Made by a program: the position numbers and the translations under genes | NCBI GenBank assembly: GCA_013042375.1 | Contig: JABDQH010000007.1 | Span: 1-51,960 of the forward strand | DNA from: Woeseiaceae bacterium | GTDB lineage: Bacteria > Pseudomonadota > Gammaproteobacteria > Steroidobacterales > Woeseiaceae | Direction of reading: 5' to 3' | DNA length: 51,960 bases | Shown: piece by piece, positions 1 to 51,960 of the stretch | Layout: each line of letters begins with the position of its first letter | How positions within the stretch are numbered: position 1 is the first letter of the stretch | The notes under the pieces: generated by a model | The model's input: only the letters and a program-made list of their open reading frames with translations | Database searches by the model: none | Told to the model about the DNA's origin: nothing

Positions 1-96
1 CTTCAGAACAACATGGACTAAAAATAACAAAAAAAAAGCCGCGACGTACGGCGACGATTTGACCGCGCCGCCAGTACATTTGGCAGCGCCGATTTT

Positions 97-888
97 GTGC
101 ATGGCGTCACTCGAGACGGACTGCTCACCCGATTGCAGCCGTTGCGCATCGACGCGCAGGCGGTGCTCGACCTGGGTGCCGCTACCGGGAGCACGACGGC
201 GCTGTTGCAAAAGCGCTTCAGGGGCGCCCATATCGTTTCGCTCGACCTGTCTCGCAACATGCTGTGGAACCACCCGCGCCGCAGCCTCTGGTTTACCCGA
301 GCCTCGAACGTGCAGGCCGATGCGCGACACCTGCCGTTTGTGGATCAGTCCTTTGACGTCGTTTTTGCAAACCTGCTGCTGCCCTGGGTCAATGATCCCG
401 CCGCCGTTTTTGCCGAAGTCTCTCGCGTGCTGCGCAAGGGTGGCGTGCTGGCGTTTGCGACGCTCGGACCGGACAGCCTCAAGCAACTGTCGCGTGCCTG
501 GGGTCAGGTCGATAGACAAATCCATGTGAACCAGGCCCACGTGCGTCGGTTCCTCGACATGCACGATATCGGTGATGCGCTGGTAACCGCCGGTCTCGTC
601 GACCCGGTGCTGGACGTTGACCACCTCACCGTGAAGTACGCCGATGCCAGGAAACTGTTTCGCGACCTTACCCTGTCGGGGTCACGTAATGCGCTGGCGG
701 GCCGACGCCGCGGGCTCCTCGGGAAGGGGCAATTTGACCGGCTGGTCGCAGCATTATCAGATGCTACACCGGGGACTGGCATCGAGATCGACCTTGAACT
801 CGTCTACGGTCATTGCTGGAGCGCGGGTCCGCGGAATGATCCCGGTAATTTCCGCATTGACGCGACCGCGATACCGCGGCGCCGCTGA
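97..888 (+). CDS. bioC: Malonyl-ACP O-methyltransferase, BioC-like
   Basis: Predicted SAM-dependent methyltransferase of the BioC family, which methylates malonyl-ACP to open pimeloyl synthesis for biotin. The class I Rossmann motif LDLGAATGS, then DLSRNML and a GPDSLKQL segment followed by HVN...DMHDIGDAL, match BioC. The GTG at 97 is the only standard in-frame start, but the frame stays open back to position 28 and that stretch encodes RRRFDRAASTFGSADF, which resembles the conserved BioC N-terminus. The true start is therefore probably upstream. A nine-A run at 29-37 and an in-frame TAA at 25 precede it, so a frameshift or a non-standard start is possible. BioC is the best family match; a related methyltransferase is the alternative. 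Confidence 0.72.
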   Translation: MHGVTRDGLLTRLQPLRIDAQAVLDLGAATGSTTALLQKRFRGAHIVSLDLSRNMLWNHPRRSLWFTRASNVQADARHLPFVDQSFDVVFANLLLPWVNDPAAVFAEVSRVLRKGGVLAFATLGPDSLKQLSRAWGQVDRQIHVNQAHVRRFLDMHDIGDALVTAGLVDPVLDVDHLTVKYADARKLFRDLTLSGSRNALAGRRRGLLGKGQFDRLVAALSDATPGTGIEIDLELVYGHCWSAGPRNDPGNFRIDATAIPRRR

Positions 889-1176
889 TCATCGGGGCCG
901 TTCTTATGAATTGTAACGATTTAGTCTCAGTCTAAATCATAAGCCGTTGTTAAATAAGAATTAATCTCACTAAGAATCGGGGCCGCAGGATTGCGCGGGT
1001 GATGCGAGTTGAGTAAACTGCGGCAATCTGTATGTCCGGTCTATTCGGTCAGACAGGTCGACAGGCGAATCCCCGGAGTCACTGGGTCCAACTGAACCTG
1101 ACTTTTATCAGTGCTCGCCATATCCAGTTTAGTAATGCAGTGCGATCGCCGCGGCGTTTCGCAGGGTGAATGATCA
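889..1176 (+). promoter_or_regulatory. Intergenic region with likely cox operon promoter
   Basis: These 288 bases between the methyltransferase and coxB hold no credible gene and are richer in A and T than the flanks. Weak sigma-70-like pairs can be seen: TTGAGT at 1009 with TATGTC at 1031 (16-base spacer), and TTGTTA at 947 with TAAGAA near 971. The coxB ribosome binding site AGGGTGA lies just before its ATG. The element CGGGGCCG occurs twice (893 and 978), flanked by TTCTTA and TAAGAA. That the cox promoter lies here is inferred from position; the exact boxes are uncertain. Confidence 0.35.
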
Positions 1177-1983
1177 ATGTTAGGAAAATGGTTTTTGAGC
1201 TTGCTGGGCATCACTTTCGCGAGCGCGGCGCAAGCGGAATGGCAACTGAACATGCCCACCGGCGTAACGGAATTGAGCGCCGAGACTTACGGTCTTCATA
1301 TGATGGTTTTCTGGTGGTGCGTCGCCATCGGTATCGTCGTGTTCGGCGTGATGATTTATTCGCTGATCAAGCATCGCAAGGCGGCCGGTGCCAAACCGGC
1401 AAAATTTACTCACAGCATGACCGCAGAAATTCTGTGGACAGCAGTGCCCGTTGTCATACTGCTGATCATGGCCGTTCCGGCTGCGGAAACGATGGTCAAG
1501 CTCGAGGACTCGCGGGACCCGGATCTGACGATCGTCATTACCGGCTACCAGTGGCGCTGGCATTACAAGTATCAGGACGAAGGCCTGGATTTCTATTCAA
1601 GCCTCGCGTTACCGAGCCTCGAGGCACGCGGCAAACAGTCCGGCATCGATCCGAATACCGTGGATAACTACCTGCTCGAGGTCGACCGTCCGGTTGTCGT
1701 GCCGGTAGGCGCGAAAGTTCGTTTGCTGGTCACCTCGAACGACGTCGTCCACAGCTGGTGGGTGCCGGAGCTTGCCATCAAGAAGGACGCAGTCCCGGGC
1801 ATGGTGAACGAAGCCTGGTTCCGTGCGACAGAAACCGGCACCTACCGCGGCCAGTGCACAGAACTGTGCGGCCGAGGTCACGGGTACATGCCGATTGTCG
1901 TTGAAGTTGTAGAGCCCGACGCCTATCAGGCCTGGGTAGACACCCGCAAAGACGGTGCGCCGCAGGTAGCCGCAACACAATAA
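1177..1983 (+). CDS. coxB: Cytochrome c oxidase subunit II
   Basis: Subunit II of an aa3-type cytochrome c oxidase; it accepts electrons from cytochrome c through the CuA centre on the periplasmic face. The 268-residue protein has a signal peptide ending near AQA at residues 18-20, two membrane helices (about 40-64 and 86-103), the YQWRWHY aromatic segment (residues 124-130), and the CuA ligands His192, Cys227, Glu229, Cys231, His235 and Met238 in the GQCTELCGRGHGYM motif. There is no fused C-terminal cytochrome c domain. The start is supported by AGGGTGA eight bases upstream. It is the first gene of the oxidase operon, followed by coxA, a small membrane protein gene, ctaG and coxC. Confidence 0.96.
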   Translation: MLGKWFLSLLGITFASAAQAEWQLNMPTGVTELSAETYGLHMMVFWWCVAIGIVVFGVMIYSLIKHRKAAGAKPAKFTHSMTAEILWTAVPVVILLIMAVPAAETMVKLEDSRDPDLTIVITGYQWRWHYKYQDEGLDFYSSLALPSLEARGKQSGIDPNTVDNYLLEVDRPVVVPVGAKVRLLVTSNDVVHSWWVPELAIKKDAVPGMVNEAWFRATETGTYRGQCTELCGRGHGYMPIVVEVVEPDAYQAWVDTRKDGAPQVAATQ

Positions 1984-2034
1984 TCAGATTTAGCCGTACC
2001 GCGGGAGCGCGGTACGCAAATGGAGAAACAACGT

Positions 2035-3633
2035 ATGGCAACTGCAGCAGCAGACATCACCGATCACCACGACGATCACGGTCCGGCCAAGGGCATCGGA
2101 CGCTGGTTGTTTTCGACGAACCATAAAGACATCGGGACAATGTACCTGCTGTTCAGCCTGGTGATGTTCTTCGTCGGCGGCGCCATGGCAATGGTAATTC
2201 GGTCCGAGCTGGCCGTGCCCGGCCTGCAGTTCGTCGACCCCGGGTTCTTCAACTCGATGACGACGATGCACGCGCTGATCATGGTATTCGGCGCCGTGAT
2301 GCCGGCGTTTGTCGGCCTCGCCAACTGGATGATCCCGCTGATGATCGGCGCACCGGACATGGCGCTGCCGCGCATGAACAACTGGTCGTTCTGGATCCTG
2401 CCGGTCGCATTCGGCATCCTGCTGTCGACGCTGTTCATGCCGGGTGGCGCGCCGGCCTCCGGCTGGACCATGTATCCGCCGCTGGTCCTGCAGACCGGTG
2501 ACGCATTCCCGTTCCTGATCTTCTCCGTCCACCTCATGGGCATCAGCTCGATCATGGGCTCGATCAACGTCATCGTGACGATCATCAACATGCGCGCACC
2601 CGACATGTCGCTGCTGAAGATGCCGATCTTCGTCTGGACATGGCTGATCACCGCGTATCTCCTGATCGCGGTCATGCCCGTGCTCGCCGGCGCCGTCACG
2701 ATGCTGCTCACCGACCAGTTCTTCGGCACGAGCTTCTTCCTCGCCGCCGGCGGCGGCGATCCCGTCATGTTCCAGCACATCTTCTGGTTCTTCGGGCACC
2801 CCGAGGTTTACATCATGATCCTGCCGGCCTTCGGCGTCGTGTCAGAGATCATCCCGACCTTCTCGCGCAAGAAGCTGTTCGGCCACGACTCGATGGTGTA
2901 CGCGGCCTCGAGTATCGCGTTCCTGTCGTTCATCGTCTGGGCGCACCACATGTTCACGGTCGGCATGCCGCTGACGGGACAGCTGTTCTTCATGTTCGCG
3001 ACGATGCTGATCGCCGTGCCGACGGGCGTGAAGGTCTTCAACTGGGTCGCGACGATGTGGCGCGGCTCGATGACCTTCGAAACGCCGATGCTGTTCGCGC
3101 TGGCCTTCGTCTTCCTGTTCACTATCGGCGGCTTCTCGGGCCTGATGCTCGCGATCCAGCCGGCCGACGTGCAGTATCACGACACCTACTTTGTTGTCGC
3201 GCACTTCCATTACGTGCTCGTGCCGGGATCGATCTTCGCGCTCATGGCCGGCGCCTATTACTGGCTGCCGAAGTGGACCGGCTACTACTACAACGAGACG
3301 CTCGGCAAGCTGCACTTCTGGATGTCGACGATCTTCGTCAACGTCACGTTCTTCCCGATGCACTTCCTGGGACTGGCCGGCATGCCGCGCCGTATCCCGG
3401 ACTACTCGACGCAGTTCGCGGATTTCAATTTCATCGCCAGCATCGGCGCCATGGGCTTCGGCCTGTCGCAGCTGATCTTCCTGCTCGTCCTGCTGACGGC
3501 AAAGAAGGGCGCGAAGGCCGACGACCGCGTCTGGGAAGGCGCACACGGCCTCGAGTGGACCGTGCCGTCGCCGGCTCCGTGGCACACGTTCACGACGCCG
3601 CCGAAAAACCGCATTGCCGAAGAGAGCTTCTGA
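2035..3633 (+). CDS. coxA: Cytochrome c oxidase subunit I
   Basis: Catalytic heme-copper subunit of cytochrome c oxidase, a 12-helix membrane protein that reduces O2 and pumps protons. Heme and CuB ligand motifs are present: TMHALIM (heme a), WFFGHPEVY (CuB His, cross-linked Tyr and the E-type D-channel glutamate), AHHMFTVG (two CuB His) and VVAHFHYVL (heme a3 and a). The GHPEV motif marks it as an A1-type oxidase. I place the start at 2035 (532 aa) because GGAGA, eight bases upstream, is a good ribosome binding site; an in-frame ATG at 2020 would add five residues but overlaps that site. Confidence 0.96.
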   Translation: MATAAADITDHHDDHGPAKGIGRWLFSTNHKDIGTMYLLFSLVMFFVGGAMAMVIRSELAVPGLQFVDPGFFNSMTTMHALIMVFGAVMPAFVGLANWMIPLMIGAPDMALPRMNNWSFWILPVAFGILLSTLFMPGGAPASGWTMYPPLVLQTGDAFPFLIFSVHLMGISSIMGSINVIVTIINMRAPDMSLLKMPIFVWTWLITAYLLIAVMPVLAGAVTMLLTDQFFGTSFFLAAGGGDPVMFQHIFWFFGHPEVYIMILPAFGVVSEIIPTFSRKKLFGHDSMVYAASSIAFLSFIVWAHHMFTVGMPLTGQLFFMFATMLIAVPTGVKVFNWVATMWRGSMTFETPMLFALAFVFLFTIGGFSGLMLAIQPADVQYHDTYFVVAHFHYVLVPGSIFALMAGAYYWLPKWTGYYYNETLGKLHFWMSTIFVNVTFFPMHFLGLAGMPRRIPDYSTQFADFNFIASIGAMGFGLSQLIFLLVLLTAKKGAKADDRVWEGAHGLEWTVPSPAPWHTFTTPPKNRIAEESF

Positions 3634-3639
3634 CAAGCG

Positions 3640-3750
3640 ATGGACGAACAACAGCGCAGGAAAAACATCCGCCGCACGACCATCATCGTCGTAGCGGTCG
3701 CGCTCGCGTTCTATTTCGGTTTCATCATGCTAGGTGTTCTGCGTTCGTAA
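3640..3750 (+). CDS. Small single-helix membrane protein of the cox operon
   Basis: A 36-residue ORF, ATG 3640 to TAA 3748-3750, fits between coxA (6-base gap) and ctaG (1-base gap). Translation gives a basic cytoplasmic head ([12 protein letters not shown]) followed by one hydrophobic helix of about 22 residues ending LGVLRS. Many gammaproteobacterial cox operons carry a similar small membrane protein between coxA and ctaG, sometimes annotated as a cytochrome oxidase small assembly protein; assignment to that group rests on position, size and topology. A role in oxidase or copper assembly is inferred. It falls below usual ORF length cut-offs and is easily missed. Confidence 0.72.
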
Positions 3751-3751
3751 C

Positions 3752-4297
3752 ATGACAAATGAGAAACACAACAGGTCGCATCGCAGTCTCGTGACGTCAC
3801 TGCTCGTCGTCGTCATCGGCGCGTTCGGCTTCGGCTATGCGCTGGTGCCGCTGTATGACGTGTTTTGCGAGATCACGGGTTACGGCGGTCGCACTAACGA
3901 CACGGCCGCACAGGTTGCCGAGGCGCCGGACATGAAGCGCGAGATTCGCATCGAGTTCATGACGACCGTGAACGAGTATGCGCCGTTCGAGCTCAGCGCC
4001 GACGCCGACAGCATGACCGTGCATCCGGGCAAGATGTACTTCGCGACGTTTACAGCGACCAACATGACGGGCGACGACAAGGTCGCGATGGCCGTTCCGA
4101 GCGTCGCCCCGGTCGCGGCGGCCGAGCACTTCGTCAAGATCGAGTGCTTCTGCTTCAATAGCCAGGAGTTCACCGCCAACGAGGAAAAGGCGATGCCGCT
4201 GCAGTTCATCGTCAATCCGGAGCTGCCCGACTACGTGGACACGATTACGCTGCAGTACACTTTTTACGACACCGCTCGCGTGGCGTCGAGCAACTGA
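3752..4297 (+). CDS. ctaG: Cytochrome c oxidase assembly protein CtaG/Cox11
   Basis: Cox11-type copper chaperone that helps insert CuB into subunit I from the periplasmic side. The 181-residue product has one N-terminal helix (about residues 11-30), then an immunoglobulin-like periplasmic domain with the conserved motif KIECFCF, whose two cysteines bind Cu(I), and [11 protein letters not shown]. The start is ATG 3752; an in-frame GTG at 3734 would lie inside the preceding small gene and is rejected. It is the Cox11 family, not the unrelated Bacillus caa3 CtaG. Confidence 0.93.
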
Positions 4298-4317
4298 CAA
4301 TCGTACAGAGACAGACC

Positions 4318-5187
4318 ATGACGACTCACACTGACGAACATTATTACGTCCCGCACGGCAGCCACTGGCCCGTCGTGGGCTCTGTCGGCCTGCTGTTCCT
4401 GATGGTCGGCATCTCGAGCTGGCTCAACGGTGCGGACGCGGCCTTCTACGTCTTCCTCCTGGGACTAGCGATCATGGTGTTCATGATCACGGGCTGGTTC
4501 GCCGAGGTCATCGGCGAAAGCCAGAGGGGGCTCTACAACGAGCAGGTCGACAAATCGTTCCGCCAGGGGATGTTCTGGTTCATCTTCTCGGAGGTCATGT
4601 TCTTCGCGGCCTTCTTCGGCGCACTGTTCTATGCGCGCAACATGTCGATTCCCTGGCTCGGCGGCGAGAGCAACAACTTCTTCACAAATCTGCTGCTGTG
4701 GGAAGGCTTCGAGAGCACCTGGCCCACCAACGGCCCGGGTAATATCGGCGGCGAGTACCAGGTGATGCCGCCGATCGGCCTGCCGCTGATCAACACGGCA
4801 CTGCTGCTGACCTCGTCCGTCACCGTGACGATCGCGCACCATGCGCTGATCGCGGACAAGCGCGCGCAACTCAAGATCTTCCTGGCCTCGACGTTCATCC
4901 TCGGCTTCATCTTCGTCGGCCTGCAGGCTTACGAGTACATCCATGCTTACCAGGACCTGAACCTCAAGCTGACGTCAGGCATCTACGGCTCGACCTTCTT
5001 CATGCTGACCGGCTTCCACGGCATGCACGTGACGATCGGCGCCATCATGCTCATGACGATCTTCTTCCGCGTCATGAAAGGGCATTTCACGCCCGAGAAG
5101 CACTTCGCGTTCGAGGCCGTGGCCTGGTACTGGCACTTCGTAGACGTCGTCTGGATCGGCCTGTACGTGTTCGTCTACTGGCTGTAG
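4318..5187 (+). CDS. coxC: Cytochrome c oxidase subunit III
   Basis: Seven-helix subunit III (289 aa), which stabilises the catalytic core and proton uptake. The family hallmarks YYVPHGSHWP at the N-terminus, SEVMFFAAFFGALFYAR, GFHGMHVTIGA and the C-terminal FEAVAWYWHFVDVVWI are all present. It lies 20 bases after ctaG in the same direction. The long hairpin just after its stop codon marks the end of this transcription unit. Confidence 0.96.
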   Translation: MTTHTDEHYYVPHGSHWPVVGSVGLLFLMVGISSWLNGADAAFYVFLLGLAIMVFMITGWFAEVIGESQRGLYNEQVDKSFRQGMFWFIFSEVMFFAAFFGALFYARNMSIPWLGGESNNFFTNLLLWEGFESTWPTNGPGNIGGEYQVMPPIGLPLINTALLLTSSVTVTIAHHALIADKRAQLKIFLASTFILGFIFVGLQAYEYIHAYQDLNLKLTSGIYGSTFFMLTGFHGMHVTIGAIMLMTIFFRVMKGHFTPEKHFAFEAVAWYWHFVDVVWIGLYVFVYWL

Positions 5188-5196
5188 GCACAGAAC

Positions 5197-5254
5197 AAAA
5201 GGGGGTCGGACCTTTTTAACAATTGGAATTGTTAAAAAGGTCCGACCCCTTTTT
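5197..5254. terminator. Bidirectional terminator-like inverted repeat
   Basis: Two 28-base arms (5197-5224 and 5227-5254) are complementary except for one G-T pair (5201/5250), separated only by GG. The left arm begins with AAAA and the right arm ends in a T run, so each strand has a strong hairpin plus U tract. It lies between convergent coxC and the DUF2909 gene and would terminate both. The arms carry GGGGTCGGACC. The near-perfect symmetry is much longer than a normal terminator needs and suggests a mobile palindromic repeat reused as a terminator. Confidence 0.85.
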
Positions 5255-5257
5255 TCG

Positions 5258-5455
5258 TCACCGGGCCGACGGCTCGATCCAGCCGAAGAAATAGGCGCCG
5301 ACGAGCGCGACGATCAGGACGATCGACAGGGCGACGCGCACTTGCAGCGCACGCAGCATCTTCTCGGATCCGGCGTCTTGGCGACGCAGGTAGAATAGCC
5401 CGGTTCCGAGGCTGACCAGGATTGCGGCCAGCAGGATATAAACGACGAATTTCAT
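5258..5455 (-). CDS. DUF2909 twin-transmembrane protein
   Basis: A 65-residue protein with two predicted helices (about 3-22 and 41-60) joined by a short loop containing RRQDAGSEKMLRALQVRV. Size, topology and the RALQVRVALS stretch match DUF2909 proteins, which are often found next to cox and SURF1 genes in gammaproteobacteria. The function is unknown; context suggests the respiratory membrane. It starts only 15 bases from the divergent SURF1 start, so its promoter must lie inside the SURF1 coding sequence. Confidence 0.75.
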   Translation of the reverse strand: MKFVVYILLAAILVSLGTGLFYLRRQDAGSEKMLRALQVRVALSIVLIVALVGAYFFGWIEPSAR

Positions 5456-5470
5456 GGCAGGCAGTATAAC

Positions 5471-6184
5471 GTGAACGCACGGCGCGAAAATAAGTTGCCG
5501 GCATGGTTGCCCTACGTCATCGGCGCCGTGCTGGTTGCGCAGTTCGCCGGACTGGGCGCCTGGCAGATCAGCCGCGGCCTCGAGAAGCGGGCCGAACGCC
5601 AGCTATTCCAGGGCGAGACGGGCTTTGCGTCGTGGCACGACGGCATGGAGACCCGCCCTTTCCAGCGCATCAAGGCGACGGGGGTTTACGATGGCGCGCA
5701 CCAGGTCCTGCTCGAGAACATCATCGTCAACAGCCGACACGGCTTCTATGTGATCACGCCGCTGGCCGACCTCGATGACGAGCCGGTCCTGCTCGTCAAT
5801 CGCGGCTGGATCGAGCGCACCGCCGACCCCGTCGACCCGGCTCTCCTCGAGGTACCGACGGGGCGCGTTACGGTTCGTGGACGCACGGGCCGCCTGCCGC
5901 GCGCCGGCATGAAGATGGGCAGGGCATTTGCCGGCGGCAGCGACTGGCCACGCTACGCCGTGTATCCGTCATACGAGGAAGTCGCAGCGCAGCTGGGCCG
6001 CCCGGTGCAGCCGTTCGTGCTGCTCATGGACGAGGGTGAGGAATACGGCTTCCTGCGTCAGTGGGTGCCGACCGAATTCGGCCCGGGCAAGCACTTCGGC
6101 TATGCCCTACAGTGGTTCGCCATGGGGGCGGCCCTGTCGGGCCTGCTTATCTGGACATATCGCAAGAGACGACAACGCCAATGA
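5471..6184 (+). CDS. SURF1 family oxidase assembly protein
   Basis: SURF1/Shy1-like protein (237 aa) involved in heme a insertion into, or stabilisation of, subunit I. The typical layout is visible: an N-terminal helix (about residues 12-31), a periplasmic domain with GVYDGAHQVLLENI and VLLVNRGWI, and a C-terminal helix (KHFGYALQWFAMGAALSGLLIW). The start is a GTG at 5471, the only start that keeps the first helix complete. The stop overlaps the next gene's ATG (ATGA), suggesting translational coupling. Confidence 0.88.
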   Translation: MNARRENKLPAWLPYVIGAVLVAQFAGLGAWQISRGLEKRAERQLFQGETGFASWHDGMETRPFQRIKATGVYDGAHQVLLENIIVNSRHGFYVITPLADLDDEPVLLVNRGWIERTADPVDPALLEVPTGRVTVRGRTGRLPRAGMKMGRAFAGGSDWPRYAVYPSYEEVAAQLGRPVQPFVLLMDEGEEYGFLRQWVPTEFGPGKHFGYALQWFAMGAALSGLLIWTYRKRRQRQ

Positions 6185-6756
6185 ACGACGATCGCCGGGG
6201 CAAGGGGCGCCTCCATTTCCTTCTACTCGCGGCCGTATTCCTCGGTCCGCTCGTCATCGCCGCGTGGCTGTACTTCTCGGGCGCGACGCTGGTGCCCGAG
6301 GGCCGCACGAATACGGGCACGTTGCTGGAGCCGATTACGCGCCTGGCCGACGAATTGCCGGAATCGCCGCTGCACGCCGTCGGCGACGGCTACTGGGTCC
6401 TCCTGTATGCCAATCCCGGTGCCTGCGACGAGGCCTGCGAGTACTCGCTGTACACGCTGCGGCAATCGCGCAGGATGCTGGGAGAGGACAGGGATCGCCT
6501 GCTGCGCGTTTTCTTGCACGGCGATACGCCGCCCGATACCCTTTTTCTTGCCGAGGAGCACGACGGCCTGGTGACCTTGCAGGACGCCGGGCTCGAAGCA
6601 CTGCTTGACAGCAAGAGGCCCCCGGAACTGAACGACCTGGGCTATTTCCTGGTCGATCCACTGGGCAATCTCGTTATGTACTTCGAGCCGGACACCGATC
6701 CGGCCGTAATGGTCGAGGATATCGAGCACCTGCTCGAGCTGTCCCGCATCGGCTGA
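6181..6756 (+). CDS. Membrane-anchored thioredoxin-like cox-associated protein
   Basis: A 191-residue protein with an N-terminal membrane anchor (about residues 12-32) and a periplasmic domain that looks like a degenerate Sco/thioredoxin fold: [25 protein letters not shown] places a CxxxC pair where Sco proteins bind copper, and [12 protein letters not shown] resembles the Sco C-terminal strand. The ATG overlaps the SURF1 stop. The same position in Pseudomonas cox clusters holds a comparable uncharacterised gene. A role in copper delivery or thiol reduction for CuA is inferred. I saw no downstream histidine matching the Sco copper ligand. Confidence 0.6.
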
Positions 6757-6760
6757 ACGG

Positions 6761-7669
6761 ATGACGCTTTTGAATACCACGGTTGAAACCTACACGGACT
6801 GGCGAGACTACTACGAGCTGACCAAGCCTCGTGTCGTCATGCTGATCGTGTTCACCGCGATCGTCGGCATGTTCCTGTCCGTGCCCGGCTGGCCCGGTAT
6901 CGCGCCGCTCCTCTTCGGCACTCTCGGCATCGGTTTCGCGTCATCGTCGGCCGCCGTCTTCAACCACGTACTCGATGCCCGCATCGACATCCAGATGATG
7001 CGCACGCGTGGCCGGCCATTGCCGCAGGGCAAGTTGACCGAACGCTCGGCGCTGGCGTTCGCGACAGCACTGTGCATCGTGTCGATGCTGGTCCTGGTAC
7101 TGCTCGTCAATACGCTGACGGCCATACTGACTTTCGTGTCCCTGATCGGCTACGCGGTCGTATACACGGCATGGCTCAAGCGTGCGACACCGCAGAACAT
7201 CGTGATCGGCGGAGCGGCCGGCGCCGCGCCGCCCGTGCTCGGCTGGACGGCCGTGACCAACGAGATCCACGCCGGCGCATTGCTGCTGTTCCTCATCGTG
7301 TTCGTGTGGACGCCGCCGCACTTCTGGGCGCTGGCGATAGCGCGCAAGGAAGAATACGCCAAGGTCGACATCCCGATGCTGCCCGTCACGCACGGTGAGA
7401 GCTTCACGCGGCTGCAGATCCTGCTCTACACGATCCTGCTCGTGGTCATCACGGTGCTGCCATACCTGATCGGCATGAGCGGCCTGATTTACCTGCTGGC
7501 CGCGCTGGTACTGGGTGCGGTGTTCCTGCGCTACGCGATTCGCATGTACCGTGTGCCGGCGGACCACGAGCTGCCGATGCGAACCTTCCGCTACTCGATC
7601 ACCTACCTCGGGATATTGTTTGCGGCCCTGCTGGTCGATCATTACCTCGCACTGCAGCTCAGCGTGTGA
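6761..7669 (+). CDS. ctaB: Protoheme IX farnesyltransferase (heme O synthase)
   Basis: UbiA-family prenyltransferase (302 aa) that attaches a farnesyl chain to heme b to make heme O, the precursor of heme A. The motif [22 protein letters not shown] is the N/D-x3-D-x3-D prenyl diphosphate site, and [11 protein letters not shown] is the conserved heme O synthase segment. About nine helices are predicted. It starts four bases after the previous gene. ctaA, which usually precedes ctaB and makes heme A, is absent here. Confidence 0.94.
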
Positions 7670-7677
7670 GCGCGAGC

Positions 7678-8430
7678 ATGCGGCTCAGTCCCTTCGAAAA
7701 GCTCCACATGATCCACCGCTGCTGGCGGCTGCGCTTCAAGTCCGAGGTGCCCTCGATCCGCTACGTTCGCACCGCGCCCCTTGCTGGTTCGACCGTACTC
7801 GACATCGGCGCCAACAAGGGTGTTTTCTCGATCTACATGTCGCGCGCGGCGGGCCCCGGCGGCAAGCTGATCGCGTTCGAGGCTCAGCCCGAGCTCGGCG
7901 AGCATTTGCGGGCCGTCCGGCAGAGCTTCGGGCTCACCAACATGACCGTCGTCAACCAGGGGCTGTCCTCGAGCCCCGGCACTCTCGTCATGCACCGCAG
8001 CGAGGCCGGCTCCGGCATGGCGAGTTTTCACAAAGATGATTCGCCGGAGCTGCAATCGATCGACATTTCCGTCATCCGGCTGGACGACTACGTCGACGAA
8101 CATGGCGTTGGCCCGGTGCGCTTCATCAAGTGCGATGTCGAGGGTCACGAACTCGAAGTATTCAGGGGCGCGGAGCGGACTTTGCGCCGCGACATGCCCA
8201 CGCTGTTGTTCGAGTGTCACGACGACGAGGCCGACCGTGGCGAACTGTTCGGGTTCCTGGCCGGCCTCGGATATGCGGGCCGCTTCTTTCACGTCACGCA
8301 GGCCGATCATCGCAGCCTGCTGCACAAAGGTCGCGGCGAGTACGTTCCCTGCGAACGACGCGACGATTATCCGCACGTCCATCCGTCCGTGCGACACCGC
8401 AACTACCTGTTCGACAAGAAAGCAAGCTAG
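7678..8430 (+). CDS. FkbM family methyltransferase
   Basis: SAM-dependent O-methyltransferase of the FkbM type (about 250 aa). It has motif I TVLDIGANKGVFSIYMSR, the acidic strand IAFEAQPE, LDDYV, and the family signature RFIKCDVEGHELEVFRGA. Members methylate sugars, lipids or natural products; the substrate cannot be read from the sequence. A GTG at 7666 overlapping the ctaB stop would add four residues. The close spacing suggests readthrough from the cox operon, although ctaB is usually followed by a sco gene. Confidence 0.8.
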   Translation: MRLSPFEKLHMIHRCWRLRFKSEVPSIRYVRTAPLAGSTVLDIGANKGVFSIYMSRAAGPGGKLIAFEAQPELGEHLRAVRQSFGLTNMTVVNQGLSSSPGTLVMHRSEAGSGMASFHKDDSPELQSIDISVIRLDDYVDEHGVGPVRFIKCDVEGHELEVFRGAERTLRRDMPTLLFECHDDEADRGELFGFLAGLGYAGRFFHVTQADHRSLLHKGRGEYVPCERRDDYPHVHPSVRHRNYLFDKKAS

Positions 8431-8442
8431 TGGAGTAACACA

Positions 8443-8787
8443 ATGAGACATACCGGTATTCTTGTCGCCATGCTGTTGCTGACGCTGTCGGCGTTCGTCC
8501 CGGACACGGCGCGCAGCGACGACAAGGCCGATCTCGAGGCCACGATGACGGTGCTCGACGATCCGTCCGATCTCGACGATTCGATACGTCGCATGGAAGC
8601 TCCCGACGACAGCGACGTCGGGGACGAGGGCCCAAACGACGATAGCGCCGCGAACGACAACGGCGAACGCCACGCTGCGTCCAACGACGGGTTCGAGTAC
8701 GAAGAGGGTTTCGACGTGGACGACCTGGAGGACGAGGACGACTTCGAGGAGGGCGAGGACGTCGACGAGGATCGGTTCGACGAGTAA
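8443..8787 (+). CDS. Secreted, extremely acidic low-complexity protein
   Basis: Unrecognised 114-residue protein. A signal peptide (residues 1 to about 25, hydrophobic LVAMLLLTLSAF, possible cleavage after ARS) precedes a mature part in which about 40 of some 89 residues are Asp or Glu and only about five are basic. The tail is an almost pure run of D, E, F, V and G. No cysteines or fold motifs are visible. The mature part is probably disordered and polyanionic; binding of Ca2+ or other cations in the periplasm is a guess. A ribosome binding site (TGGAGT) and the following terminator support a real gene. Confidence 0.6.
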   Translation: MRHTGILVAMLLLTLSAFVPDTARSDDKADLEATMTVLDDPSDLDDSIRRMEAPDDSDVGDEGPNDDSAANDNGERHAASNDGFEYEEGFDVDDLEDEDDFEEGEDVDEDRFDE

Positions 8788-8838
8788 GACGCCCGGGTAC
8801 GCGGCGAGGCGACCCGTCGAGTTGCCGGATTACGACAG

Positions 8839-8874
8839 TGCCCCCCGGAAAAGTCGTTTCCGGGGGGCATTTTC
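8839..8874 (+). terminator. Rho-independent terminator
   Basis: A 13-base-pair stem, TGCCCCCCGGAAA pairing with TTTCCGGGGGGCA around a five-base loop, is followed by TTTTC. It lies 52 bases after the acidic protein gene and should end the cox-ctaB-fkbM transcription unit before the TPR/beta-barrel gene. Confidence 0.85.
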
Positions 8875-8948
8875 TTGGACCACGTCATGGTTTCGGCGAC
8901 CGGATTGTCGATATGCTTCGACCGGACATAACGCCTAACCCCACGGTC

Positions 8949-10553
8949 ATGTACAGACGCGTGTATCTCAAAGTCCTCGCTGCTCTCACGGCGGCCCTCC
9001 TGGCGGCCGCTCCTGCCGTGCCGGCGTACGCCATGGAAACCGCTGACGAGTTCTTCGCCGACGGCAATCGACTGTTTCGCGACGACCTCTACTGGGCCGC
9101 ATTGCTGCGTTACGGCCAGGCGGCCGAGAAGGGCATGGACACGCCGCTGCTGCACTACAACACGGGAGTGGCCCACTACCGTGCCGGCCAGCATGACCGC
9201 GCCCGCGCCTCGCTGACGCGCGCGCTGGCCGACCCCGCGCTGCGCGACATCGCACACTACAACCTCGGCCTCAACGCCTGGGCGCGCGGCGACACCGACG
9301 AGGCACTGCGGTGGCTGCGCCTCGCGCACGACGAAGCCGGCGACCGCAAGTTGCAGGAATTCGCCGTCGTCGCCATCGCGCGAGTGCGCGCAGAGCTGGA
9401 ACAGGCCACCGAGTACCGGGAAGTCGTCGAGGAGCGCAGGGAGAGGCGCGACCTTGGCAATCTCGACCTGCGCGTTCGTGTCGGCTACGGCAGCGACAGC
9501 AATGTCTTCCGCTCGCCCGCGGACCCGTACATCGACCGGGCGGATCCGACTCAGCCCGTCGTGACGCCGCAGGTGCAAAGCGGCGCGTTCGTCCCCATGT
9601 CCGTGACGGCTCGTTACACGCTCAACACCTACCCGTTCGAAGGCTTTTACGCGGCCTACCGCGGCGCCGGCCGATATTACCCCGACTTCCAGAATGCCAA
9701 CGAATACCTGCAGGAAGTGAGCTTCGGCGCTAACTACCGGCGGCACGAGGGCGAGCGCAAGCGCCGCATCCACAGTGCATTCACGATCGCGAGGCACGAA
9801 GAGATCTACTACGACCCCGACGACGGTGCGGCGCGCGGCGTCGACGGCGCGCTCGTCGATGAGCGCATGAGCTACTTCCGTTACGGCCCCGAGCTCGCTG
9901 CGCGGCGCTCAGGCAAGCACCTGGGCTTCGGCGTTGAGATAAAAGGGCAGCTGTGGGACTACGACGATGCGGGCGCGCTGCCCGAGTATGACCACGAGTA
10001 CTTCTTTGCGAGCCTGTTCGGCCAGTTCAGGTTCACGTCGACGTCGCTCCTGCGCATCACTGCCGACTACTACAGCCGACGCTTCGGCGACCGGCCGTCG
10101 TTCGACCTCGACGGACAGCAGCGCGTCGGCAACCCGGCCGTTCGTTACGACTACGTCGCGCTCGGCCTGCGCGCGCGCCAGCGCGTGACGGACAGCATGT
10201 GGTTCGGCTTCGATATCAAGCGCACCGAGCGCACCGATCAGTACGTCGGTTACTACGACTACACGCGCGACAGCTTCGCCGCGGAGTTTCACTGGTCGCC
10301 CGGCGATCGCCTGGCCCTCGAGGCCGGCGGCGAATACCGGCTGTACGATTTTCCGAACGCGTTTGCGTTCCACGATGCGACGGCCACGCCCAGGACGCAG
10401 GAGTCGGTAGTGGGCAAGGTCGGGGCCTCGTTTCGCGTATGGCGCGGCCTGAGCCTGGTCACGGAGGGCAGGTTCCATCAGACCGTCTCCAACGACATTC
10501 GCATCCAGCATGAGCGAGCGCGCTATTTTTTCGGCGTCCGATGGGAGCAGTAG
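8949..10553 (+). CDS. TPR-domain outer-membrane beta-barrel protein (Slam-like layout)
   Basis: A 534-residue envelope protein. A signal peptide (residues 1 to about 28, ending PAYAM) is followed by an alpha-helical TPR-like region (about 30-155; HYNTGVAHYRAGQHDRARASL and HYNLGLNAWARGDTDEALRWL are two clear repeats), then about 370 residues of alternating, aromatic-rich strands such as GFYAAYRGAGRYYP and LRITADYYSRRFG. The C-terminus FFGVRWEQ resembles an outer-membrane insertion signal. TPR followed by barrel is the architecture of Slam (surface lipoprotein assembly modulator) proteins. Whether it is a true Slam or another TPR-barrel protein cannot be settled by eye. The start is ATG 8949; the upstream in-frame extension crosses the terminator. 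Confidence 0.65.
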   Translation: MYRRVYLKVLAALTAALLAAAPAVPAYAMETADEFFADGNRLFRDDLYWAALLRYGQAAEKGMDTPLLHYNTGVAHYRAGQHDRARASLTRALADPALRDIAHYNLGLNAWARGDTDEALRWLRLAHDEAGDRKLQEFAVVAIARVRAELEQATEYREVVEERRERRDLGNLDLRVRVGYGSDSNVFRSPADPYIDRADPTQPVVTPQVQSGAFVPMSVTARYTLNTYPFEGFYAAYRGAGRYYPDFQNANEYLQEVSFGANYRRHEGERKRRIHSAFTIARHEEIYYDPDDGAARGVDGALVDERMSYFRYGPELAARRSGKHLGFGVEIKGQLWDYDDAGALPEYDHEYFFASLFGQFRFTSTSLLRITADYYSRRFGDRPSFDLDGQQRVGNPAVRYDYVALGLRARQRVTDSMWFGFDIKRTERTDQYVGYYDYTRDSFAAEFHWSPGDRLALEAGGEYRLYDFPNAFAFHDATATPRTQESVVGKVGASFRVWRGLSLVTEGRFHQTVSNDIRIQHERARYFFGVRWEQ

Positions 10554-10610
10554 AACTGCTACACTCTCGCGCTTTCCCGGGCGGCCGGCAATCCCGGCCT
10601 CAAGCGCAAG

Positions 10611-12791
10611 ATGGACGTCACCCCGATCCTCGAAAACCTGAATGATGCCCAGCGCGAAGCCGTGACGGCGCCGGCGCGGCCGACGCTCGTCATCGCGGGC
10701 GCAGGCAGCGGCAAGACCCGCGTGCTCGTGCACCGGGCGGCCTGGCTCATCGATGTCGAGGGCGCCTCCCCGCACAGCCTGCTCGCCGTCACATTCACGA
10801 ACAAGGCCGCGGCCGAGATGCGCACGCGCATCGAGGGTCTGCTCAACGTACCGGTTCAGCACCTGTGGATCGGCACGTTCCACGGGCTCGCGCACCGTAT
10901 GCTGCGGCGCCACTGGCGCGAAGCCGGGCTGCCGCAGAATTTCCAGATTATCGATGCCGAAGACCAGTTGCGCCTGATCAAGCGCCTGTTCAAGAACCTC
11001 GAGATCGACGACAGCCGCTGGGCGCCCAGAGAGATCCAGTGGTTCATCAACGCGCAGAAAGACGAGGGCCTGCGCCCGCAGCACCTCGGCGACGAGGGCG
11101 ACCCTAATCGCCGCCAGCAGATCGCACTCTACGAGGCCTACGAAGAAGTGTGCCAGCGCGGCGGCCTGGTCGACTTTGCCGAGCTGTTGCTGCGCGCGCA
11201 CGAGCTGTTGCGCGACAATGCCGAACTCCTGGAGCAATACCGGCGCCGCTTCCGGCACCTGCTCGTCGACGAGTTCCAGGACACCAACGCCATCCAGTAC
11301 GACTGGCTGCGCCTGCTCGCGGGCAGCGACGGCGTACCCTTCGCCGTCGGCGACGACGACCAGTCGATCTACCGCTGGCGCGGCGCGCGCGTCGAGCACA
11401 TCCACCAGTTCCAGAAGGACTTTCCCGACACGCGCGTCGTCAAGCTCGAACAGAACTACCGCTCGACGTCGACGATCCTCAACGCGGCCAACGCCGTTAT
11501 TGCGAACAACCTCTCGCGCATGGGCAAGAATCTCTGGACCGAGGGCGCCGAGGGCGAGGCGATCAAGGTCTATTCCGCCTACAACGAACGCGACGAAGCG
11601 GACTTTGTCATCGGCCGCCTGCGGGACTGGATCGACCAGGGCAACCTGCGCGCCGACGCCGCGATCCTGTACCGCTCCAACGCGCAATCGCGGGTCCTCG
11701 AGGAGGGCCTGATCAATGCCCGCATCCCGTATCGGGTCTACGGCGGGCTGCGCTTCTTCGAGCGCATGGAAATCAAGGACGCGCTCGCTTACCTGCGCCT
11801 GATCGCGCACCGCGACGACGACAGCGCCTTCGAGCGCGTCGTCAACAAGCCGACGCGCGGCATCGGCGCGCGCACCCTCGACCTGATGCGGCAATACGCG
11901 CGCGCCAACGCCTGCCCGATGTGGCGCGCCGCGGGCGCGCTGGCAAGCGACGACCTGCGTGGCCGGGCGGCCAACGCCGTGGCTGCGTTCATGTCGCTGA
12001 TCGAACGCCTCGACCGCGAAACGACCGGTCTCGAGCTTCACGACCAGGTCGACCACGTTGTCTACCAGAGCGGTCTCGTCGAGTTCTTCAGGAAGGAAAA
12101 GGGCGAGAAGGGCGAGACGCGCATCGAGAACCTCGACGAGCTCGTCAGCGCCGCGAGGAGTTTCACGCCCGACCCCGCGAACGAGATGTCGCGGCTCGAC
12201 GAGTTCCTCTCGCACGCCGCGCTCGAGGCCGGCGAGGGCCAGGCCGATGCCTGGGAAGACTGCGCACAGCTCATGACGATGCACTCGGCGAAGGGGCTCG
12301 AGTTTCCGCTCGTCTTCATGTGCGGCATGGAAGACGGCCTGTTTCCGCACCAGCGCTCGATCGCCGACCCCAATGGCCTCGAGGAGGAGCGGCGCCTGTG
12401 CTACGTCGGTATCACGCGCGCGATGCAAACCCTCTACATTACCCACGCAGAGCAGCGCCGCCTGCACGGCATGGACAGTTTCTCCCAGCCGTCGCGCTTC
12501 ATCGCCGAGATTCCGGACCAGCACGTCGAGGAAGTGCGCCCGCGCGTGCAGGTGGCACGGCCGATGGCCGCTCGCGCGTCGCGAGGCTCACGGTCGGCAG
12601 GCGCCGCAGCGATGGCTCCGGGCAACGAGCTCGGCGTGCGGCTCGGCCAGCGCGTGCGCCACAAGAAATTCGGCGACGGCGTCATCCTCAACTGCGAGGG
12701 CCAGGGCGCGCACGCGCGCATCGAAGTCAATTTCGAATCGGCCGGCACGAAATGGCTCGTCCTCAGTTATGCGAATCTGGAACTGATGTAG
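10611..12791 (+). CDS. uvrD: DNA helicase II UvrD
   Basis: Superfamily 1A 3'-5' DNA helicase (726 aa; E. coli UvrD has 720) used in nucleotide excision and mismatch repair. Motifs in order: LNDAQREAV (Q motif), GAGSGKT (Walker A, residues about 31-37), TFTNKAAAEM (Ia), VDEFQDTN (II), VGDDDQSIYRWRGA (III), QNYRS (IV), MHSAKGLEFP (V) and VGITRAM (VI). The C-terminal tail KKFGDGVILNCEGQG...NLELM matches the UvrD RNA-polymerase-binding Tudor domain, separating it from Rep. A TACACT box at 10559-10564 may be its -10 element. Confidence 0.93.
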   Translation: MDVTPILENLNDAQREAVTAPARPTLVIAGAGSGKTRVLVHRAAWLIDVEGASPHSLLAVTFTNKAAAEMRTRIEGLLNVPVQHLWIGTFHGLAHRMLRRHWREAGLPQNFQIIDAEDQLRLIKRLFKNLEIDDSRWAPREIQWFINAQKDEGLRPQHLGDEGDPNRRQQIALYEAYEEVCQRGGLVDFAELLLRAHELLRDNAELLEQYRRRFRHLLVDEFQDTNAIQYDWLRLLAGSDGVPFAVGDDDQSIYRWRGARVEHIHQFQKDFPDTRVVKLEQNYRSTSTILNAANAVIANNLSRMGKNLWTEGAEGEAIKVYSAYNERDEADFVIGRLRDWIDQGNLRADAAILYRSNAQSRVLEEGLINARIPYRVYGGLRFFERMEIKDALAYLRLIAHRDDDSAFERVVNKPTRGIGARTLDLMRQYARANACPMWRAAGALASDDLRGRAANAVAAFMSLIERLDRETTGLELHDQVDHVVYQSGLVEFFRKEKGEKGETRIENLDELVSAARSFTPDPANEMSRLDEFLSHAALEAGEGQADAWEDCAQLMTMHSAKGLEFPLVFMCGMEDGLFPHQRSIADPNGLEEERRLCYVGITRAMQTLYITHAEQRRLHGMDSFSQPSRFIAEIPDQHVEEVRPRVQVARPMAARASRGSRSAGAAAMAPGNELGVRLGQRVRHKKFGDGVILNCEGQGAHARIEVNFESAGTKWLVLSYANLELM

Positions 12792-12838
12792 AATACGGCT
12801 CCTGACACGCGGCGCCTCGGAAGGGCTCGTCAAGAACA

Positions 12839-14215
12839 ATGAAGATTCTCATTCTCGGGGCAGGGCAGGTTGGCTCATCCGCCGCGTACCACCTCTCGCG
12901 CGAAGAGGCGAACGAAGTCACCGTCGTTGACAAGCGGCCCAACGTGCTGCGCGAACTGCAGGACCGCCTCGACATCCGCACCGTCGTCGGCCATGCGGCC
13001 TACCCCGAAGTCCTCGAGCGATCCGGCGCGGCCGACGCCGACATCGTCGTGGCGCTGACCGACTCCGACGAGACCAACATGGTCGCGTGCCAGGTCGCGT
13101 ACACGCAGTTTCGCACCCCGACCAAGATCGCGCGCATTCGCTCGGCCGACTACATGAACGCGGACAAGCTGTTCAAGCAGGACGCTATCCCGATCGACGT
13201 TCGTATCAGCCCCGAGCAGCTCGTCTGCGGGTTCGTCGAACAACTGATCCTCTACCCGGGCTCGACCCAGGTACTCGAGTTCGCCGACGGGCGCGTGCGC
13301 CTCGTCGGCGTCAAGGCCGACCGCGACGGCCTGCTTGTGGGTCAGCGCATCGCGACGCTCAGGGACCACATCCCGAATACCGAAGCACGCATCGCCGCGA
13401 TTTACCGTCAGGGCAACGCGATGCTGCCCGACGGCGACACCGTCATCCAGGAAGACGACGAGGTGTTCTTCATCGCCGACCGCAAGGACATCCGCGTCTT
13501 CATGAGCGAGATTCGCCGCCTCGAGGATCCCGTGCGGCGTGTCGTCATCGCGGGCGGCGGCAACATCGGCCTGCGCCTGGCCCTCGCGCTCGAGCAGACC
13601 AACCAGGTCAAGATCATCGAGCGCAAGCAGGAGCGCGCCCGGGTCATCTCCGAGCAGCTCAACAAGGCGATCGTGCTGGTCGGCGATGCCGCGGACGAAG
13701 AGCTTCTTCTCGAGGAGAACATCGATAACGTCGACGTCTTCTGCGCCCTGACCAATTCGGAAGAAGCTAACATCCTGAGCTCGATGCTCGCCAAGCGCCT
13801 CGGCGCACACAAGGTGATGGCCCTGATCAACAAGGCCTCGTACGTCGATCTCGTCGAGGCCGGCAGCATCGACATCGCGATCTCGCCGCAGCAGGTCACG
13901 ATCGGCTCGTTGCTCGCACACGTGCGGCGCGGCGACGTCGTCAAGGTGCACTCACTACGCCGCGGCGCGGCCGAGGCGATGGAGGCCATCGCGCACGGCA
14001 GCAGCGAGTCTTCGCAAGTCGTCGGACGCGCCATCGAGGACATCGGCCTGCCAAAGGGCACGGCCATCATCGCCATCGTGCGCGACGACCGCGTCATCAT
14101 GGCGCATCACGACACGGTCATCGAAGCCGACGACCACGTCATCCTGTTCCTGACCGACCGGCGCCGCATCGAGAAACTCGAGAGCCTGTTCCAGGTCGGC
14201 GTTTCTTTCGTATAA
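12839..14215 (+). CDS. trkA: Trk potassium uptake regulatory subunit TrkA
   Basis: Cytosolic NAD(H)-binding gating subunit of the Trk K+ uptake system (458 aa). It has two RCK-N/RCK-C halves: the first Rossmann motif ILGAGQVGSSAA is at the N-terminus and the second, VVIAGGGNIGLRLAL, is at about residues 235-249. Each half is followed by a TrkA-C domain. It lies 13 bases upstream of trkH, giving a complete potassium importer. Confidence 0.95.
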   Translation: MKILILGAGQVGSSAAYHLSREEANEVTVVDKRPNVLRELQDRLDIRTVVGHAAYPEVLERSGAADADIVVALTDSDETNMVACQVAYTQFRTPTKIARIRSADYMNADKLFKQDAIPIDVRISPEQLVCGFVEQLILYPGSTQVLEFADGRVRLVGVKADRDGLLVGQRIATLRDHIPNTEARIAAIYRQGNAMLPDGDTVIQEDDEVFFIADRKDIRVFMSEIRRLEDPVRRVVIAGGGNIGLRLALALEQTNQVKIIERKQERARVISEQLNKAIVLVGDAADEELLLEENIDNVDVFCALTNSEEANILSSMLAKRLGAHKVMALINKASYVDLVEAGSIDIAISPQQVTIGSLLAHVRRGDVVKVHSLRRGAAEAMEAIAHGSSESSQVVGRAIEDIGLPKGTAIIAIVRDDRVIMAHHDTVIEADDHVILFLTDRRRIEKLESLFQVGVSFV

Positions 14216-14228
14216 CACGGGCGCGCAC

Positions 14229-15680
14229 ATGAACTGGACGGTCGTACAGCGCATCCTCGGCCTCCTGCTGATGCTGTTCAGCCTGACGATGCTGCCGCCC
14301 GTCCTGTTCAGCCTGTACTACCAGGACAATTCGTGGCTGCCGTTCGTCGAGGGCTTCGGCATCACGTTCGCCGCGGGTTTCCTGTGCTGGCTGCCCGTGA
14401 ATCGCGTGCGCAAGGAGCTGCGCCTGCGCGACGGCTTCCTCGTCGTCGCCGCATTCTGGACCGTGCTGGGCACAGCGGGCGCCGCGCCGCTGTATTTTGC
14501 CGACGCGCTCTCGCTGACGGTCACCGACGCCGTGTTCGAGTCGATGTCGGGCCTGACGACGACGGGTGCGACGGTGCTGACCGGGCTCGACGAGCTGCCC
14601 GTGTCGATTCTCTATTACCGCCAGCAGCTGCAGTGGCTCGGCGGCATGGGCATCATCGTCCTCGCCGTCGCCGTGCTACCCATGCTCGGCGTCGGCGGCA
14701 TGCAGCTGTATCGCGCCGAAACGCCGGGGCCGGTCAAGGACACCAAGCTGACGCCGCGCATCACCGAGACGGCCAAGGCGCTCTGGTACGTCTACCTGGC
14801 TTTCACGATCACGTGCATGATCGGCTATCGCATCGCCGGCATGGGCTGGTTCGACGCGCTCTGCCATGCGTTTTCCACCGTCGCCATCGGCGGCTTCTCG
14901 ACCCACGATGCGAGCATCGCTTACTTCGACAGCGCCACCGTCGACTTTGTCGCCGTGATCTTCATGTTCATAGCGGGCATCAACTTCTCGCTGCACTTCT
15001 TCGCGTGGCGCTACGTCTCGATCAAGCACTATCTGCAGGACCAGGAGTTTCGCGCCTACGCCTTCATCCTGATGGTACTGTCGGCCCTCGTCATCGGCTC
15101 GCTGTTCGCCTACCGCGGCTTCGACGATCCGTTCCAGACTTTCCGCCACGGCCTGTTCCAGGCGGTATCCATCGGCACGACCACGGGCTTCACGACCGAC
15201 AATTTCGCGGCCTGGCCGGCGGCCGTGCCCGTGCTGCTCATATTCGCGAGTTTCATCGGCGGCTCGGCGGGCTCGACCGCCGGCGGCATCAAGGTTATCC
15301 GCTGGTTGCTCGTGTACAAGCAGGGCGTGCGCGAGATCGTCCGACTCGTGCACCCGAGCGCCGAGATTCCCGTCAAGCTCGGCAGCAAGGCCGTACCGTC
15401 GCGCGTCGTCGAGGCGGTCTGGGGGTTCTTCTCGGTATACATCATCGTGTTCGGCGTCATGCTCATCGCGATGATGGCAACGGGTCTCGACCAGGTAACG
15501 GCGTTCTCGGCCGTCGCGGCGTCGCTCAATAACCTGGGACCCGGGCTCGGTGACGTCGCCTCGGGCTTCATGACGCTCAGCGATCCGGCGAAGTGGATCG
15601 CCGTTGCCGGCATGCTGCTCGGACGACTCGAGATCTTCACGCTGCTCGTCCTGATAACCCCGACCTTCTGGCGGACCTGA
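14229..15680 (+). CDS. trkH: Trk potassium transporter membrane subunit TrkH
   Basis: K+-translocating subunit (483 aa) of the Trk system, with four M1-P-M2 units. Selectivity-filter glycines are seen in FESMSGLTTTGATVL, FSTVAIGGFSTHD, GTTTGFTTDNF and the fourth, SLNNLGPGLGDV. The segment GGSAGSTAGGIKVIR is the conserved TrkH loop. It directly follows trkA and is followed after three bases by the TRAP small subunit. Confidence 0.94.
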   Translation: MNWTVVQRILGLLLMLFSLTMLPPVLFSLYYQDNSWLPFVEGFGITFAAGFLCWLPVNRVRKELRLRDGFLVVAAFWTVLGTAGAAPLYFADALSLTVTDAVFESMSGLTTTGATVLTGLDELPVSILYYRQQLQWLGGMGIIVLAVAVLPMLGVGGMQLYRAETPGPVKDTKLTPRITETAKALWYVYLAFTITCMIGYRIAGMGWFDALCHAFSTVAIGGFSTHDASIAYFDSATVDFVAVIFMFIAGINFSLHFFAWRYVSIKHYLQDQEFRAYAFILMVLSALVIGSLFAYRGFDDPFQTFRHGLFQAVSIGTTTGFTTDNFAAWPAAVPVLLIFASFIGGSAGSTAGGIKVIRWLLVYKQGVREIVRLVHPSAEIPVKLGSKAVPSRVVEAVWGFFSVYIIVFGVMLIAMMATGLDQVTAFSAVAASLNNLGPGLGDVASGFMTLSDPAKWIAVAGMLLGRLEIFTLLVLITPTFWRT

Positions 15681-15683
15681 GGC

Positions 15684-16193
15684 TTGGGCGACGTACGGCG
15701 AGACAACGCACTCGATCGCCTCAGCGCCCTGATCGGCAACACGGCGGCCTGGATGACGCTGTTCATGGTCGTCGTCACGTTCGTCGTCGTCATCCTGCGC
15801 AAGACGTTCAATGTCGGCTTTATCTGGCTGCAGGAAACCGTCGTCTGGATGCACGCCTTCGTATTCATGCTCGGCGCGGCCTATACGCTGCACGCCGAAG
15901 AACACGTGCGCGTGGACATCTTTTACCGCGATATGAGTCCGCGCCGGCGCGCCTGGATCGATCTCGTCGGCGTCATGATCTTCCTGTTGCCCGTGTGTGC
16001 GTTCCTCGCCTGGACATCCTTCGAGTTCGTCACGCAGTCATGGAGCATCCGTGAGTCTTCGCGTGAAGCCGGCGGCCTGCCGTTCCCGTTCGTGCCGCTC
16101 CTGAAGACGATCCTGTTGCTCATGCCCCTCACCCTTGCGCTGCAGGGGATGTCGCTATTGCTGAAGTCGCTGGCCAGGCTGCGGGAGAGCTGA
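15684..16193 (+). CDS. dctQ: TRAP transporter small permease (DctQ)
   Basis: Four-helix small membrane subunit (169 aa) of a tripartite ATP-independent periplasmic transporter. It shows ETVVWMHAFVFMLGAAYTLHAEEHVRVDIFY, the DctQ signature of helix 2 and the following loop. The only suitable start is a TTG at 15684, three bases after the trkH stop, so translation may depend on coupling. dctM begins two bases after its stop. Confidence 0.88.
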   Translation: MGDVRRDNALDRLSALIGNTAAWMTLFMVVVTFVVVILRKTFNVGFIWLQETVVWMHAFVFMLGAAYTLHAEEHVRVDIFYRDMSPRRRAWIDLVGVMIFLLPVCAFLAWTSFEFVTQSWSIRESSREAGGLPFPFVPLLKTILLLMPLTLALQGMSLLLKSLARLRES

Positions 16194-16195
16194 CG

Positions 16196-17569
16196 ATGGA
16201 ATGGGTTGCGGGTCTCCTGTTTGTGACGGTCATCCTCGTGTTGCTCACGGGCTTTCCCGTGGCATTCACGCTCGGCGGCACGGCGTTGATCTTCGCGGCC
16301 GTCGGTATCCTGACCGGCGCCTTCAACGAGGCGCTGCTGCTCGGACTGCCGAATCGTGTCTTCGGCATCATGAACAACGAGACGCTGGTCGCCGTGCCCC
16401 TGTTCGTCTTCATGGGCGTGACGCTCGAGCGGGCGCGCATCGCCGAGGACCTGCTCGAAACGCTGAGCGCCCTGTTCGGTTCGCTGCGCGGCGGCCTCGG
16501 CATCTCGGTGACGCTCGTCGGCATGCTGCTGGCCGCGAGCACGGGCATCGTGGGCGCCACGGTCGTGACCATGGGCCTGTTGTCGCTGCCGACCATGCTC
16601 AAGCGCGGCTACTCGCCCGAGATAGCGACCGGGACGATCTGTGCGTCGGGCACGCTCGGCCAGATTATCCCGCCCTCGATCGTGCTCGTCATGCTAGGCG
16701 ACGTCATGACGACGGCTTACCAGCAGGCCCAGCTGGACATGGGCATCTACGCGCCCAAGACCGTCTCGGTCGGCGACCTGTTCGCGGGCGCGCTGATTCC
16801 GGGCCTGCTGCTCGTGCTGCTGTACGTGCTCTATATCGTCGGCGTGGCCGTGTTCCGCCCGGCATCGATGCCGGCGCCCGGCGACACCGGCGATCAGGGC
16901 GTCACGCTCGCGCGCATCGCGAGTGCACTCGCGCCGCCGCTGCTTTTGATTCTCGCCGTGCTCGGTTCGATTCTCACCGGGCTGGCGACGCCGACCGAGG
17001 CGGCCGGTGTCGGCGGCATGGGGGCGTTGCTGCTGGCGATCGGCCGGCGCGAGCTGGATCTCGCGCGCCTCAGGGACATCATGCGTTCGACGCTGCGTAT
17101 CAGCAGCATGGTGTTCCTGATCCTGATCGGGGCGTCGATCTTCTCGCTCGTGTTCCGCGGTTACGGTGGTGACGACGGCGTCCACGCGATTCTCGAAGCG
17201 CTGCCCGGCGGCGTCTTCGGCGCGGTCGTCGTCGTCATGCTCGTGATGTTCCTGCTCGGCTTCGTTCTCGACTTCATCGAGATCACGTTCGTTGTCGTGC
17301 CGATCGTCGGGCCCGTGCTGCTCGCCATGGGCCTCGATCCCGTGTGGCTCGGCATCATGATCGCCGTGAACCTGCAGACTTCGTTCCTGACCCCGCCTTT
17401 CGGCTTCGCGCTCTTCTATCTGCGCGGCGTAGCGCCGCCCGAGGTGCAGACCGGGCAGATCTACCGCGGCGCCATGCCGTTTGTCGCCATCCAGGTCGTC
17501 GCCCTGGCTCTGATCGCCGCGTTTCCCGCGCTCGTCACGTGGTTGCCGCAGCAGATCTACGGGCCGTAG
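16196..17569 (+). CDS. dctM: TRAP transporter large permease (DctM)
   Basis: Main translocation subunit (457 aa) of the TRAP transporter, a sodium-coupled carboxylate importer family with about 12 helices. Family segments include GFPVAFTLGG, the ASTGIVGATVVTMGLLSLPTML region, ICASGTLGQIIPPSIVLV, and LGFVLDFIEITFVVVPIVGPVL near the C-terminus with NLQTSFLTPPFGFALFYLRG. The latter segments resemble the branch that pairs with TakP-like binding proteins. It is convergent with the binding-protein gene, separated by 55 bases. Confidence 0.92.
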   Translation: MEWVAGLLFVTVILVLLTGFPVAFTLGGTALIFAAVGILTGAFNEALLLGLPNRVFGIMNNETLVAVPLFVFMGVTLERARIAEDLLETLSALFGSLRGGLGISVTLVGMLLAASTGIVGATVVTMGLLSLPTMLKRGYSPEIATGTICASGTLGQIIPPSIVLVMLGDVMTTAYQQAQLDMGIYAPKTVSVGDLFAGALIPGLLLVLLYVLYIVGVAVFRPASMPAPGDTGDQGVTLARIASALAPPLLLILAVLGSILTGLATPTEAAGVGGMGALLLAIGRRELDLARLRDIMRSTLRISSMVFLILIGASIFSLVFRGYGGDDGVHAILEALPGGVFGAVVVVMLVMFLLGFVLDFIEITFVVVPIVGPVLLAMGLDPVWLGIMIAVNLQTSFLTPPFGFALFYLRGVAPPEVQTGQIYRGAMPFVAIQVVALALIAAFPALVTWLPQQIYGP

Positions 17570-17624
17570 GCCGTGGCAGGGGCTTCTCCCGTCGAGCGGG
17601 ATAATAAGGCCCGAAGTCCCGACC

Positions 17625-18719
17625 TCAACCGTCGCGCCTTGCGAGATAGGCCTGGTCCGAAATGCGTGAATTGTCCTTGGCCTTTTCGAGGTAGTCGAAG
17701 TAGGCCTTGCCGATCTTGCCGGCCGCAGGGTCGCTGGCCATGAGTTCGGTGACGACTTCTTGCGAGGTCGTCCGCAACAGGCTCAGCACGTCGTCGGGAA
17801 ACGGCCGGATCTCGACGTCGGGATTCTCGCGCAGCTGCGCGAGCGACATCGCGTTACCGTGGGCATAGTCCGACGCCGCGTCGAGGTTGATCGCCTGGCA
17901 GGCCAGCCTGACGATCTCCTTAAGATCCTCGGGCAAAGCATCCCAGGCCTTCCTGTGAATGATGACCTCGAGGTTCGGCCCCGGCTCCTGCCATCCCGGG
18001 TAGTAGTAGTACTTCGCCGCTTTGTGCAGGCCGAAGGAAACGTCGTTGTACGGACCGATCCACTCGGTCGCGTCGATCGAGCCGGTCTGCAGCGCAGTGA
18101 AAATTTCGGATCCGGGCAGCATCACGGGCGTGCCGCCCGCGCGCCGCAACACCTCGCCTCCGAGACCCGGGATGCGCATCTTGAGTCCCTTGAGGTCGGC
18201 GATCGAATTGATTTCCTTGTTGAACCAGCCGCCCATTTGCACGCTCGTGTTGCCGCCCGGGAACGGCACCAGGTTGAACGGCTCATACAGCTCGTGCCAC
18301 AACTCGAGGCCGCCGCCGTAGTAGAGCCAGCCGTTCATTTCCGCGGCCGTCATGCCGAACGGGATCGCGGTGAAGAACTGCGCCGCATCCACCTTGCCCT
18401 TGTGGTAATACGCCGCGCCGTGGCCCATCTCGACCGTACCGCGAGACACCGCGTCGAACACCTCGAGCGGCGGCACGAGTTCGCCGCCACCGTAAACCTT
18501 GGTCGTCAGGCGCCCGCTGCTGGCCGTCCCGATGCGGCCGGCCAGGTTCTCCGCGGCCATACCGAGGCCGGGAAACTTGGGCGGCCAGGACGTGACGCAG
18601 GACCATGAGAACGTCTCGCCGCCCGCCGCCGGCTGTCCGTCACAGTCCGCGCTCTCTTGCGTACACGCCGTGAGTCCCGCCGCCGCGGCCAGCCCGCCTA
18701 CGAATTCGCGTCTTTTCAT
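17625..18719 (-). CDS. dctP: TRAP substrate-binding protein, TakP-like Tat lipoprotein
   Basis: Periplasmic solute-binding subunit (364 aa) of the adjacent TRAP transporter. The N-terminus MKRREFVGGLAAAAGLTAC combines a twin-arginine signal (RREF) with a lipobox ending in Cys, so it is probably a Tat-exported lipoprotein. The segment WIGPYNDVSFGLHKAAKYYYYPGW matches the TakP subfamily, which binds 2-oxo or monocarboxylic acids; the exact ligand is inferred only. The start ATG 18719 follows AGGGGG; longer in-frame versions lack sense. The gene is on the opposite strand and convergent to dctQM, an unusual layout that implies separate control. Confidence 0.9.
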   Translation of the reverse strand: MKRREFVGGLAAAAGLTACTQESADCDGQPAAGGETFSWSCVTSWPPKFPGLGMAAENLAGRIGTASSGRLTTKVYGGGELVPPLEVFDAVSRGTVEMGHGAAYYHKGKVDAAQFFTAIPFGMTAAEMNGWLYYGGGLELWHELYEPFNLVPFPGGNTSVQMGGWFNKEINSIADLKGLKMRIPGLGGEVLRRAGGTPVMLPGSEIFTALQTGSIDATEWIGPYNDVSFGLHKAAKYYYYPGWQEPGPNLEVIIHRKAWDALPEDLKEIVRLACQAINLDAASDYAHGNAMSLAQLRENPDVEIRPFPDDVLSLLRTTSQEVVTELMASDPAAGKIGKAYFDYLEKAKDNSRISDQAYLARRDG

Positions 18720-19105
18720 GTCTACCCCCTGAAGCGCTCCGGCTAGTTTAGGGGCCGGTTTCGCAAAAACCCAGTCGTGTTTCTCAACATGGGTGGGATC
18801 GAGGATATATATTAAAAACCCACCTTTTGATATTTCTTTAGGTTTTTTAGGAACACATTGTCCACTAAAGACGGGGAAATGGCCCCGATCTGACGATCGG
18901 GGCCGTCCCTTCCCTGGTCCGGCCGGCGAAAACCGCCGCCGAGGGCCATCCCTGGCGTCCGGGGCGGCGCCTGTAACGGCAACCTCTCCCACCGGCCGGT
19001 ACAATCAGTCTCCCACGCAACCGCGGCCCGCGTGACTTATCATTCTCGGCCTTGCGCGAACAAAGTGCCCCTCGGCGGGCGAAAACTTGAGGAAGACGGG
19101 CAAAA
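18720..19105. other. Divergent intergenic region between dctP and dtd
   Basis: This 386-base stretch has no credible gene. It holds the leaders of dctP (minus) and dtd (plus). The dctP-proximal half, about 18775-18860, is much richer in A and T than the rest of the window (GGATATATATTAAAAACCC) and is a likely promoter zone for the transporter gene. A perfect hairpin lies at 18881-18904. TACAAT at 19000-19005 could be a -10 box for dtd but has no good -35 partner. Confidence 0.4.
18881..18904. repeat. Perfect 10-bp inverted repeat
   Basis: GGCCCCGATC and GATCGGGGCC pair perfectly around a TGAC loop. No T run follows on either strand, so it is not a typical terminator. It could be a dyad operator for dctP or dtd, or an RNA hairpin in a leader. 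ATCGGGGCCG also occurs twice upstream of coxB (891 and 976). Confidence 0.5.
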
Positions 19106-19543
19106 ATGATCGGACTCCTGCAGCGGGTGAGCCATGCCGAGGTCAGCGTCGACGGTGAGACCACAGGCCGCATCGAGCGCGGGCTGCTGGTGCTCGTCGC
19201 CGTGCATCGCGACGATACCGACGCCGACGTGGCACGCCTCGCCGAGCGCCTGCTCGGTTACCGGGTGTTCCCGGACGACGCCGGCCGCATGAACCGCAGC
19301 GTGCGCGACATCGGCGGCGGCCTGTTACTCGTGCCGCAGTTCACGCTGACGGCGGACACGAAGAAAGGGACGCGGGCAAGCTTCACCAAGGGCGCCGCCC
19401 CCGACAAGGCCTCGGCTTTCTTCGACCGGCTCGTGGCGGCCTGCGGGACCGGCCTCGAGCGTGTCGAGACCGGGCGCTTCGGCGCCGATATGCAGGTCAG
19501 CCTGACCAATGACGGCCCGGTCACGTTCTGGCTCGAAACCTGA
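19106..19543 (+). CDS. dtd: D-aminoacyl-tRNA deacylase
   Basis: DTD (145 aa) hydrolyses D-aminoacyl-tRNAs and glycine mischarged on tRNA(Ala), protecting translation. It has the MIGLLQRVSHAEVSVDG N-terminus, the LLVPQFTLTADTKKGTRASF catalytic region (usually SQFTL; here PQFTL) and the cross-subunit motif NDGPVTFWLE near the C-terminus with its Gly-Pro pair. The length fits the family. It lies 87 bases upstream of tatA. Confidence 0.94.
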   Translation: MIGLLQRVSHAEVSVDGETTGRIERGLLVLVAVHRDDTDADVARLAERLLGYRVFPDDAGRMNRSVRDIGGGLLLVPQFTLTADTKKGTRASFTKGAAPDKASAFFDRLVAACGTGLERVETGRFGADMQVSLTNDGPVTFWLET

Positions 19544-19630
19544 CGCCCGTACGGTTTTGTTGCCTGCGCCGGGGTATCATGAAGATAATTCGCGGCTTGG
19601 AATGAGGGGCTCGGCCCCGGGAGAAACAAG

Positions 19631-19864
19631 ATGTTTGCCAATATTGGTCCGTGGCAGCTGCTGATCATACTGCTCATTGTGCTCGCCATTTTCGGCACCA
19701 AGAAGCTGCGCAACATGGGCTCGGACCTCGGCGGCGCGGTCAAGGGATTCCGCAAGGCGATGAACGAGGCGGACGATGCGGCCGACAAGCTCGAGAACGA
19801 TGCGCCGGACGCGGACTTCGACAACACGCCGGCCGAAAAAGCCACTAAAGAAAAAGACGCCTGA
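19631..19864 (+). CDS. tatA: Sec-independent translocase protein TatA
   Basis: TatA (77 aa) forms the translocation assembly for folded Tat substrates. It has a short N-terminal helix ([19 protein letters not shown]), the FG hinge (IFGTKKL), an amphipathic helix ([18 protein letters not shown]) and an acidic tail. AGAAACAAG upstream of the ATG is a moderate ribosome binding site. It is the first gene of tatABC; a TTGCCT...GATAAT pair at about 19561-19590 may be its promoter. Confidence 0.94.
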
Positions 19865-19881
19865 CAAGCCCGGGGCAGACC

Positions 19882-20214
19882 ATGTCCGGTATCGGCGGTT
19901 CTGAATTCATATTGTTGTGCCTGATCGGGCTCCTGATACTGGGTCCCGAGCGGCTGCCGCGCGTGGCCCGGCAACTCGGCAGCTGGGTCGGCAAGGCTCG
20001 CCAGATGACGCGCTCGCTGCAGCGCCAGCTCGAGGAAGAAATCAGCGCCGAGAAGAATCTCGGTTTCGACCCGAAGGAGCTCGGGCGCATCGATCCGAGC
20101 CAGATGATGACGCCCGACGACAAGGACACGTACTCCCCGATGCATGTCGAGGAAAGCGGCACCGCGCCCCCGAAGGCCGATGCAGGCGACGATAAGCCGG
20201 ACAAGGCCGAGTAA
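19882..20214 (+). CDS. tatB: Sec-independent translocase protein TatB
   Basis: TatB (110 aa) works with TatC as the twin-arginine signal receptor. The helix FILLCLIGLLILGPERLPRVARQLG contains the conserved GPERLP hinge that separates TatB from TatA, and the amphipathic part has KARQMTRSLQRQLEEE. The C-terminal tail is short and polar. Its stop TAA overlaps the tatC start (TAATG). Confidence 0.93.
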   Translation: MSGIGGSEFILLCLIGLLILGPERLPRVARQLGSWVGKARQMTRSLQRQLEEEISAEKNLGFDPKELGRIDPSQMMTPDDKDTYSPMHVEESGTAPPKADAGDDKPDKAE

Positions 20215-20978
20215 TGGCCGGCGAAGAGCGCGAAGAACTCGCTGAAGGCACGCTGCTTTCGCACCTCATTGAACTGCGCAGCCGCCTTTTCTGGATCGTC
20301 GGCGCCGTGTTCCTCGTGTTCCTCGCACTGTTGCCGTTCGCCAAGATGATTTTCAATTACGTTGCCGCGCCGCTCGTCAGCGTCGTGCCGAACGGCGAGC
20401 TACTGGCCCTGAACCCGGTGTCCCCGCTCACGGCGACCATTGCGCTGACCTTCTACATCGCGCTGTTCATCGCCATGCCCGTCGTTCTCTACCAGGTCTG
20501 GGCCTTCGTCGCGCCAGGCCTGTACCGCAAGGAAAAACGCTTCGCGTTTCCGCTGCTCGCGACCAGCATCGCGCTCTTCTACCTCGGTATGGCGTTCGCC
20601 TACTACGTCGTGTTTCCGCTGGTCTTCGGATTCGTGTCGGCCTTCACGCCGGACACCGTCAACTACCAACCCGACATGACGGCCTATGTCAGCTTCGTGA
20701 TGATGGTCGTGCTCGTGTTCGGCCTGGCATTCGAGACGCCGATCGCCACGGTGCTACTGGTGTGGACCGGGCTCACGACGACCGACAAGCTCGGCAAGGC
20801 GCGACCGTACATCTTCCTCGGTGCATTCATTGTCGGCATGTTGCTGACGCCGCCTGACATAATCAGTCAGACCATGCTCGCTGTGCCGATCTATATCCTG
20901 TTCGAGCTCGGCATATTGATGTCACGCCTGTTCTCGGCGCGAGCGCCGGAATCCGACGAGGCGGCCGAGGTCGAGTAG
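20214..20978 (+). CDS. tatC: Sec-independent translocase protein TatC
   Basis: Six-helix core of the Tat translocase (254 aa). Signature segments are HLIELRSRLFW at the N-terminus, YQVWAFVAPGLYRKEKRF, a VFGLAFETPI helix and RPYIFLGAFIVGMLLTPPDIISQ. The overlapping start with tatB implies coupling. The Tat-type DctP lipoprotein encoded 1.5 kb upstream is a likely client. Confidence 0.95.
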   Translation: MAGEEREELAEGTLLSHLIELRSRLFWIVGAVFLVFLALLPFAKMIFNYVAAPLVSVVPNGELLALNPVSPLTATIALTFYIALFIAMPVVLYQVWAFVAPGLYRKEKRFAFPLLATSIALFYLGMAFAYYVVFPLVFGFVSAFTPDTVNYQPDMTAYVSFVMMVVLVFGLAFETPIATVLLVWTGLTTTDKLGKARPYIFLGAFIVGMLLTPPDIISQTMLAVPIYILFELGILMSRLFSARAPESDEAAEVE

Positions 20979-21105
20979 AAACTGACGGCTGAACTGGTGT
21001 AACTTGCTGTGATGCCGGACGTCCGCTTTGGCCGGGGGGGCCACAACAAATTCCAATAATTCCGCAGCATCCGGCGAAGCGGAATCCAGCGAGAGAGACG
21101 CTCTG

Positions 21106-22632
<1,527 letters not shown>

Positions 22633-22646
22633 GGCTTCAAAAACCG

Positions 22647-24476
22647 ATGATTACGATGAAAAGACTACTCACCGCATGCCTTTCGCTGGCGCTCTTTGCC
22701 GCCTGTTCCGGGGGCAAAGAAGAAGTAGCGCCCGCAACCGTTGCGGCCGCACCAACCGAGACGGCGCAGGAATTCGTTGCCCGCGTCAACGACGAGCTGC
22801 AGGAGCTGCGCCGCGAGGTCGGCGCCGCGAACTGGGTGCGCTCCACCTACATCACGGGCGATACGGCAATCATTGCGGCCGCCGCCAGTGAGCGCTATGC
22901 GAAATGGCACAGCGAAACGGTGCAACAGGCCATGGCCTACGACGGCCAGGAGCTCGATGCATCGACGCGACGCGCCCTCGATCTGCTCAAACTCGGCACG
23001 TCAGCACCGTCGCCCAACGACGCGGCGAAGCGCAAGGAGCTGGCCGAGATCACGACGAACCTCGAAGGCACCTACGGCGCCGGCGCCTACTGCCGCACCG
23101 AAAACGAGTGCATTGCGGGCTCCGAACTCGAACAGCTCATGCGCGACACGCGCGACTACGACGAACTACTTGAGTACTGGACGGGCTGGCGCGATGTCGC
23201 CGTACCGATGCGCGAGCCGTATACGCGCTTCGTCGAGCTGGCCAACGAGGGCGCCAACGAACTCGGCTATCCCAACCTCGGCGATATGTGGAAGTCGAAC
23301 TACGACATGAGCCCGGCAGAGTTCGAGGCCGAATCCGGCAAACTCTGGAGCCAAGTCAAACCGCTCTACGATGAACTGCACTGCCACGTACGCGCCAGGC
23401 TCGGCGAGGTCTACGGCGACGACAAGGTGCCGCAGGACGGTCCGATTCCTGCGCACCTGCTCGGCAACATGTGGGCCCAGCAGTGGAGCTCACTCTACGA
23501 CCTGGTCGCACCGTACCCGGGTGTTGGCGATATCGACGTTGATGCGACACTGAAGACCAAGAACTACTCGCCGCAGGAAATGACGCGCTCGGCCGAGAAC
23601 TTCTACGTCTCGCTCGGCATGCCGCGCCTGCCGGACACGTTCTGGGAGCGGTCGCAGTTCACGAAGCCGCGCGATCGCGACGTCGTCTGTCATGCGAGCG
23701 CGTGGGGCCTCGACGGCGGCAATGACCTGCGCATCAAGATGTGCATCCAGCAGACCTACGACGAACTGCGCGTGATCTATCACGAGCTCGGCCACAACTA
23801 CTACCAGGGCGCCTACAAAGACCGGCCGCCGTTGTTCCAGGACTCGGCGCACGGCGGTTTCCATGAAGCCATCGGCGACACGGTCACGCTCTCGATGACT
23901 CCCGGCTATCTCGCCGAGGTCGGTCTCGTGAAGGAAGGCGAGGACGACCCGCGCGCCGTGATCAACCGCCAGATGCTGATGGCCCTCGACAAAATCGCCT
24001 TCCTGCCGTTCGGCAAGCTCGTCGACGAATGGCGCTGGGGCATTTTCTCGGGTGCGATAACGCCGGAGAACTACAACCAGGCCTGGTGGGACCTGCGTAC
24101 TCGCTACCAGGGTATCGCGCCTGCCGTCGAGCGGACCGAGGCCCATTTCGATCCGGGCTCCAAGTACCACGTGCCGGGCAACGTCTCGTACACGCGCTAT
24201 TTCCTCGCACACGTGCTGATGTTCCAGCTGCATCGTTCGCTGTGCGAAATCGCGGGCCACGAGGGCGAACTGCAGGCCTGCTCGATCTACAACAACCGGT
24301 CAGCCGGCGAGAAGCTCTACGCCATGCTGCAGGCCGGCGCCAGCCAGCCCTGGCAGGACACGCTCGAGGCCATGACCGGAACGCGCGAGATGGACGCCAC
24401 CGCGATCATCGACTACTTCGCGCCACTCATGGGCTACCTCAAGGAGCAGAACGAAGGCCGCAGCTGCGGCTGGTGA
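22647..24476 (+). CDS. M2 family peptidyl-dipeptidase (ACE-like) lipoprotein
   Basis: Zinc peptidyl-dipeptidase of family M2, related to angiotensin-converting enzyme, which releases C-terminal dipeptides (609 aa). The zinc site HELGH is at residues 379-383 and the third ligand is Glu407 in GFHEAIGD, the same spacing as ACE. An N-terminal lipoprotein signal (LFAACSGG) places it at the membrane facing the periplasm or outside. ATG 22656 is an alternative start three codons in. The dipeptides it frees fit the adjacent POT transporter. Confidence 0.92.
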   Translation: MITMKRLLTACLSLALFAACSGGKEEVAPATVAAAPTETAQEFVARVNDELQELRREVGAANWVRSTYITGDTAIIAAAASERYAKWHSETVQQAMAYDGQELDASTRRALDLLKLGTSAPSPNDAAKRKELAEITTNLEGTYGAGAYCRTENECIAGSELEQLMRDTRDYDELLEYWTGWRDVAVPMREPYTRFVELANEGANELGYPNLGDMWKSNYDMSPAEFEAESGKLWSQVKPLYDELHCHVRARLGEVYGDDKVPQDGPIPAHLLGNMWAQQWSSLYDLVAPYPGVGDIDVDATLKTKNYSPQEMTRSAENFYVSLGMPRLPDTFWERSQFTKPRDRDVVCHASAWGLDGGNDLRIKMCIQQTYDELRVIYHELGHNYYQGAYKDRPPLFQDSAHGGFHEAIGDTVTLSMTPGYLAEVGLVKEGEDDPRAVINRQMLMALDKIAFLPFGKLVDEWRWGIFSGAITPENYNQAWWDLRTRYQGIAPAVERTEAHFDPGSKYHVPGNVSYTRYFLAHVLMFQLHRSLCEIAGHEGELQACSIYNNRSAGEKLYAMLQAGASQPWQDTLEAMTGTREMDATAIIDYFAPLMGYLKEQNEGRSCGW

Positions 24477-24480
24477 CATC

Positions 24481-24502
24481 TGTGGGAGAGCCTGCTCCCA
24501 CA
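24481..24502. repeat. REP-like palindrome
   Basis: TGTGGGAG and CTCCCACA pair around AGCCTG just after the M2 peptidase stop codon. The GTGGGAG arm resembles Pseudomonas-type REP elements, and a related unit lies at 36931-36954. It may also act as a weak terminator, although no T run follows. Confidence 0.55.
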
Positions 24503-24553
24503 AGACGATGCGAATTGAGTACACTGACCCGCAAATAATATCGGGGGACACCC

Positions 24554-26098
24554 ATGTCAGATGAAGCCCAGGTCGCCAACAAAGAAGGCGGCTTTCTCGG
24601 CGCAGTAGAGCGCATCGGCAACAAGCTGCCCGACCCGGCGGTACTCTTCATAGCGCTGCTGTTCGTCGTCTGGGTGCTGTCGTGGCTGCTGTCCTACGTG
24701 ACCTACAGCTTTATCGACCCGCGGTCCGGTGAGCCGATTGTTGTTATTAACCAGCTCACGGGCACCGCCTTCACGACTTTCTTGACGAAACTCGTGACCA
24801 ACTTCGTGCAGTTCGGCCCGGTCGGCACGGTTCTCGTTGCCATGCTCGGCATCGGCGTTGCGGAGCATTCAGGCTTCATCACTACCGGTATTCGCGCCCT
24901 GCTGAATGTCACGGCGACGTGGCTGCTCACGCCGATGGTCATTCTCGTCGGCATCATGAGTCATTCCGCTGTCGATGCTGGCTACGTGCTCGTGATCCCG
25001 ATTGGCGGCGTTATCTTCTATGCCGCCGGCAGGCATCCGCTCGCGGGTATCGCGGCGGCGTTTGCCGGCGTATCGGGCGGCTTCTCGGCCAACTTCCTGC
25101 CCGCGGCGCTCGATCCGCTGCTGCAGGGCCTCACGCAGGGCGGTGCCCAGTTGCTCAACCCGGACATCGAGGTCAACACGCTCAACAACTACTTCTTCAC
25201 CACGGCGTCGTCGATTCTGATCGTCGGCCTCGGCTGGTGGATCACTGACAAAATCGTCGAGCCGCGCGTCAGCGGCACGCCCATTGATGGCGATGCCGAA
25301 GATCTGCCCGAGCTGCACGACCTGAAGCCCGAAGAGCGCAAGGGGCTCCGTTGGGCGCTCCTTTCCATGCTCCTCGGCCTCGTAATTCTCACGCTAACGC
25401 TGATTCCCGACGACTCGCCGTGGCGCGCGGCGAACGGCAAGCTCGCGGACTTCGGCGCACCGATCATGCAGTCGATCGTCGCGCTGATCTTCTTCCTGTT
25501 CCTGATTCCGGGCATGGTGTTCGGCTACGTCGCGGGCACACTCAAAGGCATGAAGGACGTCATCCAGGGCATGTCGCACTCGATGCAACAGATGGCGTAC
25601 TACCTCGTCATCATGTTCTTCATCGCACAGTTTGTGTATGCGTTCGGCGCTTCGAACCTCGGCACGCTGCTTGCTCTCGCGGGCGCCGAGGCCCTCAAGA
25701 GCCTGCAGGACTATCCCTCGATCCTCGTCGTCGGCATCGTGTTGCTGACCGGCTTCGTCAACCTGTTTGTCGGCTCGGCGAGTGGCAAGTGGGGACTGCT
25801 GGCGCCGATATTCGTACCGATGCTCATGACGCTGGGAATATCTCCGGATCTTACGCAGGCCGCGTATCGCGTCGGCGACTCGAGCACGAACATCATCACG
25901 CCGCTCATGCCGTATTTCCCGCTCGTCGTCGTGTACTGTCAGCGCTACGTGAAGAACACGGGTATCGGTACGCTGGCGGCGATGATGCTGCCGTATTCGC
26001 TGTGGTTCCTCGTGACATGGACGATCTTCCTGCTGATCTACTACGCAATAGGTTTCCCGCTCGGGTTTGGCGCCAGCTACACGTATCCGGCCAGCTAG
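24554..26098 (+). CDS. AbgT family transporter
   Basis: Membrane transporter of the AbgT family (514 aa, about nine helices plus two hairpins). Known members take up p-aminobenzoyl-glutamate or export sulfonamides (MtrF/YdaH). The family features KLPDPAVLFIALL at the start, MLGIGVAEHSGFI, SHSAVDAGYVLVIPIGG, GGFSANFLPAALDPLLQG, and the C-terminal GSASGKWGLLAPIFVPM...GDSSTNIITPLMPYFPLV are clear. The ribosome binding site is GGGGGA before ATG 24554. A role in uptake of peptide-like amides fits the neighbouring POT and M2 genes, but export is equally possible. Confidence 0.9.
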   Translation: MSDEAQVANKEGGFLGAVERIGNKLPDPAVLFIALLFVVWVLSWLLSYVTYSFIDPRSGEPIVVINQLTGTAFTTFLTKLVTNFVQFGPVGTVLVAMLGIGVAEHSGFITTGIRALLNVTATWLLTPMVILVGIMSHSAVDAGYVLVIPIGGVIFYAAGRHPLAGIAAAFAGVSGGFSANFLPAALDPLLQGLTQGGAQLLNPDIEVNTLNNYFFTTASSILIVGLGWWITDKIVEPRVSGTPIDGDAEDLPELHDLKPEERKGLRWALLSMLLGLVILTLTLIPDDSPWRAANGKLADFGAPIMQSIVALIFFLFLIPGMVFGYVAGTLKGMKDVIQGMSHSMQQMAYYLVIMFFIAQFVYAFGASNLGTLLALAGAEALKSLQDYPSILVVGIVLLTGFVNLFVGSASGKWGLLAPIFVPMLMTLGISPDLTQAAYRVGDSSTNIITPLMPYFPLVVVYCQRYVKNTGIGTLAAMMLPYSLWFLVTWTIFLLIYYAIGFPLGFGASYTYPAS

Positions 26099-26107
26099 GA
26101 CACACAC

Positions 26108-28504
26108 ATGCACGACTTCGAAAAACTCGGCGCGTTTTACCTCGGCAAACGCTATGACACCGAGGCGAACAAGCTCACCGACGAACTCGTCCTGTACGAC
26201 TCCAAGGACCTGACTACGCACGCCGCGATCATCGGTATGACCGGATCGGGCAAGACCGGTCTCGGCATCGGCATTCTCGAGGAAGCCGCGCTCGATCATA
26301 TCCCGGTCATCGCGATCGACCCGAAGGGCGACATGGGCAACCTGCTCCTGACGTTCCCGCAGCTCAAGGCCGAGAACTTCCGGCCGTGGATCAACGAGCG
26401 CGTTGCGATGGACAAGGGCCAGACGCCTGACGAGTTCGCGGCGGCACAGGCGGCCCTGTGGAAGAAGGGCCTCGGCGAGTGGGGGCAGACCGGCAAACGC
26501 ATTTCGCAGCTCAGGAAAAACGCCGACCTCGCGATCTACACGCCGGGCAGCAATGCAGGCATCCCGGTCTCCATCCTGAATTCTTTCGACGCGCCCGAGC
26601 AGGAACTCATCGACGACATCGATCTGTATCGCGAACGCGTCCAGGCCACGGCAACGAGCATCCTGACGCTACTCGACATGGATGCGGACCCGGTGTCGAG
26701 CCGCGAGCACATCCTCTTGTCCCGCCTGCTCGACCATGCGTGGAAGGAAGGGCGCAGCCTTGACCTGCCCGGCCTCATTGCCGAGATCCAGGACCCGCCG
26801 ATCACGAAGGTCGGCGTCATGAACATCGATTCCTTCTATCCCGCGAAGGAGCGCTTCAGCCTCGCGATGGCCCTTAACAACCTGCTCGCCGCGCCCGGCT
26901 TCGAAGCCTGGATGCAGGGCGCGCCGCTCAGGGCGAAGGATCTCCTGTACACGGCGGAGGGCAAGCCGCGCGTCTCGGTCATGTCGATTTCGCATCTCGA
27001 CGACGCGCAGCGCATGTTCTTCGTCTCGATGCTCCTGAACGAGATCATCGGCTGGATGCGCGCGCAGCCCGGCACGTCCAGCTTGCGCGCCATCATCTAC
27101 ATGGACGAGATCTTCGGCTACATGCCGCCGGTCGCGAACCCGCCGTCGAAGAAACTGTTCCTGACGCTGCTGAAGCAGGCGCGTGCCTACGGCGTCGGCC
27201 TCGTGCTCGCGACCCAGAACCCGGTCGACCTCGACTACAAGGGCCTGTCGAACACGGGCACCTGGTTCATCGGGCGCCTGCAGACCGAACGCGACAAGGC
27301 GCGCGTCATGGAGGGCCTCGAGGGCGCGAGCGCGGGCAACTTCGACAAGCAGGCGATGGAGCGCACGATCGCAGGACTCGGCAAGCGGCGCTTCCTGCTG
27401 CACAACGTGCACGAGGACGCGCCCGTCGTATTCAACACGCGCTGGGTGCTGTCGTATCTCGCGGGCCCGATGACCCGCGACCATATCCGTACGTTGATGA
27501 AGACGGCCAGGAACACGCTCGCCAAGGCAGCCAAAGCCGTGTCGAAGCCGAAACGCAAGAGCGCCGCGTCGGCGCCGGCGCTCGAGCCGGCCATCGACCA
27601 GTTCTACGTGCGCGGCACGGGCGAGGAGATCACCTATCACCCGCGCCTCATCGCGGGCGGCGACGTCGTGTTCACGAGCGCACGTTACAAGGTCGAAGAC
27701 GAGCGCGAAGTACTGCACACGGTCGAGTTTGAGGACGGCCCCGTCGACATCGACTGGGACAACGGCGAGCCTCTCGAGGTCGCCATCGACGAGCTGCTCG
27801 ACAAGGGCGACGCGGATGCGAGCTACGCGGACTGCCCGTCCGCCGCGAGCAGCGCCAGGTCCTACAAGGCCTGGGCGCGCGCCTACAAGACCTGGCTCAG
27901 GCAGAACGAAACCGTGACGCTCTATCGCAGCAAACGCTTCAGGCTCACGTCGACACCGGGCGAAACCGAAGGCGACTTCCGCGTGCGATTGCAGGACGCC
28001 GCGAGCGCGAAGCGCGACGAAGCCATCGCGAAGATCCGCAAGCGCGCCGCGACCAAGACGACGACGCTCGAGAATCGCCTGATGCGCGCCGAACAGACCG
28101 TTGCCGTGCAGAAGGAGCAGTCGACCAAGAAGAAGCTCGATACCGCGATCTCTTTCGGCACCGCGATCCTCGGCGCCGTGCTCGGCCGCAAGAAGCTCTC
28201 GAGCAGCACGGCATCGAAGATGGGCACGGCGATCAAGTCCGCCGGCGGCGCGCGCAAGGAGGCGGCCGACGTCGAGCGGGCGAAACAGACGGTCACCAAG
28301 GTCAAGGCCGACCTCGAAGCGCTCAACGCCGAGCTCGAAGAGGAGATCGAGGAACTCGATACCGCCTTCGACGCCCAGGCCGAACCACTCGACGAGATCG
28401 TCGTGCGCGCCAAGTCCACCGACATCAACGTAGCCCTCACCGGGCTCGTGTGGCTGCCCTACACGACCGGCGAGAAAGGCCGCCTGCGGCCCGCCTGGCA
28501 GTAG
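26108..28504 (+). CDS. HerA/FtsK-like ATPase with C-terminal coiled coil
   Basis: A 798-residue AAA+ ATPase of the HerA/FtsK (DUF87-like) superfamily. Walker A is IGMTGSGKTGLG (about residues 43-54), IAIDPKGDMGN follows, Walker B is AIIYMDEIFGY (about 331-341) and the sensor region is VGLVLATQNPVDLDYKG. From about residue 465 the Lys/Ala-rich AKAAKAVSKPKRKSAAS linker leads to a second domain and then to a long charged coiled coil (about 640-765) with a Gly-rich AILGAVLGRKKL hinge. Similar stand-alone proteins occur in environmental proteobacteria without known function. No NurA nuclease or restriction partner is nearby. DNA translocation is inferred from the fold only. Confidence 0.7.
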   Translation: MHDFEKLGAFYLGKRYDTEANKLTDELVLYDSKDLTTHAAIIGMTGSGKTGLGIGILEEAALDHIPVIAIDPKGDMGNLLLTFPQLKAENFRPWINERVAMDKGQTPDEFAAAQAALWKKGLGEWGQTGKRISQLRKNADLAIYTPGSNAGIPVSILNSFDAPEQELIDDIDLYRERVQATATSILTLLDMDADPVSSREHILLSRLLDHAWKEGRSLDLPGLIAEIQDPPITKVGVMNIDSFYPAKERFSLAMALNNLLAAPGFEAWMQGAPLRAKDLLYTAEGKPRVSVMSISHLDDAQRMFFVSMLLNEIIGWMRAQPGTSSLRAIIYMDEIFGYMPPVANPPSKKLFLTLLKQARAYGVGLVLATQNPVDLDYKGLSNTGTWFIGRLQTERDKARVMEGLEGASAGNFDKQAMERTIAGLGKRRFLLHNVHEDAPVVFNTRWVLSYLAGPMTRDHIRTLMKTARNTLAKAAKAVSKPKRKSAASAPALEPAIDQFYVRGTGEEITYHPRLIAGGDVVFTSARYKVEDEREVLHTVEFEDGPVDIDWDNGEPLEVAIDELLDKGDADASYADCPSAASSARSYKAWARAYKTWLRQNETVTLYRSKRFRLTSTPGETEGDFRVRLQDAASAKRDEAIAKIRKRAATKTTTLENRLMRAEQTVAVQKEQSTKKKLDTAISFGTAILGAVLGRKKLSSSTASKMGTAIKSAGGARKEAADVERAKQTVTKVKADLEALNAELEEEIEELDTAFDAQAEPLDEIVVRAKSTDINVALTGLVWLPYTTGEKGRLRPAWQ

Positions 28505-28510
28505 ACCCCC

Positions 28511-28843
28511 ATGTCACGCGCCGTTTATGCCCTGAACCTTTTCAACGTTGCCGACAAGCAGGAGTACCTCGCGTATTCGCGTCGCTCCGCCGTCGAGGTC
28601 GCCAGGCATGGCGGGCGCGTCGTCGCGCTGGGCAAATTCCGCGAGGCGGCCGTCGGCGACGTGGCGCCGCGTAATGTCCTGATCCTCGTCGAATGGGAAT
28701 CGAAGCAGGCATTCGACGGCTATATCAGCGACCCGGCGATCGCCGACCTGCACGGGCACCGCGAAGCGGGTACCAGCCAGTACGTCTGGCACCTGTTCGA
28801 CAAGCTCGAGGACCTGCGCCCGATCTTCAAATCTCAGGCCTGA
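28511..28843 (+). CDS. DUF1330-type dimeric alpha/beta-barrel protein
   Basis: A 110-residue small cytosolic protein. The pattern ALNLFNVADKQEYLAYSRRSAVEVARHGGRVVALGKF followed by VLILVEWESKQAFDGYISDPAIADLH resembles DUF1330 and related ferredoxin-like dimeric barrels. The function is unknown. It begins six bases after the ATPase gene, so the two are probably co-transcribed, and it ends directly against the convergent Kazal gene with no spacer. Confidence 0.65.
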   Translation: MSRAVYALNLFNVADKQEYLAYSRRSAVEVARHGGRVVALGKFREAAVGDVAPRNVLILVEWESKQAFDGYISDPAIADLHGHREAGTSQYVWHLFDKLEDLRPIFKSQA

Positions 28844-29698
28844 TCAGTCACCGATGCAGGCACCGGCGTAGGCCTTGGTCACGCCGGCGTTGTCGAGCTG
28901 GCAATCGTTGTCGTAGGTAACGCCGTCCAGGCCGCAGACCGGTGCGTATTCGTCGGGACAGTTACGACCGAGGTTTTCGCAGACGCCGGCGTAGTCGACG
29001 CGCACGCCGCGACGCTCGGAATGACACGCGTTGCTGTAGGTCATGCCGTCGGCACCGCACACGGGCACGAACAGGACAGGGCAGGCGCGAACGTTGCATG
29101 CCCCTTCGACGAACGTGGTGATGCCTTCGGCCTCGGCCGCGCAGGCGTTGTCGTACGTCTCACCGTCGTCGCCACAGACCGGCGCATAGACCTGCGGGCA
29201 ATTGTCGAAGTCGCAGTTGCCCTTGCGCTGCACCGGGACGCGCTCCATGCCGGCCTCGCACCGGTTGATGAACGTCCGGCCGTTCATGCCGCATACGGGT
29301 TCCAGGACACTGGGACAGCCATTCGGCGTGCACGCCCCGAGCCCCGCGATCTCGATCTTCGACTGCAGTGCAAAGCACTCGTTGATGTAGGTATTGCCGT
29401 CGGCGCCGCAGACCGGATCGAACGTGTCGGCGCAACCGGTCGCGCGTTCTTCGGCACAGACGCCGCGGCTGGCGACCTCGACGCCGGCCGCTCCCGCGAC
29501 ACAGTCGTTGCTGTAGGTCTTGCCGTCAACGCCGCAGACCGGATCGTACTGCTGCGTGCACGCGGTACCCCCCTTCTGGGCGATGAGTACCGGATCGCCC
29601 GGGAAAATCGACTGCAGGTCGACGTCGGCGGCAAGGGCCTGGACGCTTGCGGCCAGCGCGAATAGCGCGACGATGAATCGACAGGTGCTTTGGTGCAT
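28844..29698 (-). CDS. Six-domain Kazal-type protease inhibitor-like secreted protein
   Basis: A 284-residue secreted protein: a signal peptide (residues 1 to about 24, ending ALA), then six tandem Kazal-like domains. Every domain has exactly the spacing C-x7-C-x10-C-x14-C with the core PVCG-x-(D/N)-G-x-(T)-(Y/F)-x-N, matching classical Kazal cysteines 2, 3, 4 and 6; cysteines 1 and 5 are missing. By alignment with ovomucoid, the P1 residues are Q, D, S, Q, V and D from the N-terminal domain on, so trypsin-type targets are unlikely. It is the last gene of the apparent envC-ctpA-yibQ operon, 19 bases after yibQ, with ribosome binding site AAGGAA. Inhibition of serine proteases is inferred; a purely structural role is possible. 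Confidence 0.85.
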   Translation of the reverse strand: MHQSTCRFIVALFALAASVQALAADVDLQSIFPGDPVLIAQKGGTACTQQYDPVCGVDGKTYSNDCVAGAAGVEVASRGVCAEERATGCADTFDPVCGADGNTYINECFALQSKIEIAGLGACTPNGCPSVLEPVCGMNGRTFINRCEAGMERVPVQRKGNCDFDNCPQVYAPVCGDDGETYDNACAAEAEGITTFVEGACNVRACPVLFVPVCGADGMTYSNACHSERRGVRVDYAGVCENLGRNCPDEYAPVCGLDGVTYDNDCQLDNAGVTKAYAGACIGD

Positions 29699-29717
29699 GT
29701 GAGAGTTCCTTTCTCTC

Positions 29718-30494
29718 TTAGAGCGCGCTGTGTATCACTGGTTCAACACGCTCGCCTCCCGCCTCGGGCAACGCAAGCAGGTCGCTGACCGGCACGAGCT
29801 CGATGCCTTCTTCCGCCAGCCGTGGCAACTCGCGCTCGAGCAGCTCGAGCGTGGCCGGGTAGGGGTGCCCGATCGCGATGACCTGCCCGCGCTGCCGCGC
29901 CAGGCGCTTCATGCGTTCGAACTCGCGTGCCACGGTCTCGGGCGATGGATCAGGGTCGAGGAATACGTTGCGCCGCATGGCGGGGACGCCGGTCTCCTCG
30001 GCGACCTGCAGCGCGACACTGTCATGATGCGTAAAGCTGTCGATGAAGAACAGGCTGCCGTAGGTACTGATTTCTTCCATGAGCCACTGCATGTGCCCCG
30101 GGTGCCGGGTCAGCAGCGAACCGCGATGGGAATTGATGCCGATCGCGTGCGGCACCGAGTCGAGCGCCTGCCCGAGCACGTCCCCGAGGCGCTCGCGGCT
30201 CATATCGATGTGGATCTCGGACGGCTCGCGCCCGCCCTGTCCGGCTGCCGCCTGCAGCGGCAGGTGCAGGAGCACGTCCCGGCCGCGCGCGTGCGCCTGC
30301 TCGGCCAGCGAGCGCGCCCGCGGCGCGCCCGGCAGGAAGGAATAGGTAACCTGCCCGGGCAGCCCGATGGCGCGCTTGCCATTCGCGTGGTGATACCCGA
30401 GGTCATCAATAATAATCGCCACGCGTGGCGCCTCGGCAGAGGCGACGGCGCCCAGGGTTAGCAGGGCTGCAACGAAGAACGCGCGAACGCTCAA
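29718..30494 (-). CDS. yibQ: Divergent polysaccharide deacetylase family protein YibQ
   Basis: Secreted protein (258 aa) of the divergent polysaccharide deacetylase (DUF610) family. A signal peptide (about 1-20) is followed by RVAIIIDDLGYHHANGKRAIGLP, the family's N-terminal DD motif, GINSHRGSLLTRHPGHMQWLMEE, and FFIDSFTHHDSVA. Enzymatic activity of the family is unproven. The start is a TTG at 30494, eight bases after the ctpA stop. The envC-ctpA-yibQ neighbourhood is common in gammaproteobacteria. Confidence 0.88.
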   Translation of the reverse strand: MSVRAFFVAALLTLGAVASAEAPRVAIIIDDLGYHHANGKRAIGLPGQVTYSFLPGAPRARSLAEQAHARGRDVLLHLPLQAAAGQGGREPSEIHIDMSRERLGDVLGQALDSVPHAIGINSHRGSLLTRHPGHMQWLMEEISTYGSLFFIDSFTHHDSVALQVAEETGVPAMRRNVFLDPDPSPETVAREFERMKRLARQRGQVIAIGHPYPATLELLERELPRLAEEGIELVPVSDLLALPEAGGERVEPVIHSAL

Positions 30495-30502
30495 GATCGA
30501 GC

Positions 30503-31723
30503 CTATCGTGCGTTGCTGTGCATGACAGGACGTGCCCGCAGGTGCTCGATCGCTTCGGCGAGCTGCATGTCGGCCTCGCGGTTGACGACGCCAGACAGAC
30601 TCAGGTCCGGGTGGCCGGGCGTGTCGTCGATGAACACGTCCGGCGCGACGCCGACTTCGTGGATCGAATCGCCCGACGGCGTGTAGTAACGCGAGGTCGT
30701 CAACTTGATCGCGCGTCCTTTCGACAGGGGCACGACGGTCTGCACGAGCCCCTTGCCGAAGGTCGCGGTACCGACGACCAGCGCCCGGTCATGATCCTGC
30801 AATGCGCCCGCGACGATCTCCGACGCTGACGCCGATCCGCCGTTGACGAGGACGACCATCTCGGCGCCGTCGAGGACATCGCCGCGATGCGCGGAGCGCG
30901 TGAAGCGCGAGTCCAGGCTGCGGCCCTCGGAGGACACGATGACGCCGGCATCGAGAAACAGGTCGGCGACCTCGACCGCGGCGTCGAGCACGCCGCCCGG
31001 ATTGTTGCGCAGATCGAGGACCAGGCCCTCGAGCATGCTGCCCGCGGCGTGCTGCAGGTCGTCGATCGCCCCGCGCAGCTCGCGCGCCGTGTTTTCGTTG
31101 AACTGGCTGACCCGGACATAAGCGTAGGCAGGCGCCAGGAACTCACTGTGTACGCTGGCCACGCGTATGACCTGCCTGCGCATGCGGTGATCGATGACGT
31201 CGCTGTCGCGCAATACGCTGACCCTGACTTGCGAGCCCGCGTGGCCGCGCAGCTGGCCGATGGTCTCGTGCAGGTTGCCGGTTTCCAGCGCGATGCCATC
31301 CACGGCAACGATTTCGTCGCCGCTGCGCAGTCCCGAGCGCGCCGCCGGCGAGCCTGCGATCGGCGTGACAACGAGGACCCTGCCGTCGACCTCGTCGATC
31401 TCGATGCCGATTCCCGTGTAGCTGCCTGTCGTGCTGATGCGGATGTCGCGATATTCGCTGGCGTCGAGGTACTGCGAGTGCGCGTCGAGGTCGCTGACCA
31501 TGCCGCGGATCGCGCTTTCCATGAGTTCTGCATCGTCGAGCGGCTCAACGTAGTCGCGCTTGACGCGCTCGAGCACCTCGGCGAACAGCCGTGCCTGCTC
31601 GAAAGCGAGCTCCTCGTTGCCGGGTTGCTCGCCGCTGCCGAAGCGTCCGCCGCCGAAAGACAGGCTCAGGCCCAGCACGAGACCGATGACGACAACCAAA
31701 ACTGCGCGAACTTTCAATGACAT
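30503..31723 (-). CDS. ctpA: S41 C-terminal processing peptidase
   Basis: Periplasmic serine protease of the CtpA/Prc group (406 aa). An N-terminal signal or anchor (residues about 5-24) is followed by a PDZ domain (about 100-180, STTGSYTGIGIEI...GLRSGDEIVAVDG) and the S41 catalytic domain. The Ser-Lys dyad is Ser299 in NGGSASASE and Lys324 in GTATFGKG, with the standard 25-residue spacing. Homologues degrade cell-wall hydrolases or process membrane proteins. It lies between envC and yibQ, so a link to peptidoglycan turnover is likely. Confidence 0.93.
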   Translation of the reverse strand: MSLKVRAVLVVVIGLVLGLSLSFGGGRFGSGEQPGNEELAFEQARLFAEVLERVKRDYVEPLDDAELMESAIRGMVSDLDAHSQYLDASEYRDIRISTTGSYTGIGIEIDEVDGRVLVVTPIAGSPAARSGLRSGDEIVAVDGIALETGNLHETIGQLRGHAGSQVRVSVLRDSDVIDHRMRRQVIRVASVHSEFLAPAYAYVRVSQFNENTARELRGAIDDLQHAAGSMLEGLVLDLRNNPGGVLDAAVEVADLFLDAGVIVSSEGRSLDSRFTRSAHRGDVLDGAEMVVLVNGGSASASEIVAGALQDHDRALVVGTATFGKGLVQTVVPLSKGRAIKLTTSRYYTPSGDSIHEVGVAPDVFIDDTPGHPDLSLSGVVNREADMQLAEAIEHLRARPVMHSNAR

Positions 31724-31793
31724 ACGACTTTCCGTAGTGGCTCACCCGACCTTAGCATAGCCTCGGGCGATAGTCTGGACCTGTTCCAGACAT

Positions 31794-32951
31794 TCAGCCG
31801 CCCGGGCGTCGCGTGATCCAGCCGCGCGGATCTTCGGGAAGCGTCCCGCGGCGCAGCTCGAAATAGAGGCTGGCCTGCGGCTGTCCGCCACTGTCCCCGA
31901 CCGTCGCGATGACGTCGCCGGGCGCGACCCAGTCGCCCGGGTTCGCTCGAATCGTCTCGTTGTAGCCGTACAGGGTCATGTAGCCATCGCCATGATCAAC
32001 GATAACCAGCAGGCCCATGCCTGCGAGCCAGTCGGCAAACGCGATGCGCCCATGGTAAATCGCGCGCACCTCGCGCCCCCGCGGCGCCGCGAGCACCACG
32101 CCGTTCCACTTGATGCCGCCGGCTCGTGGCTGCCCGAAGTCGTGCAGCAGCGTCCCGGCAACCGGCCAGGTGAGCCGGCCCTTGAGTTGGGAGAACGCTT
32201 GCTCCGAGCTGATCGGGTACTCGGAGAGAATGCTCGTCAGCTCGGCGATCAGGCGGGACAGGTCATTTTCCTGTGCGGCGAGACGGTCGACCTCGCGGCC
32301 TTCGTCGGCAAGCCGGCGCTCGAGCGAAGCCAATAGCGACTTGCGGCTTTCCTGTAACTCGTTAAGGTGGCCCAGCTCGGCGTAGCGTTCGTCCACGAGG
32401 CGCGTCAGCCGGGCCTCCTCGGCGGCAATCTGCGCACGCAGCTCGTCGAGCCTGCGGATCTCGGTGACGACGGCTTCGATGTTGTCGGCACGATAGTCGT
32501 TAAGGTAGCGATAGTAGGCCATGAGCCTGCCGAGCGTTGCCGGATCGCGCTGGTTCAGGAGAAGCCGTATTTTCTCCTGGTTGCCGCTCATGTACGCAGC
32601 CCGGACCTGTGACGCGAGCGCCTGTGATTCCGCGTCGAGGCGTGCCTCACGCTCGGCGAGTTCCGCGTCGAGCCGCCCTTTCCTTGTCAAGGTGTAGCTC
32701 TGCTCGCGTTCGATCTCCTTGATGCGCTTGCGTTGTGCGGCGATCGTGATTTCGACTTCCTGCAGGTCGCGCGTCACCCGGTCGCGCTCGGCGGCGGCGG
32801 CGTCCATGCTCTTCTTGAGATCGGAGATGCGCTCGCGCACCTCCGCGAGCTCCTGCTCCTTGACCTTGGCGAGATCGCCGCCGGTATCCTGGGCCCGCAC
32901 AGGCGCCACGCATACGAGTGCAATCAGGATCGCGGCGATTCGGGTCGACAT
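31794..32951 (-). CDS. envC: Murein hydrolase activator EnvC-like protein
   Basis: Periplasmic activator of cell-separation amidases (385 aa). It has a signal peptide (1 to about 20, PVRAQ), a long coiled coil (about 25-245, rich in E, R, L and A) and a C-terminal LytM/M23 domain from about residue 260. The LytM zinc ligands are lost: the usual H-x-G-x-D is replaced by GIKWNGV, and the last His position reads YGYN after HGDGYMTL. EnvC proteins are similarly degenerate and activate AmiA/AmiB rather than cutting the wall. It is the first gene of the minus-strand operon, 106 bases from divergent yibN. Confidence 0.9.
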   Translation of the reverse strand: MSTRIAAILIALVCVAPVRAQDTGGDLAKVKEQELAEVRERISDLKKSMDAAAAERDRVTRDLQEVEITIAAQRKRIKEIEREQSYTLTRKGRLDAELAEREARLDAESQALASQVRAAYMSGNQEKIRLLLNQRDPATLGRLMAYYRYLNDYRADNIEAVVTEIRRLDELRAQIAAEEARLTRLVDERYAELGHLNELQESRKSLLASLERRLADEGREVDRLAAQENDLSRLIAELTSILSEYPISSEQAFSQLKGRLTWPVAGTLLHDFGQPRAGGIKWNGVVLAAPRGREVRAIYHGRIAFADWLAGMGLLVIVDHGDGYMTLYGYNETIRANPGDWVAPGDVIATVGDSGGQPQASLYFELRRGTLPEDPRGWITRRPGG

Positions 32952-32969
32952 GAGCGCGCAGTGTAGCTT

Positions 32970-33005
32970 TTCCGGGCTAGTCGCTCCCGCACAAACGGGT
33001 ATAAT
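32970..33005 (+). promoter_or_regulatory. Putative sigma-70 promoter of yibN-secB-gpsA
   Basis: A perfect TATAAT at 33000-33005 lies 53 bases before the yibN ATG in the 106-base divergent region. A -35 box about 17 bases upstream (CTAGTCGC region) is weak. The -10 match and position support a promoter reading to the right. Confidence 0.5.
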
Positions 33006-33057
33006 CCCGCCCTTGATTGTCTTCGCGGCGCAGGTCCTGCGCCGAAGCTATTGATCC

Positions 33058-33516
33058 ATGGACAAATTTATCCTGTTCGCGGGCAACCACCCGGTGTTGG
33101 TGACCGCCCTGATGGCCAGCTTCTTCCTGGTCATCTTCTCCGAATTGCGCCGCAAGGCGAGCGGGCTGATCAACATCGAGCCGGCCGATGTCGTGCGACT
33201 GCTGAACAACGATGGCGTGGTCCTCGACTTGCGCAACCCGGATTCCTACGCACGCGGGCACATCGTCAATGCGCGCAACGTGCAGCATGACGAACTCGAT
33301 TCGCGGACCAAGTCGCTGGACAAGTCGAAACCCGTCGTGGCCGTCTGCGACAACGGCATTTCGTCGACGCGCACGGTCACCGCGTTGCGCCAGCAGGGCT
33401 TCGAGACCGCCTTCGGCCTCAAGGGCGGCATGAACGGCTGGATGCAGGCCGGTTTGCCAGTCGTCGGCGACAAGAAGACGAAGAGCAAATCACGAAAAGG
33501 CAAGAAGCGCGGCTGA
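33058..33516 (+). CDS. yibN: Membrane-anchored rhodanese-like protein YibN
   Basis: Single-helix (about residues 11-28) protein with a cytoplasmic rhodanese domain (152 aa). The sulfur-accepting cysteine is in VAVCDNGISSTR, and LDLRNPDSYARGHIVNARNV and LKGGMNGWMQAGLPV are the family's flanking motifs. The Lys-rich tail KSKSRKGKKRG may contact RNA or lipid. In E. coli the same gene order is yibN-grxC-secB-gpsA; grxC is missing here. Confidence 0.88.
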   Translation: MDKFILFAGNHPVLVTALMASFFLVIFSELRRKASGLINIEPADVVRLLNNDGVVLDLRNPDSYARGHIVNARNVQHDELDSRTKSLDKSKPVVAVCDNGISSTRTVTALRQQGFETAFGLKGGMNGWMQAGLPVVGDKKTKSKSRKGKKRG

Positions 33517-33580
33517 GCGGCGCTTGAAGTATCGTTTATAGCCCGCAGGTGCGGGCCGCAAAGAAGAAACAGGAGCCATC

Positions 33581-34048
33581 ATGGCAGAGCAGGAAAAGGC
33601 CGTTGAGAAACAACTGGCCATCAGCAAGATTTACGTCAAGGACTTTTCGTTCGAGTCCCCGCAGTCACCGACGATCTTCAAGACCGGCGAGTGGAAGCCG
33701 CAGACCAACCTCAACCTGCGCAGCATACACAACGCGATCGAAGGCGACTCCCACGAAGTCGTCCTGACGATCACGATCGAGGCCAAGGAGGAAGACAAGA
33801 CGATCTTCCTCATCGAGCTGCAGCAGGCCGGCATCTTCGAGATCGCCGGCTACGGCGGCGACGAGCTGGCCACGATCGTCGGCAGCTTCTGCCCCAACAT
33901 CCTGTTCCCGTATGCCCGTGAGTCGATCGCGACGATGGTGCAGAAAGGCGGCTTCCCCGAATTCGTCCTGCAGCCGATCAACTTCGACGCGCTGTACATG
34001 CAGGCGAAGCAGCAGCAGGCGGAGGGCGCCGCGCCGGACGCGCACTGA
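33581..34048 (+). CDS. secB: Protein-export chaperone SecB
   Basis: Tetrameric cytosolic chaperone (155 aa) that keeps preproteins unfolded for SecA. Family features are ISKIYVKDFSFESPQSP near the N-terminus, IEAKEEDKTIFLIELQQAGIFEI and the conserved FCPNILFPYARE segment with FPEFVLQPINFDALY. A ribosome binding site AGGAG lies before ATG 33581. Its TGA overlaps the gpsA ATG (TGATG). Confidence 0.96.
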   Translation: MAEQEKAVEKQLAISKIYVKDFSFESPQSPTIFKTGEWKPQTNLNLRSIHNAIEGDSHEVVLTITIEAKEEDKTIFLIELQQAGIFEIAGYGGDELATIVGSFCPNILFPYARESIATMVQKGGFPEFVLQPINFDALYMQAKQQQAEGAAPDAH

Positions 34049-35064
34049 TGTCCGCCTCGGCGCCGCAAACCATCGCGGTCGTCGGTGCCGGTTCCTGGGG
34101 AACCGCACTGGCGATCCAGTTCGCACGCGCCGGATGCAAGGTCCGCCTCGGCGGCGTGGTCGAGCTCGACCTGCTCGAGACGATGGTCGACGAGCGCGAA
34201 AACAAGCAATACCTGCCGGGGGCGGTTTTCCCGCCTGGGCTAACGGTTCACCCGGACCTCGACGACTGCCTTGCGGGCGCGGACGACGTGCTCGTCGTCG
34301 TACCCAGCCACGGCCTGCGCGACACGCTCACCCGTATCAGGCCGCTGCTCGGCACCGAAGCGCGCGTTTGCTGGGCGACCAAGGGCTTCGAGCTCGCGAC
34401 CGGCAAGTTGCCGCACCAGGTTGCCGGAGAGGTTCTGGGACCGGATACACCCGTCGCGGTGCTGTCCGGCCCAACGTTCGCCAAGGAGGTTGCCGCCGGC
34501 CTGCCTTCCGCCCTGACGATCGCTTCGAGTGATGCGGGCTTTGCCCGTGACCTGGCCGAAGCGATCTCGAGCGACTATTTCCGCGCCTACACATCCGAGG
34601 ACATCATCGGTGTCGAAGTGGGCGCCGCGGTAAAGAATGCGCTGGCCATCGGGGCCGGCATGTCCGACGGGCTCGGCTTCGGCGCCAATACGCGCATTGC
34701 GCTGATTAACCGCGGACTGGTCGAACTCATGCGTCTCGGCGTCGCGCTCGGCGCGCAAAAGGAAACCTTCATGGGGCTCGCCGGCATGGGCGACCTCGTT
34801 CTCACCTGCACCGACAACCTGTCACGTAACCGCCGCATGGGGCTCGCGCTCGCGGCCGGCAAGACCGTCGAGGAGGCGCAGGAGGAAATCCAGCAGGTCG
34901 TCGAGGGCGTCAAGGCGGCCAAGGCCGTGCACGAGGTCGCCGAGAAGCTCGGCATCGAGATGCCGATCGTCAACCAGGTCTATCGCATCCTGTACGAAGG
35001 GCTGACGCCACGCGAGGCCGTCGAGGCCCTGATGAGCCGCGAGCTCAAGCCCGAGAGCGCCTAG
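34048..35064 (+). CDS. gpsA: Glycerol-3-phosphate dehydrogenase [NAD(P)+]
   Basis: Makes sn-glycerol-3-phosphate from dihydroxyacetone phosphate for phospholipid synthesis (338 aa). The dinucleotide motif VVGAGSWGTALA is at residues about 10-21; LSGPTFAKEV, VEVGAAVKNALAIGAGM (catalytic Lys) and GLAGMGDLVLTCT are all present. The start overlaps the secB stop. Its TAG stop shares a CTAG palindrome with the stop of convergent trmL. Confidence 0.96.
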   Translation: MSASAPQTIAVVGAGSWGTALAIQFARAGCKVRLGGVVELDLLETMVDERENKQYLPGAVFPPGLTVHPDLDDCLAGADDVLVVVPSHGLRDTLTRIRPLLGTEARVCWATKGFELATGKLPHQVAGEVLGPDTPVAVLSGPTFAKEVAAGLPSALTIASSDAGFARDLAEAISSDYFRAYTSEDIIGVEVGAAVKNALAIGAGMSDGLGFGANTRIALINRGLVELMRLGVALGAQKETFMGLAGMGDLVLTCTDNLSRNRRMGLALAAGKTVEEAQEEIQQVVEGVKAAKAVHEVAEKLGIEMPIVNQVYRILYEGLTPREAVEALMSRELKPESA

Positions 35065-35525
35065 AGCCCGCCGTCGAAATCGAGCTGGCGCCAGGCCTCG
35101 TAGACGACAATTGCCGCGGCGTTCGAGAGATTGAGGCTGCGGTTGCCTTCCTGCATCGGCAGGCGCAGGCGTTGCGCGGCCGGCAGCGTATCGAGTACCG
35201 CCTGCGGCAGGCCGCGGGTCTCGGGGCCGAACAGGAACGCATCGCCCGGCGCGAACCTCGCCCGGTCGTAGCGCGTCGCGTTACGCGTCGACAAGGCAAA
35301 GACACGCGGTTGTCCGAGCGCCTCGAGGCAGGCATCGAGCGACGCATGCGTTTGCACGTTGACGAACTCGCGGTAGTCGAGGCCGGCGCGTCGCAGCTTT
35401 TTCTCGTCGAGATCGAAGCCCAGCGGTTCCACGAGATGCAGCGCGCTTCCTGAGTTTGCGCACATGCGCATGACGTTGCCCGTGTTCGGCGGGATTTCGG
35501 GTTCGTAAAGAATGACCGACAGCAT
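35061..35525 (-). CDS. trmL: tRNA (cytidine(34)-2'-O)-methyltransferase TrmL
   Basis: SPOUT methyltransferase (154 aa) that modifies the wobble base of tRNA(Leu). The start MLSVILYEPEIPPNTGNVMRMCANSG, the FLFGPETRGLP knot loop and LPMQEGNRSLNLSNAAAIVVYEAWRQ at the C-terminus match TrmL/YibK. ATG 35525 is preferred; a longer in-frame version would run into pyrD. Stop codons of trmL and gpsA overlap by two bases. Confidence 0.94.
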   Translation of the reverse strand: MLSVILYEPEIPPNTGNVMRMCANSGSALHLVEPLGFDLDEKKLRRAGLDYREFVNVQTHASLDACLEALGQPRVFALSTRNATRYDRARFAPGDAFLFGPETRGLPQAVLDTLPAAQRLRLPMQEGNRSLNLSNAAAIVVYEAWRQLDFDGGL

Positions 35526-35545
35526 TGGGGTAGAATGCCGCCGCG

Positions 35546-36475
35546 ATGGCGCGCGATCCACTACAAATCGAGTTCTGCGGCCTGCCGATGGCGACACCGA
35601 TCGTGTTGTTGTCGGGCTGTGTCGGCTTCGGTGAGGAATACACGCGCGTCCAGGGCTTTTCTCACGCCGATGTCGGCGCCGTCTGCCTCAAGGGCACGAC
35701 CGGGCAGGCGCGCCTCGGCAATCCGCCGCACCGCGTTTGCGAAACGCCCGGCGGCATGCTCAATGCCATCGGCCTGCAGAATCCCGGCGTCGATACCGTT
35801 ATCGCGAACATACTGCCCGGTCTCGACTTCAGCGAGACGCGCTTCATCGCCAACGTCTCGGGCTCGACGGTCGAGGAGTACGAGTACGTCACGAAGCGCT
35901 TCGACGAATCGGACATCGATGCCATCGAGATCAACATCTCGTGTCCGAACGTCAAGGAGGGCGGCGTCGCGTTCGGCAACGATCCCGAGATGTCTGCGCG
36001 TGTCGTCGCCGCGTGCCGCAAATACACCGACAAGCCGATCATCACGAAGCTGTCGCCGAACCAGACCGACATCGCCGAGAATGCGCGGCGCTGCATCGAC
36101 GCCGGCAGCGACGCTTTCGCCGTGATCAACACGCTCATGGGCATGGCGGTCGACACGGCAACGCGCAAGCCGATCATCGGCAACGTGCAGGGCGGCCTTT
36201 CGGGCCCGGCGATCAAGCCGATCGCCCTGCTCAAGGTTCACCAGGTCTACGAAGTAGCGAAACAGCACAACGTGCCGATCATCGGCCAGGGCGGAATCAC
36301 GACGCCGAATGATGCGCTCGAATTCCTGATCGCCGGCGCCTCGACCATCGGCATCGGCACCGCGCTTTTCTACGACCCGCTGATCTGCCGCAAGATCAAC
36401 GACGGCATCGTCGCGTACCTTGCCGATAACGGCATGGCGTCGGTCGGCGAACTGACCGGGTCGCTCAGTCGCTGA
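35546..36475 (+). CDS. pyrD: Dihydroorotate dehydrogenase, class 1B-like catalytic subunit
   Basis: FMN-dependent dihydroorotate dehydrogenase of class 1 (309 aa), a TIM barrel that oxidises dihydroorotate in pyrimidine synthesis. The catalytic base is Cys133 in EINISCPNVKEGG, the cysteine (not serine) typical of class 1; GGLSGPAIKPIAL and IIGQGGITTPNDALEFLIAGAS bind FMN. No N-terminal membrane helix is present, unlike class 2 PyrD of most gammaproteobacteria. Class 1B enzymes work with the FeS/FAD subunit PyrK, which is not encoded here. Related PreA-type enzymes are a less likely alternative. Confidence 0.83.
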   Translation: MARDPLQIEFCGLPMATPIVLLSGCVGFGEEYTRVQGFSHADVGAVCLKGTTGQARLGNPPHRVCETPGGMLNAIGLQNPGVDTVIANILPGLDFSETRFIANVSGSTVEEYEYVTKRFDESDIDAIEINISCPNVKEGGVAFGNDPEMSARVVAACRKYTDKPIITKLSPNQTDIAENARRCIDAGSDAFAVINTLMGMAVDTATRKPIIGNVQGGLSGPAIKPIALLKVHQVYEVAKQHNVPIIGQGGITTPNDALEFLIAGASTIGIGTALFYDPLICRKINDGIVAYLADNGMASVGELTGSLSR

Positions 36476-36926
36476 TCGACAGGGTCATGAAGCGGCTGAA
36501 CGGGTCGTGCGTGTAATCGGCGAACGGCCCGCACTCCACGAAACCGAATTTCAGGTAGAGCTGGTGCGCGGGCTCGAACGCCTCACCGGTACCGGTCTCG
36601 AGGCTCAGCCGCCGATAACCGCGCACCCGCGCAATGCCGATCATGTGTTGCAGCAACCGGCTTGCCACGCCCGTGCCGAGGTGCGCGCTCGCCGTGCGCA
36701 TTGACTTGATTTCGCCGTGCGTCGCGTCCAGTTCCTTGAGTGCGCCGCAGCCGAGGATGTCATCGCCCTCCCAGGCCGACCAGAACGTGATCCCGGGTGC
36801 ACGCAGTGCGTCAACATCGAGCGCGTGCACACTTTCGGGCGGCGAGGTGGTATGCATGTGCTCGAGGTGCGCGTCGAGCAGCGCGAGCACGGCCGGGTGC
36901 GTGAGATTGTCAGTCTTGATTATCAA
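36465..36926 (-). CDS. GNAT family N-acetyltransferase
   Basis: A 153-residue GNAT acetyltransferase. It has LLDAHLEHMHTTSPPESVHALD, a central GDDILGCGALKEL strand, the acetyl-CoA loop SAHLGTGVASRLLQHMI and LETGTGEAFEPAHQLYLKFGFVECGPF. The substrate is unknown. The best start is TTG 36926; the frame continues upstream through a REP element and into ntrC, which cannot be coding. The 3' end overlaps pyrD by 11 bases. Confidence 0.8.
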   Translation of the reverse strand: MIIKTDNLTHPAVLALLDAHLEHMHTTSPPESVHALDVDALRAPGITFWSAWEGDDILGCGALKELDATHGEIKSMRTASAHLGTGVASRLLQHMIGIARVRGYRRLSLETGTGEAFEPAHQLYLKFGFVECGPFADYTHDPFSRFMTLSISD

Positions 36927-36930
36927 GGAA

Positions 36931-36954
36931 TCGCGGCTAAAGCCGCTCCCACAA
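36931..36954. repeat. REP-like palindrome
   Basis: CGCGGCT-AA-AGCCGC followed by TCCCACA; the reverse strand reads TGTGGGAGCGGCTTTAGCCG, the form of widespread Pseudomonas-type REP sequences. It lies between ntrC and the GNAT gene. The related 24481-24502 element shares TGTGGGAG. Confidence 0.65.
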
Positions 36955-36967
36955 CAAATGCACAGCC

Positions 36968-38368
36968 CTAGTCCAGGTGTAGCGCCTTGATTTTGCGCGT
37001 CAGCGTATTGCGGCCCCAGCCGAGCAGCCGTGCCGCCTCCTGGCGATGACCGTTGGTGCGCGCGAGCGCCATCTCGATCAGGGTCTTCTCGAACTCGGGC
37101 AGCGCCGCGTCGAGTAGCGGCGTGGCGCCCGTCTGCAGCTGGCGCTCGGCCCAGCTCGCCAGCATCCGGGTCCAGTCCTTCGCGCCCTGACCCGGCGCAC
37201 CCGAGCCACCGAGGTCGGGCGGGATATCGTTGGCCGTGATGACCGTGCCCGGCGCCGTCACGGTCAGGCGACGCGCCGCGTTGACCAGCTGGCGAACGTT
37301 GCCGGGCCACTCGAAAGACTGCAGTGCGTCCATCGCATCGGCGTCGATCTTTTTCGGCGGCGTGCCGAGTTCATCGCCGGCGTCGGCCAGGTAGTGTTGC
37401 AGCAACGCCGGGATATCCTCCCTGCGCTGCCGGAGCGGCGGCGTGTTGATGCGTATGACGTTGAGGCGATGGTACAGGTCCTCGCGGAAGCGAGATTCCT
37501 TGACGGCGCGCGCAAGGTCCTGGTTGGTTGCGGCTATGACGCGGACGTCGACACGGATCGCGGTCTGGCCGCCGACGCGGTAGAACTCGCTTTCCGCCAG
37601 CACGCGCAGCAATCGGGTTTGCAGTGCCGGCGACATGTCGCCGATCTCATCGAGGAACAGCGTGCCGCCGTCGGCCTGTTCGAAACGCCCGACGCGCCGT
37701 GCGTCCGCCCCCGTAAAAGCGCCCTTCTCGTGCCCGAACAGCTCTGACTCGAGCAATTCGGAGGCAATGGCCGAGGTATTGAGCGCAACGAAAGGCTTGT
37801 CGGCGCGCGGACTGTGATCGTGCAGGGCGCGCGCAACGAGCTCCTTGCCGGTGCCGGACTCGCCCGTTATGAGCACGGTCATGCTCGAGCCGGCGAGGCG
37901 CCCTATCGACCGGAAAACCTCCTGCATGGCGGGCGCCTTTCCGATCATCGACGCCATCGCGTCGACCGGCTGCGCCGCCGCGCCGCTTTCGGCCCCGTTG
38001 GCTCGGGCTGCCTTGTGCACGAGTTCGACGGCCTCGTCGATGTCGAAGGGTTTGGGCAGGTACTCGAACGCCCCGCCCTTGTAAGCGGCGACCGCGTTCT
38101 CGAGATCGGAGTGCGCTGTAATGACGATGATCGGCAGCTTGGGTTCCGCGCTGCGCAGCCGTTCGAGCAGCGCGATGCCGCTCATGCCCGGCATACGCAC
38201 ATCGGTAATCAGTACGTCGGGCGCACCGCCGCCGAGCGCCTCGAGCACGTGTTCGGCGCGCTCGAAACTGAGCGTCTCCATGTCGGCTTGCTTGAGCGCT
38301 TTCTCGAGCACCCAGCGCACCGACTGGTCGTCATCGACCACCCACACACGCAGCGGCCGCTTAAGCAT
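36968..38368 (-). CDS. ntrC: Nitrogen regulator NtrC (NR-I)
   Basis: Sigma-54-dependent response regulator (466 aa). The receiver domain has the phospho-acceptor Asp56 (LITDVRMPG); the AAA+ domain has [18 protein letters not shown] (Walker A), the GAFTGA sigma-54 contact loop and [11 protein letters not shown] (Walker B); the C-terminus carries a Fis-type helix-turn-helix ([22 protein letters not shown]). It binds enhancers such as the two found upstream of glnA. Its start overlaps the ntrB stop by eight bases. Confidence 0.96.
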
Positions 38369-39422
38369 TGCCCTTGTCCTGCTCGAGCGGGATGCGCACG
38401 GCGAACACGGTCCGGCCGGGCCGGCTGTCGAATTCGATCAGGCCGCCGTGGCGGCTGATGAGTTCCTGTGCCGCGGGCAGGCCGAGCCCCGTGCCGTCGG
38501 GCCTGCCGGTCACAAGCGGATAGAAGATCGAATCCTGCATGTCCGCCGGGATGCCCGGTCCGTCATCCTCGATCTCGATTGTCGCGATGACCCGGTGACG
38601 CGTATCGCCGATCGTGAAGTTCATGTCCGCCCGGCTGCGCAGCGTGATCGAGCCGTGGCCGTCGAGCGCCGCGACCGCGTTGCGCACGAGGTTCAGGAAG
38701 GCCTGCACCATCTGGTCGCGGTCGAGTTCGATCTCGGGCAGCCCCGGGTCGTAGTCGCGTCGTATCGTCAGCTGCCGCTGATCCTCGGCCTCGATGATGC
38801 GAATCACGTACTCGAGCAGCTCGTGCACATTGACGGGTGACTTGTTGGGCGGCCCGCCGGGGCCAAGCAGCGTGTCGACCAGTGCGGCGAGACGATCCGT
38901 CTCGCTGATCACGACGTCCGTGTATTCGCGCAGTTCGTCGTTGTCGAGCTGCCGCTCCAGCAGCTGCGCGGCGCCGCGTATCCCGCCGAGCGGATTTTTG
39001 ATCTCGTGCGCCAGCTGGCGAATCATCTGCCGTCCCGCACCATGCTGGATCATTAGTGCATTCTCGCGGCTGATGCGCGAACGCCGCGTCACGTCGGTGA
39101 GCTCGACCAGCAGCGCTGCATCATCGATGTCGGTCGGAGAGACGCGGCAGTCGACGGTTCGTTCCTCGGCGAACACCTCGCTCGGCGCCAGGCTGAGTTC
39201 GTTCGCGTAGTGATCGCCGGTAGCGATGACGCGCGCGAGCACTTCGCGCAATTCGGGTTCGTCGTCGACGAGTTGCAGCAGGGACTGGCCGCGCGCTCGT
39301 GTGCGGCTGATGCCGAGCAGGTTCTCGCCCGCGGGATTGAGGTCGACAATAAGCAGGTGTCGGTCGAGAAGGACGACGCCCGAACTCAGGCCATCCAGGG
39401 TTCTCGCTGCATGGCGCTGCAA
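38361..39422 (-). CDS. ntrB: Nitrogen sensor kinase NtrB (NR-II)
   Basis: Histidine kinase/phosphatase (353 aa) that phosphorylates NtrC when nitrogen is low. A PAS domain (residues about 8-110; GLSSGVVLLDRHLLIVDLNPAGENLLG) precedes the H-box RQLAHEIKNPLGG with His139, the N-box LNLVRNAVAAL and G-boxes DDGPGIPADM and GTGLGLPAAQEL. No ATG or GTG fits the start. TTG 39422 gives the usual family length and puts the active His at 139 as in E. coli. Longer in-frame versions would run into the DUF4124 gene. Confidence 0.93.
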   Translation of the reverse strand: MQRHAARTLDGLSSGVVLLDRHLLIVDLNPAGENLLGISRTRARGQSLLQLVDDEPELREVLARVIATGDHYANELSLAPSEVFAEERTVDCRVSPTDIDDAALLVELTDVTRRSRISRENALMIQHGAGRQMIRQLAHEIKNPLGGIRGAAQLLERQLDNDELREYTDVVISETDRLAALVDTLLGPGGPPNKSPVNVHELLEYVIRIIEAEDQRQLTIRRDYDPGLPEIELDRDQMVQAFLNLVRNAVAALDGHGSITLRSRADMNFTIGDTRHRVIATIEIEDDGPGIPADMQDSIFYPLVTGRPDGTGLGLPAAQELISRHGGLIEFDSRPGRTVFAVRIPLEQDKGNA

Positions 39423-39445
39423 CGCGCCGCCGTCGGAACCGTCGT

Positions 39446-39958
39446 TCAGCGCACCGTGCTTTGCTGGACGTAGAAGCGATTCGTCCGGCTGCGGATCAGC
39501 ATCTGGCCGTTCGCGTCCAGGATCTCCGCCTGCAGATTGTGGACGCCGCGCCAGACTTCCTGCAGCTGGAAGCTCGTGCCCGTGACGATCCGGGGGTCGC
39601 CGTCGAAGTACACCCGCACCTGGTGACCCGGCTGCAGTGCCGGGCTCAGGCTCAAGCTTACGTTGAGGATGCCCTCTATGTTCCATAACGTGTCTTCGGC
39701 GCCCGGGGACGCGACTTCGAGGCTCTCGTAGCGGAACGGGGCGAGGTCGCTGGCATCGGCTGTATCTGCCGCATCGGGCGGCACGGCCAGCGATCGGCCG
39801 CGGTTGGGCTCGGCCAGCTCGATGCGCTGCGCGCCGGGCATGGGCCGGTCAGAGTAATTAACCACGCCGTTTTCGTCCGTAAAGACGTACGCCTCGTCAG
39901 CCGCCGCGAGCGGCGCCAGCACGAGGCCCAGCAAGACGAAAAACGCGCGTTTATCCAT
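39446..39958 (-). CDS. DUF4124 domain envelope protein
   Basis: A 170-residue secreted protein. A signal peptide (1 to about 20, LAPLAAA) is followed by a DUF4124 motif (AYVFTDENGVVNYSDRPMPGAQ, residues about 23-44) and a beta-rich domain with QVRVYFDGDPRIV and LQAEILDANGQML. The function is unknown. DUF4124 genes often sit between glnA and ntrBC in gammaproteobacteria. It lies 23 bases upstream of ntrB and is probably co-transcribed with it. Confidence 0.85.
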   Translation of the reverse strand: MDKRAFFVLLGLVLAPLAAADEAYVFTDENGVVNYSDRPMPGAQRIELAEPNRGRSLAVPPDAADTADASDLAPFRYESLEVASPGAEDTLWNIEGILNVSLSLSPALQPGHQVRVYFDGDPRIVTGTSFQLQEVWRGVHNLQAEILDANGQMLIRSRTNRFYVQQSTVR

Positions 39959-39997
39959 AGTGTCAGCATAGCAGCGCCGGACCGTTTCGGGCTAGTG

Positions 39998-40024
39998 ACC
40001 GGGCGGCGCAAAATGCCGCCCGGT
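39998..40024. terminator. Hairpin between glnA and DUF4124-ntrBC
   Basis: ACCGGGCGGC and GCCGCCCGGT form a perfect 10-base-pair stem with a seven-base loop, extendable with a bulge. On the minus strand it follows the glnA stop by 16 bases, without a clear T run. A partial terminator, letting some glnA transcripts continue into ntrBC as in enterobacteria, is inferred. Confidence 0.5.
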
Positions 40025-40039
40025 TCACAGTTTTGGCCA

Positions 40040-41449
40040 TTAGAGGCTGTAATACATGTCGAATTCGACCGGATGCGTGGTCATGCGCAGGCGCGTGACG
40101 TTCTCAATCTTGAGGTCGATATACGCATCGATGAGGTCGTCCGAGAACACGCCGCCAGCCTTGAGGAAGTCGCGGTCGGCGTCGAGGGCGTCGAGCGCCT
40201 CTTCGAGCGAGAATGCGACCAGCTTGAGCTCCTTTTCCTCCTCGGGCGGCAGGTCGTAGAGATCCTTGTCCATGGCGTCGCCCGGGTGGATCTTGTTCTG
40301 GATGCCGTCGAGGCCGGCCATCATCATTGCGGCGAAACACAAGTAAGGGTTCGCCATCGAGTCGCCGAAGCGCACTTCGATGCGGCGTCCTTTCGGATTC
40401 GCGATGTATGGAATGCGGATCGAGGCCGAGCGATTGCGCGCTGAATACGCCAGAATCGTCGGCGCCTCGAAACCCGGAACCAGGCGCTTGTAGCTGTTGG
40501 TCGACGGGTTGGCGAAGGCATTGAGTGCCTTGGCGTGCTTGACGATGCCGCCGATGTAATACAGCGCCGTTTCCGACAGGCCGCCATAGCCGTCACCCGA
40601 GAACAGGTTCTCGCCGTCCTTGAACAACGACTGGTGAACGTGCATGCCGTTACCGTTGTCGTTGACCAGCGGCTTGGGCATGAAGGTGGCGGTCTTGCCG
40701 TAGGCGTGCGCGACGTTGTGCACGACGTACTTGAGGACCTGTACCTCGTCGGCCTTGCTCACCAGGGTATTGAACTTGACGCCGATTTCGCACTGTCCGG
40801 CCGTCGCGACCTCGTGGTGGTGCACCTCGGTCGTCAGGCCCATATCCTCGAGCGCGAGGCACATCGCGCCACGAAGGTCGTTGAGCGAATCGACGGGCGG
40901 AACCGGGAAGTAGCCGCCCTTGACCGTCGGTCGGTGGCCGGTGTTGCCGCCTTCGATTTCGCGGTCGGTGTTCCAGGCGCCTTCCTCGGAGTCGATCTTG
41001 TAGAACGCGCCCTGCATGTTGTCATCCCAGGTCACGTGGTCGAAGACGAAAAACTCGTTTTCGGGACCGAAGTAGGCGGCATCGGCGACGCCGGTCGACT
41101 CGAGGTAGGCCTGCGCGCGCAGCGCCAGCGAACGCGGACAGCGATCGTAGCCCTGCATCGTCGACGGCTCGACGACGTTGCAGCGGATGTTCATCGTGGT
41201 CTGGTCGGTGAAGACGTCGAGCACGGCCGAATCTGGATCCGGCATCAGGATCATGTCCGACTCGTTGATGCCCTTCCATCCCGCGATCGACGAACCGTCA
41301 AACATCTTGCCGTCCTCGAACACGTCGTCGTCGATCGTATGCGCCGGCACGGTTACATGTTGTTCTTTGCCTTTCGTGTCCGTGAAGCGAAAGTCGACAA
41401 ATTTGACCTCTTCCTCTTTTAGCGTGGCCATTACGTCTGCGGCACTCAT
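40040..41449 (-). CDS. glnA: Type I glutamine synthetase
   Basis: Dodecameric GS-I (469 aa) that makes glutamine from glutamate, ammonia and ATP. It has [32 protein letters not shown], the [10 protein letters not shown] segment, and the adenylylation tyrosine at residue 398 (DLYDLPPEE), indicating GlnE control. The start ATG 41449 follows a strong GGAGGAAATC; the upstream in-frame extension covers the promoter and is rejected. Transcription is very likely from the sigma-54 promoter at 41518-41535 with NtrC enhancers upstream. Confidence 0.97.
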
Positions 41450-41517
41450 TGATTTCCTCCGGTTCTTGAGCTGCAAGATAAAATGGTCGCGCACGCGCGA
41501 CCCGTTGGCATCCGGTG

Positions 41518-41535
41518 TTGCATGATGCGTGCCAA
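41518..41535 (-). promoter_or_regulatory. Sigma-54 promoter of glnA
   Basis: On the minus strand the sequence TTGGCACGCATCATGCAA matches the sigma-54 consensus YTGGCACGRNNNTTGCW, with the essential GG and GC exactly ten bases apart. The predicted transcript start is near 41509, about 60 bases before the glnA ATG. Confidence 0.88.
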
Positions 41536-41596
41536 AATAGGGCACGCTATAACACGCTGTTTTTAATAGGGTTTGCGAATTCGCGCCCGGCCGATG

Positions 41597-41613
41597 CGCA
41601 CTATTATAGTGCA
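41597..41613. promoter_or_regulatory. NtrC enhancer site 1
   Basis: CGCACTATTATAGTGCA matches the NtrC consensus TGCACYNNNNNRGTGCA at all defined positions except the first. It is centred about 96 bases upstream of the predicted glnA start, the usual enhancer distance. Confidence 0.85.
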
Positions 41614-41627
41614 CCTGCGATTATTTG

Positions 41628-41644
41628 TGCACTGTTCTGGTGCG
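41628..41644. promoter_or_regulatory. NtrC enhancer site 2
   Basis: TGCACTGTTCTGGTGCG matches the NtrC consensus except at the last base. It is 31 bases (about three helical turns) from site 1 and about 127 upstream of the predicted start, so two NtrC dimers could bind on one face of the DNA, as at E. coli glnA. Confidence 0.85.
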
Positions 41645-41650
41645 ATATCT

Positions 41651-41830
41651 GGCCAACGCCGCTCTCGCACATCCCTGTGGTTGGCTCAGGCCTGCGGCCT
41701 TCGGCCCTCCGGGCCAACGCGTCCCGCGTTGCCCAAAACCGCGTGCGGTTTTGTCGCGGCATAAGGCCCTCCCTGGGGCCAACGCCGCTCTCGCACATCC
41801 CTGTGCTACGCGGCATAAGGCCCTCCCTGG
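41651..41830. repeat. Mosaic intergenic repeat block
   Basis: A 29-base unit (starting GGCCAACGCCGCTCTCGCAC) occurs identically at 41651-41679 and 41777-41805. A 22-base unit (starting CGCGGCATAAGGCCCTCCCT) occurs at 41755-41776 and 41809-41830. Short hairpins lie between, such as CAACGC-GTCCC-GCGTTG and AAAACCGC-GTGCGGTTTT. No credible gene is present. It separates the NtrC sites from glyQ and looks like a dispersed, modular intergenic repeat that has partly duplicated in place. A glyQ promoter (TTATACTGC at about 41843) follows it. Confidence 0.8.
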
Positions 41831-41880
41831 CCAAAAAAATCGTTATACTGCGCGCCTTCGAGGCCTCTCAAGACACCCGC

Positions 41881-42819
41881 ATGACCACCCCTATTGAGCC
41901 AGCGGCGCTCAGCTTCCAGGACCTGATCCTCAGGCTGCAGCAATACTGGGCGGAACGCGGCTGCGTCGTAATGCAGCCCTACGACATGCAAATGGGCGCC
42001 GGCACGTTTCACCCGGCGACCTTTCTGCGTGCCGTCGGCCCGGAGCCCTGGTCGGCCGCCTACGTGCAGCCGAGCCGCCGTCCGACCGACGGCCGCTACG
42101 GCGACAACCCGTTTCGCCTGCAGCACTACTACCAGTACCAGGTCGTGCTCAAGCCCTCCCCCGACGACATCCAGGACATGTACCTCGCCTCGCTCAAGGC
42201 CATCGGCATAGACCCGCTCGTGCATGACATTCGTTTCGTCGAGGACAACTGGGAGTCGCCGACCCTCGGCGCCTGGGGCCTGGGTTGGGAGGTCTGGCTG
42301 AATGGCATGGAGATCACGCAGTTCACGTACTTCCAGCAGGTCGGCGGTCTCGAGTGCCGTCCGGTCACGGGGGAGATCACCTACGGCCTCGAGCGCCTCG
42401 CCATGTACCTGCAGAATGTGCAGAGCATTTTCGATCTCGTCTGGACCGACGGCCCGCTCGGCCGCATTACCTACGGTGACGTGTATCACCAGAACGAGGT
42501 CGAGCAGTCGCGCTTTAACTTCGAAGAGGCCGACATCGATGCGCTTTTCAACGCTTTCGATCATGCCGAGCACGAATGTGAGCGCCTGATCGAGCTCGGG
42601 CTGGCCCTGCCCGCTTACGAACAGATGCTGACCGCCTCGCATACGTTCAACCTGCTCGACGCGCGCCAGGCCATCTCGGTGACCGAACGCCAGCGCTTCA
42701 TTCTGCGCGTGCGCACGATGTCGCGCTCGATCTGCGACGCCTACTACGCGAGCCGCGAGGCGCTCGGCTTCCCCATGGTCGAATCGGTCGTCGAGCCGGT
42801 CGCCCGAGGCTCGTCATGA
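41881..42819 (+). CDS. glyQ: Glycyl-tRNA synthetase alpha subunit
   Basis: Catalytic alpha subunit (312 aa) of the bacterial alpha2beta2 glycyl-tRNA synthetase. Near-universal segments are [57 protein letters not shown] and [25 protein letters not shown] 41881 is chosen; the open frame upstream runs through the repeat block and promoter and is not coding. Its stop overlaps the glyS start (ATGA). Confidence 0.96.
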
Positions 42820-44903
42820 GCAAGCCGCGCGACTTCCTGGTCGAGATCGGCACCGAGGAGATGCCGCCGAAGGCGCTGCGCGGCCTCATGGAGGCTTTCG
42901 GCGATAACCTCACCTCGGCCGTCGACCACGCCCGCCTCTCGCATGCGGACACGCACGTGTACGCAAGCCCGCGGCGCCTTACGGTTCTGATCGAGAGGCT
43001 CGCCGCTGCACAGGACGATCGCAGAGTGGAGCAGAAGGGGCCACCGGTCAAAGTCGCGTTCGACGACGACGGCAACCCGACACCGGCCGCAACGTCGTTT
43101 GCCACCAAGTGCGGCGTCGCCATCGAGGAGCTCGACCGCGTCGCGACCGACAAGGGCGAATGGCTCGTCTTCAATACGACCGAAGAGGGGCGCAGCGCCG
43201 CTGAGCTCCTGCCCGAGATGGTCGAGCGCGCGCTTACGGCGCTGCCGATCCCGCGCCGCATGCGCTGGGGTGCCGGCGAGGCCGAATTCGTGCGGCCCAT
43301 TCACTGGGTCGTGCTGCTGCACGGCGAAGACGTGGTCGACGGCGAAGTCATGGGCATTCGCGCCGGGCGCGAGTCGCGCGGGCATCGCTTCCATGTGCGC
43401 GCCCCGATTGTCATCGACAGGCCCGGCGACTACCTCGGCGCGCTGGAGAAGGACGGCTACGTTATCGCCGACTTCGAGCGCCGCCGGGAACTCGTTCGCG
43501 AGGGCGTCGAGGACGCGGCCGAGCATGTCGGCGGGCACGTCGTGGGCGGCGAGGCACTCTATGACGAGGTCGCATCCCTTGTCGAGTGGCCCGTGCCGAT
43601 CGTCGGCGCATTCGACGAGCATTACCTCGAGTTACCGCGCGAGGCCGTCGTATCCACGCTGACCGGTCATCAGCGCTACTTCCCGGTCGCCGATGCCGAC
43701 GGCCGCCTGTTGCCGCATTTCATCACGGTCGCGAATCTCGAGAGCAAGGACCCGGAGCAGGTCATCGAGGGCAACGAGCGCGTGATCCGCCCGCGGCTCG
43801 CCGACGCCGCGTTCTTTTGGGATTCGGACCGCAGAACGACGCTCGCGAGCCGCGAAGAGGCCCTGCGCGACGTCGTCTACCAGGCCGGCCTCGGCAGCCT
43901 GTTCGACAAGAGTCGGCGCGTCGGTCGCCTCGCTGCCTGGCTCGCCGACGAACACGGCATCAACAAGCAGCTCGTCGAGCGCGCCGCGGCGCTGGCCAAG
44001 TGCGACCTCCTCACGGGCATGGTCGGCGAATTTCCGGAGCTCCAGGGCCTGATGGGGCGCTACTACGCGCTCGCGGACGGCGAGCCCGATGCGGTCGCCG
44101 ACGCGATCGCCGAGCACTACCTGCCGCGCTTCGCGGGTGACGAGCTGCCCGACTCGGCGCCGGGCCAGGTGCTCTCGATCGCCGACAGGCTCGACACGCT
44201 GGCTGGCGTATTCTCGATTGGCAAGAAGCCGACCGGTAACCGCGATCCGTTCGGACTGCGTCGCGCAGCGCTCGGCATCGTCCGCATACTCATCGAGCAG
44301 GGGCTCGACGTCGATCTCAAGGCGATGATCGCGAATGCCGTCGCCGCACAGCCCAAAGGCAAGGTCGAGGCAGCAGAGCTTGCCGACGACCTGTACGGCT
44401 TCATCACCGAGCGCCTGCGCCGCTATTTTCTCGATCGCGACGCAGGGCTCACGATCGAGGCCTTCGAGGCCGTCATGCTGCGGCGACCCTCATCCCTCGT
44501 CGACTTCGACCGTCGGCTCGCCGCCGTGCAGACCTTTGCCCGCCTCGAACAGGCCGAGAGCCTCGCGGCAGCCAACAAGCGTATCGCGAACATCCTCAGG
44601 AAGGCCGGCGACCCCGATGGCCTCGAGGTCCGGACGAAGCGCTTCGAGCTCGACGCGGAAAAGGCCCTGCACAACGCACTGCTCGGTGCGCGCGACAAGG
44701 TCGGCCCGCTGCTCGAACAACGGCGTTATGCCGAGGTGCTCAACGAACTCGCCGACCTGCGCGACCCCGTCGATCACTTCTTCGACGAAGTCATGGTGAT
44801 GACCGACGACGAGGCTGTCCGTGACAACCGCCTGGCGCTCCTCGGCGAGCTGCGCGCCCTGTTCCTCGACGTGGCCGACATCTCGCGATTGTCCATCGCC
44901 TGA
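42816..44903 (+). CDS. glyS: Glycyl-tRNA synthetase beta subunit
   Basis: Beta subunit (695 aa) needed for tRNA binding and activity. It starts with [16 protein letters not shown], has [18 protein letters not shown] and [24 protein letters not shown], an HD-like middle region ([29 protein letters not shown]) and a C-terminal anticodon-binding region. Overlap with glyQ ensures equal expression. gmhB starts one base after its stop. Confidence 0.96.
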
Positions 44904-44904
44904 C

Positions 44905-45465
44905 ATGAGCGCGGGCGGGGGCGCAGGCGGCCTGGTCATTCTCGACCGTGATGGCGTTATCAATCGCGATTCGGCGCAGTTCGTCAAGACGCTCGACGAG
45001 TGGCGGCCGCTGCCGGGCAGCATCGAGGCGATTGCCGCATTGTCGAGGGCCGGGTTTACGGTCGCCGTTGCCAGCAACCAGTCCGGCCTCGCGCGCGGGC
45101 TGCTCGACCGCAAGACGCTGCGCGCGATGCATCGCAAGCTTCGGCGCCTGGTGGCGTCGCAGGGCGGACGCGTCGATCGCATCGTCGTCTGCCCGCACGG
45201 CCCGGACGATGGCTGCCGCTGCCGCAAACCCGCGCCCGGCCTGCTCGAGCGGCTGGCGCGGCACTATGGCCGGTCCCTGGCCGGCGTGCCCGTGATCGGC
45301 GACTCGTTGCGCGACCTCGAGGCTGCCGCGGCGGCCGGGGCGAGGCCCGTCCTCGTGCGTACGGGAAACGGCGCGCGCACCGAGGAGCAGCTGCCGGACG
45401 CGTTTCGCGATATCCCTGTTTACGACGACCTGGCGGCGGCGGCGACCGCGCTATGCGGGTCATGA
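44905..45465 (+). CDS. gmhB: D-glycero-beta-D-manno-heptose-1,7-bisphosphate 7-phosphatase
   Basis: HAD-family phosphatase (186 aa) in ADP-heptose synthesis for lipopolysaccharide core. The nucleophile motif is LDRDGVIN, followed by SNQSGLARG, the zinc-binding CPHGPDDGCRCRKP (Cys, His, Cys, Cys) and GDSLRDLEAA. It is in the same order next to glyQS and gyrB as in Pseudomonas. Its stop overlaps the acyltransferase start. Confidence 0.9.
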   Translation: MSAGGGAGGLVILDRDGVINRDSAQFVKTLDEWRPLPGSIEAIAALSRAGFTVAVASNQSGLARGLLDRKTLRAMHRKLRRLVASQGGRVDRIVVCPHGPDDGCRCRKPAPGLLERLARHYGRSLAGVPVIGDSLRDLEAAAAAGARPVLVRTGNGARTEEQLPDAFRDIPVYDDLAAAATALCGS

Positions 45466-46181
45466 TGCAAAAACTGCGCGCGCTCGTGTTCTACGTCGTC
45501 GGTTTCGCAGCCGCGATCGGCATCTCGATCGTCGGCCTGCTCTTCTTCTGGGCGCCGCAGGCCTTCCTGTGGCGGCTCGTGGTCGCGATCAGCCGCTTCC
45601 TGGTCTGGGCCGGTGACTTCTTCTGCAACATGAAGGTTGAGTTCGAGGGCACGGAGAACATACCCGAAGAGCCCTGCGTCATCATGATCAAACACACGAC
45701 GACGCTCGAAGTCTATGCCTACCTGCCCCTGTTCCCTCAGACCTGCTGGGTCCTGAAGCGGGAGATCTTCTGGATCCCCCTGATCGGCTGGGCCATCGCG
45801 CTGTTTCAACCTATCGCCATCTGGCGCAGTGCCAGGGGCAGAGCGGTGAAGCAGGTGATCCAGCAGGGGAAGGAGCGGCTCGCCGACGGGCTGCTCGTGA
45901 CGGTCTTTCCCGAAGGGACACGCGTGCCTCCGGGCGAGACGCGCCGCTATGGCGTCTCGGGCGCGGCGCTCGCCGCAGAGGCGGGCGTACCGATCGTACC
46001 GATCGCACACAATGCCGGGGACTTCTGGCGACGACGCGAGTTCGCCAAGCGCCCCGGCACGATACGCTTCGTCATCGGTGCGCCGATCAGCGCACAGGGC
46101 CGCGCGCCGCGCGAGACCAACGAGGTCGTCCAGGAATGGATCGAAGGCCGGATGCGCGAGATCAGCGCACACTACCGATAA
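45462..46181 (+). CDS. 1-acyl-sn-glycerol-3-phosphate acyltransferase (PlsC-like)
   Basis: Membrane acyltransferase (239 aa) of the lysophospholipid acyltransferase family. An N-terminal helix pair precedes block I KHTTTLEVY, in which the usual HX4D is HX4E, then PQTCWVLKREIFWIP, and block III VFPEGTRV. The HX4E form is also seen in the Pseudomonas enzyme encoded beside gmhB. Phosphatidic acid synthesis is the likely role. The start is ATG 45462, overlapping the gmhB stop; ATG 45453 is an alternative. The 3' end overlaps the convergent lipoprotein gene by 20 bases. Confidence 0.87.
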   Translation: MMQKLRALVFYVVGFAAAIGISIVGLLFFWAPQAFLWRLVVAISRFLVWAGDFFCNMKVEFEGTENIPEEPCVIMIKHTTTLEVYAYLPLFPQTCWVLKREIFWIPLIGWAIALFQPIAIWRSARGRAVKQVIQQGKERLADGLLVTVFPEGTRVPPGETRRYGVSGAALAAEAGVPIVPIAHNAGDFWRRREFAKRPGTIRFVIGAPISAQGRAPRETNEVVQEWIEGRMREISAHYR

Positions 46182-46626
46182 CGGACGGCTCTCCCCGGGT
46201 CTGCCGCGGCTTCTCGCCCGGCGCCATGCCCATATTGCGCAACTCGATCACCTGGTCGGGCGAGAGCTCGTACAGCGCCTTGATCCGGCAACCGCGAAAC
46301 GTGTCGATGCCGACGTACATCTTGCGCGCATCGCGGCGCACGTCGGGTTTCACGCGGAGCGTGAACGGGTCCTTCGCGCAAGAGCCCCAGTACTCAAGCA
46401 GGTAATCCTGGTCGCGGTTCGTGACGACGACGTATTCGTCGTTGAGAACCTCGTGATCGAGCGCGCCGAACGTGCGGATCGCCTGCACGCTCTTCAGCTC
46501 CGTGACTTCGATGAAGTCCCGGAACGCGCTCGCGTCCTCCGCCTCCTCGGTCGCCGCGCAGGCGCCGAGCAGCAGCAGGGCGGCAAGCCCCGCTGCTGTC
46601 GCAAACCTGGCGAGGCGTATCGTCAC
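46162..46626 (-). CDS. DUF6491-type lipoprotein
   Basis: A 154-residue predicted lipoprotein: signal with lipobox LLLGAC (Cys near residue 23), then a small domain with FIEVTELKSVQAIRTFGALDHEVLNDEYVVVTNRDQDYLLEYWGSC and DARKMYVGIDTFRGCRIKALYELSPDQVIELRNMG. This resembles DUF6491 proteins, which have no known function. The start is a GTG at 46626 that overlaps the stop of the M13 peptidase gene (GTGA), so it is translationally coupled to it. Confidence 0.7.
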   Translation of the reverse strand: MTIRLARFATAAGLAALLLLGACAATEEAEDASAFRDFIEVTELKSVQAIRTFGALDHEVLNDEYVVVTNRDQDYLLEYWGSCAKDPFTLRVKPDVRRDARKMYVGIDTFRGCRIKALYELSPDQVIELRNMGMAPGEKPRQTRGEPSVIGSVR

Positions 46627-48665
46627 CAGATCTTCACGCGCTCTTCCGGGGGCAGGTACAGCGCGTCCGTCTCCGCAACCTGGAACGCCTCGTACCACTC
46701 AGGCACGTTGCGTACGGGGCCGTTGGTGCGATACACGGCCGGCGAATGCGGGTCGATCGCGATGCGGCGGCGCAGCTCTTCGTCGCGGATGATGCCGCGC
46801 CAGACCTGGCCGTAACCGAGGAACACGCGCTGGATGCCCGTGAAGCCGTCGATGACGGGCGGCTCGTCCTTGCCTTCGCGCGACATCTTGTAGGCGAGCA
46901 GGCCGATCGTGATACCGCCGAGGTCGCCGATGTTCTCGCCCTGCGTAAACTCACCGTTGACCGAGAGGTCTTCGAACGGCATGAACGCGTCGTACTGTTC
47001 GATCAGCGCGCCCGTGCGCTTCTCGAACTCGCTGCGGTCCTGGTCGGTCCACCAGTCGCGCAACACGCCGTCGCCGTCGAAGGTGCTGCCCTTGTCATCG
47101 AAGCCGTGGCCGATCTCGTGGCCGATGACTGCGCCGATTGCCCCGTAGTTGACCGCGTCATCGGCCGCCATGTTGAAGAACGGCGGTTGCAGTATCGCGG
47201 CCGGGAAAACGATCTGGTTCATCGGCGGGTTGTAGTAGGCGTTCACCGTCTGCGGGTTCATGTGCCACTCGAGACGGTCTACCGGGTCGTTGCGACGGTC
47301 GAGATGGCGCTGGTACTCGGCCAGCGACGCCCGCTCGAGGTTGCCGTACAGGTCGTCTGCGGCAACCGACAGCACCGAGTAATCACGCCACTCATCGGGG
47401 TAGCCGATCATCGGCGTGAACTTCGACAGCTTGTCGAGCGCCTGCACCTTGGTGGCGTCGGTCATCCAGTCGAGCTGGTTGATGCTCTTTTCGTAAGCCC
47501 GGACCAGGTTGCCGACAAGCTCGAGCATGCGTTCTTTCGCTTCGGGCGGGAAGTGCCGTTTCACGTATACGCGCCCCACCACTTCGCCGAGTATCGAGTC
47601 GACCACGCGTGTCGCGCGACGCCAGTCCTCGCGCTGCTCCTCGACACCCGACAGGGTCTTCTCGTAGAACTCGAAGTTCTGTTGATCGAGCGCCTGCGTC
47701 AGGCGGGAGGCGCTCTGGTTCAGCGCACTCCAGCGCAGGTAGGTTTTCCAGGTTTCGAGATCGGTGTCGGCGATGATGCCGTCGAGCGCCGCCGCATAGT
47801 CTCGCGTGTAAACGACGAGCTCTTCGATGTCGCCGATGCCGAGCTCGCCAAGGTAGCCGTCCCAGTTGAATCCAGGCATCAGGGCACGCAGGTCGTCCTG
47901 CGTGTACTTCTTGTAGTTGTTGGCGTAGTCGCGCGCCTTCTCCTTGGTCATGTTCTCGGCCGCCAGCCGCGTCTCGAGCGCCATGATCGTCCCGGCCGCC
48001 GCGGAGCCGCCGTCGAAGCCGGCCAGGTCGAACATCCTGGCGATGTGTTCGACGTACTTGACGCGAATCTCCTCCGACTTGCCGTCATCCTTGAAGTAAT
48101 ACTCGCGATCCGGCAGGCCGAGGCCGCTCTGGCTCACGATCATCGCGTAACGCGAAGGGTCGAGGAAGTCGGCAACCTGGCCCGCGCCGAGCGGCGCGTC
48201 GAGACCCCGCTTCATCGTTTCCGCGAAGTACACGGCGAGGTCGTCGTAGTCGGCGATCGCGTCGATGCGATCGAGCTCGGGCTGCAGCGGTTCGATGCCC
48301 AGCGCGTCGCGCGTCTCCCAGTCGAGGAACGACTTGTACAGGTCACCGACCTTCTGTTCGTCCGAGCCGTGCGCGAAGTCGCCCGTCGCGGACTCTTCGA
48401 TGATTGCCCTGACGGCTTCCTGCGATTCATCGCGCAGCTGGTCGAACACGCCGTAGCGCGACTTGTCCGCCGGCATGTCGGTTGCCCCGACCCAGGTGCC
48501 GTTGACGTAGGCGAAGAAGTCCTCGCCTGGACGAACGCCCTGGTCCATGGCCGACAGGTCGATTCCCGATACGGGCGCTGCCTGGTCAGGCCTTGCATCC
48601 GGCACATCCGGCGAGCAGGCGCCGAGAGCGAACAGCGCGATTGCGCCGAGCATGATTCTGTTCAC
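46623..48665 (-). CDS. M13 family (neprilysin-like) metallopeptidase lipoprotein
   Basis: Zinc oligopeptidase of family M13 (680 aa). A lipoprotein signal (ALGACS) is followed by an N-terminal domain (GVRPGEDFFAYVNGTWV) and the catalytic domain with NAYYNP, HEIGH at residues 516-520, Glu577 and Asp581 in GENIGDLGG, and the conserved C-terminal aromatic residue. The start is GTG 48665, fixed by a GAGGGGAA ribosome binding site six bases upstream. It probably digests peptides outside the inner membrane. It lies between gyrB and the lipoprotein gene, where Pseudomonas has no such gene. Confidence 0.92.
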   Translation of the reverse strand: MNRIMLGAIALFALGACSPDVPDARPDQAAPVSGIDLSAMDQGVRPGEDFFAYVNGTWVGATDMPADKSRYGVFDQLRDESQEAVRAIIEESATGDFAHGSDEQKVGDLYKSFLDWETRDALGIEPLQPELDRIDAIADYDDLAVYFAETMKRGLDAPLGAGQVADFLDPSRYAMIVSQSGLGLPDREYYFKDDGKSEEIRVKYVEHIARMFDLAGFDGGSAAAGTIMALETRLAAENMTKEKARDYANNYKKYTQDDLRALMPGFNWDGYLGELGIGDIEELVVYTRDYAAALDGIIADTDLETWKTYLRWSALNQSASRLTQALDQQNFEFYEKTLSGVEEQREDWRRATRVVDSILGEVVGRVYVKRHFPPEAKERMLELVGNLVRAYEKSINQLDWMTDATKVQALDKLSKFTPMIGYPDEWRDYSVLSVAADDLYGNLERASLAEYQRHLDRRNDPVDRLEWHMNPQTVNAYYNPPMNQIVFPAAILQPPFFNMAADDAVNYGAIGAVIGHEIGHGFDDKGSTFDGDGVLRDWWTDQDRSEFEKRTGALIEQYDAFMPFEDLSVNGEFTQGENIGDLGGITIGLLAYKMSREGKDEPPVIDGFTGIQRVFLGYGQVWRGIIRDEELRRRIAIDPHSPAVYRTNGPVRNVPEWYEAFQVAETDALYLPPEERVKIW

Positions 48666-48769
48666 GTACTTCCCCTCATTGGTTGAATGCGCGGTGCCGG
48701 GGTGGCCGGCGTATGGCTATGCATACGTCAGACCGCTCGCCGGCGGAATAATTCACGGCAGCGACGGCG

Positions 48770-51277
<2,508 letters not shown>

Positions 51278-51329
51278 TTATTTTTTAAGGTTTTTTGCTC
51301 TTTTATTGAGCGGGGTGGAAACTATTTTT

Positions 51330-51960
51330 CTAAGCCGCTGATTCCGGGGTCAAAACACCGTGTTCCACGTGAAACAACGTCGTGTTTTGGGGCAAAGCCA
51401 GGGCGCCCTTCTCGAGGCTCGTCGTCACGACCTGGCACCCCAGCCCGGTCACGGCATCGAGCAGGCGGCCCAGCGAATCCGCGTCGAGTTCGGCCGCGGG
51501 GTCGTCCAGCAGCAGCAACAGCGGCCGCTCGAGCGCCGTTTGTGCGGTCTCGGTCGCCGCGAGGATCATCGCGCTGGCCAGCAGCTTCTGCTGACCGCGC
51601 GACACGAGCTTGCGGGCCTGGCGCTCGTCGTAGCGAATCCTGAGGTCGGCGCGATGCGGACCAAGCCGGCTCGTGCCGTGTTGCTGGTCCCGCTCGAGGC
51701 CCTCCGCGAGGGCCTCTTCGAGCGTCCGGTCAGCTGACCACCCCGGTTGATAAGCAAAGCCAAGCGTGGCGCCAAGCAGCTTTTCCCCGTATTCGACCAG
51801 CGTATCGCCCGCTTTTTCCAGGCCGCGCTGCCTCGACGCGTCGAGCGCGTTACCGAGCTCGACGAACTCCGCGTCCCAGCTGCGAATGGCCGCCGGCTCC
51901 GACCCGCCCCTGAGCGCTGCATTGCGCTGTTTCAGCGCCCGGCGGAAGCGCCGCCACGCC
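51330..51960 (-). CDS. recF: DNA replication and repair protein RecF (C-terminal part)
   Basis: The frame is open from the window edge to the stop at 51330-51332, about 209 residues. It matches the C-terminal two-thirds of RecF, an SMC-like ATPase for recombinational repair: WRRFRRALKQRNAALRG, LGPHRADLRI, the ABC signature VSRGQQKLLASAMILA and Walker B LLLLLDDPAAELD. The N-terminal Walker A lies outside the window. The last residues, TLFHVEHG, are encoded by the parS-like site. Confidence 0.93.
   Translation of the reverse strand, partial: AWRRFRRALKQRNAALRGGSEPAAIRSWDAEFVELGNALDASRQRGLEKAGDTLVEYGEKLLGATLGFAYQPGWSADRTLEEALAEGLERDQQHGTSRLGPHRADLRIRYDERQARKLVSRGQQKLLASAMILAATETAQTALERPLLLLLDDPAAELDADSLGRLLDAVTGLGCQVVTTSLEKGALALPQNTTLFHVEHGVLTPESAA
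51361..51376. promoter_or_regulatory. parS-like ParB-binding site
   Basis: TGTTCCACGTGAAACA differs at one base from the canonical parS TGTTTCACGTGAAACA and fits the relaxed consensus TGTTNCACGTGAAACA. It lies within the 3' end of recF, next to gyrB, an origin-proximal location expected for chromosomal parS sites. Confidence 0.85.

Follow-up and report, generated by a model that had tools for sequence, protein, structure and literature searches.

The Kazal gene and its genomic context

The window, i.e., the complete stretch of 51,960 nucleotides from a Woeseiaceae bacterium that was analysed, carries on its reverse strand a gene (28844..29698, stop codon at 28844-28846) with an ATG start that encodes a Kazal protein of 284 amino acids. 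At the N-terminus, a hydrophobic stretch forms a putative signal peptide of the Sec type that would end near residue 24 (29627..29698, reverse strand); it was recognised from the sequence, and its cleavage site was placed by eye. Six tandem domains follow in the same chain, all encoded on the reverse strand: domain 1 (residues 47-81, 29456..29560), domain 2 (residues 89-123, 29330..29434), domain 3 (residues 128-162, 29213..29317), domain 4 (residues 167-201, 29096..29200), domain 5 (residues 206-240, 28979..29083) and domain 6 (residues 247-281, 28856..28960). The residue two positions after the first cysteine of a domain, which we take to be P1 in Kazal numbering, is Q, D, S, Q, V and D in domains 1 to 6, respectively. 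Each domain exactly follows the pattern C-x7-C-x10-C-x14-C. The 24 cysteines present from domain 1 onward amount to four per domain, and the classical Cys1 and Cys5 are missing in all six. A preliminary description of this DNA had listed six tandem domains of identical spacing, the lack of these two cysteines and the same P1 letters, and is borne out on all three points.

Kazal_1 of Pfam matches six stretches of the protein (E 1.4e-48, 163.1 bits, cut-off 21), and Kazal_2 reaches 144.5 bits (cut-off 22.8). Six Kazal_2 matches were found in the window's genome, which is 84% complete, and every one of them lies inside the 28844-29698 gene. Furthermore, 33 orthologues align with the window protein at 57-74% identity. 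The six-domain Kazal array is therefore not a product of chance. Cysteines and spacing were compared in an alignment of 34 of the 36 orthologues, from which L041 and L042 were omitted because contig ends cut them. The cysteines are kept except in L038 and L036, and domain 4 is one residue shorter in L030, L034 and L036.

For broader comparisons, 79 loci were gathered and 74 of them were used, consisting of L043-L115 (73 loci) and the window; L119, a fragment, and five Bacteroidota loci were omitted. Note that L043-L115 overlap the contigs of many of the genomes carrying G numbers, and the two sets are thus not independent. A simple hydrophobic signal-like pattern fits 70 of the 74 loci. Judged by sequence, the Kazal protein is probably exported, and since a lipobox-like pattern is present in 6 of the 74 loci, soluble secretion is not certain for all of them.

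Upstream and on the reverse strand, 19 bases from the Kazal gene, resides a gene for a divergent polysaccharide deacetylase (PF04748; 29718..30494), known as YibQ. It is preceded by a gene for a ctpA-like C-terminal processing peptidase of family S41 with a PDZ domain (30503..31723, reverse strand), and the presumed operon is headed by a gene for an EnvC-like M23 protein (31794..32951, reverse strand), which scores 190 bits, under the NCBIfam EnvC cut-off of 270 bits. Taken singly, yibQ and ctpA each precede the Kazal gene, on its strand, in 71 of the 74 loci. They occur there together in 70; one locus has yibQ only, one has ctpA only, and in two the contig starts less than 500 bases before the gene. 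In six loci from a genus with small genomes, ctpA was found upstream and yibQ was not. In other families of the order, ctpA lies beside yibQ at 10 of the 12 yibQ loci, in genomes without a Kazal match. The Kazal gene thus either entered a cluster that already existed or has disappeared from it.

The gap between yibQ and the Kazal matches exceeds 550 bases in 23 of 71 loci. Eight gaps were inspected, and in seven of them (L043, L044, L045, L047, L058, L059 and L060) the longest same-strand frame looked methyltransferase-like by eye; in the eighth, L056, a same-strand frame of 206 residues ranks second. Genome G033 has no yibQ match, and its Kazal piece sits at a contig start. On the other side of the Kazal gene, a convergent DUF1330 gene (28511-28843, forward strand) abuts the Kazal stop codon with no base in between. 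By tblastn, it was found at the window's own locus only; many of the compared loci extend just 1.5 kb beyond the gene.

Occurrence of the gene

Matches to the Kazal protein were obtained in 36 of 60 genomes, the own genome included. All 36 belong to the same genus, of which 37 genomes were searched, and the 23 genomes of other families within the order gave no match. Across the Woeseiaceae, 99 of 107 genomes were matched, among them 43 of the 45 of good quality, and all 12 genera are represented; some of these matches are pieces at contig ends. The Woeseiaceae genomes without a match are G752, G757, G760, G030, G722, G726, G728 and G731. G030 belongs to the window's genus, is 99% complete and has no yibQ match either. 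For the genus with small genomes (assemblies of 1.1-2.0 Mb), six of nine genomes were matched, and the three misses are 52-73% complete.

Kazal_1 matches were obtained for 41 genomes in an order-wide sample of 196, 40 of which belong to the family; G805, outside the family, has one match. The corresponding numbers are 16 of 369 for the class sample, where a single match, in one case with an in-frame stop, was obtained for each of the 14 genomes outside the genus, and 13 of 299 for the phylum sample, where, apart from the own genome, the other 12 have one or two matches. A second, isolated piece resembling domain 6 is present in L202 (G713:C2:40500-43200), in a genome that also has a full array, and an extra match resembling it, with an in-frame stop, lies on G775:C47.

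Cysteine pattern and predicted fold

The classical six-cysteine subtype, with the pairs C1-C5, C2-C4 and C3-C6, does not describe the window protein, in which each domain holds C2, C3, C4 and C6 only. The missing C1 and C5 rule out this subtype and not the Kazal family, because two-disulfide Kazal inhibitors exist. With their 7-10-14 spacing and without C1 and C5, the domains correspond to the GmSPI-2 type. The atypical LEKTI/EPI1 type, which is devoid of C3 and C6, was excluded, as both cysteines are present in six of six domains. At the positions tested, C1 and C5 are both missing in 449 of 449 domains from the 74 loci, which argues for a joint loss of Cys1 and Cys5; the search for C1 was confined to -2/-3 or, for one-domain proteins, to -8, and domains with an extra cysteine after C3 were not counted. 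Domain 3 of L038, which shares its contig with L090, has Phe and Tyr in place of C2 and C4, a joint loss that would be expected of a bonded pair. In L036 (as L095), C4 alone was lost in domain 3. We infer disulfides C2-C4 and C3-C6 for the window protein. The reduced cysteine pattern in itself makes a domain neither strange nor inactive, given that GmSPI-2 with the same spacing is an inhibitor.

The best of five AlphaFold models, obtained with a 34-row alignment, has a mean pLDDT of 84.5 and a pTM of 0.62, with 233 of 284 residues at or above 70. In this model, which is a prediction and not a solved structure, the order strand-strand-helix-strand recurs in each of the six domains. The weakest two models have mean pLDDT values of 66.0 and 63.9, and given these values and the pTM, the model does not establish how the domains are arranged relative to one another. 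In Foldseek, single domains were matched by GmSPI-2 (4hgu; rank 14, E 2.3e-3, 1.4 Å, TM 0.82 by target, 51% identity) and by LDTI (1an1; rank 16, TM 0.90 by target, 46% identity). Ranks 1-6 were taken by follistatin chains that superpose poorly (TM at most 0.18, 16-18 Å rmsd), their rank reflecting repeated small domains. The window domains are accordingly predicted to adopt the Kazal fold, and the opposite outcome, which the preliminary description had named as a refutation, did not arise.

Domain identity and reactive-site loops

When eight seven- and eight-domain proteins and L108 were scored against profiles of the six domains, domain 1 came first and domains 3, 4, 5 and 6 came last and in this order. 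The extra domains sit between domains 1 and 3, and most of them score nearest domain 2 or 1. P1 is Asp or Glu in all 18 domains between 1 and 3 of the eight seven- and eight-domain proteins, and in 8 of the 9 such domains of L195, L206 and L207. A Kazal protein with eight domains is encoded by G777, a one-contig genome of 4,059,891 bases. The six loci of the genus with small genomes have six domains, of which domain 4 is one residue shorter, and widely different P1 letters. Here, domains 5 and 6 were recognised in all six loci and domain 3 in four (one tie, one nearest domain 2), and the first two domains had no clear assignment; in domains 3, 5 and 6, most residues beyond the P3-P3' loop are kept while the P1 letters differ. 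By profile scoring, domains can thus be assigned firmly for the window's genus and a number of other genera, and less so at the N-terminal end of more distant proteins. The linkers between domains 2 and 6 have fixed lengths of 4, 4, 4 and 6 in most sequences.

Loop residues were compared in a near set of 65 sequences, which includes the window and leaves out L108, and in a distant set of 19. Where a protein has over six domains, its first domain, its last four and the domain preceding domain 3 entered the comparison. The commonest P1 residues of the near set are M, E, S, K, N/R and R in domains 1 to 6, held by 44, 58, 51, 30, 18 and 39 of the 65 sequences, respectively. Domain 2 has E or D in 63 of 65 and domain 4 K or R in 38 of 65; 12 different residues occur in domain 5, and in domain 6 the 39 sequences with R are accompanied by 10 with D and 9 with N. 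Poorly conserved P1 loops, together with a lack of inhibition, had been named in the preliminary description as a refuting finding; the commonest P1 is well kept in domains 1-3 and less so in domains 4 and 5, which, next to the predicted Kazal fold, makes for a mixed outcome. The same description stated that none of the domains would favour trypsin. This stands for the window's species, which is unusual in this respect: 61 of the 65 close sequences, window included, carry Lys or Arg at P1 in at least one domain. The four without it are the window protein, L087, L093 and L115.

An aromatic residue occupies P2' in 65, 61, 4, 61, 65 and 61 of the 65 close sequences for domains 1 to 6 and in 19, 16, 16, 9, 19 and 19 of the 19 distant ones. 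In every one of the six domains, 63-65 of the 65 close sequences retain Asn at P15'. From the distant sequences it appears that domain 3 probably lost its aromatic P2' in the close relatives of the window, and that domain 4 varies. Going by its loop, domain 3 may not function as a head in these relatives. The idea that it is no head across the whole family was rejected in view of the 16 distant sequences with an aromatic P2' there.

Substitution rates were calculated from 66 of the 74 loci, all with six domains; the seven- or eight-domain proteins of L100, L102, L103, L106, L107, L109, L110 and L111 were omitted. The mean rate at P1 was 1.78 compared with an average of 1.02 and was highest in domains 4 and 5. 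Of 31 non-cysteine offsets, 26 were slower than P1 and four were faster. Among 209 positions, P1 of domain 4 ranks 8 as a local rate peak, and the other five P1 sites rank 40 to 137. A hypervariable P1 as proof of inhibition is unsupported, as other positions are equally fast, and for the same reason the P1 rate is not evidence for selection on specificity.

Fourteen residues distinguish their domain near and far alike when thresholds of 90% near, 75% distant and under half in other domains are applied; L108 was counted in both sets here. Thirteen of them belong to domains 3 (N139, R146, E148 and Q157), 5 (A224, E228, R229 and A237) and 6 (N270, A271, A276, Y277 and A278) and one, A185, to domain 4; all lie outside P3-P3'. 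R146, E148, A224 and A185, which we take to be P16' or P18' by ovomucoid numbering, could be in contact with a bound protease. The other domain-special residues would agree equally with inhibition, interdomain packing or an unchanging partner.

Possible functions of the Kazal protein

The best reading of these data is a secreted multi-headed canonical inhibitor of serine proteases of families S1/S8, which we hold with moderate confidence. The choice posed earlier between a multi-headed inhibitor and a repeat scaffold was a reasonable one, as were the Kazal identity and the missing Cys1 and Cys5. The window protein would be an exported six-headed inhibitor of the two-disulfide Kazal type, with seven- or eight-headed counterparts in several other genera. 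Each working domain would offer its rigid canonical loop to serine proteases, either of S1 type (trypsin/chymotrypsin) or of S8 type (subtilisin), and with a different P1 in each domain, one molecule could block several proteases of differing preference. In close relatives, domains 1, 2, 4, 5 and 6 have loops that seem fit for inhibition, and domain 3 resembles a spacer or docking domain. The role would most likely be protection from extracellular proteases, be it those of competitors or grazers or the cell's own secreted subtilases. In short, a many-headed shield or switch against protein-cutting enzymes appears likely. More tentatively, the protein may be a core trait of Woeseiaceae whose heads are adjusted at P1 from lineage to lineage, with constant surfaces on domains 3, 5 and 6 that bind the chain either to an unchanging partner or to itself. 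A proteolytic sediment bacterium would thereby gain wide protection from the proteases of both neighbours and grazers; this fuller picture is doubtful.

Several points weaken the inhibitor reading: the four-cysteine domain 1 of CrSPI-1 did not react with subtilisin when alone (PMC3082530), P1 evolves fast but not exceptionally so, G030 lacks the Kazal gene and has the most S8 matches of the eight genomes checked, and proline at P2 is regarded as unfavourable in ovomucoid. Loop chemistry is more telling than the P1 rate, given that in the close sequences the aromatic P2' is present in five domains and Asn P15' in six.

Rather unlikely, and yet the strongest of the alternatives, is a non-inhibitory repeat scaffold or adaptor of the envelope that retains its loops as remnants and works with CtpA or the YibQ-like or EnvC-like protein. 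Kazal-like modules serve as non-inhibitory parts in follistatin and agrin. The constant company of ctpA and yibQ (70 of 74 loci), the fixed linkers between domains 2 and 6 and the domain-special residues kept near and far in domains 3, 5, 6 and 4 agree with such a role, as does the genus with small genomes, where non-loop residues of domains 3, 5 and 6 persist while P1 letters differ. Remnant loops, however, do not sit well with an aromatic P2' kept in five loops and Asn P15' in six domains of close relatives. The first six Foldseek places held by follistatin chains lose their weight through the poor superposition, and the gene order loses some through the ctpA-yibQ pairs (10 of 12 loci) in other families of the order that have no Kazal match.

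Within the inhibitor reading, we consider it improbable that the protein specifically regulates the cell's own exported serine proteases, such as subtilases or other S1 enzymes, and not foreign ones. Candidate targets are available: all eight genomes checked have 4-11 S8 and 3-6 S1 matches each, and an S8 match lies on the Kazal contig at a distance of about 14 kb in G022 and about 18 kb in G005. Moreover, Woeseia oceani cultures have trypsin and chymotrypsin activity that was ascribed to S1/S8 enzymes (PMC7082342). In the window's genome, however, the window's contig has neither an S8 nor an S1 match, P1 differs between close species, and G030, which has no Kazal gene, has 11 S8 matches, the most of the eight genomes.

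Kazal inhibitors act on S1/S8 enzymes, and their loops fit the active sites of these two families. The neighbouring CtpA, earlier put forward as an assay target and suggested by gene order only, is by profile match an S41 peptidase with a PDZ domain whose gene accompanies yibQ at 10 of 12 loci in other order families without any Kazal gene, and is thus a very improbable target.

The abundance of the hosts gives the question some weight. According to surveys, 1-22% of the 16S sequences obtained from marine sediments belong to Woeseiales, and Woeseia oceani XK5 encodes 215 peptidases, or 53 per Mb, in its closed genome (PMC7082342). A gene matched in 99 of 107 Woeseiaceae genomes has a role that is not described in the literature matches listed. 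Woeseiaceae provide an orthologous set with natural P1 variation, and probably a cultured species, for work on the function of bacterial Kazal proteins.

Comparison with known Kazal proteins

The earlier statement that the reduced type is little characterised applies to bacterial proteins, as far as the literature listed goes, and not to animals, where GmSPI-2 and domain 1 of CrSPI-1 have been characterised. Among the literature matches listed, most subscription papers being outside their scope, no title describes a bacterial four-cysteine multi-Kazal protein. The literature search found no paper on Woeseiaceae together with Kazal, and phrases for bacterial Kazal proteins likewise returned none. 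A Kazal-like protein of Nitrosomonas europaea is mentioned in PMC1236909, and Kazal and Nitrosomonas are both mentioned in PMC13055281. The word 'Kazal' is absent from the main text of a paper on Woeseiaceae (PMC12175321), and PMC7082342 states that it leaves its matches to peptidase inhibitors unreported. The four-cysteine Kazal domain type is thus already known, while a six-headed, family-wide and syntenic bacterial gene seems undescribed.

Repeated Kazal domains occur in bacteria also in the Bacteroidota loci L116-L118, L120 and L121. These retain C1 and C5 in 35 of the 39 domains counted (three of five loci), whereas the window protein lacks both. In L116 the array is part of a 2903-residue open frame. 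Other Pseudomonadota, among L159-L174, have four-cysteine Kazal proteins as well. Domains were counted in 10 of these 16 loci, and at the positions tested all 16 domains lack C1 and C5, but the proteins have one or two domains instead of six. Closeness to the Kazal proteins from the rest of the class is unsupported: these have one match each, and both C1 and C5 are found in 11 of the 12 loci counted. In the remaining one, L149, the positions tested hold C5 but not C1; of the 14 class loci in all, L146, with an in-frame stop, and L148 were not counted.

The atypical domains of EPI1 and LEKTI resemble the window protein in having two disulfides within multi-domain inhibitors, and EPI1a is a stable subtilisin inhibitor (PMC1236909). 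They lack C3-C6, however, and the window domains lack C1-C5. LDTI, the leech-derived tryptase inhibitor (PDB 1an1, 2kmo), has the same core as the window domains (TM 0.90 by target) and Pro-Lys in the aligned P2-P1 slots, as does domain 4 of many relatives. It differs by its single domain and by the additional C1-C5 disulfide of a group II inhibitor (PMC3082530), since the window domains are without C1 and C5. CrSPI-1 from horseshoe crab, a two-headed non-classical inhibitor (PDB 3qtl, 3pis), has four cysteines in domain 1. This domain has two disulfides, Pro at P2 and Tyr at P2', and its loop occupies the subtilisin site in the crystal; domain 2 with Glu at P1 binds subtilisin tightly (PMC3082530). 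P2 Pro is also common in the window's family. Unlike the six domains of the window protein with two predicted pairs each, CrSPI-1 has two domains, the second of which contains three disulfides.

GmSPI-2 from wax-moth silk has two disulfides, 5-24 and 13-39, and Thr at P1, and strongly inhibits subtilisin and proteinase K (PMC4169406). Domain 1 of the window protein aligns with it without gaps over all four cysteines. Like the window domains, GmSPI-2 has four cysteines with 7-10-14 spacing (51% identity over 39 columns), and it pairs C2-C4 and C3-C6 without C1-C5, which are the pairs inferred for the window protein. GmSPI-2, however, is a single domain with P1 Thr from an insect, whereas the window protein comprises six such domains and comes from a bacterium.
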